Position numbers and translations under genes: made by a program. Shown in pieces: positions 1 to 64,000 of a stretch of 64,000 nucleotides of DNA; position 1 is the stretch's first letter; each line of letters begins with the position of its first letter. A model generated the notes under the pieces. It saw only the letters and a program-made list of their open reading frames with translations. It was not told the origin of the DNA and ran no database searches. This stretch comes from Cryobacterium sp. (GTDB taxonomy: Bacteria; Actinomycetota; Actinomycetes; Actinomycetales; Microbacteriaceae). Location of the stretch: positions 20,850 to 84,849 of the forward strand of contig JAHBSW010000008.1 of NCBI GenBank assembly GCA_019638935.1. The letters run 5' to 3'.

Positions 1-1
1 G

Positions 2-541
2 CTGGATGCCGCGATGTGCAGCCCGTACCGCTTCTACCAGTTCTGGCTCAACACCGATGACGCCGACGTCATCGCCCGGCTCAAGATCTTCACCTTCCTC
101 ACACGCGAAGAGATCGACGAGCTTGCACGCGCGGTCGAGTCCGAGCCCTTCAAGCGGGAGGCGCAGCGCCGCCTCGCCCTCGACGTGACGACCCTGGTGC
201 ACGGTGCCGAGGCGACCGCGGCGGTGGTCGCGGCATCCGCGGCCCTCTTCGGTCAGGGCGAGCTCGCCGACCTCGATCGCGACACTCTCGCTGCGGCGCT
301 CGAGGAGCTGCCCACCGCGACCGTGGCTCAGGATGCCGCCATCACCCAGCTGCTCGTCGACACCTCCCTGACGTCGAGCCTGGGGGAGGCGCGTCGCGCG
401 ATCGCGCAGGGCGGCGTCTACCTCAACAACGTGAAGGTCGAGAGCGAGGATGCAACGCTGACGGATGCCGACCTCATTCACGGCATGGCGGTGCTGCGCC
501 GCGGCAAGAAGACCCTCGCCGGCGTCGCCGCCGCCGGTTGA
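2..541 (+). CDS. tyrS: Tyrosyl-tRNA synthetase, C-terminal part (5' end outside window)
   Basis: This is the last 179 residues of a class I aminoacyl-tRNA synthetase that charges tRNA-Tyr in the cytoplasm. The frame is open from base 2. It starts in the conserved end of the catalytic domain (SPYRFYQFWLNTDD), passes through the helical anticodon-recognition region, and ends in an S4 RNA-binding domain over about the last 60 residues (motif GVYLNNVKVES). The stop TGA at 539-541 lies inside the first copy of a REP-like repeat (GGTTGAGTGG), so the repeat appears to supply the terminator codon. The rrn operon follows after about 1 kb without genes. The family call is secure; only the 3' portion is visible. 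Confidence 0.95.
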   Translation: MDAAMCSPYRFYQFWLNTDDADVIARLKIFTFLTREEIDELARAVESEPFKREAQRRLALDVTTLVHGAEATAAVVAASAALFGQGELADLDRDTLAAALEELPTATVAQDAAITQLLVDTSLTSSLGEARRAIAQGGVYLNNVKVESEDATLTDADLIHGMAVLRRGKKTLAGVAAAG

Positions 542-945
542 GTGGCCGCTGCGGGCGGCGTATCGAAACCCGCTCACCACGTACCGCGCTGGTCGAGCAG
601 CCGCACAGCGGCGTATCGAGACCTGCTCTCCCTGTACCGCTGGTCGAGTAGCCGCACAGCGGCGTATCGAGACCCAGCAACGATGCACCTTGCTGGTTGA
701 GGAGACCGCGTAGCGGTCGTCTCGAAACCACACGTGCACCTCGGTTTCGAGACGGCCTTCGGCCTCCTCAACCAGCATGTGCGGCGCGACACGCTTGCGC
801 GCTGGAGCTCGAAGCGAAGGCCTTTTCTGGCCTTTGTCCATGCCATTCCGCTGGTCGAGTAGCCGCCGGAGGCGCCGTATCGAAACCTTACGTTTGCAGG
901 GGTCTGGTTTCGATACGCGAGTGACTGCGTCGCCCGCTACTCAAC
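536..945. repeat. Cluster of seven REP-like repeats
   Basis: Copies are near 536-572, 589-624, 641-677, 690-729, 742-778, 850-888 and 904-945. Each is an imperfect inverted repeat of about 36 bp with arms like CTGGTCGAGTAG and CGTATCGAGACC and a short variable GC-rich stem-loop between them. The copies at 742 and 904 are in opposite orientation. The first copy overlaps the tyrS stop. These look like dispersed bacterial interspersed palindromes; no transposase is nearby. Confidence 0.85.
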
Positions 946-1045
946 CGGCGACACGGCGACACGCCTTCGCACGGGTGCTCGAGGCGAGGGCCATTTCTGG
1001 CCCTCGCGCGCCCATCGCGCCGACCGCCGTCTCGGCGGTCGGGCC
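785..1045. repeat. Diverged segment duplication with hairpins
   Basis: Two related segments, about 785-840 and 955-1012, each run from a GACACGC motif to a hairpin of the form GGCC-TTTTCT-GGCC (stems 817-822/829-834 and 986-992/999-1005). A separate 8-bp perfect hairpin follows (1021-1028/1034-1041). Nothing here reads as a gene. The segments lie between tyrS and the rrn promoters and could act as terminators, but they lack T-tracts. Confidence 0.5.
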
Positions 1046-1212
1046 GTGGCGTGGCGCGCCTAACGTGCGACACGCCCGAGAAACACGTCCAATTTGGAAT
1101 TGGCCCAATCGTCCCGTAATGTTTTCCCTTGTCACCCCAAAGGTGCGGAGCAGCGGTAGCGCTCTCCGGCCTCAAGCGGGACAACCTTCCGGCTCTAGAG
1201 CTAACCAAGGTC

Positions 1213-1241
1213 TTGAAGACTTCGGCGAAGCGATCTAGGAT
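1213..1241 (+). promoter_or_regulatory. Putative rrn promoter P1
   Basis: TTGAAG (1213-1218) and TAGGAT (1236-1241) are separated by 17 nt, a sigma-70 type arrangement about 350 bp upstream of 16S. Read from sequence only. Confidence 0.55.
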
Positions 1242-1305
1242 GGAAGACCCACGTGCGACTCGCATCGCGGCCTCCGGCCTCGTCCCCAAGGGACAAGGGC
1301 CTGGA

Positions 1306-1335
1306 TTGGACGAGGTGCTGCGCAGGTGCTAGGTT
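1306..1335 (+). promoter_or_regulatory. Putative rrn promoter P2
   Basis: TTGGAC (1306-1311) and TAGGTT (1330-1335) are separated by 18 nt. The position about 55 nt before the conserved rrn leader motif TTGAGAACTC makes this the likelier main promoter. Confidence 0.6.
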
Positions 1336-1385
1336 AGAGCAGTTGCCCTGAAAACGGCCGGAAGGTCGCGATTCAGGCGCGCCCG

Positions 1386-1592
1386 ATCCTTGAGAACTCA
1401 ACAGCGTGCACATGTCAAATGCCAAAAACCTCGTCGGCTGACCTCGGTCAGCTGAAGAGATTCCTTTGGAAAAATTCAGACAATACAACAAACGTCAGCA
1501 ATGATGTTTGTTCTCTTGTCAGAGTCAAACTCGCAGCCCTTCGGGGCTGCAACTAGATGTGCCGACTGACTCGTCAGTCGTGCAATCAAACA
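1386..1592 (+). promoter_or_regulatory. rrn leader with antitermination-like motif
   Basis: The motif TTGAGAACTCAACAGCGTGC starts at 1390 and is echoed in the 16S-23S spacer near 3399 (TTGAGAACTACACAG). This motif is typical of actinobacterial rRNA leaders and is associated with antitermination and processing. Hairpins at about 1533-1552 (GCAGCCC/GGGCTGC) and 1563-1580 (GACTGAC/GTCAGTC) precede mature 16S. Confidence 0.6.
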
Positions 1593-6677
<5,085 letters not shown>

Positions 6678-6737
6678 ACTCACACTACGTGATGTTCGCG
6701 TCCACTTTGTGGTTCCCGATTTACGGTCGGGAATCAT

Positions 6738-6792
6738 CCGGCATCCGCTGGTCGAGTAGGCTCTTTGGGCCGATCGAGACCCGGATGCCGCT
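6738..6792. repeat. REP-like element in the 23S-5S spacer
   Basis: An outer inverted repeat GGCATCCG (from 6740) / CGGATGCC (6781-6789) encloses a REP-like core CTGGTCGAGTAG...GATCGAGACC. The element lies inside the transcribed rRNA operon between 23S and 5S, so it would fold in the precursor RNA. Confidence 0.75.
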
Positions 6793-6817
6793 ATGAGACT
6801 GATACATAAATCAATAG

Positions 6818-6936
6818 TGTTTCGGCGGCCATAGCGAGAGGGAAACGCCCGGTCACATTCCGAACCCGGAAGCTAAGACTCTCTGCGCCGATGGTACTGC
6901 AAGGGGGACCTTGTGGGAGAGTAGGACACCGCCGGA
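6818..6936 (+). rRNA. rrf: 5S ribosomal RNA
   Basis: The terminal stem TTTCGGCGG/CCGCCGGA, the internal CATTCCGAACCCGGAAGCTAAG block and the 3' GGAGAGTAGGACACCGCC identify 5S rRNA. Length is about 119 nt; ends are accurate to a few bases. Confidence 0.95.
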
Positions 6937-6945
6937 CTTCTTTGT

Positions 6946-6985
6946 GAAATGGCCACCCGATCGATCGGGTGGCCATTTCTCGTTA
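6946..6985 (+). terminator. rrn intrinsic terminator
   Basis: A perfect palindrome with 17-bp arms (6946-6962/6963-6979, centre GATCGATC) lies just after 5S and ends in TTTCTCGTT. The absent loop and weak T-tract are unusual, but position and stability favour rrn termination. Confidence 0.75.
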
Positions 6986-6989
6986 ACTT

Positions 6990-7141
6990 GGTGGTTGAGG
7001 AGATCGCGCAGCGATCGTCTCGAAACCACCGAGGCGGTGTGCAGTTCCTGATTATCGTTGGTCGAGTGAGCCGCCGAGCCGGCGCGCAGTTCCCGATTAC
7101 CGTTGGTCGAGTAGCCGCCGTAGGCGGCGTATCGAGACCTC
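6990..7141. repeat. REP-like repeats after the rrn operon
   Basis: There are three elements: GGTGGTTGAGGAG...CTCGAAACCACC at about 6990-7031, a partial copy at about 7057-7093, and GTTGGTCGAGTAG...TATCGAGACC at about 7101-7140. They fill the gap between the rrn terminator and the next gene. Confidence 0.8.
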
Positions 7142-7164
7142 ACGACTAAGAAAGCAGTAACCCA

Positions 7165-8136
7165 GTGCCAGACACCCCCGATCGCCCCCGCCGCCCGGGC
7201 GGAACCCCGTCGGGCAAGCGTCCCGACTCGGGTCGTCCTGCGAAGGGCAAGCCTCACGCCTCCGGTGGGCCTCGCAAGCCCGGTGTCCCGCGGGGGGACG
7301 GGGGCGGCCGCGGTCGCGACGGCAGCGAGAAGCGCCTCTGGACCCGCGACGGCAAGCCCGCCCGCGGCGACCGTGACGCTCGCGAACGCGAGCCTCGAGA
7401 GGATCGTGACCCCCTCGGGCTTCGTCCTGTGCGCGTGCGTCACGAAGACCCCGTCATTCCCGAGGACGTGAGCGATAAGGATCTCGACCGCATCGCGCGC
7501 AACCAGCTCAAGACGCTGAGCAAGGAGAACGCGGAGGGCGTCGCCAAGCACCTCGTCATGGCGGCGAAGCTCATCGATTCTGACCCGGCATTGGCCCACC
7601 AGCATGCCGTTTCGGCGGCCCGTCGCGCGGGGCGCATCGCCGTGGTGCGCGAGACTCTGGCGATCACCGCGTACACCGTCGGCGACTACGCTCTTGCGCT
7701 GCGCGAGCTCCGCACCTACCGGCGTATCTCGGGCAAGGACGACCAGGTTCCCATGATGGTCGACTGTGAACGCGGCCTCGGCCGACCCGACCGTGCGCTC
7801 GAGCTGGGGCGGTCGGTTCCGCGTGCGGCCCTCCCGCCCGAGGTCGCCGTCGAGCTCGCGATCGCCATGTCGGGCGCACGCCTCGACCTCGGACAGCTCG
7901 ACGCAGCTCTTGCCGAGCTCGAGATCCCGCAGCTCGATCCCGACACCGCCTTCTCCTACAGCCCCGCACTGTTCTCCGCCTACGCCACTGTGCTCGAGGA
8001 TCTCGGTCGCGACGCCGATGCCGCACAGTGGTTCGATCGCGCCGACGTCGCCGTCGCGGCCCTCATGGCGGCGGCCGACGAGGGCGACGACGAGCTCGAG
8101 GTCGTCGACGTGGAGGAACAGCCCGAGGATGTCTAG
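7165..8136 (+). CDS. Conserved protein with basic N-terminus and TPR-like helical domain
   Basis: This 323-residue protein starts with a GTG preceded by a weak purine run. Residues 1-100 are Pro/Arg/Gly/Lys-rich and probably disordered. Residues from about 110 on form regular helix pairs resembling tetratricopeptide repeats (DPALAHQHAVSAARRAGRIA; GDYALALRELRTYRRISG), ending in an acidic tail. Proteins of this type are commonly found next to a HAD hydrolase and tlyA in Microbacteriaceae. Its function is not known. The stop overlaps the start of the next gene, suggesting translational coupling. Confidence 0.8.
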   Translation: MPDTPDRPRRPGGTPSGKRPDSGRPAKGKPHASGGPRKPGVPRGDGGGRGRDGSEKRLWTRDGKPARGDRDAREREPREDRDPLGLRPVRVRHEDPVIPEDVSDKDLDRIARNQLKTLSKENAEGVAKHLVMAAKLIDSDPALAHQHAVSAARRAGRIAVVRETLAITAYTVGDYALALRELRTYRRISGKDDQVPMMVDCERGLGRPDRALELGRSVPRAALPPEVAVELAIAMSGARLDLGQLDAALAELEIPQLDPDTAFSYSPALFSAYATVLEDLGRDADAAQWFDRADVAVAALMAAADEGDDELEVVDVEEQPEDV

Positions 8137-9181
8137 CCCTGGGATGTCTGGCTCTAGGGTGCCTGGCCGCACGCCTCTCGACGGAGTCGACCTGGTGCTC
8201 GCCGACCTCGACGGCGTGGTCTACAAGGGTCCGTTCGCGATACCGTTCGCGGTCGAGAGCATCAACCGCGCGTCTCGGAGCGTGCGTGTCGGGTACGTTA
8301 CGAACAACGCCTCTCGTACGCCGGCATCCGTCGCCCAGCAGCTGCGCGACCTCGGTCTCACGGTCACCGACGACGAGGTGGTGACGTCGCCGCAGGCGGC
8401 GGTGCGCCTGCTGTCGGGGCTCGTGCCGGCGGGCTCCCTCGTGCTCGCCGTGGGTGGCGAGGGCCTTCGTGCCGAGCTCGCGCGCGCGGGTTTCGCCGTC
8501 ACCGACTCGGCCGATGACGACCCGGCCGCGGTGATCCAGGGCTACGCACCGGAGGTCGGCTGGAAGCACCTCGCCGAGGCCGCGTTCGCGCTGCAGGGCG
8601 AGGGCGCCGAGCGCCCCTGGGTCGCAACCAATCAGGACTGGACGCTGCCCACCGCGCGCGGCATGGCCCCCGGCAACGGGACACTCGTCTCGGCCGTGCA
8701 CACGGCGATCGGACGCCTGCCCATCATCGCGGGCAAACCCGAGGTGGCGATCTTCGAGGAGGCCGTCGCCCGGTTCGGTGCGACGAAGCCGCTCTTTCTC
8801 GGCGACCGGCTCGACACCGACATCCTCGGCGCCAACCGCGCCGGGATCGATTCGGTGCTCGTGCTCACGGGCGTCGACGGCCCGAAGCAGGTGCTCGCGG
8901 CCGATCCGAGCTCGCGGCCCACGTTCGTTCTCGATCACCTCGGTGAGTTGCACGAGTCGTACCCCGAGGTGGCTGTCGAGACGGATGCCGTGGGCGACAC
9001 GATCTACACGGTCGGCACCGCGGCGGTGCGGCTCTCGCTCTCGCGGGAGGGTGCTGCGCGAGTCGGTGTGGAGCGCGAGGGGGACGCGCAGATCGACCTG
9101 CTGCGCGCGGGCTGCGCGGCCGTGTGGGGGTCGGGTCGCCCGATCTACGCGCTCGACGTCGATGCGGCACTGTACTCGTGA
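8129..9181 (+). CDS. HAD-superfamily (IIA) hydrolase
   Basis: This 350-residue protein has all four HAD motifs: I LADLDGVVYKG (nucleophile Asp), II YVTNNAS, III Lys in IAGKP, and IV FLGDRLDTDILGANRAG. It belongs to the NagD/phosphoglycolate-phosphatase-like IIA group, which removes phosphate from small cytosolic substrates. The exact substrate cannot be read. A C-terminal extension of about 80 residues follows the catalytic domain. The ATG at 8129 overlaps the previous stop (8134-8136) with GGAGG at 8112; an alternative in-frame ATG is at 8144. Confidence 0.88.
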   Translation: MSSPGMSGSRVPGRTPLDGVDLVLADLDGVVYKGPFAIPFAVESINRASRSVRVGYVTNNASRTPASVAQQLRDLGLTVTDDEVVTSPQAAVRLLSGLVPAGSLVLAVGGEGLRAELARAGFAVTDSADDDPAAVIQGYAPEVGWKHLAEAAFALQGEGAERPWVATNQDWTLPTARGMAPGNGTLVSAVHTAIGRLPIIAGKPEVAIFEEAVARFGATKPLFLGDRLDTDILGANRAGIDSVLVLTGVDGPKQVLAADPSSRPTFVLDHLGELHESYPEVAVETDAVGDTIYTVGTAAVRLSLSREGAARVGVEREGDAQIDLLRAGCAAVWGSGRPIYALDVDAALYS

Positions 9182-9244
9182 GTGCACGCGACGCGACGCC
9201 GACGTCTGCGTGCCCACCGCCTCGAGGCGAATTAGGCTGGGTTC

Positions 9245-9394
9245 ATGAGTGAGTCCGAACGCGAGGCCGAGAACGGTGCGCTGCTCGAGCGCCTCACCGT
9301 GATCGAACAGCAGTCGCTCGAGTCGCGTGCGGCGGCGTTCCAGCAGCTGCACGACGAGCTGCAGCGCGAGCTCGACGGCGGTCACACAGAGTGA
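9245..9394 (+). CDS. Small conserved-type protein, 49 aa
   Basis: A short ORF (MSESEREAENGALLERLTVI...) lies between the HAD hydrolase and tlyA. It is charged and helical, rich in Glu, Leu, Gln and Arg, and could form a single amphipathic helix or small coiled coil. Third-position GC is high like its neighbours, and it ends 10 nt before tlyA, so it is probably co-transcribed. Short ORFs in this position are common in related genomes. No function can be assigned. Confidence 0.6.
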   Translation: MSESEREAENGALLERLTVIEQQSLESRAAAFQQLHDELQRELDGGHTE

Positions 9395-9404
9395 CGTTCG
9401 GCCC

Positions 9405-10199
9405 GTGACCGATTCGCGTCTCGACGCCGCGCTCGTCGAGCGCGGCCTCGCGGTGTCGCGCTCCCGAGCGGCCCGCCTCGTCGAGGAGGGTCTCGTCTCG
9501 GTCGACGGCAGGACTGCCACGAAGGCGGCGACGAGGGTGCGCGAGAACCAGCGCATCGAGCTAGAAGAGACGCACGACTGGGTGAGCCGTGCTGCGCTCA
9601 AGCTCGTGGGGGCTCTGGATGCTTTTCCGGTAGATCCCACGGGTCGTCACGCCCTCGACCTCGGCGCGTCGACGGGCGGTTTCACGCAGGTGCTGCTCGA
9701 TCGGGGCGCTGCGAGCGTCGTCGCGCTCGACGTCGGCCACGATCAGCTGGTGCCCGCGCTGCGCGCCGATGAGCGGGTCACCGTGGTCGAGGGCTTCAAC
9801 GCTCGCGAGCTCACGAGCGAGGCTCTCGCAGGGCTCGCACCCCACGCATCCGCCGTCGACCTCGTCGTCGCCGACCTCTCGTTCATCTCGCTCACGCTCG
9901 TGCTGCCCGCCGTGGTCTCGACGGTGGGTGCGGATGCCGACTACGTGCTGCTCATCAAGCCCCAGTTCGAAGTGGGCAGGGGCGGCACGCGCGAGGGAAT
10001 CGTGCATGATGCTGCGGCGCGCCACGACGCGATCATGGGCGTGCTCTGGGCGGCGTGGGATCTGGGGTTGCCGGTCGCCGGCATCATCTCCTCCCCAATC
10101 ACCGGCACGGCCGGGAATCGCGAGTATGTGGCCTGGCTCTCTGCCGCATCCGGTTCCAATCCGACAGAATGGTCGGAGCGGGTTTCTGCGCTCGCGTGA
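9405..10199 (+). CDS. tlyA: TlyA-family 16S/23S rRNA (cytidine-2'-O)-methyltransferase
   Basis: This 264-residue protein begins with an S4 RNA-binding domain (RLDAALVERGLAVSRSRAARL, residues 4-60) and continues with a FtsJ/RrmJ-type SAM-dependent methyltransferase domain (motif I ALDLGASTGGFTQVLLDRGA, acidic DVGHDQL, catalytic-loop DLVVADLSFIS, KPQFE). In mycobacteria TlyA methylates rRNA and confers capreomycin sensitivity. The GTG start at 9405 fits the usual N-terminus of the family. The stop overlaps the start region of nadK. Confidence 0.93.
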   Translation: MTDSRLDAALVERGLAVSRSRAARLVEEGLVSVDGRTATKAATRVRENQRIELEETHDWVSRAALKLVGALDAFPVDPTGRHALDLGASTGGFTQVLLDRGAASVVALDVGHDQLVPALRADERVTVVEGFNARELTSEALAGLAPHASAVDLVVADLSFISLTLVLPAVVSTVGADADYVLLIKPQFEVGRGGTREGIVHDAAARHDAIMGVLWAAWDLGLPVAGIISSPITGTAGNREYVAWLSAASGSNPTEWSERVSALA

Positions 10200-10246
10200 C
10201 CTCCACGCGAAAGCTCAGTACGCGAGTCGAGGGGCAGGGAGTTCAC

Positions 10247-11224
10247 GTGGCACCGAGTTCAGTGGGCGCGAGGCACATGCTCGTGGTCTCGCACACCGGG
10301 CGCCCCGAATCGCTCGACGCCGCTGTCACCGTGTGCCGCATGCTCACTGCTGACGGGGTGGTGCCGGTCGTGCCGCTTGCCGACTGCGACGCCTTTCTCG
10401 CGCATGACGCGAGCCTGAGCGTGGAGACCTTCGACAGTGAGGCCGCATCGGCGACGACGAGCGACGGTGTCTCGCTCGCCGACCTCGAGCTCGTGATCGT
10501 GCTCGGCGGTGACGGCACGATCCTGCGCGCCGCCGAGGTCGCGCGCGGCTCGAAGGCGCCCCTGCTCGGCATCAACCTCGGCCACGTCGGCTTTCTCGCC
10601 GAAGCCGAGAAGGAGGGCCTCGAAGAGAGCGTGCGTCGCGCGCTCGACCGCGACTACGAGGTCGAAGACCGCATGACCCTCGCGGTGCGGGTCAAGGTCG
10701 ACACGAAGGTCGTCTATGAGACCTGGGCGCTCAACGAGGCGACGGTCGAGAAGGCGAGTCGCGAACGGATGCTCGAAGTGGTCATCGAGGTCGACGGCCG
10801 CCCGCTCTCGAGCTTCGGCTGCGACGGGGTGGTGATGTCGACTCCGACGGGGTCGACGGCGTACTCCTTCTCGGCCGGCGGACCCGTCGTCTGGCCGAGC
10901 CTCGACGCCCTGCTGCTCGTGCCGCTGAGCGCCCACGCCCTGTTCGCTCGCCCCATCGTGGTCGGCCCGGATTCGGTTTTCGCCGTCGAGGTGCTCGATC
11001 GAACGCAGGGGACGGGTGTGCTGTGGTGCGACGGTCGCCGCACGCGCGATCTTCCGCGCGGCGCGCGCGTGATCGTTCGGCGCTCCGACACTCCCGTGCG
11101 CGTGGCACGCCTGCACGGCGGACCCTTCACCGATCGCCTCGTGCAGAAGTTCCAGTTGCCGGTCTCGGGCTGGCGCGGCCCCGCCGAGGAATCGACAGCA
11201 CAAGAGTCAGGAAGCTCGGAGTGA
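10247..11224 (+). CDS. nadK: NAD kinase
   Basis: NAD kinase phosphorylates NAD to NADP using ATP or polyphosphate in the cytosol. The sequence shows the GGDGT signature (VIVLGGDGTILRAAE), the LLGINLGHVGFLAE block, NEATVEK, and CDGVVMSTPTGSTAYSFSAGG. The GTG at 10247 is chosen because of an AGGGAG ribosome site 5 nt before it. A GTG at 10196 overlapping the tlyA stop and an ATG at 10277 are alternatives. With the chosen start it has 325 residues. The stop overlaps recN by 4 nt. Confidence 0.93.
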   Translation: MAPSSVGARHMLVVSHTGRPESLDAAVTVCRMLTADGVVPVVPLADCDAFLAHDASLSVETFDSEAASATTSDGVSLADLELVIVLGGDGTILRAAEVARGSKAPLLGINLGHVGFLAEAEKEGLEESVRRALDRDYEVEDRMTLAVRVKVDTKVVYETWALNEATVEKASRERMLEVVIEVDGRPLSSFGCDGVVMSTPTGSTAYSFSAGGPVVWPSLDALLLVPLSAHALFARPIVVGPDSVFAVEVLDRTQGTGVLWCDGRRTRDLPRGARVIVRRSDTPVRVARLHGGPFTDRLVQKFQLPVSGWRGPAEESTAQESGSSE

Positions 11225-12931
11225 TCGAAGAGCTCTCGATCCGCAACCTCGGGGTGATCGGTGAGGCGAATCTGCCCTTCGGCCCCGGGTTCACCGTGCT
11301 CACGGGCGAGACCGGCGCGGGCAAGACCATGATCGTCACCGCGCTCGGCCTGCTGCTCGGTGAGCGCGCCGACAGCGGCTCGTTGCGCAAGGGAGGCGAT
11401 GCGGCCGTCGTAGAAGGCCACTGGATCATCGATTCCGAGGGACCCGTCGCCGAACGCGTCGCCGATGCCGGTGGCGACCTCGACGCGGCGGGGAACGGCC
11501 GCGCGGCGCTCGTGCTCAGCCGCTCCGTCTCGGCAGAGGGGCGCAGCCGCGCCACGGTGGGCGGTCGGTCGACTCCGGTCGGTGTGCTCAGTGAGCTCGG
11601 TGCCGAACTCGTCGTCGTTCACGGGCAGTCCGACCAGGTTCGCCTGCGTTCGGCCACCGCGCAGCGCGAAGCACTCGACCGGTTCGCCGGTGCCGAGCTC
11701 GCCAGCGTGCTCGACGAGTATCAGCAGACCTATCGCCGCTGGCAGGCCGGGCAGAACGAGCTCGACCTGCTCGTGACCGAGAGCGATCGGCGCACCCGCG
11801 AGGCCGGGGAGCTCAGGCTCGCCATCGACGAGCTCGAACAGGTCGCGCCTCAGCGCGGCGAAGACGTCGAGCTCGCGGAGCGCGCGACGCGAATCGGCAA
11901 CCTCGAGAGCCTTCGACTTGCTGCAGCGGGCGCGCTCGAACTCGTGTCGGCGCAGTCGACCGACGACGGTTACAACGTGCTCGGACTGCTCGAGAACGCC
12001 CGCCGCCAGCTCGAACGCGTCGCAAGCCACGACAGCGCCCTGCCCCCCATCGTCGACGCGATCGCGAACGTGCTCTACAACGCCTCGGATGTCTCGTCGC
12101 AGCTCTCGAGCTATCTCGGGTCGCTCGATGCCGACGGCGCCAACGAGCTCGAGGCCATCGAGGAACGCCGCGCGGTGCTGGGCGCTCTCATCCGCAAGCA
12201 CGGCCCGACTCTCGATGAGACCATCGACTTTCTCGACGTCGGCAGTGCCCGGCTGCTCGAGCTCGACAACGACACGACGCGCGTCGAAGAGTTGCGCGCT
12301 CAGGCGGCGGTCGACCGCGAGCGTGTGATCGCGCTCGGGGAGACGCTCTCGAGCATCCGTTCCTCTGCGGCGGAGACCCTGTCGACCCTGGTGACGAGCG
12401 AGCTCAGCGACCTCGCCATGCCCGACGCGACGATCGTCGTGCGGGTGGAGAGCGATGGCGACCACGGGCTGTTCGGCAAGGACCAGGTGTCGTTTCTGCT
12501 GCGACCTCATCCCGGGTCGGAGCCGCGGCCGCTCAGCCGGGGCGCGTCGGGTGGTGAGCTCTCGCGGGTGATGCTCGCGATCGAGGTCGTCGTCGCGGCG
12601 AACGATCCCGTGCCCAGCTTCATCTTCGACGAGGTGGATGCCGGAGTAGGCGGCGCCTCGGCGATCGAGATCGGCAAACGCCTCGCGCGGCTCGCGATAT
12701 CCGCCCAGGTCATCGTCGTGACGCACCTGCCCCAGGTCGCCGCCTTCGCGAGCAACCACCTGCGCGTGAAGAAGAGCAGCGACGGCGAGTTCACGGCCTC
12801 GAGCGTCAACCGGCTCGAGGGTGAGGAGCGCGCGGAAGAGCTCGCCCGCATGCTGTCGGGCCTGGCGGACTCCGAGAGCGGGCTCGCTCACGCGCGCGAG
12901 CTGCTCACCACGGCGCAGGACTTCGCTGACT

Positions 12932-12945
<14 letters not shown>
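11221..12945 (+). CDS. recN: DNA repair protein RecN
   Basis: This 574-residue SMC-like ATPase acts in double-strand-break repair. Walker A is GETGAGKTM near residue 35, the middle is a long coiled-coil-forming region, and the C-terminal ABC signature and Walker B are LSRGASGGELSRVMLAIEVV and FIFDEVDAGVGG, followed by the H-loop VIVVTHLPQVAAFA. The GTG start overlaps the nadK stop and has AGGAAG upstream. The final residues SLVE and the TAA stop are encoded by a REP-like motif (CTGGTCGAGTAA). Confidence 0.95.
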
Positions 12946-15533
<2,588 letters not shown>

Positions 15534-15547
<14 letters not shown>

Positions 15548-16469
15548 GTCCCCGACCCTGCGGGACGCCCTCGAGCGTTACATTCGCCACGTCGCCATGG
15601 AGCGGCAGCTCGCCGCGAACACGGTTGCGGCGTACCGGCGAGACCTCGACGCCTATCTGACGTTTCTCGAGTCCCGCGGAGTCGGTGCCCCGTCATCCGT
15701 CGGCACCACCGAGGTCAGTGATTTTCTGTTGTCGCTGCGCAATCGCGACGGCGGTTTCGCGCCCACCTCGGCGGCGCGCACGCTGTCGTCGGTCCGCGGC
15801 TTTCACGTCTTTCTCGTGGCGGAACAGCTCGCCGACAAGGACGTGACGCTGGGCGTCACGGCACCCAGGCTGCCGAGCCGCCTGCCCAAGGCCGTGACGG
15901 TCGACCAGATGGCGGCCGTGCTCGCCGCCTGTGAGGGGGAGGACGAACGCGACATCCGGGACCGCGCCCTGCTCGAGTTTCTCTACGCGACCGGCGCGCG
16001 GGTCTCCGAGGCCACCGACCTCAACGTCGACGACGTGATCGGGCTCGAGGAAGGGGTGTCGGATGCCGTGCGCCTGCTCGGCAAGGGACGCAAGCAGCGC
16101 ATCGTTCCCCTGGGCAGCTACGCTCGCGCCGCGATAGACGCCTACCTCGTGCGGGTTCGCCCGGTGCTCGCGACACGAGGCAAGGGAACACCCGGACTGT
16201 TCCTCGGCGTGCGCGGCGGGCGGCTCTCGCGGCAGAACGTCTGGCTCATCGTGCAGGAGCGTGCCGAGAAGTCGGGCATCGGCGTCGAGCTGTCTCCGCA
16301 CACCTTCCGGCACTCCTTCGCGACGCACCTGCTCGAGGGCGGGGCCGACGTGCGTGTCGTTCAGGAGCTGCTCGGCCACTCGTCGGTGGCGACGACGCAG
16401 CTCTACACCCTGCTCACCGCGGACACGCTGCGGGACATGTACACGACGGCGCATCCACGATCTCGCTAA
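15534..16469 (+). CDS. xerD: Tyrosine recombinase XerD
   Basis: This 311-residue site-specific recombinase resolves chromosome dimers at dif together with XerC. The N-terminal SAM-like core-binding domain spans residues 8-95. The catalytic domain carries Arg in YATGARVSEAT, Lys in GKGRKQR, HxxR in SPHTFRHSFATHLLE, His in LLGHSSVATTQLY, and the nucleophile Tyr in that same motif. Position before parA-scpA-scpB is the usual actinobacterial arrangement and argues for the chromosomal XerD rather than a mobile integrase. Confidence 0.94.
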
Positions 16470-16547
16470 GCCCAACCCTCAACCAGAGCTTGAGGTGACC
16501 ACGTCCTGAGCAGGTGTGTACAGCGGGGCTCTCAGCGGGCGTCCGCA

Positions 16548-16553
16548 TAAACT
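16548..16553 (+). promoter_or_regulatory. -10 element of the parA-scpAB operon, leaderless type
   Basis: TAAACT ends exactly 6 nt before the ATG at 16560, consistent with a leaderless transcript. Confidence 0.5.
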
Positions 16554-16559
16554 TCTTCA

Positions 16560-17489
16560 ATGACCGCCAAGAAAGACGACACCGCAGAAGCCCTGCCCGG
16601 GCTCGACGGCGACGATCTCGGCGAGATCCCGGTCGCCTCGAGCAAGGGCGACGAGCTCGGGCCGACGGGCCGGCCGGTGACGGCGTTCGAGGTTCCGAAG
16701 AAGCTCAACGGACACGGACCTGCGCGCATCATCGCACTGTGCAACCAGAAGGGCGGCGTCGGCAAGACGACGACGACCGTCAACCTCGGTGCCGCGCTCG
16801 CGGAGTATGGCCGCAAGGTGCTCTGCGTCGACTTCGACCCACAGGGTGCTCTTTCGGCGGGGCTTGCCGTGCCCACGCACGACGTTGTCACGATCTACGA
16901 CCTGCTGCTGTCGGCGGCGACAGACCCGAAGGACGCGATCCAGCAGACGAACACCCCCAACCTCGACGTCATCCCCGCCAACATCGACCTCTCCGCCGCG
17001 GAGGTCCACCTCGTCAACGAGGTGGCTCGCGAGCAGATACTCGCGCGCGTCCTGCGCCGAGTCGCCAACGACTACGACGTCATCCTCATCGATTGCCAGC
17101 CCTCACTCGGCATCCTCACCGTCAATGCCCTGACAGCGAGCCACGGCGTGCTGATTCCGCTCGAGTGCGAGTTCTTCGCGCTGCGCGGGGTCGCCCTGCT
17201 CGTCGAGACGATCGACAAGGTGCGCGATCGCCTCAACCCGGCGCTCGAACTCGACGGCATCCTCGCGACCATGTACGACCCGCGCACGCTGCACTCGCGC
17301 GAGGTGCTCGAGCGCGTCGTCGAGACGTTCAGCGACAAGGTCTTCGACACCGTGATCGGGCGAACCGTGAAGTTTCCGGACGCGACGGTCGCTGCGGCCC
17401 CCATCACCGAGTTCGCCCCTGACCATCAGGCGGCCGAGTCGTACCGTCAGCTCGCGCGGGAACTGGTCCACCGTGGCGCAGTCGCCTAG
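16560..17489 (+). CDS. ParA-family ATPase (chromosome partitioning)
   Basis: This 309-residue protein has a deviant Walker A KGGVGKTTTTVN, Walker A' FDPQGALSAGL and Walker B VILIDCQPSLG. An N-terminal tail of about 55 residues precedes the ATPase core. Its place directly before scpA and scpB matches the actinobacterial parA-like gene upstream of the condensin accessory genes, so a role with SMC in chromosome organisation is inferred. It is distinct from the oriC parA. It overlaps scpA by 17 nt. Confidence 0.9.
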   Translation: MTAKKDDTAEALPGLDGDDLGEIPVASSKGDELGPTGRPVTAFEVPKKLNGHGPARIIALCNQKGGVGKTTTTVNLGAALAEYGRKVLCVDFDPQGALSAGLAVPTHDVVTIYDLLLSAATDPKDAIQQTNTPNLDVIPANIDLSAAEVHLVNEVAREQILARVLRRVANDYDVILIDCQPSLGILTVNALTASHGVLIPLECEFFALRGVALLVETIDKVRDRLNPALELDGILATMYDPRTLHSREVLERVVETFSDKVFDTVIGRTVKFPDATVAAAPITEFAPDHQAAESYRQLARELVHRGAVA

Positions 17490-18312
17490 AGCGCGACCGT
17501 CCAGCGTGGATGTCGCCGACTCGACGACGACGCCCGGCTTCTCGGTCAGCCTGTCGAACTTCGAGGGTCCGTTCGACCTGCTGCTGAGCCTCATCGCGAA
17601 GCACGAGCTCGACATCACGGAGGTCTCGCTGAGCAGGGTGACCGACGAGTTCATCTCCTACCTCGGCAATCTCGACACCGACCGGGAGATGGATCAGGCG
17701 AGCGAGTTCCTCGTCGTCGCTGCGACGCTGCTCGACCTCAAGGTTGCAGGCCTGCTGCCGCAGGGAGAACTCGTCGACGCCGAGGATGTCGCGCTGCTCG
17801 AAGCCCGCGACCTGCTCTTCGCGCGCCTGCTGCAGTACCGCGCCTTCAAGGAGGTGTCGGTGTACTTCGCCGAGCGCTTCGGGGCGGAGAGCGGTCGTCA
17901 CGTGCGCACCGTGCGTCTCGAGGACAAGTACCGTCGGCAGACTCCCGAACTCGTCTGGACGCTCACGGCCGATGACTTCGCCGCCCTCGCGGCGCTCGCG
18001 CTCGCGCCGCGCGAGCTGCCGACCGTGGGACTCGACCACCTGCATGCGCCGCTCGTGAGCATCCGGGAGCAGGCCGCACACGTCGTCGCGATTCTGCGCC
18101 AGGGCGAACCCGTCACGTTCCGGCAGCTGATCTCGGGAATCGACCAGCGCGGTGTCATCGTCGCGAGGTTCCTCGCCGTGCTCGAGCTCTACCGCGGCTC
18201 GGCGATCTCCTTCGAGCAGCTCGAACCGCTCGGCGAGCTCACTCTGCGCTGGAACGCGACGAACTGGTCTGACGAGTCTCTCGCTAGTCTGGGAGCCGAC
18301 TATGGCAACTGA
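17473..18312 (+). CDS. scpA: Segregation and condensation protein A
   Basis: This 279-residue kleisin subunit of the SMC-ScpAB condensin complex has the N-terminal signature FEGPFDLLLSLIAKHELDIT, the helical middle and a C-terminal winged-helix region. The start is GTG at 17473 inside the end of parA, and the stop overlaps scpB. An N-terminal extension of about 25 residues rich in Ser/Thr/Arg precedes the domain. The operon order parA-scpA-scpB-rluB is conserved in actinobacteria. Confidence 0.94.
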   Translation: MAQSPRARPSSVDVADSTTTPGFSVSLSNFEGPFDLLLSLIAKHELDITEVSLSRVTDEFISYLGNLDTDREMDQASEFLVVAATLLDLKVAGLLPQGELVDAEDVALLEARDLLFARLLQYRAFKEVSVYFAERFGAESGRHVRTVRLEDKYRRQTPELVWTLTADDFAALAALALAPRELPTVGLDHLHAPLVSIREQAAHVVAILRQGEPVTFRQLISGIDQRGVIVARFLAVLELYRGSAISFEQLEPLGELTLRWNATNWSDESLASLGADYGN

Positions 18313-18910
18313 CCCCGCAACCGAGACCACCCGTGTCGCGCCGACCGTCGCTCCCGCGGAGCGCGACCTCGAGCGTTCGATCGAGGCGATCCTCATGGTC
18401 GCCGATGAACCGCTGAGCCTCGTGAGCATCGCGACGACTCTCGGCTCGCCCGTGCCCGCGGTGCGGCAGTCGATCGAGCGACTGGTTGCGGACTACGACG
18501 GAGCCGAGGGCAGCATCCGTCGCGGATTCGAGCTCCGCGAGGTGGGCGGCGGATGGCGCATCTACGTGCGTGCGGACTATGACGACGTCGTGCGTGAGTT
18601 CGTGCTCACCGAGAACCCCTCGAAGCTGTCGCAGGCGGCGCTCGAGACGCTCGCCGTCATCGCCTACAAGCAGCCGATCAGTCGTGGCCAGGTCGCCTCG
18701 ATCCGCGCGGTCAACGTCGACTCGGTCGTGCGCACGCTGCTCGGCCGCGGGCTCATCACCGAGGCGTTCACCGACAGCGAGACGGGGGCGATCCACTACG
18801 AGACCACCGAGCTCATGCTCACCCAGCTCGGGGTCAACTCGATCGACGAGCTGCCCAGGATCTCCCCGCTGCTCGACGACGGGGTGGACGGGTTCGATGA
18901 CCTCCACTGA
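18302..18910 (+). CDS. scpB: Segregation and condensation protein B
   Basis: This 202-residue protein has two winged-helix domains (ERSIEAILMVADEPLSL at the start and LAVIAYKQPISRGQVASIRAVNVDSVVRTL in the second). It binds ScpA as a dimer in the SMC complex. The ATG at 18302 overlaps the scpA stop by 11 nt, and its own stop overlaps the pseudouridine synthase start by 14 nt. Confidence 0.94.
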   Translation: MATDPATETTRVAPTVAPAERDLERSIEAILMVADEPLSLVSIATTLGSPVPAVRQSIERLVADYDGAEGSIRRGFELREVGGGWRIYVRADYDDVVREFVLTENPSKLSQAALETLAVIAYKQPISRGQVASIRAVNVDSVVRTLLGRGLITEAFTDSETGAIHYETTELMLTQLGVNSIDELPRISPLLDDGVDGFDDLH

Positions 18911-19763
18911 CGGTGGCGCCGGTGTCGACGCCGATGGTGGGAGCGGTGCGGGCGGGAGCGATGCGAGCGTCGAGGGCGAGCGCCTGCAGAAGGTGATGGC
19001 GGCTGCCGGTGTCGCCTCGCGTCGGGCCTCGGAGATTCTCATCGCCGAGGGGAGGGTGGAGGTCAACGGCGAGGTGGTCACCGAACCGGGTCGCCGTGTG
19101 CTGCCGACCGACCGTGTCGCGGTCGACGGCGTCGCCGTGCAGACCGACACGACCCGGCGCTACGTCATGCTCAACAAGCCGGTCGGAATCGTCAGCACCA
19201 TGAGCGACGAGCGCGGCCGACCCGATCTGCGCCCGTTCGTCTCGGGTTACGAGGAGCGGCTGTTCAACGTCGGTCGGCTCGACGCCAACACCTCGGGGCT
19301 GCTCGTGCTGACGAACGACGGCGAACTCGCTCACGTGCTCGCCCACCCCTCGTTCGGTGTCTCGAAGACCTACATCGCCAAGGTTGATGGGGCGGTCACG
19401 CCGCAGACGATCGCCACGCTCAGGGCAGGTGTCGACCTCGAGGATGGTTCCATCGCGGCGGACGCCGCCCGTCTCATGAACCGCTCCGACTCCTCGAGCC
19501 TCGTCGAGCTCACCCTCCACTCCGGACGCAACCGCATCGTGCGCCGTATGCTCGCGGCGGTCGGGCATCCGGTGCGGGAACTCGTTCGGCGCTCATTCGG
19601 CCCACTGCACCTTGGCACGCTCGCGATCGGGCAGTCGCGCGAATTGACTAGCATCGAACTTGGCGAGCTGCGCACGCTGTCGGGGGCGGAGCCTCCCGTC
19701 GGCGGTGGCGCGGACGCCGTGACCGACACCGCGACAGCCGACAGCGCACGCGAGAAGGGCTGA
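18897..19763 (+). CDS. rluB: 23S rRNA pseudouridine synthase, RluB/RsuA family
   Basis: This 288-residue protein starts with a Gly/Ser/Asp-rich tail of about 28 residues, then an S4 domain (RLQKVMAAAGVASRRASEILI) and the RsuA-type catalytic domain with the active Asp in NVGRLDANTSGLLVLTNDG and the downstream HSGRNRIVRRM motif. It converts a uridine in rRNA to pseudouridine; RluB-like 23S specificity is inferred from its position after scpB. The ATG lies inside the end of scpB. Confidence 0.92.
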   Translation: MTSTDGGAGVDADGGSGAGGSDASVEGERLQKVMAAAGVASRRASEILIAEGRVEVNGEVVTEPGRRVLPTDRVAVDGVAVQTDTTRRYVMLNKPVGIVSTMSDERGRPDLRPFVSGYEERLFNVGRLDANTSGLLVLTNDGELAHVLAHPSFGVSKTYIAKVDGAVTPQTIATLRAGVDLEDGSIAADAARLMNRSDSSSLVELTLHSGRNRIVRRMLAAVGHPVRELVRRSFGPLHLGTLAIGQSRELTSIELGELRTLSGAEPPVGGGADAVTDTATADSAREKG

Positions 19764-19765
19764 GA

Positions 19766-20857
19766 GTGAACGGCACACGACTGCACGGTCCCGTACGCAT
19801 CGTCGGTGCGGGCCTCCTCGGAGCGAGCGCCGGCCTCGCCCTCAGCCAACGGGGCATCGACGTCGCGATTCACGACATATCGCCCGCGGCGGTGGCTCTC
19901 GCCATCGACTACGGCGCGGGTCGCAGGGCGACGGATGCCGACAGACCCACGCTCGTCATCGTCGCAGTGCCGCCCGACCAGACCGCCCACGTCATCGCCG
20001 CCGAGCTGTCCGCGTACCCGGAGGCTCTCGTGACGGATGTCGCGAGCGTCAAGGCTCTGCCCCTCGCCGAACTGGAGGCCACCGGTGCCGACACGAGTCG
20101 CTACCTCGGCTCGCACCCGCTCGCGGGGCGCGAGCGCGGGGGAGTCGTCTCAGCACGCGCCGACCTCTTTCTCGGGCGGCCCTGGGTGATCACCTCGCGG
20201 CCGGGAACGACTGCGGCACAGGTCGGCGTGATCGAAGATCTCGTGCTCGACCTCGGTGCGGTTCCGGTGCACCTCAGCGTCGAGGAGCACGATCGCGCGG
20301 TCGCTCTCGTCTCACACGCGCCGCAGGTCATCGCCACGGTGCTCGCCGCGGAACTGGTGACCGGCTCCGAACGCGCCCTCTCGCTCTCCGGTCAGGGACT
20401 CCGCGACACCACCCGCATCGCGGCGAGCGAGCCCGAACTGTGGACGCAGATTCTCGCGGCGAACTCGGCGGAGGTGTCGGCCGTGCTGCACGGCGTGCGT
20501 GACCGCCTCGACGAGGTGATCGGCGCGCTCGACGACCCACAGGCATCCGGAGCCCGCCGCCGCATCGCCGAGTCGTTGTCGGCCGGGAACGCGGGGGTGG
20601 CTCGGATTCCCGGCAAGCACGGCCAGGACCGAAAGTTCTCGCAGTTGGTCGTCATGGTCGATGACACGCCCGGTGAGCTCGCGCGCCTGCTCACCGAGAT
20701 CGGCGAGATCGGGGTCAACCTCGAGGACGTGCGGCTCGAGCACTCGCCGGGCGCCCAGATCGGTCTCGCCGAGATCTCGGTGCTGCCCGAGGTGGAGCAG
20801 AAACTGCTCGAGGAGCTCGAGGCACGCAACTGGCGGATCGCCGGAGCCTGGACGTGA
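19766..20857 (+). CDS. tyrA: Prephenate dehydrogenase
   Basis: This 363-residue enzyme oxidises prephenate to 4-hydroxyphenylpyruvate in tyrosine synthesis. The Rossmann motif VRIVGAGLLGASAGLALSQRG is at the N-terminus, with SHPLAGRERGG and SHAPQVIA in the catalytic region. From about residue 290 an ACT-like domain (VVMVDDTPGELARLLTEIG) suggests feedback control by an aromatic amino acid. The GTG start lies 2 nt after the rluB stop, and the TGA overlaps the GTG of cmk. Confidence 0.92.
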   Translation: MNGTRLHGPVRIVGAGLLGASAGLALSQRGIDVAIHDISPAAVALAIDYGAGRRATDADRPTLVIVAVPPDQTAHVIAAELSAYPEALVTDVASVKALPLAELEATGADTSRYLGSHPLAGRERGGVVSARADLFLGRPWVITSRPGTTAAQVGVIEDLVLDLGAVPVHLSVEEHDRAVALVSHAPQVIATVLAAELVTGSERALSLSGQGLRDTTRIAASEPELWTQILAANSAEVSAVLHGVRDRLDEVIGALDDPQASGARRRIAESLSAGNAGVARIPGKHGQDRKFSQLVVMVDDTPGELARLLTEIGEIGVNLEDVRLEHSPGAQIGLAEISVLPEVEQKLLEELEARNWRIAGAWT

Positions 20858-21549
20858 GCACGGATGCCTCGGGCCGCGTGCTCGTCGCGGTCGACGGACC
20901 CTCGGGCAGCGGCAAGTCGAGTGTGAGCCGGTCTGCGGCGCAGCAGCTGGGATTCGACTACCTCGACACGGGTTCTGCCTATCGGTCGCTCGCCTGGTTC
21001 GCGCTCGAGCAGGGCATCGACATGCACGAGGCGGGCGACGTCATCGACCTGCTCGAGGACTTCGAGCTGAGACTCGCCCTCGACCCCTTCGACCGCGAGG
21101 TGTTCGTGGGGGAGGCGAACGTGACCGAGGCGATCCGTGGCACCCGCGTCTCGGCGGCAGTGAGCAGCGTCGCCCGCATCGCGGGCGTGCGCGAGTGGCT
21201 CAATGACCGGTTCCGCCTGCTCATGACGCACGGCGATCATGACAATCCGCGTCCGGGCATCATCACCGAGGGTCGCGACATCACGACGATCGTCGCCCCG
21301 CACGCGCAGGTTCGGGTGCTGCTCACCGCCTCGGATGAGGTGCGTCAGGCACGCCGCGCCCTCGAGCTGGGTGAGGCGCGCGACAACGTGAGTGCGATCG
21401 TCACCGAGCGGGATGCGCAGGACATGCGCGTCGTCGACTTCATGAATGCGGCCGAGGGCGTGACCGTGCTCGACTCGACCGAGCTCTCCTTCGAGGAGAC
21501 GGTCGCTGCCCTGGTCTCGATGGTGCGCGCGGCGACCTCTTCCCGCTGA
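20854..21549 (+). CDS. cmk: Cytidylate kinase
   Basis: This 231-residue enzyme phosphorylates CMP and dCMP. The P-loop VAVDGPSGSGKSSVSR is at residues 9-24, followed by YLDTGSAYR, ITEGRDITTIV and the lid region with RDAQD. The GTG start overlaps tyrA by 4 nt. The TGA stop lies within a degenerate REP-like copy (CTGATCGAATAG). In many actinobacteria cmk and der are neighbours, as here. Confidence 0.95.
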   Translation: MSTDASGRVLVAVDGPSGSGKSSVSRSAAQQLGFDYLDTGSAYRSLAWFALEQGIDMHEAGDVIDLLEDFELRLALDPFDREVFVGEANVTEAIRGTRVSAAVSSVARIAGVREWLNDRFRLLMTHGDHDNPRPGIITEGRDITTIVAPHAQVRVLLTASDEVRQARRALELGEARDNVSAIVTERDAQDMRVVDFMNAAEGVTVLDSTELSFEETVAALVSMVRAATSSR

Positions 21550-21626
21550 TCGAATAGCAGCGCATCGCGCTGCGTATCGAGATCACCGCACCCGAATCGC
21601 CTCGGCACCATCCCTCAACCAGCAAG
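21546..21626. repeat. REP-like repeat between cmk and der
   Basis: A diverged copy at about 21546-21586 (CTGATCGAATAGCAGCGC...GCGCTGCGTATCGAGATC) is followed by a half copy CCTCAACCAGC at 21614-21624. Confidence 0.7.
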
Positions 21627-21638
21627 TCTGGGGCACCG

Positions 21639-21644
21639 TAGGAT
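21639..21644 (+). promoter_or_regulatory. -10 element of der, leaderless type
   Basis: TAGGAT ends 7 nt before the ATG at 21652. No ribosome site is visible. Confidence 0.45.
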
Positions 21645-21651
21645 TGTCCCC

Positions 21652-23163
21652 ATGCCTACCGACGAGAACGACGACTTTCCCGAGCTGAACCCCGAGCTCG
21701 CCGACCGGTTGGCATCCCTCGACGACGAGGCTGCGGCTCAGCGCGCGAATGCCCTGCGAGCCGGGCTCGACGACTACGAGCTCGAGGATGACGACCTCGA
21801 TCTGCTCGCGGGCGGTGAGGGCGACGACAGCGGCCCGATCTATCTGCCCGCGCTGCCCGTGCTCGCCATCGTGGGCCGGCCGAACGTGGGCAAGTCGGCG
21901 CTCGTCAACCGCATCCTGGGTCGCCGCGAGGCGGTCGTGCAGGACACCCCGGGCGTCACGCGCGACCGGGTGAACTACAAGGCGGAGTGGAACGATCGCC
22001 GCTTCACGATCGTCGATACGGGCGGCTGGGAGCCCGACGCGAAGGGCATCAACGCCTCCGTCGCGGCACAGGCCGAGGTCGCGGTCGACCTCGCCGACGC
22101 GGTGCTGTTCGTCGTCGACGCGAACGTGGGTGCGACGGCCACCGATGAGCACGTCGTCAAGATGCTGCGGGCGTCGAAGAAACCTGTGCTGCTCGCCGCC
22201 AACAAGGTCGATGATGCGCGCCAGGAGCCCGAGGCGGCTTCGCTGTGGAGCCTGGGGCTGGGGGAGCCGTGGCCGGTATCGGCGCTGCACGGTCGCGGTG
22301 TTGCGGACCTGCTCGACAAGGTGCTCACGGTGCTGCCGGATGTCTCGGCGGTGGCGAAGGAGGAGATCGGCGGTCCGCGCCGCGTGGCGATTCTGGGGCG
22401 ACCGAACGTGGGCAAGTCCAGCCTGCTCAACAAGGCGGCGGGCGAGGAGCGCGTCGTCGTCAACGAGCTCGCCGGAACGACGCGCGACCCCGTGGACGAG
22501 CAGATCGAGCTGGGCGGTGAGGTGTGGCGGTTCGTCGACACCGCGGGCATCCGTCGCCGCGTGCACCTGCAGCAGGGCGCCGACTTCTACGCGACGCTGC
22601 GCACGAGCGCCGCGCTCGAGAAGGCCGAGGTCGCGATCGTCATGATCGACGTGACCGAGCCGATCAGTGAGCAGGATGTGCGGATCATCGAGCTGGTGCT
22701 GGAGAGCGGCCGCGCGCTCGTGCTGGGGTTCAACAAGTGGGACCTGCTGGATGACGAACGGCGCCGCTACCTCGAGCGGGAGATCGAGCAGGATCTCGCG
22801 CACGTCGCGTGGGCGCCGCGCGTGAACCTGTCGGCGAAGACGGGGCGGCACCTCGAGAAGCTGGTGCCGGCGCTGAAGCTCGCGCTGGAGTCGTGGGATC
22901 GCCGCATCCCGACGGGCAAGTTCAATGCGCTGCTTGCCGAGATCGCGGCGGAGCACCCGCACCCGGTGCGCGGTGGCAAGCAGCCGCGGATCCTGTTCGG
23001 AACGCAGGCGTCGACGCGCCCGCCGACGTTCGTGCTGTTCACGAGCGGCTTTCTCGACCCGCAGTATCGCCGGTTCATCCAGCGGCGCCTGCGCGAGCTC
23101 TACAGCTTCGAGGGCACGCCGATCTACGTCAACGTGCGAGTGCGGGAGAAGCGCCGCCGCTGA
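21652..23163 (+). CDS. der: Ribosome-assembly GTPase Der (EngA)
   Basis: This 503-residue protein has two tandem GTPase domains: G1 [12 protein letters not shown] and DTGGW with NKVD in the first, and G1 [17 protein letters not shown] and NKWD in the second. A C-terminal KH-like domain follows (residues about 400-495). Der is needed for 50S subunit maturation. An acidic N-terminal extension of about 65 residues precedes the first GTPase domain. The TGA stop is directly followed by REP-like repeats. Confidence 0.96.
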
Positions 23164-23318
23164 CCGCTGGTCGAGTGGCCCGCACGTTCACTCCGCTGGT
23201 CGAGCGGTCCGCACGCTCACTCCGCTGGTCGAGTAGCGCCGAAGGCGCGTATCGAGACCCTTTCCGCGCCTTGAGGGGTCTCGATACGCCGCCCGCGGGA
23301 GGCTACTCAACCAGCGAC
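23164..23318. repeat. REP-like repeats between der and a tfoX-like gene
   Basis: Three tandem half or full copies begin CGCTGGTCGAG at about 23166, 23197 and 23222; the last is complete to 23260. A full inverted copy lies at 23277-23315. The inverted copy encodes the last residues SLVE and stop of the minus-strand gene next to it. Confidence 0.85.
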
Positions 23319-23641
23319 TTGGGTTTCTTGGGTTTCGGCGCGGGCAGCGCGTCGGTGGTTGCGACGACGAGGCCGGTGAGCCATTCGCGGTCTTCCCAAC
23401 GGTCGCCGCTGACACGGTAGTAGAGTTTGGAGCCGGGGTAGGCGGGCGCCTCGTCGGGGGTGCCGATGTAGTCGCGACCCGCATCCGTCGGTTTGATGAA
23501 GAGCTCGTCGTCGCAGACGAACGCGAAAACCTTCTCGCCGAGGTACAGCCCGTATTCGCCGAACATCTTGCGGCTGCGGATGTCGGGCAGCTCGCTCAGC
23601 TGGTCGTGAAGGTAGTCGATCGTCGACTGCTGGGTGCTCAC
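23303..23641 (-). CDS. TfoX/Sxy N-terminal-domain protein
   Basis: This 112-residue protein matches the TfoX N-terminal fold: the opening YLHDQLSELPDIRSRKMFGEYGLYLGEKVFA is typical and is followed by the beta-rich FVCDDELFIKPTDAGR. The family is related to competence regulators in gammaproteobacteria, but stand-alone actinobacterial members have no defined role. It starts with a GTG overlapping the stop of the upstream acetyltransferase by 4 nt. The C-terminal SLVE and stop come from an inverted REP-like repeat. Confidence 0.85.
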   Translation of the reverse strand: MSTQQSTIDYLHDQLSELPDIRSRKMFGEYGLYLGEKVFAFVCDDELFIKPTDAGRDYIGTPDEAPAYPGSKLYYRVSGDRWEDREWLTGLVVATTDALPAPKPKKPKSLVE

Positions 23642-24222
23642 GGGTTCAACTCCAGTGCGACGAGCGGTCGCCCGGGCTTTCGGAGCGCGACCTCGGTGAA
23701 GCCCGCCGCGAGGAAGGTCGTGAGGGTGCCGAGGAACAGTTCGTTGGTGGAGTGCTTCGTGCCAGCGGTGTCGATCGGGTAGGCCTCGACGAGTCGCGCG
23801 CCTGAGCTTCGCGCGTAGGCGACGGCGGCATCCAGGAGGGCGCTTGTGACGCCGATGCCGCGGTGCTCACGTCGCACGACGAAGCAGGAGACGGCCCAGA
23901 CGTGGGGATCGTCGAAGGGCTCGACGGTCGCGGTGGCGATGTTGCGGGTGCGGCTGATGCGCGCCTGTGCCGTGCGCGGCCCGACGCGCACCCAGCCCGC
24001 GGCCTCGCCGTCGACGTAGGCGATGATGCCGGGCGGGGGGCCGGAGTCGATCTCGCCCTGAAGCCGGTCGCGTCGGTCGTCGACCGAGGTGGCGGACCAT
24101 TCGGCGTTGGTCAGGGTCCACCAGCCGCACTGGCAGCTCTTGCCGTCGCCGCCGCCGGTGAGGGCGTGCTGGGCGTCGTCCCAGCGGTCGGGGGTCGCGA
24201 CCTCGGTCGTCACGTTCTGCAT
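23638..24222 (-). CDS. GNAT-family acetyltransferase
   Basis: This 194-residue protein has an N-terminal Cys/Trp-rich stretch (SCQCGWWTL) and a GNAT core with AVSCFVVRREHRGIGVTSALLDAAV containing the acetyl-CoA loop R-x-x-G-I-G. It would transfer an acetyl group to an unknown amine. The start ATG lies 6 nt after a TAGCGT hexamer (24229-24234, minus strand), so the transcript is probably leaderless. It forms an overlapping pair with the TfoX-like gene. Confidence 0.85.
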   Translation of the reverse strand: MQNVTTEVATPDRWDDAQHALTGGGDGKSCQCGWWTLTNAEWSATSVDDRRDRLQGEIDSGPPPGIIAYVDGEAAGWVRVGPRTAQARISRTRNIATATVEPFDDPHVWAVSCFVVRREHRGIGVTSALLDAAVAYARSSGARLVEAYPIDTAGTKHSTNELFLGTLTTFLAAGFTEVALRKPGRPLVALELNP

Positions 24223-24228
24223 GGGAGA

Positions 24229-24234
24229 ACGCTA
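24229..24234 (-). promoter_or_regulatory. -10 element, leaderless type, for the GNAT-TfoX pair
   Basis: TAGCGT on the minus strand ends 6 nt before the ATG at 24222. Confidence 0.4.
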
Positions 24235-24331
24235 CGCCGCGCCCCTGACACTGACAACGTGCGGATGCGTGCGGCCGCGTCTGGAGCTCGGCCGCACGCA
24301 TCCGTCACACCCGTCGGGTGCTGCGTGCTGT

Positions 24332-24844
24332 CTAGTCGGCGGCGTCGCCCGTCGTGGGCTCGTGCATGGCGAGGATCACGGCGAAGGTGCCGAGCAGGAT
24401 GGCGATGGGCATCGCGGTGTCTTTGCCGTTCCAGATGGCGGACTGCCACATGGCGAACCACTCGGAGCCGATCACGATGAAGCCGAAGAACCACACGAGC
24501 AGGCCGACGGCGTAGGAGGCGTATCCCCACGCCTTGGCCTGGTTGAAGGTTCGCGCGTCGGCGTTGCGGCGGGCGAAGAGCTTCACGGCGCCAACGAGGG
24601 CGAGCAGGGCGAAGACGCCCTCGGCGATGATGATGCCCCAGTAGCCGATGTGGTGGATGACCTCGTTGTCGATGGCGCGCCACATGAGGGCGTTGCCCTC
24701 GAAGGTGGTGTCCATGCTGAGCACGTGCCGCACGAACTGGAAGTTGGAGTCGTAGTCCATGAGGTTGCCCGCGAACACGAACAGCCCGAAGAGGCCGGCG
24801 AGCGCGAGCGTGAGCGATTGGAACATTCGTAGTGGCTGCTTCAT
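24332..24844 (-). CDS. DUF2165 family membrane protein
   Basis: This 170-residue protein has four predicted membrane helices (LTLALAGLFGLFVFAGNL, the segment around GIIIAEGVFALLALVGA, YASYAVGLLVWFFGFIVI, and MPIAILLGTFAVILAM). The NLMDYDSNFQFVRHVLSMDT loop with conserved Asp and His is typical of DUF2165. Function is unknown. It overlaps the upstream DUF4177 gene by 4 nt, so both are co-translated. Confidence 0.85.
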   Translation of the reverse strand: MKQPLRMFQSLTLALAGLFGLFVFAGNLMDYDSNFQFVRHVLSMDTTFEGNALMWRAIDNEVIHHIGYWGIIIAEGVFALLALVGAVKLFARRNADARTFNQAKAWGYASYAVGLLVWFFGFIVIGSEWFAMWQSAIWNGKDTAMPIAILLGTFAVILAMHEPTTGDAAD

Positions 24845-25029
24845 TGTTCTGCCTTTCTGGTGAAGATGAGGTCGATGCGGGGTTCGGTGTGCTTCTCGAG
24901 GGGGATGGCCTGCACGAACTCCCAGCCGTCGCGAGCCTGCTGGCGGATGATGTCGCGGTAGTCGTCGGCGAGCTCGCGACCGTCGCGGCGCCGCTTCACC
25001 GCGACGCTGATGAAGGAGTACTCTCTCAT
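24841..25029 (-). CDS. DUF4177 small protein
   Basis: This 62-residue protein, MREYSFISVAVKRRRDG..., has the pattern of DUF4177: a short beta strand, a helix with YRDIIRQQARDGWEFVQA, and a final strand RIDLIFTRKAE. Function is unknown. It is the first gene of a two-gene unit with DUF2165. Confidence 0.8.
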   Translation of the reverse strand: MREYSFISVAVKRRRDGRELADDYRDIIRQQARDGWEFVQAIPLEKHTEPRIDLIFTRKAEQ

Positions 25030-25125
25030 CGCGCAGCGCCTCCTCGCCGTTCAGGGCACCGTGTTGATGCTTGGACGCGTGCCCGTCTTGGGGGACATGC
25101 TAGTACGGGTGCGGCCCGAATCGGG

Positions 25126-25632
25126 CTAGGTCGCGAGCGCGGCGACGCCGAGGTTGAGGGTGCTGGCGTAGAGCACCCACGCGAGATAGGGCACGAGGAT
25201 GTACGCGGCCGACTTGTCGACGCGGTGGAACGCAACGATGGTCGCGAGGATGGTCACTGCGAGCACGACGATGACGACGGATGCCGCCCACAGCGCCGCC
25301 GCGCCCCAGATGGGGTAGCCGGCGAAGAAGAGCGGCGACCAGACGCCGTTGAGCACGAGCTGCACGAGATAGAGGACGAGTGCCGTGGTTCGTGCCCGGC
25401 TGTCGGGCGTGAGCCAGACGCGCCAGGCGGCGTATGCCATGGCGAGGTACAGGATGCTCCACACCGGTCCGAAGACCCAGTCGGGCGGTGTCCACACGGG
25501 CTTGTCGGCGGCGGCGTACCAGCCCTCGACGTTGGACGTCGTCGCGAGCGTGCCGAGCGCGGCGACAAGGGCGACGAGCGCGACGGATGCGGCGAGCATC
25601 CACCAAGCCCCGGCGCGTCGTGTGGTGGTCAT
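25126..25632 (-). CDS. TspO/MBR family membrane protein
   Basis: This 168-residue protein has five membrane helices and the family motifs WYAAADKPVWTPPDWVFGPVW (W-x-P) and VLNGVWSPLFFAG (LNxxWSPLFF). TspO proteins bind porphyrins and related ligands in the membrane. The ATG at 25632 is preceded by TACCAT 6 nt upstream (leaderless pattern); upstream in-frame codons run into tRNA-Pro and are not used. It reads away from the tRNA. Confidence 0.92.
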   Translation of the reverse strand: MTTTRRAGAWWMLAASVALVALVAALGTLATTSNVEGWYAAADKPVWTPPDWVFGPVWSILYLAMAYAAWRVWLTPDSRARTTALVLYLVQLVLNGVWSPLFFAGYPIWGAAALWAASVVIVVLAVTILATIVAFHRVDKSAAYILVPYLAWVLYASTLNLGVAALAT

Positions 25633-25638
25633 AGCCGA

Positions 25639-25644
25639 ATGGTA
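25639..25644 (-). promoter_or_regulatory. -10 element of the tspO-like gene, leaderless type
   Basis: TACCAT on the minus strand ends 6 nt before the ATG at 25632. Confidence 0.4.
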
Positions 25645-25711
25645 CGTCGACTCGCTGCAAGTGCGGCTAAGATTGCAGAGGCTTTCGTCGCAGATGCGCG
25701 AAGGCAAGTCA

Positions 25712-25785
<74 letters not shown>

Positions 25786-25801
25786 CAAATGTGATGAGTC
25801 G

Positions 25802-26035
25802 GGACATGTGTCACACCATGTGCCCTGATTCTTCGGCGCATGCGGAGCGTTGCGGTGTGACTGCTGCCATGAGTCACGCTTATGAATCGGTCGGGGGCTT
25901 CGGCTCTTGTCGGCGTTGACCTGGGACTTTATCTGTGCTCCAGGGAATTTACTGGTCAGCGCCCTGCATTTTGTTGTGCAGATGTCGACGCTGCCTGCCG
26001 CGTCTAAGGAACCGTTCTAGGTGTGACATGTGTCC
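25802..26035. mobile_element. Short inverted-repeat element (MITE-like or solo IS remnant)
   Basis: The ends GGACATGTGTCACACC (25802-25817) and GGTGTGACATGTGTCC (26020-26035) are inverted repeats matching at 14 of 16 positions and bounding 234 bp without a credible gene. The element lies between the two tRNA-Pro end repeats. The terminal sequence is reminiscent of IS481-type ends, but this is from memory and no transposase is present. Confidence 0.5.
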
Positions 26036-26047
26036 TGAATCCAGACA

Positions 26048-26060
26048 CTGTCAGCCCGAC
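26048..26060 (+). repeat. Direct repeat, right copy (att-like)
   Basis: An exact 13-bp copy of the tRNA-Pro 3' end, 274 bp downstream of the original. Confidence 0.6.
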
Positions 26061-26126
26061 CGATGACAATAGACGAATTCGCTTGCTTGTCTTTTCCTAG
26101 CGTCGCGACCCTGCCAAGATTGAGCC

Positions 26127-26678
26127 GTGATCGATTGGCCAAACCTTCTGATCGGAGCCGCACTTGGGGCGTTAGTAACGGGAGGTTTTTGGGCAGGCGA
26201 TCACTTCTTGTTTCGGCGGCGCAAGCGTTCGGAGGCTATGGCCGCATGGTTCCTCGCCGCAAGTGAACTGATCGACCTACTCGATTCGCCCGAAACAGAC
26301 GCGGAGGTTCTCAATCGAGCAGTAAGACGCTACCCCCTAGCCCTGTGGAGAGGCGTACTTGGCCGTAGTTATTTCGAGGAATTTGACGCGGTTAAGTACT
26401 CATTTGACAGTGTGTATTTCTGGGTCGGACGTTTGAGAGGCAAGGACGCCAGCCCGCACACGGGCGAGTTCCTCGAGGCGGACATTGAGCGGCTAAACGC
26501 GAGTATGAGAGCATTCAGGGAAGTCATTGAAGGAATCTATACTCAAATGAATGCCGAAATCTCGAACGCAGAACACCGCGCCGAGCAACTACGTCGACTT
26601 CTGAGACACCCCATCGATGCCCTGAGAAGTAAGAGTCGTGGATTGAACGTCAGTCCACACCCTCGCGTTAAACGATGA
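26127..26678 (+). CDS. Membrane-anchored hypothetical protein (island)
   Basis: This 183-residue protein is not recognised. Residues 5-28 form one hydrophobic helix (LLIGAALGALVTGGFWAGDHF) followed by RRRKR, so the rest is probably cytoplasmic. The remainder is helical and charged, with a likely coiled coil near residues 115-165 (DIERLNASMRAFREVIEGIY). It starts with GTG at 26127. Base and codon use are more AT-rich than in the core block, fitting an imported gene. A role in sensing or in an island-borne system is possible but unsupported. Confidence 0.6.
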   Translation: MIDWPNLLIGAALGALVTGGFWAGDHFLFRRRKRSEAMAAWFLAASELIDLLDSPETDAEVLNRAVRRYPLALWRGVLGRSYFEEFDAVKYSFDSVYFWVGRLRGKDASPHTGEFLEADIERLNASMRAFREVIEGIYTQMNAEISNAEHRAEQLRRLLRHPIDALRSKSRGLNVSPHPRVKR

Positions 26679-26954
26679 CTTCCACGTCGGGTTGCCGACT
26701 CTGGTTACGGTTTATCTCAACCAGGCCGATACCCACCTGTCGGTGATTATCGGCACACCGTGTCGACCAGGACGGGGCGCCGTGGAAGGACATAAGCTCG
26801 TGGTACGGTAAATCCCTTGGCCCGCCTGAGGCGACAAGAATACCCGGGCTCACTCCGCGTGAAAGTCCTTTGCCGAATGAAGATTTTGCCCTAGTTGCGC
26901 CAGGATGAAACCCAGTGACTGTTATTCTCACCTGTATTCACGAGAGTATGGACT
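26679..26954. other. Intergenic, no supported gene
   Basis: The only longer frame (minus strand, 26668-26931) lacks a ribosome site and gives a low-complexity Arg/Gly/Ser product. No hairpin with a T-tract or tRNA-like structure was found here. Confidence 0.5.
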
Positions 26955-27407
26955 ATGCCGATCGAGATCCAAGTCGCACTCATCACACTCGGCGGCGTAC
27001 TCTTTGGCAGCCTGCTGCGCTTTCTCACATCGCTTGGCTCGGAGGTGGTGCGCATTGCTCGGGACGCCGGTGAACAGTTCCGAAGCTCCCGCAAATTACA
27101 CAAGAAATATTCGAACCCTCTTGTCCATGCTTCCCTCGCTCTAATGTTCCGACTCGAAGAACTCGTAGCGGAGAGAGGACGTGACTGTTACCTGCAAACT
27201 AAACTGCCACGTACCAGCTTCGAGACCTACAAGGCAGCGAGCACGCTTTATCGACTCGCTACGTTACTTGCCTGAACCCAGGCCTTGCGCCGAGAACTAC
27301 TCTTCCTCAGCGTCGACCAGCGTCGACCCAGGAATCATCAGCGTGAACTCGAGGACGCGCTCGAAACGCTTTCGAAAGCTCTGGCAGATCGCCAATACAT
27401 GGAGTAG
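26955..27407 (+). pseudogene. Membrane-anchored hypothetical gene with in-frame TGA
   Basis: The first ORF (26955-27275, 106 aa) has an N-terminal membrane helix (VALITLGGVLFGSLLRFL) and a helical body. The TGA at 27273-27275 interrupts it, but the same frame continues for 43 more codons to a TAG at 27405-27407, giving a coherent charged helix (RRELLFLSVDQRRPRNHQ...ELEDALETLSKALADRQ). This suggests a 150-codon gene with one nonsense change; readthrough or a genuine short protein are alternatives. The family is not recognised. It resembles the previous gene only in architecture (single helix plus helical domain). Confidence 0.55.
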
Positions 27408-27460
27408 ATGCGGGTGCTTGCGATGGCGAGACAGCTCGGGTCACACTTTCTCATGCTCAA

Positions 27461-27820
27461 GTGAAGCCTGCTGGCGCGAATGTCGACGTGCCCATCGGTC
27501 GGTCCCTCCATAGCCACGGAAAAACCAGGATTGAGCAACTGACTAAGTCACAACAACGCCAGCTGGTGAATGATGTAATTTTTGAAATCATGTCGACAAG
27601 CACATCCGGCCCATCAATGTCGATGCCGTCGAGGGTCCGTTGGATGGAGATCGTTCAATTGCTTGATACCCGAGAGGCATGGATCTATCGAGACTGGCAA
27701 GCCGCGATCGGTGATCTTCTTCTGGTGAGCGCATCAGAAGGTTCTCGTACCTATGACGCCATCGGGTATCGGGAGTTCGAGGAACTCTACATAAATGGCA
27801 ACGAGGAACCGAAGAAGTAG
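27461..27820 (+). CDS. Hypothetical island protein, 119 aa
   Basis: Family not recognised. The N-terminal part is polar (start GTG at 27461; the real start may be later, since MSTSTSGPS is also plausible). The C-terminal part has the pattern of a small globular domain (RVRWMEIVQLLDTREAWIYRDWQ, GYREFEELYI). The TAG stop at 27818-27820 is immediately followed by ATG of the next ORF in the same frame, so the two may be one gene split by a stop codon or a coupled pair. Confidence 0.5.
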   Translation: MKPAGANVDVPIGRSLHSHGKTRIEQLTKSQQRQLVNDVIFEIMSTSTSGPSMSMPSRVRWMEIVQLLDTREAWIYRDWQAAIGDLLLVSASEGSRTYDAIGYREFEELYINGNEEPKK

Positions 27821-28021
27821 ATGCGTCGGCTCAGCGCGCTGGTTGAGGATGTCGATATGAGCTGCCCCACGTACCAAGACGCCCGGCCCGACGTTCTGCG
27901 TGCGGTCTATCGGGCTTGCGGCGAGATCGTCATCGCTGTCAATCAGCTTCAAGGACGCCGATCGCCAATCAGTGCGGAGCAACTCCAGGCATCACGTTTG
28001 GCTGCTGGCTTCGTTGCATAG
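27821..28021 (+). CDS. Hypothetical island protein, 66 aa, in frame with the preceding ORF
   Basis: It starts at the base after the previous TAG, in the same frame. The sequence MRRLSALVEDVDMSCPTY...VLRAVYRACGEIVIAVNQLQG is helical and could be the C-terminal domain of the upstream protein. GAGGAA upstream could serve as a ribosome site. No family is recognised. Confidence 0.45.
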   Translation: MRRLSALVEDVDMSCPTYQDARPDVLRAVYRACGEIVIAVNQLQGRRSPISAEQLQASRLAAGFVA

Positions 28022-28069
28022 TCGCGCCGATCGTGATGAGGTGCTCCCGCGAAATCGCACTACAGACCG

Positions 28070-28300
28070 TTGAGTAATGCCTTTGGCAAAGCCAAAGCAG
28101 CTCGCCCAGCGAGCAGCGTTTGCCGTTGCGTCCGAGAGCTTCGCCTTAAGAAGAGGCTGAGCCAGGAGGAACTAGCGCATCGCCCAGATCTTGACCGCTC
28201 CTACGTGGACCAAGTAGAGCGCGGCGAGCGGAATATCAGCCTCTATAGCATCCGTCGCCTTGTTAAGGCCTTTCATGTTGAGGCTTCCCGCTTAGTCTGA
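28070..28300 (+). CDS. XRE-family helix-turn-helix regulator
   Basis: This 76-residue protein contains one Cro/CI-type HTH (RELRLKKRLSQEELAHRPDLDRSYVDQVERGERNISLYSIRRLVKAF). The LDRSYVxQVERGERNIS pattern is typical of small stand-alone XRE regulators, including restriction-modification controller proteins and plasmid or island regulators. Start TTG at 28070 is uncertain; GTG codons within the N-terminus are possible. It probably controls neighbouring island genes. Confidence 0.75.
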   Translation: MSNAFGKAKAARPASSVCRCVRELRLKKRLSQEELAHRPDLDRSYVDQVERGERNISLYSIRRLVKAFHVEASRLV

Positions 28301-28319
28301 GCGCAACGGTACGATCTGA

Positions 28320-29402
28320 ATGATGAGTGAAGAACAGCGTGTGCGATTCGGCCAGACTACAGGCGGGATCATTTTGATCCAAGGGGTCGTGACCGCGGCG
28401 GTAAGCGCCGTCGTGACTTGGGCGATTAACAACGCCGCCGGGTTGCCGTGGCTCGCGATAGCCGCTTTGTTCTTGAGCATTGGGCTCGTTGTGTTTCTGG
28501 TCATGTCACTCTTTCAAGGGCGACTCCGCCAAGTCATGTGGGGCTGGATCCCACGGACGCTCGCGTGGGTCTTCTCCTTGCGTATCATTTCGCATACGGG
28601 CCGACACGCCCTCGAACAAAGCGGATACGACCGCCGCAGCGCAGAAGTTGCCGTTGAGCGCGCTACTACCCGGGAGCCCAAATGGCACTTCGATGCTCGG
28701 GACAACCTCGGCGAAGAATTCTTCTATTGGCTCGAGAATCGTGGGGCGATGGTGACAGATGTCTCCATCACATGTGACCCAGAAATGTTTCTTCTCGACG
28801 GTGACACGTCGTGGCCAGGAGTATTCGGAGACGAGCGAGCCAACGCTTATGAGGGAAAGCGGTTCAAGGGCGTGCCCACAGAGCGGGGCGAGGCCGAGGG
28901 CGTCATCTTCCACGTGACGTGGCATGACAACAATGGTGACCCTTTCGAACGAGACGTAGTCATGCCCCCGGCTGAATTCCGAGCGGGAAAAGCTGAGGCA
29001 CTCAACGAAGCATTTGCCAGAGGTCGAGCAGAGGGTCGAGCAGACGCACTTGCAGAGAATGAAGCCAAGCCGCCGTCCATTCCACTCCCTCGGCCCAGGT
29101 GGCACCTGGACACCCACGGCCCAAGCAAGGGAAAGTTCGCGAAACTTGGCGCGATCGAGTTTCACCTAGCTAATGGAGTTCCTACCAGCGTCGCGTATCG
29201 GGTCCGCGTCGACGGCGAATCAGGATGCCGTGTCGTGGGTAACGGAACTTGGGCTGATCTTTCAGGGGAAAGCAAAGCGCTGTTCGAAGCCTTGGTAGAC
29301 GACGACGCATATTTATTCGGGCTAGCTGTCCGCGTCGCATGGCTAGACGAGAACGGCCGCGAGCACTCCGAGAAACTGTTCCGCGAAGTCAAGAGACGCT
29401 GA
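28320..29402 (+). CDS. Hypothetical protein with two N-terminal membrane helices, 360 aa
   Basis: Not recognised. Helices at about residues 14-40 (IILIQGVVTAAVSAVVTWAI) and 45-68 (LAIAALFLSIGLVVFLVMSL) are followed by a soluble region. A charged Ala/Glu/Arg-rich linker near 230-260 (RAGKAEALNEAFARGRAEG) separates it from a beta-rich C-terminal domain of about 95 residues (IEFHLANGVPTSVAYRVRVDG...GLAVRVAWLDENG). It starts at ATG 28320 or 28323, about 20 nt after the XRE gene, so the two may be co-transcribed. Confidence 0.65.
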   Translation: MMSEEQRVRFGQTTGGIILIQGVVTAAVSAVVTWAINNAAGLPWLAIAALFLSIGLVVFLVMSLFQGRLRQVMWGWIPRTLAWVFSLRIISHTGRHALEQSGYDRRSAEVAVERATTREPKWHFDARDNLGEEFFYWLENRGAMVTDVSITCDPEMFLLDGDTSWPGVFGDERANAYEGKRFKGVPTERGEAEGVIFHVTWHDNNGDPFERDVVMPPAEFRAGKAEALNEAFARGRAEGRADALAENEAKPPSIPLPRPRWHLDTHGPSKGKFAKLGAIEFHLANGVPTSVAYRVRVDGESGCRVVGNGTWADLSGESKALFEALVDDDAYLFGLAVRVAWLDENGREHSEKLFREVKRR

Positions 29403-29419
29403 CACCCAACCGCGATCAA

Positions 29420-30223
29420 TTACTCCGGTTCGTCGTTGCTCGCGACTAAACCAGGCTTCATCGCTCGAAGCACGGTCTCTAAGTACTCCCAGTTGGCCTC
29501 AGAAATAGGAAAAGCTCCATGCAGAACAATGACCCCTCCACCCGGAATCGGGATGTTTACTGACGTCATTTTCCGTCGAGTAGAGCGATCACTTTCTGCT
29601 CTGGCGTAACTCTCGGCAAGGGAACGGGGTATTTCAAACCCGGACCGCGCAGCTGAGTCAAAGACTTCTTGGGGGTCGGGCAGGTCGTCGTCGAAGTATT
29701 CACCCACGACTGGGTCTTCGGCTTCCTCTCCACCAAGCTGAGCAAACTTGATCGTCTCCCGATACTCCTTGATGAACTCGACAGCGCCGACGTCTGTGAA
29801 GTCGAGTTCTTCCTTCAACTCCCACGCCCACGCGCTGTCGGACGGCATATCGGCCCCGTACTTCTTCCACATTTCGTTGTGCATGCGGGGCAGCAGCGCG
29901 GCTTTCTGGATCAAGGCCAGTCTCTCTCCCGCGTCAGGATGCTCAAGAATGCGACGAGTAGCATCGGTGACCTGAACTTTGCGGGCGCGACCTGACCCAG
30001 AGTCAACGATCAATCCGTACTTTTTTAGTGCCGATACGACGCTATTGGATCGTCCGCTCTGACTCGTGTACCCCCAATGCCTAATTGCAACCTGCATCGG
30101 CACCGCGTTCTGGCGTTCGGCGCGATACAACTCTTCCGCTCGTTGCAGAGCAACTCCAAGGTCGAGAGCCGGGTAGGACGGGCTCCGTTTCGGGCGTCCA
30201 GTCACTTGCACATGTTCACTCAT
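29420..30223 (-). CDS. Hypothetical protein with probable winged-helix domain
   Basis: This 267-residue protein has an N-terminal region (ALDLGVALQRAEELYRAERQ...GYTSQSGRSNSVVSALKKYGLI) that fits a winged helix with a DNA-binding helix and wing (SGRARKVQVTDATRRIL). The C-terminal part has two helices and a beta region (MTSVNIPIPGGGVIVLHGAFPIS). The start ATG at 30223 is chosen because GGGAGG lies 6 nt upstream; an earlier in-frame ATG at 30241 would place the start in the -10. It is transcribed away from the tRNA-like RNA. A regulatory role is inferred, not shown. Confidence 0.65.
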   Translation of the reverse strand: MSEHVQVTGRPKRSPSYPALDLGVALQRAEELYRAERQNAVPMQVAIRHWGYTSQSGRSNSVVSALKKYGLIVDSGSGRARKVQVTDATRRILEHPDAGERLALIQKAALLPRMHNEMWKKYGADMPSDSAWAWELKEELDFTDVGAVEFIKEYRETIKFAQLGGEEAEDPVVGEYFDDDLPDPQEVFDSAARSGFEIPRSLAESYARAESDRSTRRKMTSVNIPIPGGGVIVLHGAFPISEANWEYLETVLRAMKPGLVASNDEPE

Positions 30224-30240
30224 CTTTTCCTCCCGAACCA

Positions 30241-30246
30241 AGTATA
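30241..30246 (-). promoter_or_regulatory. -10 element for the winged-helix gene
   Basis: TATACT on the minus strand, followed by a short leader with GGGAGG before the ATG at 30223. No clear -35 was seen. Confidence 0.55.
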
Positions 30247-30299
30247 GAGCAAAGCGATCCGAAAAGACAGAGTTAGAGTCCCCTTTTGACTCAAGAGCG

Positions 30300-30308
30300 T
30301 GCTACACT
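30300..30308 (+). promoter_or_regulatory. Extended -10 promoter toward the tRNA-like RNA
   Basis: TGCTACACT (TGn plus TACACT) is an extended -10. TTGACT at 30286-30291 is too close (11-nt spacer) to be its -35. A transcript would start near 30315 and contain the hairpin and the tRNA-like element. Confidence 0.45.
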
Positions 30309-30320
30309 GGGAGGATAAAC

Positions 30321-30352
30321 AGAAACGCCTCGGCGACAACCGAGGCGTTTCT
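30321..30352 (+). other. Perfect 13-bp hairpin before the tRNA-like element
   Basis: AGAAACGCCTCGG (30321-30333) pairs with CCGAGGCGTTTCT (30340-30352) around a CGACAA loop. No T-run follows, so it is not a classic terminator. It could be a leader structure of the downstream RNA. Confidence 0.7.
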
Positions 30353-30361
30353 CAAAGAACT

Positions 30362-30432
30362 GGGGTACGCAGGTTCGCCGGGAGATCCTGAAAAAATTAC
30401 CGCGACGGGTTCAAGTCCCGTGTACTCCACCA
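30362..30432 (+). ncRNA. tRNA-like RNA without anticodon arm (tmRNA tRNA-domain-like)
   Basis: Acceptor strands GGGGTAC (30362-30368) and GTACTCC (30422-30428) pair over 7 bp with a G.U at the third pair. A discriminator A and encoded CCA follow (30429-30432). The T-arm is ACGGG-TTCAAGT-CCCGT (30405-30421) with a consensus loop. Only 36 nt separate acceptor and T-arm, too few for normal D and anticodon arms. The segment GGTTCGCCGGG resembles the D-loop of tmRNA (GG-TTCGAC-GGG type). G3.U70 plus A73 are known identity elements for alanyl-tRNA synthetase, so alanylation is conceivable (inference). Alternatives are a deleted tRNA-Ala or tmRNA remnant, or part of an attachment site. Confidence 0.6.
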
Positions 30433-30469
30433 ACAACGATACCAGGATTCCGCTTCTGCTGGGATACTT

Positions 30470-31104
30470 ACGCTATCAGCGTGCGCGTCTGTACCGCGCA
30501 CAGTGTTCGCATGTCGTCGCGCACTATTGCCAGAAGGCGGCACGAGGTCGTCAATCAATGCGTCTGCGATCTGCCGGTAGGTAAGGCGTCTGCGGTCTGC
30601 CGGTAGGTAAGCCCTCGCGATCGATCCGCGACAATTCTCTGAGCCACTGCTGAGGACACGAGCACGGGACTACCGAGACGCACGCCCTATCTTGCGCGCC
30701 TCCGCAAGCCCTCGCGAGTTCGCAGACCGATCATCTTGGCGCTCCCACCGAGAGACTGCGGCCATGATGTTGGCGACGAGCTCACCAGTTGGAGTGGCCG
30801 TGTCGATGCCGAGGCCAATCGCCAAGACTCCCTACCCCTGCTTACTGGCCGTCTTCGATAGCCTCGCGAAGTCGGCAAGGGAACGAGACACCCGGTCGAG
30901 CTTCGAGACGACCAGCGCGTCGGCCCGTCCTCGACTGAGCATGTCGAGGGCACGGGTGATCCCGGGCTGGTTGATGTCCTTGCCTGAGCGTCGTCCGGCG
31001 CCCTCGAGGCACTCGACGTGCCGCCCTCTGCGCCCTGCTTCCGCCTGTATGGTGGACCGCTGGGGCTCTATGCCGTACTCCTGCCCGACAGTCGAAGCGC
31101 GCAA
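30470..31104 (-). pseudogene. Decayed serine recombinase (resolvase/invertase type)
   Basis: Three frames on the minus strand reconstruct one protein. The N-terminal catalytic part has RASTVGQEYGIEPQRSTIQ and ADALVVSKLDRVSRSLADFA. After a frameshift near 30840 comes GVLAIGLGIDTATPTGE and LVANIMAAVSRWERQ. After another near 30675 comes a C-terminal helix-turn-helix region (RLGSPVLVSS...VAQRIVADRSRGLTYRQ). The usual GYVR start is lost behind a stop, and the HTH contains a 26-bp tandem duplication. It probably once moved or rearranged the island. Confidence 0.8.
30560..30611 (-). repeat. 26-bp tandem duplication in the recombinase remnant
   Basis: Two adjacent 26-bp units (30560-30585 and 30586-30611) differ at one base. 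Together they encode TYRQTADAL-TYRQIADAL on the minus strand; 26 bp is not a multiple of three, so one unit frameshifts. Confidence 0.85.
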
Positions 31105-31412
31105 AGACCCTCACAACGCGGCAGGGGTTCGGTTGCCAGCGACCCACCGGGCGACGGCAGTGAGTGTCGCCGAGGGCCGCGGTGTCGCTCAGAGCCTCCT
31201 AGTAGCACTGCTGCCACTTCGTGAGCCGAGCGGCCTTGGTGGGCTCACGCTTCGACGATTAAACAGTCCACGTGCCCGCTGGCAGCTCTGAGGCTGGAGA
31301 CGCGGAACATGCGGCTCAAACCGTTCGTGCGTGGTTGCAGGAGCCGCGATGAAAGTTGCCCAAGAGAGTCCGTGAGCCAGAGATCGAAGGCTAGTACTTC
31401 TACGCTGGATGA
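31105..31412. other. Intergenic between recombinase remnant and VOC gene
   Basis: No supported gene. The segment probably contains the lost N-terminus of the recombinase and the island edge, and ends in the TACGCT hexamer used by the next gene. Confidence 0.45.
31401..31406 (+). promoter_or_regulatory. -10 element, leaderless type, for the VOC-DUF4260 gene
   Basis: TACGCT ends 6 nt before the ATG at 31413. The same hexamer and spacing precede the gene at 32913. Confidence 0.45.
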
Positions 31413-32282
31413 ATGACACAGAGAGCAACGCCCAGCACAGGAGTGCGCCAGCTCAGGGTCGTCGTCAAAGCCGACGACTTCGAGAACGCCCTCACCTTCT
31501 ACCGCGACGTTCTCGGCATGCCCGAAGAGGCGTCCTTCGAAGGCGACGGGGATGCTCGCATCGCAATCTTGGCCGCTGGGCGGGCGACACTCGAACTGTC
31601 CAATCCAGCACAGGTTGAACTCATCGACCGGGTCGAGGCGGAAGGAAAGCCGAGCGAACGCATCCGCATCTCCCTCGAAGTCGACGACACCGCCGCCACC
31701 ACAGACAAGCTCGCCGCCGCCGGCGCGGAACTCATCGCCGCGCCCCGCGAAACCCCGTGGCGATCGCTTAACTCGCGCCTGCACGCACCGGCCGACCTGC
31801 AGGTCACGCTCTTCCAAGAACTCGACCACCCCACTGAACCGCGACACGACCACACCAGCCCAGCGGCGCCACAAGGCCTATTCAACCCCCGCGCCACCCA
31901 ACAGCTCGAAGGCGCCCTCATCGGCGCGCTCGCCATCGTAGGCACCATCGTCATCGCGCCGCAGCTGTGGTGGTTCCCGCTCGCCGTGTTCCTCGCCTTC
32001 GACCTCTCCGCCCTCGGCTACCTGCACAGCACCCGCATCGGCGCCGCCTGCTACAACGCCATCCACACCTACGCGTGGCCCGCCGCCCTCGGTGCCGCCG
32101 CACTCCTCAGCAACCCCACCGCGCCCGACCTCGCACAGTGGTTGGCATTGATCGCCCTCGCCTGGGCCTTCCACGTCGGCATCGACCGGATGCTCGGGTA
32201 CGGCCTCAAACACCGCGACCACTTCACTCACACTCACCTCGGGCCTATCGGCAGAAGCCGCCGCCCTATCCTGAAACCATGA
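31413..32282 (+). CDS. VOC (glyoxalase-fold) domain fused to DUF4260 membrane domain
   Basis: This 289-residue protein has two parts. Residues 12-130 are a VOC/glyoxalase-like domain (RVVVKADDFENALTFYRDVLGMPEE, ending DLQVTLFQEL). Residues 155-285 match DUF4260: three or four hydrophobic helices and the final signature GYGLKHRDHFTHTHLGPIGR. VOC proteins bind metals or small toxic ligands; DUF4260 has no known role. The fusion is unusual. It overlaps the next gene by 4 nt (ATGA). Confidence 0.8.
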   Translation: MTQRATPSTGVRQLRVVVKADDFENALTFYRDVLGMPEEASFEGDGDARIAILAAGRATLELSNPAQVELIDRVEAEGKPSERIRISLEVDDTAATTDKLAAAGAELIAAPRETPWRSLNSRLHAPADLQVTLFQELDHPTEPRHDHTSPAAPQGLFNPRATQQLEGALIGALAIVGTIVIAPQLWWFPLAVFLAFDLSALGYLHSTRIGAACYNAIHTYAWPAALGAAALLSNPTAPDLAQWLALIALAWAFHVGIDRMLGYGLKHRDHFTHTHLGPIGRSRRPILKP

Positions 32283-32830
32283 CCGCTCACGTCGCCCTGC
32301 TCCGCGGCATCAACGTCGGCGGCAAGAACCTCATTCGCATGCCCGACCTGGCCGACGCCATCAGCCGCGCCGGGTGCACCAACGTGAGCACCTACATCCA
32401 GAGCGGCAACGTGCTGCTCACCACGGAAACACTCAGCGGAACCCAGCTCGAAGAACACCTCGAACGTGCCCTCGACGAACGGTTCAACCTGCCCATACGC
32501 GTCGTCACCCGCACCCGTGATGAGCTCGCCCGCATCGTCACCTCCGCCCCGGCCGACCACGGCTCGCCGCTGCTTCGCTCCGACGTCATCTACCTCAAAC
32601 ATCCCCTCACCGTGGAGGATGCTCTTGCTAGGTTCCCCGAGCCCCGCGAAGGCGTCGACACCGTCACGCCCGGGCCTGGCGTCATCTACTTCTCCCGCCT
32701 CGACGCGCAGGCCAGCAAGACCCGACTCACCCGAATCATCGGAACGCCCGACTACCAGTACATGACCATTCGCAACTGGCGCACCACCACCAAGCTCCTC
32801 GAACTCATGAACGCGGGGTCGTCCGGCTAG
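32279..32830 (+). CDS. DUF1697 family protein
   Basis: This 183-residue protein opens with the DUF1697 signature [23 protein letters not shown] and continues with YIQSGNVLL and a C-terminal [13 protein letters not shown]. The family is widespread in actinobacteria with no assigned role. The ATG overlaps the stop of the VOC-DUF4260 gene, so the two are translated from one message. Confidence 0.88.
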
Positions 32831-32900
32831 CGGTCGACCCGATCGGCACGCTCGACGCGAAGCGAACGGAGAAGGGTTCACCCGGGCCTTCGCGCAACCC

Positions 32901-32906
32901 TACGCT
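32901..32906 (+). promoter_or_regulatory. -10 element, leaderless type, for the amine oxidase gene
   Basis: TACGCT ends 6 nt before the ATG at 32913. Confidence 0.45.
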
Positions 32907-32912
32907 GGTCCA

Positions 32913-34313
32913 ATGAACGAAACGAGCCGCCAAGCCCAGCAGCAACGCGAGCACGTCGACGTGATCGTTGTGGGGGCTGGCGTAGCCGGGCTGACCACCG
33001 CCGGCATCCTCGCCCGAGAAGGCCTGCGGGTCGTGGTGCTCGAGGCGCGAGACCGCATTGGCGGGCGCACCCACACCGAGCGTGAGGGCGATCGTGTGAC
33101 CGATCTGGGCGCATCCTGGATCCACGGCATCACCGACGCGCCGGTCTACGAGGCGGCGCTCGCCTTCGGCATGCCGATGCTCGAGTTCACCGTCGGCAGC
33201 TTTCAGGTCGACGGGCGCCCCATCGCGTACTACGGTCCGGGCGGTCATCGACTGACGGATGCCGAGACCGCGGCGTTCGCGGCCGACGTGCACTTCTTCG
33301 ACGACGCCCTCATCGACACGATCGAGTCGAGCCTCGACGGCACCTCCTACGGCGACGTCGTCGAGACCACCCTGCAGCACATGAGGGCCCGGCACGGCTG
33401 GAGCGAGGATCGCGTTCTGCGGGTGCGCGAGTTCCTGCGGCACCGCAGTGAGGAGCAGTACGGCGTGCAGCCCGAGAACCTCGACGCCCACGGACTCGAC
33501 GACGACGTCGCGCACGGCGACGAGGTGGTGTTCCCGGATGGCTACGACCGGCTGGTGGCGCACCTCGCCGAGGGCCTCGACGTGCGCCTCGGGCACGTGG
33601 TGAGGCGTGTGCAGTGGCGTGATGCCGGCGACGAGAAAGACAGCCGCGGCGTGACCGTCACGACCTCGCGCGGTGATTTCACCGCCGCTCAGGCCGTCGT
33701 GACCGTGCCCGTCGGCGTGCTGCAGTCGAACGATTTCAGGATCGACCCGGCCCTTCCCGACCCATGGGCGGGGGCGCTCGCCCGGCTGCGCATGAACAGT
33801 TTCGAGAAGGTCTTTCTGCGCTTCTCCGAGCGGTTCTGGGACGAGGATGTCTACGCTATCCGACGCCAGGGCGAGGCCGCCGCGTGGTGGCACAGCTGGT
33901 ACGACCTCACCGCCCTGCACGACGCGCCCACGCTGCTGACCTTCGCCGCGGGGGATTGCGCACGAGAGACGCGAGAGTGGAGTGACGACCGGATCGCGGC
34001 ATCCGTTCTCGATGCCCTCCGCGAAATCTACGGCGAGCGCGTGACGAAGCCGACGAGCGTCACCGTGACCCGCTGGCAGGATGATCCTTACTCCCGTGGA
34101 TCCTACGCCTACATGACGGTGGGGGCGAAGATGGAGGACCGCGACCTGCTCGCGACCCCCATCGGCGGCGTGCTGCACATCGCGGGCGAGGCGACCTGGA
34201 CCGACGACCCCGCCACCGTCACCGCGGCGCTGTGCTCGGGTCAGCGCGCGGCGGAACAGGTTCTCGCACACGCCCGCCAGGCAGCGGCGAAGCCGAGCGA
34301 GTCAGGGACCTAG
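32913..34313 (+). CDS. FAD-dependent flavin monoamine oxidase
   Basis: This 466-residue protein has the dinucleotide-binding motif [23 protein letters not shown] and the amine-oxidase motif [25 protein letters not shown]. Near the C-terminus is the FAD-contacting [30 protein letters not shown], and [10 protein letters not shown] lies before it. It would oxidise a primary or polyamine to an aldehyde, producing H2O2; the substrate is not known. It faces a convergent LysR gene 20 bp away. Confidence 0.9.
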
Positions 34314-34333
34314 AGAGTCAGGCGCCGAGCGAG

Positions 34334-35326
34334 TCAACGGCCAGCAAGCGCAAGATTCGCGTCATCGAGCGGTTCGGTCGCGCCCGCCGCGATCCCGTCC
34401 AACCGCTCCGCGGCGACAGCCCGAAGCGTGTCGACGACGACCGCGGTTCCCGGGTCGAGCTGCGTGCCCGCCCGCGCGAGTGCGAACAGCACGCGAGACG
34501 CCGGCTGACCCAGCACCGGGCAGACCACGACATCCTGCTGCCGCAGGGGGAAGGCCAGGCGGGGGATGAGTGCGACGCCGACGCCTGCCGAGACGAGCGC
34601 GGCGACGGCGTCCCACTCCCTGCAGTGGTGGCGAGTGTCGGGAACGAAGCCGGCCGCTGCGCAGACGCCCGTGATGATGTGTGCGCAGCTGTCGCCCGGC
34701 TCGGCGCCGACCCACACCTCGCCCGCGAGGTCGGCGAGGCGCACGCCGTTCGGGTCCGCCAGCGGGTGGTCTGCGGGGAGTACGACGTCCATGACATCGG
34801 CGATGAGGTCGACGCGATGGTAGCGGGCATCCTGACGCGTCGGCGCACCGAGAAAGTCGCTCACCACGATGAGGTCGAGCTCGCCCGCGTCGAGCAGGGC
34901 GAGTCCCTCGTCACCGTCGAGCTCCGTGGCCCGAACCACCAGCTGCGGGCGCTCGTCGCGAAGCCGGGCGAGCGCGGGCGCCACGAGCGCGGCGATGCCG
35001 GTGGCGAGCGAGCCGACGCGCACCTCGCCGACCGTGCCCCCCGACCAGGATGCGAGAGCGGCGCGGGTCAACTCCAGCTGTTCCTGCACCGCGTCGGCGT
35101 GACTGAGCAGCAGGCGCGCCTGGCCGGTCAGTGACACGCCCCGCCCACGGCGCTCGAGCAGTGGCACCCCGAGCTCGCGCGAGAGTCCGGCGAGCTGCTG
35201 CGACACGGCGGACGGCGTGAGGTGCAGGGCCGCGGCAGCGGCGGTGACCGTGCCGCGCGCGGAGAGCTCCCTCAGCAGCCGGATCTTCCGCAAATCGATC
35301 GTGAAGTCCGAGCTATTGAATGTCAT
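34334..35326 (-). CDS. LysR-family transcriptional regulator
   Basis: This 330-residue protein has the N-terminal HTH LRKIRLLRELSARGTVTAAAAALHLTPSAVSQQLAGLS and the periplasmic-binding-like effector domain from residue 100. The start ATG at 35326 gives the usual family length; an extension upstream would cross the divergent promoter. It is divergent from a DMT transporter gene with 49 bp between starts, so it probably regulates that transporter. A CAAT-CCACA-ATTG inverted repeat (35359-35371) in the gap is a candidate operator. Confidence 0.9.
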   Translation of the reverse strand: MTFNSSDFTIDLRKIRLLRELSARGTVTAAAAALHLTPSAVSQQLAGLSRELGVPLLERRGRGVSLTGQARLLLSHADAVQEQLELTRAALASWSGGTVGEVRVGSLATGIAALVAPALARLRDERPQLVVRATELDGDEGLALLDAGELDLIVVSDFLGAPTRQDARYHRVDLIADVMDVVLPADHPLADPNGVRLADLAGEVWVGAEPGDSCAHIITGVCAAAGFVPDTRHHCREWDAVAALVSAGVGVALIPRLAFPLRQQDVVVCPVLGQPASRVLFALARAGTQLDPGTAVVVDTLRAVAAERLDGIAAGATEPLDDANLALAGR

Positions 35327-35358
35327 GAGAAAATCATCGATGGACTGAACGGTCGTGT

Positions 35359-35371
35359 CAATCCACAATTG
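35359..35371. promoter_or_regulatory. Candidate LysR operator
   Basis: CAAT (35359-35362) and ATTG (35368-35371) form a short inverted repeat with a 5-nt spacer between the divergent LysR and transporter starts. Weak evidence. Confidence 0.3.
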
Positions 35372-35375
35372 TTCT

Positions 35376-36380
35376 ATGACTCGTCGTGGCATCGTGCTCT
35401 TCGCCGCCCTCGGACTCATCTGGGGCGTCCCTTACCTCTTCATCAAGATCGCGGTCGCCGAACTCTCCCCGGAGATGCTCGTGCTCGCGCGCTGCGCGAT
35501 CGCCGCCGCGCTGCTGCTGCCGCTCGCCGCATATCGCCGCGCCATCCTGCCGGTGCTGCGCCGCTGGAAACCGCTGCTGGCCTTCGCGGTCGCCGAGATC
35601 GTGCTGCCCTGGTACTTCCTCAACGCCGCCGAGCAGCGGCTGCCCAGCTCGACCGCGGGGCTGCTGCTCTCGGTGGTGCCGCTCGCGGCAGTCGGGGTGG
35701 CCTTCGCACTCGGTCGCCGAGACCGCATCACCACCGTCAACGCGGTCGGCATCGCCGTCGGGATGGTGGGCGTGGCCGCCATCGTCGGCCTCGACCTCGG
35801 CGGATCCGACCTCATCGGCGTCGCCCAGCTGATCATCGTCGTGATCGGCTACGCGGTCGGCCCCGTCATCCTGGCGCGCTGGATGTCGGACCTCCCCGGG
35901 GTGGGCGTCATGGCCGCTGCGCTCGCGATCAGCGCCGTGCTGTCTGTGCCGATCGTGCTGTTCACGGGCGGCTGGCCGACCGCGATGCCGTCGACTCCGG
36001 TGATCGTCTCGGTGCTCGTGCTCGCGGCGTTCTGCAGCGCGCTCGCCTTCCTCATGATGTTCGCCCTCATCGCCGAGATCGGGCCGATCCGGATGACGGC
36101 GATCACCTACGTGAACCCGGCGGTCGCCGTGCTCGCCGGGGCACTCGTGCTCGGAGAGCAGGTCACGGTGTGGACGATCGCGGGGTTCGCGCTCATCCTG
36201 CTCGGGTGCTGGCTCGTGACGAAGCCGGACCGATCCGGGCCGCACGCCGACCCGTCCCGTAAGCTCGACCCCAGCATCCACGAACCTGCTGCCCAGGAGA
36301 ATCGAGACGACGATGTCCTTTCAGGCCTACCTCGACACGATCGAGGAGAAGACCGGGTTGACTCCGCGGCAGCTCGTTGA
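35376..36380 (+). CDS. EamA/DMT-superfamily transporter
   Basis: This 334-residue protein has about ten membrane helices in two EamA repeats (FAALGLIWGVPYLFIKIA; ITYVNPAVAVLAGALVLGEQ). It probably exports a metabolite controlled by the divergent LysR protein. The C-terminal 45 residues after LVTKPDRSG are hydrophilic and run 68 bp into the next gene, which is atypical; a lost stop or frameshift near 36240 is likely. The start ATG at 35376 follows the family N-terminus. Confidence 0.85.
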   Translation: MTRRGIVLFAALGLIWGVPYLFIKIAVAELSPEMLVLARCAIAAALLLPLAAYRRAILPVLRRWKPLLAFAVAEIVLPWYFLNAAEQRLPSSTAGLLLSVVPLAAVGVAFALGRRDRITTVNAVGIAVGMVGVAAIVGLDLGGSDLIGVAQLIIVVIGYAVGPVILARWMSDLPGVGVMAAALAISAVLSVPIVLFTGGWPTAMPSTPVIVSVLVLAAFCSALAFLMMFALIAEIGPIRMTAITYVNPAVAVLAGALVLGEQVTVWTIAGFALILLGCWLVTKPDRSGPHADPSRKLDPSIHEPAAQENRDDDVLSGLPRHDRGEDRVDSAAAR

Positions 36381-36612
36381 GCTGGCCACCGAACGCGGGT
36401 TCGACGGGCCGAACGTCAAGGCGGGTGAGATCCTCGCCTGGCTGAAGAACGACTACGAGCTCGGCCGTGGCCACGGCATGGCGCTCGTGCACGTCATCAA
36501 GAACGGCCCCACGATCGATGCCAAGCACGTCGGCAGCACGGGCAGCCATCGCGACGAGTCCGACACGCTGTGGCTCGACGGCAAGGCCAGCGACCCGGCC
36601 CGGCAGACCTAG
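36313..36612 (+). CDS. DUF4287 domain protein
   Basis: This 99-residue protein, MSFQAYLDTIEEKTGLTPRQLVELATERGF..., matches DUF4287 in length and motif (AGEILAWLKNDYELGRGHGMALVHVIKNG). Function is unknown; related domains occur next to DUF5655. CAGGAGAA about 10 nt upstream is a good ribosome site, which supports this start even though it lies inside the end of the transporter ORF. Confidence 0.88.
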   Translation: MSFQAYLDTIEEKTGLTPRQLVELATERGFDGPNVKAGEILAWLKNDYELGRGHGMALVHVIKNGPTIDAKHVGSTGSHRDESDTLWLDGKASDPARQT

Positions 36613-36616
36613 CTGC

Positions 36617-37357
36617 ATGACCGACAGCCCGGCCGAGGTTCGCATCGGCGATCACGCACTCGTCGTCTCCGACAAGGGCTCCGCCGGCGGCCCCGCATTT
36701 CTGCTCGTGCACGGCATCGGGATGGGCCGGGATGCGTACGTCGAGTTCATCGATGCCCTCTCCGAACGGGGACGCATCCTCGCGCTCGACCTGCCCGGTT
36801 TCGGTGACGCGCCGAAACCGCCCCGCTCGCTGACAATCCCGCAGCTCGCCGACCTGGTCGCCGCGTTCCTCGCCGAATGGCGGGTGGGTCAGGTCGTCGC
36901 CGTCGGGCACTCCATGGGCACCCAGGTCGTCGCCGAGCTCGCGGTGCGCCATCCGCAGAGCGTCTCCAATCTCGTGCTCATCGGACCCACCGTCAACGAC
37001 CGTGAGCGAACCGCCGCATGGCAGGTGTGGCGGATGGTTCAGGACCTGTTCGGTGAGCACCCCAAGGTGATCATCCGCGGTCTCTGGCTGTATCTGAAGA
37101 CGGGGCCGACCTGGTTCATCGCCAAGTTCCGCACCATGATGGCGCACCGCATCGAAGACATCCTCCCTCGGATCGCGGTGCCGACGCTCGTGATGCGGGG
37201 CCGCGACGACCGGGTGTGCCCCGCCGAGTGGGTGCAGCGGGTCGCGGCGGCGATCCCGGATGCTCAGTACGAGGAGGTAGCCGGAAAGGGTCATGAAGCG
37301 ATGATCCGCTCGGCGGAGCCGGTGGCCGAACTCATCGTGGGGTTCGTGCGCGCGTGA
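36617..37357 (+). CDS. Alpha/beta hydrolase
   Basis: This 246-residue protein has the oxyanion-hole HG motif LLVHGIGMGRDAY, the nucleophile elbow VAVGHSMGTQV, the acid in MRGRDDRVCP and the His in VAGKGHEAMI. The substrate cannot be told. The TGA overlaps the GTG start of a second hydrolase, so they form an operon. Confidence 0.87.
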   Translation: MTDSPAEVRIGDHALVVSDKGSAGGPAFLLVHGIGMGRDAYVEFIDALSERGRILALDLPGFGDAPKPPRSLTIPQLADLVAAFLAEWRVGQVVAVGHSMGTQVVAELAVRHPQSVSNLVLIGPTVNDRERTAAWQVWRMVQDLFGEHPKVIIRGLWLYLKTGPTWFIAKFRTMMAHRIEDILPRIAVPTLVMRGRDDRVCPAEWVQRVAAAIPDAQYEEVAGKGHEAMIRSAEPVAELIVGFVRA

Positions 37358-38085
37358 ACTGGGTCGCGAAAGGCTGGTGGTGGTTTCTCGACTACCTGTG
37401 GGCGCTTCGCGGCCAGTGGCGCGGTCTGCTGCGACCGAGAGCGCCCCACCGGTTCGGCGAGGGAGATCCGGCACTTCCTACCGTCGTGCTGATTCCCGGC
37501 GTATACGAGCGCTGGTCGTTCCTCGCGCCCGTGGCCGACCATCTGAACGAGCGCGGCCATCGCATCCTGACCCTCCCGGGTCTGCGCGACAACCGGATGC
37601 CGGTGCTGGACGCCGCCGAGGCATCCGCCGCGGCCCTCATCGTCGACGCGCAGCGCTCGGATGCCGAGCGTCGCTACGTGCTCCTCGGCCACAGCAAGGG
37701 CGGACTGATCGGCAAACTGCTGCTCGGTGGCACGATGCATAGCGGCACGATGCCTCCGATCCTCGGACTCGTCGCCATCGCTACCCCGTTCACGGGTTCG
37801 CGCTACGCGAGGCGTCTGCCCAGCCGCACGCTGCGGGGGCTCTCGCCCGTCGATGACACGATCCGGATGCTTGCCCGGAACGCCGAGATCAACGCACGAG
37901 TGGTGGCCATCCAGCCGCGCTTCGATCCGCACATCCCCGGTGATCGCTCACTGCCGGGCGCGGAGAACGTGGTGCTTCGTGCCTCCGGGCACTTTCGGAT
38001 TCTGGGGAGGCCCGAGACGTTCCGTGTCGTTCACGAAGCGATCGAGCGCTTAGCTGGCGGGGCGGGCGGCCCGGCGCGGCAGTAG
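37354..38085 (+). CDS. Alpha/beta hydrolase, lipase-like
   Basis: This 243-residue protein has LIPGVYERWSFL at the oxyanion hole, nucleophile elbow VLLGHSKGGLIG, LVAIATPFTGSRYARR as in triacylglycerol-lipase-like proteins, and a His in LRASGHFRILG. The N-terminus is Trp-rich (NWVAKGWWWFLDYLWALRG) and may associate with membrane. It starts at GTG 37354 overlapping the previous stop. Confidence 0.83.
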   Translation: MNWVAKGWWWFLDYLWALRGQWRGLLRPRAPHRFGEGDPALPTVVLIPGVYERWSFLAPVADHLNERGHRILTLPGLRDNRMPVLDAAEASAAALIVDAQRSDAERRYVLLGHSKGGLIGKLLLGGTMHSGTMPPILGLVAIATPFTGSRYARRLPSRTLRGLSPVDDTIRMLARNAEINARVVAIQPRFDPHIPGDRSLPGAENVVLRASGHFRILGRPETFRVVHEAIERLAGGAGGPARQ

Positions 38086-38128
38086 TTGGTCCACTGGGCA
38101 CTGCTCGTTGCTCATTGCACGCTGCTCA
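38086..38128. repeat. Low-complexity CTGCTCATT-type tract
   Basis: Between convergent genes lies CACTGCTCGTTGCTCATTG and similar short imperfect units repeated about four times (CTGCTC, TTGCTCATT, CTGCTCATTA, CTCACTGCTC). Confidence 0.5.
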
Positions 38129-38986
38129 TTACTCACTGCTCTGCGCGAGCTCACGGATGGTGTGCTCCGCCATCCGGTGAAAGCTCGCGTCGTCGGCACC
38201 GAGCAGAAGGCCGGCCATCGCGGCCGCCCAGCCACGCGCGCGCAACCAGGTCGCCTCGTCGTACCGTTCGCCCACATGCTGGCGGAAGCGAGCGCGTCCT
38301 ACCGGGGTGAACATGAGCCAGGCCGCCGCGAGATCGCAGGCGGGATCGCCCGAGCCGAGGTCGCCGAAGTCGATGAGGGCGACGATGCGATCGCCCTCGA
38401 GCACGATGTTTCCGGGGTGCACATCTCCGTGAACCCAGACGGGCGGAGCCGACCACGCGGGCGCATCCACGGCATTCGACCACTCGAGAAGCAGCCGGGG
38501 GTGATTTGCCAATCGTTTGCGCGCAACGTCATCGCGGTCGGCCATGGGAACACCGCGCACCGGATTGATCGGAGCATCCGGGGGCGAGGGAGCGTGGAGG
38601 GCGAGCAGTGCCTCCGCGAGCTGCTCCGCCACCGCGTCACGCCGCGTGGCGTTCAGATCGTTCGCTCGCTGGCCGCGGAACCAGGGGAGGATGCTCCAGT
38701 GCCACGGGTAGCCCTCGCCGGGTCTGCCCGCCGCGATCGGCACCGGAATCGGAACGGGGATTCGCTCGGCGAGCAGGGGAAGCCAGCGCTGCTCCTTCTC
38801 GATGAGCGCCGCGGCGAGCTCGCGCCGGGGGAGGCGAACGGCGAGCTCGTCGCCGAGGCGGTACACGTCGTTGTCCCATCCGTGGGCGACACGTCTCAAA
38901 GGCGCGCGCAGGTGGGGATGCTGGGTCGCGATGAGGCGGTCGACATCCTCGGCGGTGAGAGTGATCTCTGCGGGTGGCTCGCTCAT
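38129..38986 (-). CDS. Aminoglycoside phosphotransferase family kinase
   Basis: This 285-residue protein has the APH/choline-kinase fold: VAHGWDNDVYRLGDELAVRLPRR (nucleotide-binding strands and Lys/Arg), the catalytic loop VWVHGDVHPGNIVLEGD and the DFG-equivalent LIDFGDLGSGDPACDLA. Such proteins phosphorylate sugars, aminoglycosides or macrolides; a resistance role cannot be claimed from sequence. The ATG at 38986 gives the usual family length. It ends convergent to the hydrolase operon and starts 18 bp after mgtE ends. Confidence 0.88.
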   Translation of the reverse strand: MSEPPAEITLTAEDVDRLIATQHPHLRAPLRRVAHGWDNDVYRLGDELAVRLPRRELAAALIEKEQRWLPLLAERIPVPIPVPIAAGRPGEGYPWHWSILPWFRGQRANDLNATRRDAVAEQLAEALLALHAPSPPDAPINPVRGVPMADRDDVARKRLANHPRLLLEWSNAVDAPAWSAPPVWVHGDVHPGNIVLEGDRIVALIDFGDLGSGDPACDLAAAWLMFTPVGRARFRQHVGERYDEATWLRARGWAAAMAGLLLGADDASFHRMAEHTIRELAQSSE

Positions 38987-39003
38987 CGGTGTCGGTGCCG
39001 GTG

Positions 39004-40341
39004 TCAGATGCCGAGCACGGCCTTCGCGATGAGGAAGTAGATGACGAGGCCGGTCGCGTCGACGAAGGTGCTGATGAAGGGTGCGGAGACGATCGCCGGG
39101 TCGACGCGCGCCGCTCGCGCGCCGAGCGGGATGGCGCCACCGACCGCCGCGGCGAGAGTTCCGATGGCGGTCACGGTGAACAGGAGAACAAGCGCGATGT
39201 CGGGGCCGACGAGCAGCATGGCCGGCACGAAGCCCACGAGTCCGAGCGTGCCGCCGAGGAGCATGCCGACGCGAAGCTCCCGAAACAGCACGCGGAACAG
39301 GTCGCGCGGCCGCACCTCTTTCGTTGCGAGTGCGCGGGTGATCGTCGTCGCCGCCTGCGAGCCGATGTTGCCGCCGGCGCCGATGAGCATCGGGATGAAG
39401 AGGGCGAGCGCGAGGGACTGCTCGAGGGTCGGGGCGAAGACGTCCTGCACCGCCACGGTGAGGGTGGACGCTCCCACCAAGACGAACAGCCACACCACAC
39501 GGCTGCGCACCACTGCGAGGAGTCGCGCGGAGAGGTAGGGCTGCCGCAGCGGTTCCGCTCCACCCGTGCGTGCGGCATCCTCGGCCTCGGCGGCGGCGAG
39601 GATCGCGGCCGCGTCGTCGAAGGTGAAGATGCCGACGAGTCGTCCCTCCGAATCGACGACGGCGGTGGCGATGACGTCGGCATCGACGACCCGACGTGCG
39701 GCCTCCTCCTCCGGGTCGCCGACCGAGATGAGGATCGGTTCGTGCATGAGGTCGCCGACGACGGCTTGCGGATGCGCGAGCAGCAGGTCGCGCAGCTCGA
39801 TCGCGCCGACCACGACGCGGTTCTCCCCGGCCACGGGAAGAAAATAGAGGGTCTCGGCGTCGTGGCCCGCCGCGCGGATGTGATCGAGTGCTTCCGCCGC
39901 GGTCATCGTCTCGAGCACTTTGATGTACTCGGGGCTCATGCGTCGCCCGACGCTGCCCGCCGGAAAGCCCAGCAGGGTCGCGGTGAGTTCGCGCTCGCGC
40001 GCCGAGAGCCCCTGAAGGAGTTTCTTCGTCACGTTCGCGGGCAGTTCGTCGAACAGGGTGACGCGGTCGTCGGGGTCGAGCTCCTCGATGAGCTGGCTGA
40101 CGCGCTCGTCGCGCAGACTGCCGAGCAACTCGGTCGCGAGTCCCGGTTCGAGCGACTCGAAGACCGCGAGGGCGCGCTCCTTGGGCAGGAGGCGGAACAG
40201 GATCGCGCGACGGCGCGAACCGGTTCGCCCGAACAGGGCGACGACATCGGAGTCCCGCACATCGCCCAGCGCCTGCCCCAGAGTGCTGAGGTCGCTCATC
40301 GTGCCGGTCTCGAGGGTGCTCAGTGCGGTGCGCTCGGCCAT
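39004..40341 (-). CDS. mgtE: MgtE-family magnesium transporter
   Basis: This 445-residue protein has an N-terminal MgtE_N helical domain (PKERALAVFESLEPGLATELLGSL), two CBS domains (about residues 130-250), and five membrane helices containing PMLIGAGGNIGSQAATTITRALA, the Mg2+ channel signature. It imports Mg2+ under control of the cytosolic domain. The ATG at 40341 with GAAGGG upstream is chosen over the long in-frame extension. No M-box riboswitch was seen upstream. Confidence 0.93.
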   Translation of the reverse strand: MAERTALSTLETGTMSDLSTLGQALGDVRDSDVVALFGRTGSRRRAILFRLLPKERALAVFESLEPGLATELLGSLRDERVSQLIEELDPDDRVTLFDELPANVTKKLLQGLSARERELTATLLGFPAGSVGRRMSPEYIKVLETMTAAEALDHIRAAGHDAETLYFLPVAGENRVVVGAIELRDLLLAHPQAVVGDLMHEPILISVGDPEEEAARRVVDADVIATAVVDSEGRLVGIFTFDDAAAILAAAEAEDAARTGGAEPLRQPYLSARLLAVVRSRVVWLFVLVGASTLTVAVQDVFAPTLEQSLALALFIPMLIGAGGNIGSQAATTITRALATKEVRPRDLFRVLFRELRVGMLLGGTLGLVGFVPAMLLVGPDIALVLLFTVTAIGTLAAAVGGAIPLGARAARVDPAIVSAPFISTFVDATGLVIYFLIAKAVLGI

Positions 40342-40529
40342 GGCAGTCCCTTCTGTCGCGACTGGTCGATCCGCGAACCAGCGTAGCCGTGAGCGTGCGC
40401 GCCCCTGCGACGCACGCCGAGCGTGAGCGCCGCCGACGCCGTGACGGTCGAGCACCGGCTGGTCCCTGCTCGAACTCGCCTGCTAGCATCGCGGCAGAGC
40501 GCCTGGCTCGTGAACAGAGGAGATCACTC

Positions 40530-40979
40530 GTGACGTCAACACCGGAAGAGGCTCCAGCAACTCGGGTCGCACCGCGGTCGCGGGCGCTCAAGCTCGTCGG
40601 TCTCGCGGGCATCGCGGGCGGTATCGTCTTCGTGCTCGTCGGGGTGCTCATCTGGGTCGCGGTGGCCACTCAGCTTCGCGCCGAGAACATCGTGATCCCT
40701 CCCGACGCCATCGCATTCCAGGGCCAGACCGTGAGCGGCCCGCTCACCGCGTATGTTCAGGCCGACATCATCCAGCGCCATGCACTGGAGCTGAGCGACG
40801 GGCGCACCTACGCGGAACTCGATCGTGACGACCCCGCCCGCGCCACGATGATGAACGCGTCCTTTCTGCGGGCGTCTCTCTTCACCTCCGTCGTCTCCTT
40901 CGGCGTTGCCGCCTTCGCGATCGGCGTGGGGCTGCTGTTCGTGCTGTTCGGATGGGCTGTGCGCCGACTCGCCCCCTAG
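40530..40979 (+). CDS. Membrane protein of unknown function
   Basis: This 149-residue protein has two membrane helices (LVGLAGIAGGIVFVLVGVLIWVAVA and VSFGVAAFAIGVGLLFVLFGWAV) around an outer loop of about 60 residues. It is conserved-looking in actinobacteria but not named. The GTG start at 40530 has a strong ribosome site AGAGGAGA 8 nt upstream. It is divergent from mgtE. Confidence 0.75.
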   Translation: MTSTPEEAPATRVAPRSRALKLVGLAGIAGGIVFVLVGVLIWVAVATQLRAENIVIPPDAIAFQGQTVSGPLTAYVQADIIQRHALELSDGRTYAELDRDDPARATMMNASFLRASLFTSVVSFGVAAFAIGVGLLFVLFGWAVRRLAP

Positions 40980-41111
40980 GCTCCTCGTCCGCGAGCGAGC
41001 TGGTCTCGCAGGGTCGGCGATCGCCGAATCGGTCAGGATTGAAGAAGCGCCGGATGCCTATTCCGCCTACCGTTGAATCGAAGCCCGAAGAACGAGTGGA
41101 GGAGACCGACC

Positions 41112-41564
41112 ATGGCCAGCGCCGACAACGACGGAGCTTTCTCGGAGCAGGAGCGCCTCTCGATCAGGGAGCGCGCCAAGGAGCTCAAGACCGAGGCGAA
41201 GCGCTCCAAAGCCGCCGATAAGGCCGCCGCCGACCTGAAGGACCAACTGACGAAGATCGCGAGCATGCCCGACGGGGACCGCCAGATGGCGGAGCGGCTG
41301 CATGAGATCGTCACACGGGTCGCACCCGAGTTGAGTCCGAAGCTGTACTACGGTCAGCCCGGGTACTCGCGGGACGGCAAGGTGCTCGTCTTCTTTCGCA
41401 GCGGGCAGATGGACAAGGAGCGCTACTCGACCCTCGGGTTCAGTCAGCAGGCGCAGCTGGACAGCGCCGACGGCTTCTGGCCGAGCGCCTACGCGCTCAC
41501 GGAACCCACCGCGACGGCGTGGAAGCAGGTCGAGGAGCTTGTGAAGGCCGCCACCACGAACTAG
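41112..41564 (+). CDS. DUF1801 (YdhG-like) family protein
   Basis: This 150-residue protein has an N-terminal charged coiled coil (REKAKE-type, residues 10-50) and a YdhG/DUF1801 core with ELSPKLYYGQPGYSRDGKVLVFFRSG and STLGFSQQAQLD. Function is unknown; related proteins may bind metals. The ATG at 41112 is preceded by GGAGGAGA. Its stop overlaps the convergent CGNR gene by 4 bp. Confidence 0.82.
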   Translation: MASADNDGAFSEQERLSIRERAKELKTEAKRSKAADKAAADLKDQLTKIASMPDGDRQMAERLHEIVTRVAPELSPKLYYGQPGYSRDGKVLVFFRSGQMDKERYSTLGFSQQAQLDSADGFWPSAYALTEPTATAWKQVEELVKAATTN

Positions 41565-42112
41565 TTCTGCGCGACCCGAGCCCGGTGCTCGATCATGTTG
41601 ACGCGGTTGCTGCAGCGCACACTGCAGAACCGTTTCGAGCCGTTGCGGGACAGGTCGACGAAGACTCCCGTGCAGTCCTCCGCCGCGCACGATCGAAGCC
41701 GTTCCCACTCGTTCGAGCGGATCACGTCGAGCAGGCCCATTGCGACCTCGACCCTGATGCGCTCGGCGAGCGGGGCCGACAGGGCGACGGCGTGAACGTG
41801 CCAGTCGAGTCCGTCGTGGCGCACGAGAAACGGCATCGCCGAGGCGTCGCTGAGCAGTCGGTTCACATGCGGCACCGCGTCGTCACGCCGCAGCTCCCAC
41901 AGGTCGTGAATCTGGCTGCGGGTCTCGACGACCTCGGCGAGTTCGGCGTCGTCGCGATCGAACCGTCCCCGGTAGCCCTGCTGGTCGAGAAACTCGGTCA
42001 ACTGGCGGGGTGATGCCAGCTCGTCGTCACCGCTCCGGGAGGCACCCGGATGCGTGTTGGCGAGCGCGGCGGCGAAAACCAGCGAGTCGATCGTGTCAGG
42101 GGCAAAAAGCAA
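41561..42112 (-). CDS. CGNR zinc-finger transcriptional regulator
   Basis: This 183-residue protein opens with MLFAPDTIDSLVFAAALANT, the usual N-terminus (so the TTG at 42112 is accepted). It ends with a zinc finger of CGNR type: RLRSCAAEDCTGVFVDLSRNGSKRFCSVRCSNRVNM, where the CGNR box reads CSNR. It is divergent from the DMT transporter gene at 42196 with 83 bp between starts and is a likely regulator of it. Confidence 0.9.
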   Translation of the reverse strand: MLFAPDTIDSLVFAAALANTHPGASRSGDDELASPRQLTEFLDQQGYRGRFDRDDAELAEVVETRSQIHDLWELRRDDAVPHVNRLLSDASAMPFLVRHDGLDWHVHAVALSAPLAERIRVEVAMGLLDVIRSNEWERLRSCAAEDCTGVFVDLSRNGSKRFCSVRCSNRVNMIEHRARVAQN

Positions 42113-42195
42113 TTTGACTCCTTACGAGCTCGACTCTAGTGTTGTGAGCCACCGCAGTCAACACGGGGCGAAGCCCCTCTTCTCTAAGGCATCCC

Positions 42196-43143
42196 ATGCG
42201 CCGCTCATCCACCGTCACCGGTCTGGCCATCGCGGTCACCGCGGCGCTCGCCTTCGGCATGTCCGGACCTTTCGTCAAGCCCCTGCTCGAGGCAGGCTGG
42301 TCGCCTGCTGCAGCCGTCACCGTGCGTTCACTCGTCGGCGGGCTCGTGCTGTTGCCCTTCGCCCTCACCCTGCTCCGCGGGCGCTGGCACCTGCTCTGGC
42401 GCGCCCGCAAAAGGATCCTGCTGATCGGACTCATCGGCTCCGCCGCGACCCAGCTCGCCTACTTCGCCTCGATCGAGCGGATCCCGGTGAGCACGGGCAT
42501 CCTGATCGAGTTCATGGCGCCATTGTTGCTCGTGGGCTACGTCTGGTTCCGCACCCGTAGGACCCCGGGTGCCGTCGTGCTCTTCGGCTCGGTGTTCGCG
42601 ATCATCGGACTCTTCCTCGTCGTCTCGCCCGGTGGCGGGGGAGCGCTCGACCCGGTAGGCATCGCCTTCGCCGCTGCCGCCGCCGTCGGCTGCGCCGTGT
42701 ACTTCGTCGCCGCGGCCGACGGCGACGAAGACCTGCCACCCGTCGCTGTCGCATCGGTGAGCCTGCTCATCGGCGGGGCCGCGCTCGCACTCGTCAGCCT
42801 CACGGGCCTCGTGCCCTTCGCGGTCACCTTCGGCACCGTCGAGCTCTTCGGCGCGGCCACACCGTGGTGGGTGCCCATCGGGATCGTCGCCATCATCGCG
42901 ACCGGGTTCTCCTACGCGGTCAGCATCACCGCGAGCCAGATGCTCGGTGCCCGGCTCGCCTCCTTCGCGGGCCTGCTTGAAGTGGTCGCCTCGACCGTCT
43001 ACGCGTGGCTGCTGCTGGGTGAGCGGATGACACTGCTGCAGATTCTCGGTGGCGCCCTCATCCTGCTCGGCATCGGATTCGTGCGATCCGAGAGGATCGT
43101 CGAAGAACCGTCGGCTCAGCCCGTCGCGGTCGAGCGAGTCTAG
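42196..43143 (+). CDS. EamA/DMT-superfamily transporter
   Basis: This 315-residue protein has ten membrane helices in two EamA repeats (AALAFGMSGPFVKPLLEAG; LASFAGLLEVVASTVYAWLLLGER, the typical end of the second repeat). It probably exports metabolites such as amino acids. It is divergently paired with the CGNR regulator, a common regulator-exporter arrangement. Confidence 0.88.
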   Translation: MRRSSTVTGLAIAVTAALAFGMSGPFVKPLLEAGWSPAAAVTVRSLVGGLVLLPFALTLLRGRWHLLWRARKRILLIGLIGSAATQLAYFASIERIPVSTGILIEFMAPLLLVGYVWFRTRRTPGAVVLFGSVFAIIGLFLVVSPGGGGALDPVGIAFAAAAAVGCAVYFVAAADGDEDLPPVAVASVSLLIGGAALALVSLTGLVPFAVTFGTVELFGAATPWWVPIGIVAIIATGFSYAVSITASQMLGARLASFAGLLEVVASTVYAWLLLGERMTLLQILGGALILLGIGFVRSERIVEEPSAQPVAVERV

Positions 43144-43487
43144 AGATCCGGGCCACCCATCGAGTGGATGGGACGGATTTCGAGCCGGCCCTCGTAGGCC
43201 ATGTTGTGCTTCAGCGCCTGCGCGATCGCGTCGTCGAGACTCTCGCACTCGATGATGGCGACGCCCGCGATCCACTCCTTCGACTCGGTGAAGGGGCCGT
43301 CGCTGACGATCACCTCGCCGTGTCGCACGCGAACGGTCGTGGCCTCTGCGGGCGGCTGAAGCCGGATGCCCTCGATGTAGGCACGACGGTCGTTCATGTA
43401 GTCGAACCAGTCGGAGATGGGCGGTGCGGCGGCGCTATCGGCATCGGTCGCCTCGGGATCGCCGCAGATGAACATGACGTACTTCAC
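43140..43487 (-). CDS. YCII-related (DGPF) domain protein
   Basis: This 115-residue protein, MKYVMFICGDPEA..., has the signature VSDGPFTESKEWIAGVAIIECESLDDA of the YCII/DGPF family, a ferredoxin-like dimeric fold sometimes linked to sigma factors. No sigma gene is adjacent here. The stop overlaps the convergent transporter by 4 bp. Confidence 0.9.
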   Translation of the reverse strand: MKYVMFICGDPEATDADSAAAPPISDWFDYMNDRRAYIEGIRLQPPAEATTVRVRHGEVIVSDGPFTESKEWIAGVAIIECESLDDAIAQALKHNMAYEGRLEIRPIHSMGGPDL

Positions 43488-43671
43488 AGTGGTTCCTCGC
43501 TTTCTTCGGGCCTCTCGGTAGGCACCCGCTTCACCTGATCTACGAACTCCCGTGCGTCAGTACGACAGCATCGGGGCAATTCCTTCAAGAATCTCCCGCG
43601 AGGGACTGGCCATTGCTTCTACCGCTGCGAGACCGCAGCTCCCTCGACCGTGATCGTGCTGCCTGCGAGCA
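43488..43671. other. Intergenic, nothing recognised
   Basis: 184 bp between two minus-strand genes with no frame, hairpin or promoter that could be supported. Confidence 0.4.
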
Positions 43672-44073
43672 CTATCCCGAGAACTGCTGCGGCATGCCGA
43701 CGCCGAGCGCGAGGAGCAGGGCTAGCACCGCGAGAACGAGCGCGACTGGCGTCATCGCGTAGCGCTCGGGCCGTGAGCGTGAGATCGCATTCATGAGCAC
43801 ACCCAGCACCAGGTAGCCGAACACGACCCACATGGTGATGTCGCTGAATCCGGCCGGGAACAACTCGATAACCCCCGCCTTGTCGAGCGCGACCGCACCG
43901 ATGAAGCTGTAGATGAGAATCGACACCGCGGAGGCGATACGGTAGCCGACCGGCAGAGTTCCCTTGTTCTGACCACCCCACGCGAACTGGCCCCAGGGCG
44001 CACCGAAGGCGAGCGCGAGCTGGAACATCACGAGCAGGCAGAGCAGGGCAACAAAGGCAAGGGCAGCGATCAT
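43672..44073 (-). CDS. Small integral membrane protein, 133 aa
   Basis: There are four hydrophobic helices: residues 2-24 (IAALAFVALLCLLVMFQLALA), 48-70, 82-103 and 112-130. The motif GAPWGQFAWGGQNKGTLPVGYRIAS is conserved in a family of small uncharacterised bacterial membrane proteins. The start ATG at 44073 lies 6 nt after a perfect TATACT, giving a leaderless message; a longer frame upstream crosses that promoter. Confidence 0.78.
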   Translation of the reverse strand: MIAALAFVALLCLLVMFQLALAFGAPWGQFAWGGQNKGTLPVGYRIASAVSILIYSFIGAVALDKAGVIELFPAGFSDITMWVVFGYLVLGVLMNAISRSRPERYAMTPVALVLAVLALLLALGVGMPQQFSG

Positions 44074-44079
44074 GCGCGC

Positions 44080-44085
44080 AGTATA
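44080..44085 (-). promoter_or_regulatory. -10 element, leaderless type
   Basis: TATACT on the minus strand ends 6 nt before the ATG at 44073. Confidence 0.55.
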
Positions 44086-44248
44086 TCCATCGCTAGTGAA
44101 CTCTGTTCTGCAGCTGTCGCTCTCCCGAGGGCGGGCCAGGCCGCCGGCGCATCCCTGACCGAATCGCCCGTGTTCGCAGTGAATCTCCTGCAAGCTCACT
44201 GACTCCGTATCGCGCAAACCTAGGCTGTGCGGAACAGGGGAGGCCGAC

Positions 44249-45349
44249 ATGAGTTCGTCCGAGCAGGTGGTGAGCACGAACAACGGCGGCGGTGCTCAGG
44301 ATGCCGCCACACAGCCCATCGACCTCGCGCCAGGACGCCAGGGCCGGGTGGTCATCTTCGCGCCATCGCCCGAGCTGACGATCACGATCGAGGATCACGC
44401 CGATGCGGGTGACATCCACATCCACGCCGGTGGACAGGGCGTGTGGCAGGCGCGCATGGTGCGGGCTCTCGGCGCCGAGGTGACATTGTGCGCGACGTTC
44501 GCCGGCGAGACGGGAAAGGTGCTGCAGCACCTGCTCGATGACGAGGGAATCGACTTCGTCGCGGTCAAACGACCGGGACTCGGTGCCGCCTACATCCACG
44601 ATCGCCGTGACGGTGAGCGGAAGGCGATCATCGAGTCCGCGGGCGACCCGCTCTCGCGACATGACCTCGATGAGCTGTACGGGATCGCGCTGCGGGAGGG
44701 CATCGAGTCCGACGTCGTTCTGCTCAGCGGACCGGCCGGTGACAACGTGCTGTCGCCCGACGTCTATCGACGGCTGGCATCCGACCTTCGTCAACACGAC
44801 TGCACGGTCGTCGTCGATCTCGCGGGCGACCGGCTTGACGCCGCGCTCGAAGGCGGCGTCGACGTCGTCAAACTGAGCCACGAGGAGCTGCTCGACGACG
44901 GGCGGATCGAGAACGACGACCCCGACGAGATCGTCGCGGCCATGCGGCGCATTCGCGAGAGCGGCTGCGACACGGTCATCGTCACGCGCGCCGACTCTCC
45001 GCTTCTCATGCTCACCGGTGACACGGTCGTGCAGGTCGCGGCGCCGAAGATGGAGATCGTCGACACGCGAGGTGCCGGCGATTCGTTCACCGCGGCAACC
45101 GCGGTCGGCCTCGCCCGTGGGCTGAGCATCAAGGAAGCGGTCGTTCTCGGTGCGTCGGCCGGGGCGCTCAACGTCACGCGACACGGACTCGGAACCGGGG
45201 ACGCGGCATCCATACACACCTTCAGCAAGCTCGTGAAGGTCAGCCCCCACGACAGCGGAAGCGACGCCGAGGTCGGCAGCACTGCCGCCGGACCGGCAAC
45301 CGACGAGATCGAGATCTCTCCCGACGAACTCGCCCAACTGGCTCGGTAG
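44249..45349 (+). CDS. PfkB-family carbohydrate kinase (1-phosphofructokinase-like)
   Basis: This 366-residue protein opens after a 30-residue tail with VVIFAPSPELTITIEDH and HAGGQGVWQARMVRALGAEV, a variant of the phosphofructokinase-B N-terminal signature. The C-terminal signature DTRGAGDSFTAATAVGLARG contains the catalytic Asp. An acidic 35-residue tail follows. It phosphorylates a sugar or sugar phosphate; the substrate is open. GGGGAGG precedes the ATG. surE follows after 12 bp. Confidence 0.87.
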   Translation: MSSSEQVVSTNNGGGAQDAATQPIDLAPGRQGRVVIFAPSPELTITIEDHADAGDIHIHAGGQGVWQARMVRALGAEVTLCATFAGETGKVLQHLLDDEGIDFVAVKRPGLGAAYIHDRRDGERKAIIESAGDPLSRHDLDELYGIALREGIESDVVLLSGPAGDNVLSPDVYRRLASDLRQHDCTVVVDLAGDRLDAALEGGVDVVKLSHEELLDDGRIENDDPDEIVAAMRRIRESGCDTVIVTRADSPLLMLTGDTVVQVAAPKMEIVDTRGAGDSFTAATAVGLARGLSIKEAVVLGASAGALNVTRHGLGTGDAASIHTFSKLVKVSPHDSGSDAEVGSTAAGPATDEIEISPDELAQLAR

Positions 45350-45361
45350 GAGGAGGCCGCA

Positions 45362-46156
45362 GTGCGCGCGCTCATCACCAATGACGACGGGATCGACTCA
45401 CCCGGGCTTCTCGCCCTCGCGATCGCCGCCTGCGATGCGGGGCTCGATATCGTGGTGGCCGCACCGGCGGAGGAGGCCAGCGGTAGCAGCGCCTCCATCA
45501 CGGCGACCGAAGCGCACGCCGTGACGGCGGCGGGCGGGCGCGGGCGCATCCGGGTGACGCCGCGCACACTCGCCGGAATCGATGTTCCAGCATTCGCCGT
45601 GCACGCGGCTCCTGCGCTCATCGCGCTGCTCGCCGCGCACAACGCCTTCGGCGACAAGCCCGAGGTGGTGCTGTCGGGAATCAACCGTGGTGCCAACCTC
45701 GGACGCGCGATCCTCCACTCCGGCACGGTGGGTGCCGCTCTCACCGGTGGAGTGAACGGCGCCCGCGGTCTTGCGGTGTCGCTCGAGACCGGGGAGGGGC
45801 CGCCTCAGTGGGTCACGGCCTCGACGATGGTCGCGCGCGTGCTGCCCGCCCTGATCGAGAGTCCCGTCGGCACCGTGCTCAACTTCAACGTTCCCGACGC
45901 GACATCGATCGACGGAATCGACATCGTCGAGGCGAAACTTGCCCCCTTCGGTATCGTACACACCACCATGACCGAGCCCGACGACGAGCACGTCAACCTC
46001 AAGATCGCCGAGCCGCGAGACGAGTTCGAACCCGACACGGATGCCGCACTGCTCGCCGCCGGTCACGCCACCATCACGAGCGTGACGACGGTGCGCGAGA
46101 AGGCTGGGTTCTGGACGGAGGAACGACTTATGTCGAGCGTCGCCGTCGGGCGATGA
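45362..46156 (+). CDS. surE: 5'/3'-nucleotidase SurE
   Basis: This 264-residue protein has the metal site MRALITNDDGIDSPGLLAL and the SGINRGANLGRAILHSGTVGAA motif. SurE dephosphorylates nucleoside monophosphates and is linked to stress survival. It starts at GTG 45362 with GGAGGAGG upstream, co-transcribed with the PfkB-type kinase. The 3' end overlaps the convergent RCC1 gene by 29 bp. Confidence 0.93.
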   Translation: MRALITNDDGIDSPGLLALAIAACDAGLDIVVAAPAEEASGSSASITATEAHAVTAAGGRGRIRVTPRTLAGIDVPAFAVHAAPALIALLAAHNAFGDKPEVVLSGINRGANLGRAILHSGTVGAALTGGVNGARGLAVSLETGEGPPQWVTASTMVARVLPALIESPVGTVLNFNVPDATSIDGIDIVEAKLAPFGIVHTTMTEPDDEHVNLKIAEPRDEFEPDTDAALLAAGHATITSVTTVREKAGFWTEERLMSSVAVGR

Positions 46157-47525
46157 GAACGAACGCCAGCACAGCCCCCACGACGATGATCGCGAGCCCA
46201 GCGAGGATAAGCGCCCACAGCGCATCCTCCCCGGCAATGCCGCCTTCCGATTCGCCCGAAAGGTCGCCGCCCACACCCTCATCGACAGGCGCCGCGGCGG
46301 TTATTCCGAGCGCCTCGCTGACGATGAGTGTCGATCCCGGCACCTGGCTGAGGGCGCGCACGAGGATGCGGGAGCCGACATCCGACTCGCCGACGACATA
46401 CTCGGCGCCGGTCGCGCCGTCGACCTCCTGGCCACCGACGTACCACTGGTAGCTCACGTCGCCCGCGCTGCCCGGCCAGTTGCTGAGCAGCGCAGTCACG
46501 GTGGACCCGGGCGTGCGCGGTCCCTCGATCGTGAGCCTTGCCGCATCAGGGTCGGCGAGAGCGAAGTTGTGATAGCGGCCGACGGCGAGCTGCGAGACTC
46601 CCGCGAGGTCAGCCGGTGCGTCGAGCTGGCCGTCGTCGTTCAGACCCCAGATGGAGAAGGTGCCGTCGGCGTGCAGCGCCGCGTAGTTGTTGAGACCAGC
46701 GTCGACCTGGACGGCCGGCGGCAGTCTCACGCCCTGCAATTCGATGCCGCGCGGCAGTGGATAGCCCCAGGTCTCGACGGTTCCGTCGGCGAGGATCGCG
46801 ATGCTGTGCCACGGACCTGTGGCGAGGTACACCACGGTGCCGAGGTCGGCGGGGGGAGCCTCCTGGCCGTACTCTGTGTTCCCCCAGCCCGTCACGGTGC
46901 CGTCGCGATGCAGGGCGAGGTTGTGGTGGATTCCGGATGCGACCTGCACGACATCCGTGACGCCGTCGGGCATGTCGAGCTGCCCGAAAGCGTTCCACCC
47001 CCAGGTCGTGACGGTTCCGTCCGCGCGCAGCGCAAGAGTGTGACTGCCCTTGGTGGAGACCTGAATGACGTCGCCGAGGCCCGACGGAACGACCGATTGA
47101 CCCTGATCGGTGCGGCCCCAGGCGACCACCTGCCCGTTCTCGCGCAGTGCCACGGCGAGGCCTGTGCCCGTCGCCACCTGAACGACGCCGCCGAGACCGG
47201 TCGGCACGACGACGGGGCTCATGCGCGCAGCCTGTAGGTCGGCGTCGTTGAAGGCACTTTCGCCCCAGCCGGTGATCGTGCCGTCGGCGTGCAGTGCGAG
47301 TGCGAACAGCTGATCGGTCGAGAGCTGCACGATGTCGCTGAGACCGGCCGGTACGCTCATGACGCTCCGGTTGTCGTCACCCCATGCGATGATGCCGCCG
47401 CCTGCGGCAAACGCGGCTGCACCGGGAGTCGCCGTCGCGAGAGCGATCACGCCTGTTGCCACGATGGCCCAGCGCGCTCCCCGGCTCGCGGGCTTACGAG
47501 CACGCACTCGCTCGGCTCGGGTCAT
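46128..47525 (-). CDS. Secreted RCC1-repeat protein with C-terminal membrane anchor
   Basis: This 465-residue protein has an N-terminal signal sequence (RWAIVATGVIALATATPGAAAFA), then about six RCC1 units with the pattern VxQVAxGxxHxLALxxDGTVxxWGxN (residues 45-320) forming a beta propeller. An immunoglobulin-like segment follows (SNWPGSAGDVSYQWYVGGQEV), then a low-complexity linker and a membrane helix (ALILAGLAIIVVGAVLAFVLIARRRRS). It is probably surface-exposed and binds a protein or carbohydrate. Its function is not known. Confidence 0.87.
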   Translation of the reverse strand: MTRAERVRARKPASRGARWAIVATGVIALATATPGAAAFAAGGGIIAWGDDNRSVMSVPAGLSDIVQLSTDQLFALALHADGTITGWGESAFNDADLQAARMSPVVVPTGLGGVVQVATGTGLAVALRENGQVVAWGRTDQGQSVVPSGLGDVIQVSTKGSHTLALRADGTVTTWGWNAFGQLDMPDGVTDVVQVASGIHHNLALHRDGTVTGWGNTEYGQEAPPADLGTVVYLATGPWHSIAILADGTVETWGYPLPRGIELQGVRLPPAVQVDAGLNNYAALHADGTFSIWGLNDDGQLDAPADLAGVSQLAVGRYHNFALADPDAARLTIEGPRTPGSTVTALLSNWPGSAGDVSYQWYVGGQEVDGATGAEYVVGESDVGSRILVRALSQVPGSTLIVSEALGITAAAPVDEGVGGDLSGESEGGIAGEDALWALILAGLAIIVVGAVLAFVLIARRRRST

Positions 47526-47645
47526 GAGTTTCAGTCTGACAGGTCGAGCAACGGCCTGTCACGAAGAACTTTGCCGGCTCACCATTGCGTTGCCGGTCGC
47601 CCAGAGAGCGTTCGGGCGTGAAGCCTCCGCGTCACCCACACTGGC

Positions 47646-47651
47646 TATGAT
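47646..47651 (+). promoter_or_regulatory. -10 element, leaderless type
   Basis: TATGAT ends 7 nt before the GTG at 47659. Confidence 0.4.
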
Positions 47652-47658
47652 GCGGACC

Positions 47659-48054
47659 GTGACCATCGGCAACCCCACCTCCAGCACCATGACCACCACC
47701 GTTGCCGAAACCCGCGCCGCCTCTCTCGGCTCTCCCGTGCTCTGGCGGGTGCTGCTGCTAGTGCTGTCCGCGAGGTTCGTGTTCTCGATCGAGACGCGGC
47801 GAATCCGCACGCCCGCTGTGCTCGGCAACATGGATTCCCTCGCCGAAATGTTCATCGCCGGTGGCTTCAATGTCGACCTCGCGACCAATGGCGGCGACGT
47901 CGACGGCCAAGAATGCGATACGCAGTTCGAGTTCGAGTTCGAGTTCGAGTTCGAGTTCGCGCTGCATCTGATGCTCGACTCGTTCGAACGGCTGCGAGAC
48001 TCCGGCTGGATGTCGAGTTCCGCGCACCATCGAGAACCGAAAGCTCGGGGATGA
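47659..48054 (+). CDS. Hypothetical protein with Phe-Glu repeat, 131 aa
   Basis: This frame has high third-position GC, a leaderless promoter, and a stop that overlaps the ATG of the next gene (ATGA at 48051-48054), which together support a real gene. A hydrophobic segment (SPVLWRVLLLVLSARFVF) lies near residues 25-45. The body has SLAEMFIAGGFNVDLATNGG and a run of alternating Phe and Glu (QFEFEFEFEFEF) from a hexanucleotide repeat. The family is not recognised. An ATG at 47647 or 47650 is an alternative start. Confidence 0.5.
   Translation: MTIGNPTSSTMTTTVAETRAASLGSPVLWRVLLLVLSARFVFSIETRRIRTPAVLGNMDSLAEMFIAGGFNVDLATNGGDVDGQECDTQFEFEFEFEFEFALHLMLDSFERLRDSGWMSSSAHHREPKARG
47925..47959 (+). 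repeat. Hexanucleotide tandem repeat (GTTCGA)n
   Basis: About 5.8 copies of GTTCGA. Because the unit is 6 bp, copy-number change would lengthen or shorten the encoded Phe-Glu run without a frameshift. Confidence 0.9.
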
Positions 48055-49178
48055 CCATCGACGACACCGCAGTGGCGGTCGCGACCGCGGTTCGCACGGG
48101 AGCCCAGATCTCGCGCGGCCTGCTCATGCTCGCTCTCACGACCGCGACCTGGGCGGCACTGTGGATGGTCGCGGCGGTCACTGCCGTAACACTCGGCCAC
48201 AACCTCGCGCCGCTCATCACCGCCGTCGCCTACTGGGTGCCGCTCACGGTCACCACCGTCTGGTTCGCCGCCGTCGCGGTGCGGCTGTTGGTCACACCGA
48301 CCGTGCGCAACCAGTACTCGTTCTTCGCTCTCGCCGCTGCAGACGCCGCAGCGACCGCGTACGTGCTCTACCTCGCCGACCTATCCGCGGCCACGATCAC
48401 AGCGCTCGTCGTGCTCAATCTGCTGGGTGCGGTGATCGCCGTGCAGCTGAGCGGCAAGGATTCGGCCGAGGTCGACCTCAGAGCATCCGAGAACTCCGTC
48501 GGCCCCGGCACGCTCACCGTGGTGACGACAGTGACGGGCGTGCTCGGCGTGGTCGGTCTCGTAGGCGGCATCATCTGGCAGTTCGCACCCTATGTGCTGT
48601 TTCTCGGCGACGCGGAGGCCTGGGTTCGTCACGCGAGCGAGCTCGTCGTTCCCGGCGACTACGGGGTGGCGTCGGCGTCGCAGTACGCGATGACGAAGGG
48701 CGCAACCTGGTTGGTCGCAGCAACGATGCTGTCGCTGCTCGGGCTGCTCAGCCTCGCAGTGGCGATAGTGTTCGGCGCGGCGCGGCGGCGCCGACGAGGC
48801 GGACCGCCAACGAAAGACGACCCGGTCGCCACCCCGAGCGAGACACGGGCGGCCGCTCAGAGGATGCAGGTCAGTGCGATAGTGCTCGTGAGCGCATCCG
48901 TCTCTGCCGCGGCGCACATTGGCTTCTTCGCGGCGTCACTTCTGGTCTGGAACTCGGCCAATACGATGTCTCTGCCCGGCGAGATCACCGTGCCGTTCAT
49001 CGTCTACGCGAGCTTCTTCGCATCACTCGTGGCGACCGTGCTCATCGTGCGCACATTCAAGAGTCGGCCATCCGATCGACGGGGTCGCTGGTGGCGGCTC
49101 ATGCTCGTGTGGCTGCTCGTGCCACTGCTCATGCTCGTGGTGACCTTCTTCGTCACCGCGCCCGCGCACCTCTACTGA
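48051..49178 (+). CDS. Multi-pass membrane protein of unknown function
   Basis: This 375-residue protein has about eight hydrophobic helices (ALTTATWAALWMVAAVTAVTL at the start; VTTVTGVLGVVGLVGGIIWQF; LMLVWLLVPLLMLVVTFFVTA at the end) with Arg/Lys loops (AARRRRRGGPP). No transporter signature is visible. The ATG at 48051 overlaps the previous ORF stop; the in-frame extension to 47913 falls in the hexanucleotide repeat and is not credible. Confidence 0.75.
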   Translation: MTIDDTAVAVATAVRTGAQISRGLLMLALTTATWAALWMVAAVTAVTLGHNLAPLITAVAYWVPLTVTTVWFAAVAVRLLVTPTVRNQYSFFALAAADAAATAYVLYLADLSAATITALVVLNLLGAVIAVQLSGKDSAEVDLRASENSVGPGTLTVVTTVTGVLGVVGLVGGIIWQFAPYVLFLGDAEAWVRHASELVVPGDYGVASASQYAMTKGATWLVAATMLSLLGLLSLAVAIVFGAARRRRRGGPPTKDDPVATPSETRAAAQRMQVSAIVLVSASVSAAAHIGFFAASLLVWNSANTMSLPGEITVPFIVYASFFASLVATVLIVRTFKSRPSDRRGRWWRLMLVWLLVPLLMLVVTFFVTAPAHLY

Positions 49179-49190
49179 GAGTGCCCGTCA

Positions 49191-51266
49191 TCACATCGCG
49201 TCGCCGATGTAGGAGTACTTGATGAAGACCTCCGCGGCGAGGTCGGCCTCGTCGAGCACGCCCTGCACGGCGCTCATCATGTACTTGGAGTCCCAGCCCA
49301 TGTAGAGGAAGGCGTTCTCATCGAGGGCATCCCAGTGGCCGGTCCACGCCTGCGCGTCGAAAATCGGTCCTCCGCGCCGGGCACTGAACGACACGACGGC
49401 CTCGCGCGAATCCGCCCACAGCCGCTTGAAGATGCGGTTGAAGAGGTGCTTGACGTCGTAGACCTCCCAGTGCTCGCCGCGGTACTCGACGTAGGCGAAC
49501 TCCTTCTGCCAGCCGCGCGGCCAGCCGCGCCGCAGCTTCGCGTCAAGGATCGGCGTGAGGGCGTCGTCGTCGATGCTGACGACCGTCGGCTTCGCCCACA
49601 GCCGCACGAACCGTGCCGTGAGCCGCTCGGTGCGCTCGGCGATGGCCGCGGTGCTCCAGGATGTCGTGTCGAGCAATTCCCGCGTCAAGGTGACGGAGCT
49701 CTTCGGATAGAGGTCACGGTGCTTAGCCGGGTAGCTCAGGTCGAGCGCGCGCATCGCGAGCGGCTCCTCGAGCAGGGTGAGGTTGCCGAGCGACGGCGAC
49801 AGCGCGCGGTGACTGTTCTGCTCATCGTCGCCGTAGTCCGCCCAGGTGCGGCCATCGCCACCCTCCCACGCGTCACCGGGTGCGAGCGGAACGATGTACT
49901 CGACCTCGAGTCCCGCCATGTCATCGACGCTCACGACACCGGCCAGCCTTCCGAGCACGTACTTGGCGTGGGGGAGTGCACCGTATTTGAGCGCGACACG
50001 GGTGCGCTCGTCCGACGGCGAGATGCGCGCAATCGCTCGTTCGAGGCTGTCGCGGCCAGCCCTGCGAGCGCGGCACAGGCGCGCGACGATGCGATCCGTC
50101 GGGAGTCCCACGACCGTGCGGCGGAGCAGAAGCGACTGCACGAACTCGAGCTCGGTGACGAGATCCGCCTTGGTCAGCGCACCCTGCATGAAATCGCGGT
50201 ACGCGGTCATGACCAGCGGATAGGAGCCCCGCCCGAACGTGCCCACGTAAGTGAGCTGCCGGGCGAGATCGGCATCCGGAGCCCCGGTGCTGTTGAGAAG
50301 CCCCGTGCTGTCGAGAATCGCGGTCGGATTGAGCAGGATGCGATAGACCTCCGAGAACTCGCGCCACACGGTCGCGTGCGCACGGAGCTCGTCTCGGTCG
50401 AGCCGGGGGAAGAGGTGGCGGAATGCGTCGTAGACGCTGCGATCGCCCTCGACGTCGAGCTCGAGCCCGAGGGTGGCGATGAGGTAGTGGCGCCAGAAGT
50501 CGCCGATCGTATCGCCTGTGTTCGCCTCGATCGGTTCCCAGAACTCGGTCTCGATCTGCTGCTGCTCGGCGTGCGAGAGCCCCATGAGCACATAGTTGTG
50601 GATGAGCTCATGGTCGCGCAGGGGTGCACCGGTCGAGTTGAGGCTCTCGAAAGTCTGCTGCGCGTTCGCGTCGACGCCGAGGTTGATCGCGACATGCTCG
50701 AGACGTTTGAGCCCGCTCCACACGTGCGCGACTTCACTCGCAGGAACCTGGCTGCGGAAGAAGGCGTAGTTGTCATCGAATCGCGAGTCGCGCGTCTCGG
50801 CATCCGCACCGCGTGTGCCGAGCACCACTGACTCGAACACCTCAGCCCAGCCGCGGTGGGGGCGCAGCGTCGTCGTGACGGTGCCGGACCCGTTCTCGCG
50901 CACGAGCACGGCGCGCAGCTCCGCGGCGAGGGCCGGATCGCTGTCGGCGACCGAGTGCTGCAGTGCCGCGATGAGCAGCATGAGCGTCGTGATGCGCTGC
51001 TGTCCGTCGATGAGGACGAGCTCGTTGCCGCCACCAGCCGAGTTTGCCGAGGAGGCGCTCCTGGTCGACAGAATCGAGCCGATGAAGTGGGTGTGGTGCT
51101 CGTCGCCGTTCGACACTGCACGGATGTCGGCGAGCAGCTGCTCGCATCCGTCGATGTCCCAGCGGTACTGCCTCTGGTACACGGGTACGACGATCGTGGA
51201 ACCTCCGGAGAGCCACTGAATCGTGTTGACGGCGGTCGCGTCGACGTTCGTGGCGGTGCCCGTCAT
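49191..51266 (-). CDS. DUF262/DUF1524-family protein (GmrSD-like), HNH motif degenerate
   Basis: This 691-residue protein has the DUF262 ParB-like NTPase motifs VPVYQRQYRWDIDGCEQLLADI and LVLIDGQQRITTLMLLI near the N-terminus. A helical middle follows, then a DUF1524-like region with VEYIVPLAPGDAW and SLGNLTLLEEP. DUF1524 nucleases normally have His in the first motif (EHI); here it is Tyr, so nuclease activity is doubtful. A further domain of about 130 residues follows (GWPRGWQKEFAYVEYRGEHW). Relatives include type IV restriction enzymes. AAGGAG precedes the ATG at 51266. It stands alone. Confidence 0.85.
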   Translation of the reverse strand: MTGTATNVDATAVNTIQWLSGGSTIVVPVYQRQYRWDIDGCEQLLADIRAVSNGDEHHTHFIGSILSTRSASSANSAGGGNELVLIDGQQRITTLMLLIAALQHSVADSDPALAAELRAVLVRENGSGTVTTTLRPHRGWAEVFESVVLGTRGADAETRDSRFDDNYAFFRSQVPASEVAHVWSGLKRLEHVAINLGVDANAQQTFESLNSTGAPLRDHELIHNYVLMGLSHAEQQQIETEFWEPIEANTGDTIGDFWRHYLIATLGLELDVEGDRSVYDAFRHLFPRLDRDELRAHATVWREFSEVYRILLNPTAILDSTGLLNSTGAPDADLARQLTYVGTFGRGSYPLVMTAYRDFMQGALTKADLVTELEFVQSLLLRRTVVGLPTDRIVARLCRARRAGRDSLERAIARISPSDERTRVALKYGALPHAKYVLGRLAGVVSVDDMAGLEVEYIVPLAPGDAWEGGDGRTWADYGDDEQNSHRALSPSLGNLTLLEEPLAMRALDLSYPAKHRDLYPKSSVTLTRELLDTTSWSTAAIAERTERLTARFVRLWAKPTVVSIDDDALTPILDAKLRRGWPRGWQKEFAYVEYRGEHWEVYDVKHLFNRIFKRLWADSREAVVSFSARRGGPIFDAQAWTGHWDALDENAFLYMGWDSKYMMSAVQGVLDEADLAAEVFIKYSYIGDAM

Positions 51267-51364
51267 GTGGGGTGACTCCTTGGGGGTAGATCGCAGAAAC
51301 AGTGTGCGGCGACGCACGCGACAATCGCGACCGGCACGCCGATCCAGTCTAGAGGAACGCGATG

Positions 51365-51378
51365 TTAGGCTTACCTAA
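51365..51378. promoter_or_regulatory. IdeR/DtxR-like iron box
   Basis: TTAGGCTTACCTAA matches 13 of 14 positions of the right part of the DtxR/IdeR consensus (TTAGGCTAACCTAA) and is nearly palindromic. It lies 52 bp before the ATG of the oxygenase-like gene, implying repression by iron-loaded regulator. Confidence 0.6.
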
Positions 51379-51429
51379 GTTGGGCCTGTAAAAACGCGCT
51401 GGCCCCCTACGAAAGGCACTCATCTCACC

Positions 51430-52203
51430 ATGGGTTACATCAAGTCCGCCGCTCTCGAAGAGACCGGCTATGTCGTGCTCGACAACTACGGCAAGGAGAT
51501 CGATCCGAAGGAGTGGCTCGACCTCGAGTGGGTCGACTGGAAGTCCTCGGGTGACACCCGGTTCGCCCCGATCACGAGCGCCAAGGGCGAGATCGAGGTC
51601 AACGGCTTCTGGAATCACCAGCCACCGCGCACCGACAAAGACGGTGTGTGGATCGAATCGCAGATGGCGATCGCCCCGACGCTGACGCGTCGTGCGAAAG
51701 AGCCGGGTGCCAACGTCGGTCGCTGCCGCGTCATCGAGCTGCAGCCGAACACCTACGCGGACTGCCTCTACAACCTGCACCAGGACGACAACAACCGTCT
51801 CAACCCCGACGGAACCGGATGGGTCGTTCGCGGCTTCTTCAACCTCACCGACGACGACTCGAGCTACTTCGTTCTGCGCGACAACCAGACCGACCCGAGC
51901 GTGGAGTATCGCATCGCGCTTCCGGCCGGTGCGCAGCTCATCGTCGACACTCAGCGACTGTGGCACGCAACGACCCACCCGGGTACCGAGCCCCGCTACT
52001 GCCTCATCACCTCGTGGGAGTCGGGGCCCGAACTCGACGCCTACATCGCGAAGTACAACGGCAAGTCGCGGGTGCCCAACGTCGAGGTTCCGCAGGAGGT
52101 TCTCGACGCCGGTCAGGCCGAGCAGGCACGCCGCTTCGAGGCCCGCGCCGCGTACTACGCCGCCAAGGGCAAGGCTGAAGCAACGGCAATGAGCGAGGCG
52201 TAG
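51430..52203 (+). CDS. Fe(II)/2-oxoglutarate oxygenase-like protein, probably iron-regulated
   Basis: This 257-residue protein has no firm family name. It shows a possible 2-His-1-carboxylate site in NLHQDDNNRLN (H-x-D) and a distal His in QRLWHATTHPGTEPRYCL, followed by Arg about ten residues later as in the 2-oxoglutarate-binding position. Surrounding strands (GWVVRGFFNLTDDDSSYFVLRD, ALPAGAQLIVDT) fit a double-stranded beta helix. The C-terminus is an Ala/Glu/Lys-rich helix. Expression is probably repressed by iron through the box at 51365. An intrinsic terminator follows, so it is monocistronic. Confidence 0.6.
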   Translation: MGYIKSAALEETGYVVLDNYGKEIDPKEWLDLEWVDWKSSGDTRFAPITSAKGEIEVNGFWNHQPPRTDKDGVWIESQMAIAPTLTRRAKEPGANVGRCRVIELQPNTYADCLYNLHQDDNNRLNPDGTGWVVRGFFNLTDDDSSYFVLRDNQTDPSVEYRIALPAGAQLIVDTQRLWHATTHPGTEPRYCLITSWESGPELDAYIAKYNGKSRVPNVEVPQEVLDAGQAEQARRFEARAAYYAAKGKAEATAMSEA

Positions 52204-52222
52204 ACACGCCCTGATCCATTGA

Positions 52223-52255
52223 GAGGCCCCGGTCAGTCGATCGGGGCCTCTTTTT
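52223..52255 (+). terminator. Intrinsic terminator after the iron-box gene
   Basis: GAGGCCCCG (52223-52231) pairs with CGGGGCCTC (52242-52250), followed by TTTTT. Confidence 0.9.
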
Positions 52256-52430
52256 GTCCAGATATTCACAGCGCCTGTCGATTCCGTTCTGCGCCGTTCG
52301 ACGAACCGAGCTTCGACGGCTGCTCGACTCGCCGACAACGAGCGCGAGCGCGCCATGCTGCTGGCAAAGATCGAGTCGCTCTGATGCTCGGGGCGTACCG
52401 CTGGTGGGTGGCAGCGACTACGGTCGTGTC
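52256..52430. other. Intergenic with possible gene-end remnant
   Basis: The frame 52262-52384 reads ADNERERAMLLAKIESL before a stop and has no start codon. It looks like the C-terminal end of a lost gene but is too short to annotate. A TACGGT hexamer (52419-52424) ends 6 nt before the next ATG. Confidence 0.35.
52419..52424 (+). promoter_or_regulatory. -10 element, leaderless type, for the YjbR-like gene
   Basis: TACGGT ends 6 nt before the ATG at 52431. Confidence 0.35.
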
Positions 52431-52772
52431 ATGACCCCGGATGCTCTGGCCGAGTTCTGTCTGTCACTGCCGCACGCGATCGAGACGTTCCCCTTCGACG
52501 CTGAGACGTCGGTGTTCAAGACGAGTGGCAACGGCAAGATCTTCGCGATCACCGATCTCGCGAGCGACCCGCTCTCGGTGTCGCTCAAGTGCGATCCCGA
52601 GGAGAGCGAGGCGCTGCGGGCCGAGTACGCGCAGATCACTCCCGGCTATCACCTCAACAAGCGACACTGGGTCACGATCGTTCTCGGCGGCGAGGTTCCC
52701 GACGAACTCGTCATGGCACTCATCCGCGAGAGCCACGCGCTCGTGCGGCCGAAGGAGCCACGGCAGCCGTAG
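52431..52772 (+). CDS. MmcQ/YjbR family DNA-binding protein
   Basis: This 113-residue protein has the YjbR fold markers: LPHAIETFPFDAETSVFKTSGNGKIFA, LSVSLKCDPEESEALRAEY and GYHLNKRHWVTIVLGG. The family resembles CyaY and is often called a DNA-binding protein, without a defined role. The length is normal. Confidence 0.88.
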   Translation: MTPDALAEFCLSLPHAIETFPFDAETSVFKTSGNGKIFAITDLASDPLSVSLKCDPEESEALRAEYAQITPGYHLNKRHWVTIVLGGEVPDELVMALIRESHALVRPKEPRQP

Positions 52773-52782
52773 TGCGGGCGTA

Positions 52783-53049
52783 CTAGCGCGCGTCTGTGCC
52801 GAATACGTGACGCGACAGCGCCTGGATGTCGCGATCCATGTTCTCGAGTCTGATGTTGATGACATCGAACTTGGCGTCGACGCGGGCCTCCATGGCGGCG
52901 AACCGCTCCTCCATCGCAAGAAATCTCGAGTCAATAGCGGCGAACTTCGAGTCCATCGTGCGATTGAGGCTCGACGCTACGACTCCGAGCATGCCGAAGA
53001 GCGCGGCGGCGAAGACGCCGATGAGCACCCACACCTGCGGTTCGGTCAA
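52783..53049 (-). CDS. Small membrane protein with coiled coil, 88 aa
   Basis: One membrane helix (VWVLIGVFAAALFGMLGVVAS) is followed by a heptad-like coiled coil (FAAIDSRFLAMEERFAAMEARVDAKFDVINIRLENMDRDIQ). Start TTG at 53049 is chosen because AAGGAG lies 8 nt upstream; the frame also runs to 53151 without a good ribosome site. Such proteins often form oligomers at the membrane; function unknown. Confidence 0.65.
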   Translation of the reverse strand: MTEPQVWVLIGVFAAALFGMLGVVASSLNRTMDSKFAAIDSRFLAMEERFAAMEARVDAKFDVINIRLENMDRDIQALSRHVFGTDAR

Positions 53050-53179
53050 CTCGATCACTCCTTCATTGTTCCCCAACGCTTGTGCAAACGCTACGTCACC
53101 CTGCTCGCGAGCGCTGACGAGCGTGAGGTCCACCGTGAAAAGTGAAGCCACGTGCTGGGGTGTGGAGGGAGCTTCGAGA

Positions 53180-53656
53180 TCAACCCGGTTGCGCGACCAT
53201 CAACCACAGGATGACGACGATTCCGACGCCGCCGATGAGGGCGAGCACCATCGGGCGGGACGAGGTGGCAAGCGACTCGAGCGCCGCACTCGCCTGGCCC
53301 GGGTCGACGGACTCGGCGCGCATCGTGGCGCCCGTGGCCGCGCGAACCCGCATGTAGTAGGGGGCCGCCATCCCGTACATCGTTCCGAGCACGACGATGA
53401 GCACGCCGATCGACAGCCAGAGCCACCACTGGCCCCAGTAGTCGCCCATGAAGCCGAGGGCGATTCCGGGCCCGACGATGAGCAGCAGGCCGACGTACAT
53501 GATGCCCGTGCTCCACGACGACGCGTCGAGCAGCGCGGCGATGCGCGGATGCTCGGTCTCCTTCTTCAGTCGGAAGGCCACCGCGATCGACGTTCCGTGG
53601 CCGAGGGCGAACACGATCGCTCCGAGGATGTGGAGGAACACCATCAGCTGGTACAT
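53180..53656 (-). CDS. DUF2269 family integral membrane protein
   Basis: This 158-residue protein has four helices, with the opening MYQLMVFLHILGAIVFALGHGTSIAVAFRLKKE and SSWSTGIMYVGLLLIVGPGIALGFMGDYW typical of DUF2269. Function is unknown. It stands alone on the minus strand. Confidence 0.85.
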   Translation of the reverse strand: MYQLMVFLHILGAIVFALGHGTSIAVAFRLKKETEHPRIAALLDASSWSTGIMYVGLLLIVGPGIALGFMGDYWGQWWLWLSIGVLIVVLGTMYGMAAPYYMRVRAATGATMRAESVDPGQASAALESLATSSRPMVLALIGGVGIVVILWLMVAQPG

Positions 53657-53798
53657 GCGGCAAAGACTACGTCGTCGCCTCGGCCACGGGAAGAGCCCGG
53701 GTGTGCTTTCTCAGCGTGGGCAGGTGGGGGATCTGTCAACGGGCGCGATCTGCCACGCTAGAGGCTGACCTGCTCGCAACGACAGAAGGCAGCACCGT

Positions 53799-55289
53799 AT
53801 GGCACCGAGCGACCCCGACCAGAGCGCGACCCCGTACGCGGATGCTCTGCGCCGCCACCGCGACGGGCTGCGCGGTCCCTTCATGATCCCGGGACACTCG
53901 GCCGGTGTGTGGGGCAGCACGGATCGCCTCATCGACTTCATGGGGGCAGAGGCGGTGGCCCTCGACATCCCGCAGCTGCTGCCCGGTGTCGATCTCGAAG
54001 CCGACAGCCCCTACGCGCGGTCGCGCGAGCTCGCGGCGCAGGCTTGGCGCGCCGAGCGCACCTGGTTCCTCACCAACGGCGCCTCGCAGGGCAACCGCAT
54101 GGCGCTCATCGCCGCTGCGGCCTTCGGCGACACGATCGTCGCGCAGCGCAGCTCGCACTCGAGCTTCTTCGACGGGCTCGTGGTCTCGGGGCTCACGCCA
54201 CGGTTCGTGCACCCCACGATCGACCCCGTGCATGGGATCGCTCACGGCGTCACCGCTGCCCAGATCGACGATGCGCTCGACCGGGCGAGGGATGCCGGGG
54301 CGAAGGCCGCCGCCGTCGCAATCGTGTCCCCGAGCTACTTCGGCGCCGTCGCCGATGTCGCCGCTATCGCCGAGGCCGCCCACCGCCACGGCGTGCTGCT
54401 CATCGTCGACGGCTCGTGGGGTGCGCACTTCGGGTTCCATCCCGGCGTGCCCGCATCCCCGACGCAGCTCGGCGCCGACATCGTCATCTCGAGCGTGCAC
54501 AAGCTCGGCGGCAGCCTCACCCAGACGGCGATGGTGCATGTGACCCCCACCGCGCCCGCGGGGCTCGCCTCCCAGCTCGAACGCGCCTTCAGGCTCACCG
54601 AGTCGACGAGTCCCAATTCGCTGCTGCTGGCCTCGCTCGACATCGCCCGCGCCGAGCTCGCGAGCAACCGGATGGGGCTCGAGGTGTCTCTCGCAGCGGC
54701 ACGACGCGCCCGCGAGCTCGTTGCCGCGAGCAGCGTGCTGAGCCTGCCCGACGACGATTTCCTCCGGCATCCCGACGTGATCGCCCTCGACCCCCTCCAT
54801 GTCGCCGTCGACGTGCGCGGGCTCGGCCTCACGGGAGCCGAGGCGAAGGCTCGACTCGGCGCCGAGCACGGGGTGTTCGTCGAGATCGCCTCGGAGCATG
54901 CGGTCGTCGCCCTCGTGGGGGCAGGCCAAGGTGCGCGGCCCGAGCTGCTCGTCGATGCTCTCGAGGCTCTCGCCTCCGATTCGGCGACGGATGCCGCGGC
55001 CTCCCCACCCGCGCCACGACCCCCGCAGCCCGGCGAGGCCGTGCTGACGCCGCGCGAGGCCTACTTCGCACCGAGCGAGCTCGTCGCGGCTGACGCCGCC
55101 GTCGGGCGTGTCTCGACCGACCTGCTCGCGGCCTACCCGCCCGGTGTGCCCAACATCGTGCCGGGAGAACGCATCACGGCCGAGGCCGTCGCGTTCCTGC
55201 ACGCGGTGACGCGTCGCCCGTCGGGTTACGTTCGCGGAGCGGTCGATCCTCTCGTCGCGCACCTGCGCGTCGTGCGCGAGACGGCGTAA
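53799..55289 (+). CDS. Orn/Lys/Arg decarboxylase-type PLP enzyme
   Basis: This 496-residue protein is of the fold-type I arginine/lysine/ornithine decarboxylase family. It has PFMIPGHSAG near the N-terminus, FLTNGASQGNRMALIAAA, DGSWGAHFGFHP, and the PLP Lys in SSVHKLGGSLTQTAMVHV. The C-terminal domain has the family ending YPPGVPNIVPGERIT. It probably decarboxylates a basic amino acid to a polyamine precursor; which one cannot be told. The stop TAA (55287-55289) is part of the next gene's -10 element. Confidence 0.88.
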   Translation: MAPSDPDQSATPYADALRRHRDGLRGPFMIPGHSAGVWGSTDRLIDFMGAEAVALDIPQLLPGVDLEADSPYARSRELAAQAWRAERTWFLTNGASQGNRMALIAAAAFGDTIVAQRSSHSSFFDGLVVSGLTPRFVHPTIDPVHGIAHGVTAAQIDDALDRARDAGAKAAAVAIVSPSYFGAVADVAAIAEAAHRHGVLLIVDGSWGAHFGFHPGVPASPTQLGADIVISSVHKLGGSLTQTAMVHVTPTAPAGLASQLERAFRLTESTSPNSLLLASLDIARAELASNRMGLEVSLAAARRARELVAASSVLSLPDDDFLRHPDVIALDPLHVAVDVRGLGLTGAEAKARLGAEHGVFVEIASEHAVVALVGAGQGARPELLVDALEALASDSATDAAASPPAPRPPQPGEAVLTPREAYFAPSELVAADAAVGRVSTDLLAAYPPGVPNIVPGERITAEAVAFLHAVTRRPSGYVRGAVDPLVAHLRVVRETA

Positions 55290-55292
55290 TCT
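55287..55292 (+). promoter_or_regulatory. -10 element overlapping the stop of the upstream gene
   Basis: TAATCT ends 6 nt before the ATG at 55299, and its first three bases are the stop codon of the decarboxylase gene. Confidence 0.45.
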
Positions 55293-55298
55293 GTCGCC

Positions 55299-55928
55299 AT
55301 GGCACTCCTTCACAATGCCGAGCTGCGACCCTCCAAGCTCGAGCTCATCACCCCGTGGCTCACCCGGCAGCCCTGGGCATACGCGCCGAACGGCGACTGG
55401 CAGCGCGTCGCGGCCTACCGGTTCGACGACCCCGAGGGCGAGGTCGGGGTCGAGACGATGATCGTGAGCGCGGGCGAAGGCCCCGAGCTGCAGGTCGCGC
55501 TCACCTACCGCGGCGCACCCCTCGCGGGTGCCGACGAGTGGCTCATCGGAACCATGGACCACTCCGCGCTCGGCGCTCGATGGGTCTACGACGCGGCGGG
55601 AGATCCGGTCTACGCGCAGACCCTCGCGTTCGCCATTGCGAACGGCGAGCACGAGGCCGAGCAGTACCTCGAGGAGAACGGGGTGCGCACCGTGGTTCCG
55701 GGCACCGCTCGGGTGCAGGGGAGCGGCCGCGGTGCCGACATGGCGCCCGCGGCATCCGTCACGAGCACCACCGAGACAACCACCACGACGATCGCGACCG
55801 CGGCCTTCACGCTCTACCTCGCGCGCGTGGTCGACGAGCCGCTGCCGGCGGATGCCGCGGAGACGCTCTCCGGCTCCTGGGGCGACCGCGACGCATCCGT
55901 CGCCCTGGCGGGCTACCGCGTCAACTAG
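55299..55928 (+). CDS. Maltokinase N-terminal cap-like domain protein
   Basis: This 209-residue protein, MALLHNAELRPSKLELITPWLTRQPWA..., has the pattern of the maltokinase N-terminal cap domain (YRFDDPEGEVGVETMIVS; LQVALTYRGAPLAGADEWLIGTMDHSALG; RWVYDAAGDPVYAQ). The kinase domain itself is absent, so this is a stand-alone form known in actinobacteria. A Thr-rich run (TSTTETTTTTIAT) interrupts the second half. Function unknown. Confidence 0.8.
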   Translation: MALLHNAELRPSKLELITPWLTRQPWAYAPNGDWQRVAAYRFDDPEGEVGVETMIVSAGEGPELQVALTYRGAPLAGADEWLIGTMDHSALGARWVYDAAGDPVYAQTLAFAIANGEHEAEQYLEENGVRTVVPGTARVQGSGRGADMAPAASVTSTTETTTTTIATAAFTLYLARVVDEPLPADAAETLSGSWGDRDASVALAGYRVN

Positions 55929-55946
55929 ACCCGAGAGCCCGCACCG

Positions 55947-56375
55947 CTACGCCAGGGACTCGGCGGCGCGGTGGGCGAACACTCCCGCGGTGACCGCCTT
56001 GTACGACGCCATCAGAATCTCCTCGAGCACGCCCATGTCGATGTCGTCGAGGTTCTTGATGTACACGCAGACGAGACTCGAGGTGTGCGTGCCGAGCCGG
56101 GCGAGCCGCTCCGTGTGGGCGCCGGTTCCGTCGGGCAGATAGATCGTCGTGGCCGCAGCGCGCGGGGCGAACCCCATCGCTCCGGCATCGCCCTCACGAC
56201 CGCTCGCGTACTTGTAGTGGTACTGGCCGAAGCCGATGATCGACGGACCCCACATCCTCGGCTTCTCGCCGGTGAGCCGCTCCATGAGCGCCACAAGCGT
56301 CTCGGCATCCCTGCGCCGAATGGGCTTGGCGACCCCGGCGATGAAGTCGCTCACTGAAGCATCGGTCGGTTCCAT
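55947..56375 (-). CDS. DUF1801 domain protein
   Basis: This 142-residue protein has DFIAGVAKPIRRRDAETLVALMERLTGEKPRMWGPSIIGFGQYHYKYASGRE, the usual opening of this YdhG-like family, and SLVCVYIKNLDDIDMGVLEEIL near the end. Function unknown. It is divergent from the gap gene. Confidence 0.9.
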   Translation of the reverse strand: MEPTDASVSDFIAGVAKPIRRRDAETLVALMERLTGEKPRMWGPSIIGFGQYHYKYASGREGDAGAMGFAPRAAATTIYLPDGTGAHTERLARLGTHTSSLVCVYIKNLDDIDMGVLEEILMASYKAVTAGVFAHRAAESLA

Positions 56376-56511
56376 CGGGTGGCATCCGTTCTGGCCGCAC
56401 CCCGGCGACCCGTCGGCAACAGTCTAAAACGCAGCACGGCGAACCCGAATAGAATCGAGACAAACCCCCGAACCAATGCCGGAACGGGGCATTCGGTGTG
56501 AAAGGAACAGC

Positions 56512-57996
56512 GTGAGTCGCGATCGCTCCAAGGAATTCGAACGGTGGAACGACCGGATGGCCCTCGCTGAGGCCATGATCCCGCTCATCGGGCAGCTCTA
56601 CCGCAACCACGGGGTCGTGACCTCGATTCACGGTCGCGCCCTGGTCAACCGGAGCCCCATCGAGGTGATCAAAGCCCACCGCTTCGCCCGCCAGGTCAAC
56701 GAGATCGAGCTGCCCATCGAAGAGACCATGCCGGTGCTGCGCGCGCTCGTGCAGCTCGAACCCGCCGCGGCCTCGATCGACATCGCCAAGCTGCTCATCC
56801 GCTTCCGCACCGAGGGCGACGGTCGCAGCCTCGAGGAGTTCCTGCACGAGACGCTCTCGCCTGTCGTCGACGAACCCGAGACGCCGGGGCAGGGCACGGA
56901 CGTCGTGCTCTACGGTTTCGGCCGCATCGGGCGCCTGCTCGCGCGCATCCTCATCGGCCACGCGGGCAACGGCGAGGGGCTGCGCCTGCGCGCGATCGTC
57001 GTGCGCAGGGGAGCGGAGAACGACCTCGTCAAGCGCGCGAGCCTGCTGCGCCGAGACTCGGTTCACGGGCCGTTCGAAGGCACGATCTCGGTCGACGAGG
57101 ACCACAACACGATCCTCGCCAACGGCACCCTGATTCAGGTCATCTACTCCGACGACCCCGCGACGGTCGACTACACCGCCTATGGCATCGACAACGCGAT
57201 CGTCGTCGACAACACGGGTCGCTGGCGTGACCGCGAGGGGCTCGCGCAGCACCTCAAGTCGAAGGGCGTCGCCAAGGTGCTGCTCACCGCACCGGGCAAG
57301 GGTGACATCAAGAACATCGTCTTCGGCATCAACCACGAGACGATCGAACCGGTCGACGAGATCCTGTCGGCGGCATCCTGCACCACCAATGCGATCGTGC
57401 CCGTGCTCAAGGCCGTCAACGACGCCTACGGCATCTCGCACGGCCACGTGGAGACCGTGCACTCCTACACGAACGACCAGAACCTCACCGACAACTTCCA
57501 CAAGGGCGACCGCCGCGGGCGCAGCGCCCCCATGAACCTCGTGCTCGCCGAGACGGGTGCCGCTTCGGCCGTCGCCAAGGCGCTTCCCGAGCTCACCGGC
57601 AAGCTCACCGGCAACGCGATCCGCGTGCCTACGCCGAACGTCTCGATGGCGATCCTCAACCTGCAGCTGCAGAACGAGACGAGCAAGGGAGACGTCAACG
57701 CTTACCTGCGTGGACTCTCGCTCGACTCGACGCTGCAGCAGCAGATCGACTTCATCGATTCTCCGGAGGTCGTCTCGAGCGACTTCGTCGGATCGCACCG
57801 CGCGGGGATCGTCGACGGTCTCGCCACGATCAGTCAGGGAACCCAGCTCGTGCTCTACGTCTGGTACGACAACGAGTACGGCTACAGTACCCAGGTCGTG
57901 CGCGTCATCGAGCACCTCGCCGCAGCGCACCCGCAGGTGTTCCCCGAGCGCAGTGCCGTCTCGGATGCGACGGGCGCGATCTCCATCGTCGTCTAG
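56512..57996 (+). CDS. gap: Glyceraldehyde-3-phosphate dehydrogenase, long (GapB-like) form
   Basis: This 494-residue protein has a helical N-terminal extension of about 125 residues (EAMIPLIGQLYRNHGVVTSIHG...) before the Rossmann motif VVLYGFGRIGRLLARIL. The catalytic Cys is in LSAASCTTNAIVPVLKAV and the His in HVETVHSYTNDQNL; WYDNEYGYSTQVVRV closes the domain. Length and layout match the long actinobacterial GAPDH of the Corynebacterium GapB type, considered gluconeogenic (inference). The GTG at 56512 is chosen for AAAGGA 5 nt upstream. Confidence 0.9.
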   Translation: MSRDRSKEFERWNDRMALAEAMIPLIGQLYRNHGVVTSIHGRALVNRSPIEVIKAHRFARQVNEIELPIEETMPVLRALVQLEPAAASIDIAKLLIRFRTEGDGRSLEEFLHETLSPVVDEPETPGQGTDVVLYGFGRIGRLLARILIGHAGNGEGLRLRAIVVRRGAENDLVKRASLLRRDSVHGPFEGTISVDEDHNTILANGTLIQVIYSDDPATVDYTAYGIDNAIVVDNTGRWRDREGLAQHLKSKGVAKVLLTAPGKGDIKNIVFGINHETIEPVDEILSAASCTTNAIVPVLKAVNDAYGISHGHVETVHSYTNDQNLTDNFHKGDRRGRSAPMNLVLAETGAASAVAKALPELTGKLTGNAIRVPTPNVSMAILNLQLQNETSKGDVNAYLRGLSLDSTLQQQIDFIDSPEVVSSDFVGSHRAGIVDGLATISQGTQLVLYVWYDNEYGYSTQVVRVIEHLAAAHPQVFPERSAVSDATGAISIVV

Positions 57997-58014
57997 CGTC
58001 CGCCGCGATCCGTT

Positions 58015-58929
58015 ATGACCGACTCTCCCGCCGCGAAGACGCCCTACGAGGTGCTCGGTGTCACGCCGGGAGCGAGCGAGAGTGAGCTCAAGAGGGCGTA
58101 TCGTCGTGCACTGCGAGAGGCGCATCCGGATGCCGGTGGCTCCGCCGCTCGCTTCCATGCGGTGCAGGCGGCATGGGATCGCATCGGTGAAGCGGCCTCC
58201 CGCGCGGCGTACGACCGGATGCGCCCCGCGGCACCGCAGCCCGCAACTCCCGCTCCGCGGGGGACCGCGAAGCCGGACGGTGAGTTGCGCGCCCGCAGTC
58301 ACGGGCATCCGGGTGGGTGGGCGCGCGAGAACTTCCTCACCCACATGCGGGAGTGGTCCGGTCGCGGAGTCGACCTCGATGACCCCTACGAGCCCGCCCT
58401 CGTGCACTCGGCGCCCCGCGGCATCCGTCGACTGCTTGCGGAGGCGATTGCGGAGGAGAGCACCGCGCGCGCCGTGTCGAGTCTCGGCATCGGCTACACG
58501 ATCTGGAACGATGTCGCCACGAGCAGCCCTGCTCGCGGTGACACCAAGATCGATCACATCGTGCTCGGGCCTGCCGGCCTCTTCGCGATCCGCTCGCAGG
58601 ACTGGGGGAGCGAGGTGCGCGTGCGCCGCGGCGAGCTCGCCGGGGAGGGTGTCGCCGAGGGGGAGCGTCCGTTTCGCGAGCTGAGTCGAGCGAGTCGTTC
58701 GCTGGGCAAGTCGCTCGGCGTGAAGTTCACGGCGGTGCTGATCGTCGTTCCCGATGACGACCTGGCTGAGGCGATCGAGCCGGGCAATCGTGACGGGTCA
58801 CTCGCCGTGCTGCGGCTCTCGACGCTGCCGCGCGTGCTGCGCGACGGCGTGAGCGGGGGAGTGCGGCTGAGCGTCGACGCCGTGTTCGACGTGCGCACGC
58901 GGTTGCAGCGCGGCATCCGCTTCGTGTGA
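58015..58929 (+). CDS. J-domain protein fused to NERD nuclease-related domain
   Basis: This 304-residue protein has an N-terminal J domain (residues 8-65) with the HPD motif (REAHPDAGGSAARFHAVQAAW). A Pro-rich linker follows, then a NERD domain from about residue 145 with GDTKIDHIVLGPAGLFAIRSQDWGSEV. NERD normally has Lys after the Ile strand (IExK); here it is Gln, so catalysis is doubtful. The fusion would link Hsp70 recruitment to a nuclease-like fold. It follows gap by 18 bp. Confidence 0.8.
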   Translation: MTDSPAAKTPYEVLGVTPGASESELKRAYRRALREAHPDAGGSAARFHAVQAAWDRIGEAASRAAYDRMRPAAPQPATPAPRGTAKPDGELRARSHGHPGGWARENFLTHMREWSGRGVDLDDPYEPALVHSAPRGIRRLLAEAIAEESTARAVSSLGIGYTIWNDVATSSPARGDTKIDHIVLGPAGLFAIRSQDWGSEVRVRRGELAGEGVAEGERPFRELSRASRSLGKSLGVKFTAVLIVVPDDDLAEAIEPGNRDGSLAVLRLSTLPRVLRDGVSGGVRLSVDAVFDVRTRLQRGIRFV

Positions 58930-59050
58930 CGGAGTGCACTGACGCGGTGCAGCGCCGTGACGTGCCGCGGTGCCGGGTCGCACGTCGGCGGCGGGTGCGA
59001 GACTTGACGCATGAACCTCACACTTCGGCGCTCGTGAACGTCTACAGGGT
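58930..59050. other. Intergenic upstream of the sigma-ogt-tag unit
   Basis: 121 bp. TTGACG lies at 59004-59009 and TCTACA at 59041-59046, but their spacing does not fit a standard promoter. A TGAACC...CGTC pair (59012, 59039) recalls ECF promoters but has too long a spacer. Confidence 0.3.
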
Positions 59051-59539
59051 ATGAGACCGTTCGAGAACGTCGTCGCCGAGCATGGGCGCACCGTGCTGCG
59101 GGTGTGCCGAGCAGCGTTGGACCCGTCGGATGCCGATGACGCGTGGTCGGAGACATTCCTCGCCGCCCTGCAGGCGTACCCGGCGCTGCCCGCCGACGCC
59201 AATGTGGAGGCGTGGCTCGTCACGATCGCCCGGCGCAAGGCGATCGACGTGCTTCGAGCGCGAGCGCGTCTGCCGATCACGGTGGACGAACTGCCCGAAC
59301 GCGACGCCGTCGCCGAGCTGTCCGTCGCCCCGCTGCAGGCCGTGGAAGCTGCCGACCTGTGGGGCGCGGTCGCCGCGCTGCCCACGAAGCAGCGGCTCTG
59401 CGTGAGCTACCACTACTGGCTCGGACTGCCTCATCCGGAGGTCGCCGAGCTCGTGGGCGGAACGGCGGCGGCAGCGCGGAGAGCGACGTCGGATGGTCTC
59501 GCCACCCTGCGAACACTGTTCACGACCGGAGGTCACTGA
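59051..59539 (+). CDS. ECF-type RNA polymerase sigma factor
   Basis: This 162-residue protein has region 2 (ALDPSDADDAWSETFLAALQAYPAL, then NVEAWLVTIARRKAIDVLRAR) and region 4 (LWGAVAALPTKQRLCVSYHYWLGLPHPEVAELVGG). No classic anti-sigma gene follows. Instead ogt and tag are immediately downstream, so the sigma probably directs alkylation-repair expression, possibly including itself. It reads 2 nt short of the ogt start. Confidence 0.85.
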   Translation: MRPFENVVAEHGRTVLRVCRAALDPSDADDAWSETFLAALQAYPALPADANVEAWLVTIARRKAIDVLRARARLPITVDELPERDAVAELSVAPLQAVEAADLWGAVAALPTKQRLCVSYHYWLGLPHPEVAELVGGTAAAARRATSDGLATLRTLFTTGGH

Positions 59540-59540
59540 T

Positions 59541-60131
59541 ATGAGCACGACACCAACCCCCACCGAGGAAACGCGCGACCTCGAGCGGCTTCACGAGCGG
59601 CTCGTTCGCGACGCCGCAGAGAGCGCCGCGCTCGACGTCGCCTTCCGCTGGCTCGACAGCCCCATCGGCACACTCATCGTCGCGGCAACCCCTCGCGGCG
59701 TCGTTCGCCTCGCCTTCGAGAACGAGGTCGTCGACGAGGTGCTCGGCGAACTCGCGACGAAGGTGAGTCCCCGGGTGCTCGAGACACCGAGAGGACTCGA
59801 CGAGGTCGCACGCGAACTCGAGGAGTATTTCGCCGGTACCCGCACCCGATTCGACGTCACGGTTGACTTCGCGCTCTCGCGCGGCTTCCGACGCCGCGTG
59901 CTCGGCCACCTCACACAGATCCCCTACGGGGTGACCGAGAGCTACACCGAGGTGGCCGTCGCGACCGACAATCCCAAGGCCGTCCGTGCCGTCGGCTCGG
60001 CGTGCGCCACCAACCCCATTCCGCTCATCGTCCCCTGCCATCGAGTGCTGCGCTCCGATGGCTCACTCGGTGGCTATCGCGGCGGGCTCGCCGCCAAACG
60101 CGTGCTGCTCGACCTGGAGGCGGCGGCGTGA
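59541..60131 (+). CDS. ogt: Methylated-DNA-[protein]-cysteine S-methyltransferase
   Basis: This 196-residue suicide enzyme removes methyl from O6-methylguanine. The active Cys is in LIVPCHRVLRSDGSLGGYRGGL. The helix-turn-helix region (TQIPYGVTESYTEVA) and the N-terminal SPIGTLIVAATPRGVVRLAFE strand are normal. An N-terminal tail of about 35 residues (TRDLERLHERLVRDAAESAALDV) is longer than in Ogt of E. coli; a role in binding the adjacent sigma factor is speculative. GGAGG precedes the ATG. Confidence 0.92.
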   Translation: MSTTPTPTEETRDLERLHERLVRDAAESAALDVAFRWLDSPIGTLIVAATPRGVVRLAFENEVVDEVLGELATKVSPRVLETPRGLDEVARELEEYFAGTRTRFDVTVDFALSRGFRRRVLGHLTQIPYGVTESYTEVAVATDNPKAVRAVGSACATNPIPLIVPCHRVLRSDGSLGGYRGGLAAKRVLLDLEAAA

Positions 60132-60754
60132 GCGAGCTTTCGGCCGAGGCGGTAGCCGCGGACACCAGCGGGCTCATCGTGGGCGACGACGGTCTTGCGA
60201 GGCCGGTGTGGGCATCCGCAGACCCGCTGCTGCGTGACTACTACGACACCGAGTGGGGCATGCCCGTGCGCGACGAGCGCGGCCTGTTCGAACGGCTGAG
60301 CCTCGAGGCCTTTCAGTCGGGGCTCTCCTGGGTCACGATCCTGCGCAAGCGTGACGCGTTCCGCGAGGCGTTCGACGGCTTCGATCCAGATGCCGTCGCA
60401 GCGTTCGACGAGGCCAGGGTCGCCGCACTCATGGCGAACGCGGGAATCGTTCGCAACCGTGCGAAGATCCTGGCGACGATCGGCAATGCGGCCGCGACGA
60501 TCGCGCTTCGCGAGCACGGGGGACTCGCCGAACTCGTGTGGTCGTTCGCGCCCGAGTCGACGCCGGCATCCCTGTCGATGGCCGAGGTTCCATCGCGCTC
60601 CGCCGAATCGCTCGCGCTGTCGAAGGAGCTGCGCCAGCGAGGGTTCAGCTTCGTCGGGCCGACGACGATGTTCGCGCTCATGGAAGCGGTCGGCATCGTC
60701 GACACCCACCTCGTGGGCAGTCATCGCCGCGGAACCTCGGGTGTGTGGACCTAG
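60128..60754 (+). CDS. tag: DNA-3-methyladenine glycosylase I
   Basis: This 208-residue protein shows the Tag signatures YYDTEWGMPVRDERGLFERLSLEAFQSGLSWVTILRKRDAFREAF and, at the end, VGPTTMFALMEAVGIVDTHLVG with the His involved in zinc binding. It excises 3-methyladenine for base-excision repair. The GTG at 60128 overlaps the ogt stop by 4 nt. With the sigma gene and ogt it forms a three-gene alkylation-damage operon. Confidence 0.93.
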   Translation: MSELSAEAVAADTSGLIVGDDGLARPVWASADPLLRDYYDTEWGMPVRDERGLFERLSLEAFQSGLSWVTILRKRDAFREAFDGFDPDAVAAFDEARVAALMANAGIVRNRAKILATIGNAAATIALREHGGLAELVWSFAPESTPASLSMAEVPSRSAESLALSKELRQRGFSFVGPTTMFALMEAVGIVDTHLVGSHRRGTSGVWT

Positions 60755-60773
60755 CCGCACAGGCAATCCTCAT

Positions 60774-60779
60774 TAGACT
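60774..60779 (+). promoter_or_regulatory. -10 element, leaderless type, for the phosphatidyltransferase gene
   Basis: TAGACT ends 6 nt before the GTG at 60786. Confidence 0.5.
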
Positions 60780-60785
60780 TCGGAT

Positions 60786-61403
60786 GTGACCGAGCACTCC
60801 GACGCGCAGCTGAGTTCACGGGTGTGGACTCTGCCGAACGTGCTGAGCCTCATCCGGCTCGCACTCGTGCCGGTGTTCCTCGTGCTCGTGGTTCTCGGCC
60901 ACGACGTGGCGGCGCTCATCGTGCTCGTCGTCTCGAGCCTCACCGACTACCTCGACGGCGTGCTCGCCCGGCGCCTCAATCAGATCACGCGCCTCGGTCA
61001 GCTGCTCGATCCCGCCGCCGACCGGCTCTTCATCTTCGCCACCCTGATCGGGCTCGCCATTCGTGGAATCGTGCCGTGGTGGCTGCTCGCGGTCATCGTG
61101 CTGCGCGACGTTCTGCTCCTCGGTGTCGGGGTCGTGCTCGCCAATCACGGCTACGGTCCGCTGCCGGTTCACCACCTCGGCAAGGTCGCCACCTTCTGTC
61201 TGCTCTGGGCGTTCCCGATCCTCATGCTCGGCCAGGCGTTCGAGTCGATTGCCTGGTTCAGCGACCCGATCGGATGGGGCTTCGGGCTCTGGGGCGCGTT
61301 CCTGTACTGGTGGGCCGGCGCCTTGTACGTGCGAGAAACCATCCGTCTCACACGAAAATCTCGTGCTCCACAACCATCTGAATCGGATACGCTAGGGCGC
61401 TAG
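60786..61403 (+). CDS. CDP-alcohol phosphatidyltransferase (PgsA-like)
   Basis: This 205-residue membrane enzyme contains the complete CDP-alcohol phosphotransferase motif DGx2ARx8Gx3Dx3D within DGVLARRLNQITRLGQLLD and following PAAD, flanked by membrane helices (IRLALVPVFLVLVVLG; GIVPWWLLAVIVLRDVLLLGVG). It transfers a phosphatidyl group to glycerol-3-phosphate or a related acceptor; PgsA2-like position before garA/ftsR follows the mycobacterial order. The transcript is probably leaderless. Confidence 0.88.
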   Translation: MTEHSDAQLSSRVWTLPNVLSLIRLALVPVFLVLVVLGHDVAALIVLVVSSLTDYLDGVLARRLNQITRLGQLLDPAADRLFIFATLIGLAIRGIVPWWLLAVIVLRDVLLLGVGVVLANHGYGPLPVHHLGKVATFCLLWAFPILMLGQAFESIAWFSDPIGWGFGLWGAFLYWWAGALYVRETIRLTRKSRAPQPSESDTLGR

Positions 61404-61429
61404 GCACCACGCAATCGGGAGGGTCGGTA

Positions 61430-61900
61430 ATGGGGAACCACGACGAACACGACGAACACCCCGTTCACCCCTCCGCCGACACGACAGCGCATCACAGCGG
61501 TGACTTCGAGGCCCAGCTTGCCGCCTTGGATGGGGAACTCTCGCCCGAGGAGCACGACGCGATCGGTGCCCTGCCCTCGGGATCGGCCCTGCTCATCGTG
61601 CGTCGCGGCCCCAACGTGGGCGCGCGCTTCCTGCTCGACGCCGACGTCACTACGGCGGGACGGCATCCGGATGCCGATATTTTTCTCGATGACGTCACGG
61701 TCTCGCGCCGACACACCGAGTTTCTTCGGCACGGCACGGCGTTCGAGATGCGCGACCTCGGATCGCTCAACGGAACCTATTTCGACGGGGTGCGCATCGA
61801 CAGCGCTCTGCTCGCCGATGGGGCCGAGGTTCAGATCGGCAAGTTCCGATTGACCTTCTATGCATCCCGGTCCGACGTGGCCGGTCGGGTGACGGGCTAG
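61430..61900 (+). CDS. garA: FHA-domain protein (GarA/OdhI-like)
   Basis: This 156-residue protein has an acidic N-terminus and an FHA domain with GARFLLDADVTTAGRHPDADIFLDDVTVSRRH and LGSLNGTYFDGVRI (phosphothreonine-binding Arg, Ser, His, Asn). GarA/OdhI inhibits 2-oxoglutarate dehydrogenase when unphosphorylated. The N-terminal ETTS/ETTT phospho-motif typical of GarA is not present, so control by Ser/Thr kinases may differ. Its stop overlaps ftsR. Confidence 0.82.
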   Translation: MGNHDEHDEHPVHPSADTTAHHSGDFEAQLAALDGELSPEEHDAIGALPSGSALLIVRRGPNVGARFLLDADVTTAGRHPDADIFLDDVTVSRRHTEFLRHGTAFEMRDLGSLNGTYFDGVRIDSALLADGAEVQIGKFRLTFYASRSDVAGRVTG

Positions 61901-62604
61901 TGGCGGGGTCGGCGGCCCACGCTCGTTCCGCAGAGACGCAGGGTCTTCTTTCGATCGGTCAGGTGCTCGCGAGGCTGACCTCTGAGTTTCCCGACCTCAC
62001 CCCCTCCAAGCTCCGCTTTCTCGAGGACCGACAGCTCATCAACCCCGCACGCACCGAGTCGGGCTATCGCAAATTCTCTCCCACCGATCTGGAGCGGCTG
62101 CGTTTCGTGCTCACGGTGCAGCGGGATCACTACCTGCCGCTCAAGGTCATTCGCGGTTTGCTCGCCGATCTCGATGCCGGCAGGCAGCCGGAGCTGCCGG
62201 GTGGCCCGGTCACGGGAGCGATTCCTTCGATCCTGTCGACCGACCGTCGACTGGGTCGTGACGAGCTCGTTCGCGAGGCCGGCGCAACGACCCAGCTGCT
62301 CAACGATGCGGTCTCCGCCTCGCTCATCGCGCCCGGTGAGTGGTTCAGCGAAGAGGCGCTCACCGTGCTCAAGGCGCTCGTCGAGCTGCAGCGATCCGGC
62401 ATCGAGCCACGCCACCTGCGTGGCTATCGGGCCTCCGCCGATCGCGAACTCGGACTCATCGAGAGCGCGCTCGTTCCGCTGACGAGGCGCAACGATGCGA
62501 CGAGCAGGGCGCGAGCCGTTGACGTGGCGCGCGAGATCGCGGCACAGCTCGATATCGTGCGCGGAAGCCTTACTCGCTCCGCGCTTTCCAGGCTCGAGAA
62601 GTAG
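61900..62604 (+). CDS. ftsR: MerR-type regulator FtsR
   Basis: This 234-residue protein has the opening LLSIGQVLARLTSEFPDLTPSKLRFLEDRQLINPARTESGYRKFS, a MerR-like winged helix as in Rv1828/FtsR, which activates ftsZ in corynebacteria. The second half (ALTVLKALVELQRSGIEPRHLRGYRASADRELGLIE) is the dimerisation and effector region. The GTG start overlaps the garA stop. Confidence 0.9.
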   Translation: MAGSAAHARSAETQGLLSIGQVLARLTSEFPDLTPSKLRFLEDRQLINPARTESGYRKFSPTDLERLRFVLTVQRDHYLPLKVIRGLLADLDAGRQPELPGGPVTGAIPSILSTDRRLGRDELVREAGATTQLLNDAVSASLIAPGEWFSEEALTVLKALVELQRSGIEPRHLRGYRASADRELGLIESALVPLTRRNDATSRARAVDVAREIAAQLDIVRGSLTRSALSRLEK

Positions 62605-62727
62605 TGGGGAATCGCGACACGCCGAACGCGCTGACTCGGATGTCGTTGCTCGGCACGGCACTCATCGGTACCGTGGAAACAGCGCACCGGATGCGGCAGC
62701 TCCACTGCGATGCAGAAAGGCAGTCCC
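62605..62727. other. Gap where many actinobacteria carry a DUF151 nuclease gene
   Basis: In mycobacteria a bifunctional nuclease (Rv1829) lies between ftsR and the second merR gene. Here only 123 bp separate them and no remnant frame is visible. Confidence 0.4.
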
Positions 62728-63279
62728 ATGAGTGAACTCCTCAATCGCGGCGACGACAGTCGCTACGATCTCGGGCTGCTGTTCACCGACGGATTGCCGG
62801 AGCTGGATGACACCGCCGGCTACCGCGGTGCCGTTGCCGCTCGGGCCGCGGGCATCAGCTACCGTCAGCTGGACTACTGGGCGCGCACGGAACTCGTCGA
62901 GCCGACGGTTCGGTCGGCGAGCGGATCGGGCTCGCAGCGCCTCTACGGCTTCCGCGACATTCTCGTGCTGAAGCTCGTCAAGCGCCTCCTCGACACCGGG
63001 ATCTCGCTTCAGCAGATTCGCGTCGCTGTCAACCAGCTTCGCCAGTCGGGCATCAACGACCTCGCACAGACCACCCTCATGAGTGACGGGGCGAGTGTGT
63101 ATCTCTGCACATCCGACGATGAGGTCATCGACCTCGTCAACCGCGGCCAGGGCGTGTTCGGCATCGCCGTCGGCAAGGTCCTGCGCGAGGTCGAGACGAG
63201 CCTCGTCGAACTCGACTCGGTCAAGGGCGATGACCCGGCCGACGAGCTCGCCGCGCGCCGCGCCACGCGCGCGTCCTAG
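62728..63279 (+). CDS. MerR-family regulator (Rv1830-like)
   Basis: This 183-residue protein has GYRGAVAARAAGISYRQLDYWARTELVEPTVRSA, a MerR HTH, and QRLYGFRDILVLKLVKRLLDTGISLQQIRVAVNQLR. It matches the second MerR-type regulator of the garA-ftsR cluster. ATG 62728 is chosen for the AAAGG upstream; ATG at 62710 is possible. Confidence 0.88.
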   Translation: MSELLNRGDDSRYDLGLLFTDGLPELDDTAGYRGAVAARAAGISYRQLDYWARTELVEPTVRSASGSGSQRLYGFRDILVLKLVKRLLDTGISLQQIRVAVNQLRQSGINDLAQTTLMSDGASVYLCTSDDEVIDLVNRGQGVFGIAVGKVLREVETSLVELDSVKGDDPADELAARRATRAS

Positions 63280-63310
63280 ACGCCGCCGCGCTTCTGCTGA
63301 ACCCGTTCGA

Positions 63311-64000
63311 TCAGAACTGGAACGGGAATCCCTTGCCCTCGTCGCTCTGCGGGGTCTCTTCGGCCTGAGGCGGCTGCTGCGGATACTGCGGCTGCTGGGG
63401 CAGGCGGGGCTGCTCTCCCGAGTACTGCTGCGCGGAGCGCTGCTGCTCTGAGTACGGCTGTTCAGAGTACGGCTGCTCCTGGGACGCCTGAGGTTGCTCG
63501 CCCGAACGTCGCATCGAGGCCCGCGAAGGGTAGTCGGGATTCTGAGAGAACTGTGGCTGCGGGGGAGCCTGCGGAGGGAAGTAGGGTTCTTGCGGCTGCC
63601 CCTGGGGAGGCTGCCCGGGAAACGGCACCGACTGCCCCGGGAACTGAGCGGCCGGGCCGAACTGCGGCGTTTGCTGCTGTGGCGGGTGGGGGTACTGCGG
63701 CTGCTGAGGGGGCTGTTGGGGATAGGGCTGTTGTTGCTGCTGGGGCAACTGCTGGGGTGACTGCGGAGGGAGGAACTGCTGCTGCACGTAGTCAGGCAGC
63801 TCCTGCGCGTCGTCGTGCGGCTCAGCGAGGCCCGAGGTCGCGACCGGGATGTGCCCGGCGCGAATCACACGGTCGAGCAGCCGGTCGAAGTTGTTCGCCA
63901 TGTCTCGCGCGCTCTCGCCCGGCCACATGTGCAGCGGCTTCGCTGCACCCTGCGTCTGCTGCAGCGATGTCCGCTCCTGCAGCTGCGGGCTCAGCACGAG
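63311..64000 (-). CDS. ParA/MinD-like ATPase, C-terminal part with Gln/Pro-rich tail (partial)
   Basis: The 5' end lies beyond the window edge. The visible start (SPQLQERTSLQQTQGAAKPLHMWPGESARDMANNFDRLLDRVIR) looks like the last helix of a ParA-type ATPase. It is followed by an acidic segment and a long Gln/Pro-rich low-complexity tail of about 150 residues (PQQPQYPHPPQQQ, EQPYSEQPYSEQQ), ending GKGFPFQF. The tail is probably disordered and may drive clustering. Family assignment rests only on the short conserved piece. Confidence 0.55.
   Translation of the reverse strand, partial: LVLSPQLQERTSLQQTQGAAKPLHMWPGESARDMANNFDRLLDRVIRAGHIPVATSGLAEPHDDAQELPDYVQQQFLPPQSPQQLPQQQQQPYPQQPPQQPQYPHPPQQQTPQFGPAAQFPGQSVPFPGQPPQGQPQEPYFPPQAPPQPQFSQNPDYPSRASMRRSGEQPQASQEQPYSEQPYSEQQRSAQQYSGEQPRLPQQPQYPQQPPQAEETPQSDEGKGFPFQF

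Follow-up and report, generated by a model that had tools for sequence, protein, structure and literature searches.

The window, that is, the whole 64,000-nt stretch of DNA that was analysed, carries an rRNA operon recognised by Rfam, and the contig is therefore chromosomal. At 30362-30432 it also carries a 71-nt element that reads GGGGTAC, 36 nt, ACGGG TTCAAGT CCCGT, GTACTCC, A and CCA. An earlier note on this DNA had described a 7-bp acceptor with a G3.U70 pair, A73, an encoded CCA, a perfect T-arm and a 36-nt gap between acceptor and T-arm, and the sequence is as claimed. The features of the element and its upstream flank are as follows.

30303..30308, plus strand: possible extended -10 motif, TGC TACACT, picked by eye and speculative; upstream of the hairpin and the element
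30321..30352, no strand assigned: strong hairpin, terminator-like on the minus strand, directly upstream of the element
30362..30368, plus strand: 5′ strand of the acceptor stem, GGGGTAC, 7 of 7 pairs with 30422-30428; carries G3 of G3.U70; covaries in homologues
30369..30381, plus strand: conserved core GCAGGTTCGCCGG, where tmRNA has its D-loop; 13 of 13 letters the same in the phage loci L236, L244 and L245
30379..30381, plus strand: CGG, 5′ strand of a short P2-like helix, paired by hand with CCG at 30400-30402
30400..30402, plus strand: CCG, 3′ strand of the P2-like helix, paired by hand with CGG
30405..30421, plus strand: T-arm, ACGGG TTCAAGT CCCGT; T-stem 5 of 5 pairs; covaries in homologues
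30422..30428, plus strand: 3′ strand of the acceptor stem, GTACTCC, with U70; the same acceptor pair is found in Bacteroidales and phage tRNA-Ala
30429..30432, plus strand: discriminator A73 and encoded CCA, read from the sequence

The element is flanked by a gene for a 273-amino-acid protein and by a resolvase fragment. The 273-amino-acid protein has weak relatives only (24% and 28.7% identity over part of its length), and two further searches gave none. Among the neighbours tested no phage structural gene was recognised, only the resolvase remnant, and PADLOC detected nothing in five proteins of the putative island. The sole ARAGORN call in the window is a tRNA-Pro at 25712-25786; the element is uncalled. 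The last 12 nt of this tRNA-Pro gene (25775-25786) recur at 26049-26060, 274 nt downstream, possibly a small att duplication. Carriage by a mobile island, as proposed earlier, is consistent with the resolvase remnant and with this copy of the tRNA-Pro end, but 20 of 100 shuffles gave as many matches to that end at one mismatch or fewer, and this part of the proposal is weakly supported.

Between acceptor and T-arm there is neither the anticodon arm and D-arm of a tRNA cloverleaf nor, in 36 nt, an mRNA domain with tag frame and pseudoknots of the kind found in tmRNA, the RNA that rescues stuck ribosomes. The canonical anticodon slot reads AGATC CTGAAAA AATTA, where by eye three of five positions pair, and the fold is less stable when these pairs are forced (-13.4 kcal/mol) than when the slot is left open (-14.3 kcal/mol); the earlier statement that an anticodon arm is missing thus holds. 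A model with a P2-like helix, CG(C)CGG/CCGCG, reaches -21.3 kcal/mol versus -23.4 kcal/mol for the best fold. In the register of the four-sequence alignment described below, one of the three pairs of this helix is broken in the window copy, and alignment of the element to R1, a covariance model of related phage RNAs, deletes all six P2 pairs and leaves a short CGG/CCG core possible. Folded alone, the 71 nt are unremarkable (z -0.99); as the fold energy is ordinary it is no proof of structure, and the support for structure comes from covariation in homologues.

At curated thresholds Rfam has no match at the element. At a lax limit the overlapping matches are to mascRNA (16.1 bits) and to the T-arm of tmRNA (9.1 bits). 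With the Rfam tmRNA model, a comparison that the earlier note had suggested, only the T-arm matches, at 9.1 of the 47 bits of the threshold. A descriptor consisting of a 7-bp acceptor, 20-60 nt, a 5-bp T-stem with a TTCRANY loop, and CCA has a single match in the window, the element itself. Simulation with a third-order Markov model over 1.16e9 strand-bases gave five descriptor matches, or 5.5e-4 per 64-kb window, and none with one G.U pair or fewer. The rate holds for a single window and does not count in the number of windows screened, which leaves chance resemblance some room; yet that low rate, together with the compensatory changes in homologues, makes such an accident extremely improbable.

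The element might also be what a tRNA or ssrA gene left behind at an attachment site, in which case the pairing of the 5′ acceptor half would be fortuitous. The island-like neighbourhood would suit an origin of this kind, and the same genome does hold an exact copy of a tRNA-His end: C4:34918-34942 (L050:1592-1616) repeats the 3′ end of that gene over 25 of 25 nt, 91 nt downstream of the gene's end, in an attachment-like duplication. The host ssrA gene is split over contig ends, with its 5′ part on contig C56 and its 3′ end, GGTTCGATTCCCCCCATCTCCACCA, on contig C68. The earlier note had named identity with this end as the mark of an attachment remnant; the two are not identical, and ssrA ends from the genus were compared as well. 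Two genus relatives show two strong tmRNA matches per genome (G002, at L016 and L022, 1.4 kb apart; G006, at L017 and L021). A tRNA source would have to end in GGGTTCAAGTCCCGTGTACTCC, and no match was found in the element's own genome, in 60 relatives, in 396 genomes of the order or in 396 of the phylum. In its own genome the element's sole full-length match is itself. Its end recurs in the 60 relatives only in a tRNA T-arm (L012) and, judged by eye, in an apparently coding stretch (L013); the 396 order genomes gave no match to the end, and a pattern search of the 396 phylum genomes gave none either. A search of about 85,000 species genomes for the end GGTTCRANYCC-NNN-GTACTCCACCA gave nine occurrences: seven are Bacteroidales tRNA-Ala(GGC) genes with the GGGGTAC/GTACTCC acceptor, and two are not tRNAs. 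No tRNA or ssrA with the element's 3′ end was found in its own genome, the 60 relatives or the 396 order and 396 phylum genomes, the host ssrA ends differently, and the relic of an attachment site envisaged earlier is not supported. Such a relic would also leave the conserved 5′ core unexplained, and the covarying acceptors of the homologues speak against it; it can be set aside as a most improbable origin.

Homologues were detected in viral sequences. A GGTTCGCC pattern taken from the element and run on IMG/VR gave 15 stretches, two of them tRNA-Ser (L233, L235) and one (L239) without an acceptor in the range searched. The remaining 12, which represent nine distinct sequences, show a complete acceptor; of this the pattern had required only TCC and the discriminator. 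L236, L244 and L245 carry GCAGGTTCGCCGG exactly as in the element, directly after the acceptor, and measure 68-70 nt up to the discriminator; with the element they make up the GCAGGTTCGCCGG subgroup as defined in the present analysis. Eight of the 13 core letters lay in the search pattern. The five outside it match in three of the nine distinct hits (P 5.6e-7 under independence), and identity to the element outside the pattern is 31/45 for L244, 22/45 for L245 and 19/45 for L236. A last scan found no further member. L247 was kept out of the subgroup, as its acceptor is GCCGCAG/CTGCGGC and it resembles another tRNA. L238 and L243 have GGTTCGCCGG in common, preceded by a longer insert, and were kept out of the model R2 described below. 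L240 and L246, one sequence among the 12 with another GGTTCGCC form, have A3-U70 instead of G3.U70; L242 is a GGTTCGCC form too and scores 59.8 bits with R1.

The acceptors of the element and its three homologues are GGGGTAC/GTACTCC, GGGGCAC/GTGCTCC, GGGACTA/TAGTTCC and GGGCCTG/CAGGTCC, all with G3.U70 and A73. In the four-sequence alignment 98.3% of cells are paired, seven of 15 pairs are altered on both sides, and the covariation measure is 0.578 versus 0.00-0.11 when the alignment is slid. The acceptor and T-stem do covary, a point on which the earlier note had made the RNA depend. A covariance model built without the element, R2, scores it at 62.1 bits (E 1.5e-11), a value that is partly circular because the homologues were found with a pattern from the element. 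The next best of 64 matches is 40.7 bits, for L242, a tmRNA head of the phage family described below; the match list covers 43 sources, and the three training loci are not among them. With the same model other heads score about 21-39 bits. None of the three homologues combines a paired anticodon arm with the GCAGGTTCGCCGG core, ARAGORN calls no tRNA at any of them, and the Rfam tmRNA model has no match to them at threshold. In blastn searches the element's region gave only short matches to phages and plasmids; L244 gave only 24-27-nt matches to phages, and L245 gave none to plasmids.

The element shares its acceptor pair with alanine tRNAs of phages. In IMG/VR the pair GGGGTAC/GTACTCC with a T-arm occurs in 11 stretches, eight of which are tRNA-Ala (TGC or GGC) according to ARAGORN, at lengths of 69-79 nt (L084, L089, L090 and others). 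The three uncalled are L078 and L082, one sequence that looks tRNA-Ala-like by eye, and L087. At L078:3739-3811 and L082:7815-7887 the uncalled gene has a GGC loop and lies in a phage tRNA array. The acceptor thus serves alanine tRNAs elsewhere, and the element itself may be charged likewise. The element could then be a degenerate phage tRNA-Ala, short and with a decayed anticodon arm: L089 has by eye the same segment lengths (7+14+17+5+17+7), CTGAAAA stands in the element's anticodon-loop slot, and R1 ranks a tRNA-Ala (31.0 bits) over the element. In the short phage tRNA-Ala, unlike the element, an anticodon arm is present and carries TGC or GGC; the common core of the homologues was not seen in them, and ARAGORN calls no tRNA at the homologues. 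Moreover, R2 gives called tRNA-Ala 20-29 bits and L078 35.2, against 62.1 for the element. A decayed tRNA-Ala is thus very unlikely.

The third uncalled locus, L087, carries two tandem RNAs without anticodon that resemble tmRNA heads (873-940 and 941-1018) on one phage contig. The first unit matches the Rfam tmRNA model with 4 nt in place of the 310-position middle (40.7 bits, threshold 47, E 1.5e-13); the second combines a 7-bp hairpin with an acceptor, GGGGTAC/GTACTCC, identical to that of the element. A head pattern that fixed four acceptor pairs, G3.U70 included, and two T-stem pairs gave at least 120 stretches in IMG/VR. Among the 120 matches listed, the T-stem has 5 of 5 pairs in all 120 and the acceptor 7 of 7 in 116, 6 of 7 in two and fewer in two; 118 are head-like, with 100 distinct sequences among the matches listed. 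L105, a tRNA-Ser, and the similar L195 (acceptor 5 of 7) were not counted as heads. ARAGORN calls tRNA-Ser at L105, tmRNA at four of these 120 and nothing at 115. The four tmRNA calls (L102, L144, L171, L197), of about 320-400 nt, overlap an apparently complete head of 80-82 nt and are possibly misjoined.

When 17 heads are aligned, pairing holds in 99.0% of cells, both sides have changed in 12 of 18 pairs, and covariation comes to 0.798, compared with 0.153 after shuffling and no more than 0.107 after sliding. These 17, out of 46 sequences in set A3, were used for R1, because in the full sets A2 and A3 some acceptor starts had been put out of register by MAFFT; alignments A1, A2, A3, A5 and A7 were left out of the counts. 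All 67 distinct heads among the first 80 loci listed score 47.2-89.7 bits, the 17 training sequences included. With R1, canonical heads were also found in six cultured phages: LuckySocke (73.7 bits), pSt2308 (73.4), Shaeky (73.1), Jojan60 (71.7), BRock (67.3) and phiPsal1 (64.7). None of the six is annotated as an RNA, and a hypothetical open reading frame overlaps the one in Jojan60. The query L153 matches phage GiJojo at 97.5% identity. The Rfam tmRNA model at its curated threshold finds all 14 canonical heads tried (the six phages and eight IMG/VR loci) end to end with the middle missing, at 53.2-72.7 bits, and none of six variant forms (L221, L222, L236, L242, L244, L245). The first two of these variants are from the Microbacterium phages Quenya (L221:439-527) and Armstrong (L222:438-527), which carry an unannotated tRNA-like RNA of 89-90 nt near the right end. 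They score 36.7 and 33.7 bits with R1, have the acceptor GGGCCTG/CAGGTCC with G3.U70, and the Quenya form reads GGTTCGCC as in the element; the Quenya query is covered to at least 80% by 22 records. Across the six cultured phages and these two variants, found by similarity with a query that itself had G3.U70 rather than by pattern, position 3-70 is G.U and the discriminator A in 8/8, and the other acceptor pairs vary.

Several other phage loci do not belong here. The mycobacteriophages Shandong1, Squirty and Milly carry what look like attP copies of an ssrA end beside a Y-integrase and not tRNA-like domains (TLDs), and GenevaB15 and Reindeer have full tmRNAs. In the latter two (L091:3290-3703, L092:3283-3697) a GOLLD RNA lies beside the tRNA/tmRNA cluster. 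Of the related Stenotrophomonas phages Moby (L225) and Marzo (L226), Marzo has a tmRNA annotated in this region and Moby has none.

With R1 the element scores 28.1 bits (E 1e-5 in 5 kb), as against 47-90 for the heads; among other RNAs the model gives tRNAs up to 31.0 bits (a tRNA-Ala; a tRNA-Leu reaches 29.7) and full tmRNAs 24-28 bits, and the subgroup members L244, L236 and L245 score 32.2, 30.4 and 29.1. Being an outlier in both R1 (28.1) and Rfam tmRNA (9.1), the element appears to be a variant related to the canonical TLD-only tmRNA of phages and not a member of it. It has in common with the canonical form the G3.U70 acceptor, A73, the T-arm and the absence of anticodon arm and mRNA domain. 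The canonical D-loop is of GGnTTCGAC type; in the element GGTTCGCC takes its place, and P2 is weak. By its R1 scores the GCAGGTTCGCCGG subgroup as a whole stands apart from the canonical heads, on the fringe of the larger family in phages. Bacterial tmRNA (RF00023) also shares G3.U70, A73, GG/TTCG at the D-loop place, the T-arm and the lack of an anticodon, but the element, at 71 nt, is without mRNA domain and pseudoknots, and Rfam sees only its T-arm. The mascRNA/menRNA family (RF01684) of animals is alike in a tRNA-like fold with reduced arms, and the element falls well below its threshold of 42.5 bits. The mini tmRNA-like domain without mRNA part that the earlier note had proposed thus gains support from phage homologues with covarying acceptors and from the larger, related head family.

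By description the ssrA of Mycobacterium phage DS6A is alike as a phage-borne tRNA-like domain without mRNA domain (Hudson, Lau and Williams 2014, PMC4131195). Likened in the same way are the ∼65-bp tmRNAs without coding sequence of Mallomonadaceae plastids, which agree in size and in having no tag frame, and the tag-less mitochondrial tmRNA, both organellar (PMC11915505).

The relatives lie in a phage context. Terminase genes adjoin all three homologues: in L244 and L245 the RNA precedes the large terminase gene and shares its strand, and in L236 it is flanked by the genes for the two terminase subunits, which are on the opposite strand. A strong hairpin precedes the RNA in 4/4 core members (70-nt upstream folds of -24.9 kcal/mol in the window, -26.0 in L244, -41.0 in L245 and -19.4 in L236; L238, outside the subgroup, has -10.4). 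In the larger family, PHROGs searches on neighbours at 10 of 14 loci (L098, L102, L108 and L117 left out) place a head or packaging gene as the nearest larger open reading frame in four of the 10; three left and two right neighbours have no PHROG match. In the IMG/VR contigs L097 and L114 and in phiPsal1 (L213:3001-3079) the tmRNA head has the head protease gene on one side and the major head protein gene on the other. Among the matches listed, 51 of 67 distinct loci have no tRNA call, and in LuckySocke and Shaeky the head is among tRNA genes.

Such an arrangement raises the possibility that the fold is punctuation, marking an RNase P cut in a late transcript or belonging to the terminase or packaging region, with no trans effect on translation. 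Besides the terminase neighbours and the 4/10 head or packaging neighbours, two of those four between head protease and major head protein as in phiPsal1, the upstream hairpins in every core member would fit this role. RNase P would presumably have no need of the G3.U70 and A73 kept in 8/8 cultured-phage cases, though the query had them; nor does punctuation agree with the position among tRNA genes in LuckySocke and Shaeky, or with the L236 RNA on the strand opposite to terminase. This role is rather unlikely.

In the reading preferred here, to which a probability of about one half is given, the chromosome carries in the element a copy of a phage RNA of tmRNA type, of the GCAGGTTCGCCGG subgroup, that would act as an alanylated decoy of tmRNA. 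The phage-type RNA gene may serve to counter ribosome rescue, or be what is left of a gene that did. It would have originated as a copy of a small phage RNA gene for a tRNA-like domain without anticodon arm or mRNA domain. RNase P would trim the RNA, host AlaRS would charge it with alanine via G3.U70 and A73, and it would fold into a tmRNA-like elbow and, by competition, keep SmpB, EF-Tu or the stalled ribosome from tmRNA. Trans-translation would then be blocked, or end without a tag, during late phage expression. One partner is present: host smpB (202.6 bits) lies on C56, about 4 kb from the 5′ part of ssrA.

Phage DS6A ssrA is reported to encode little more than the TLD; a similar molecule reportedly inhibits tmRNA strongly whether chargeable or not, and inhibition is perhaps by titration of SmpB, for which Mao et al. 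2009 is cited (PMC4131195). Given this inhibition regardless of charging, alanylation may not matter. DS6A and two plastid cases are named as forms without coding sequence in PMC11915505. On the strength of these reports of the DS6A TLD and tmRNA inhibition (PMC4131195, PMC11915505), decoy action is the best-supported mechanism. The data establish the anatomy of the element, its homology and covariation with phage RNAs, the phage context of the relatives and the presence of smpB in the host; its transcription, alanylation, SmpB binding and effect are inferences.

In the present chromosome the copy is orphaned, and it could be in decay or have been domesticated. For this copy a silent relic comes close in likelihood: the identity would be right, and the copy would be decaying, untranscribed or unable to fold, and functionless now, a possibility of real but lesser weight. 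The element is an orphan on a housekeeping contig, without a phage structural gene among the neighbours tested and next to a decayed resolvase. Its P2 is by eye weaker than in L244, a sigma-70 scan found no promoter site for it, and the terminator-like hairpin sits between any upstream promoter and the element. Searched by pattern in 396 order genomes it is carried by its own genome only, with five others matching the pattern in one different stretch; R2 on 396 phylum genomes, under strict filters and with few candidates scored per genome, likewise found it in its own genome only. Against decay stand the intact acceptor (7/7), T-stem (5/5), A73 and CCA, and a core intact at 13/13.

In the literature open to the search, which lacks most subscription papers and includes PMC4383926, PMC9897764 and PMC9004378, DS6A is the sole phage named with a TLD-only tmRNA, and no wider phage family of this kind is described. 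It is tentatively suggested that free tmRNA heads (∼59-90 nt) form a widespread, little-noticed class of RNAs in many kinds of phage, which would block or hijack ribosome rescue, often from the late structural cluster. The element would then be a copy, in a bacterial chromosome, of a divergent subgroup of this class, and the host may have retained it for tuning or protecting trans-translation. ARAGORN is silent at 115 of the 120 such places listed, and six cultured-phage records have no RNA annotation of a typical head. As the Rfam tmRNA model finds the canonical heads, a survey is possible at once, although one that misses the six variant forms. Candidate RNAs are at hand in cultured phages of Streptomyces, Stenotrophomonas, Pontimonas and, in variant form, Microbacterium, and they raise the question of what role a message-less tmRNA has inside a capsid-gene cluster. 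If the class is as common as the scans suggest, an RNA capable of disturbing trans-translation would be a frequent feature of phages.
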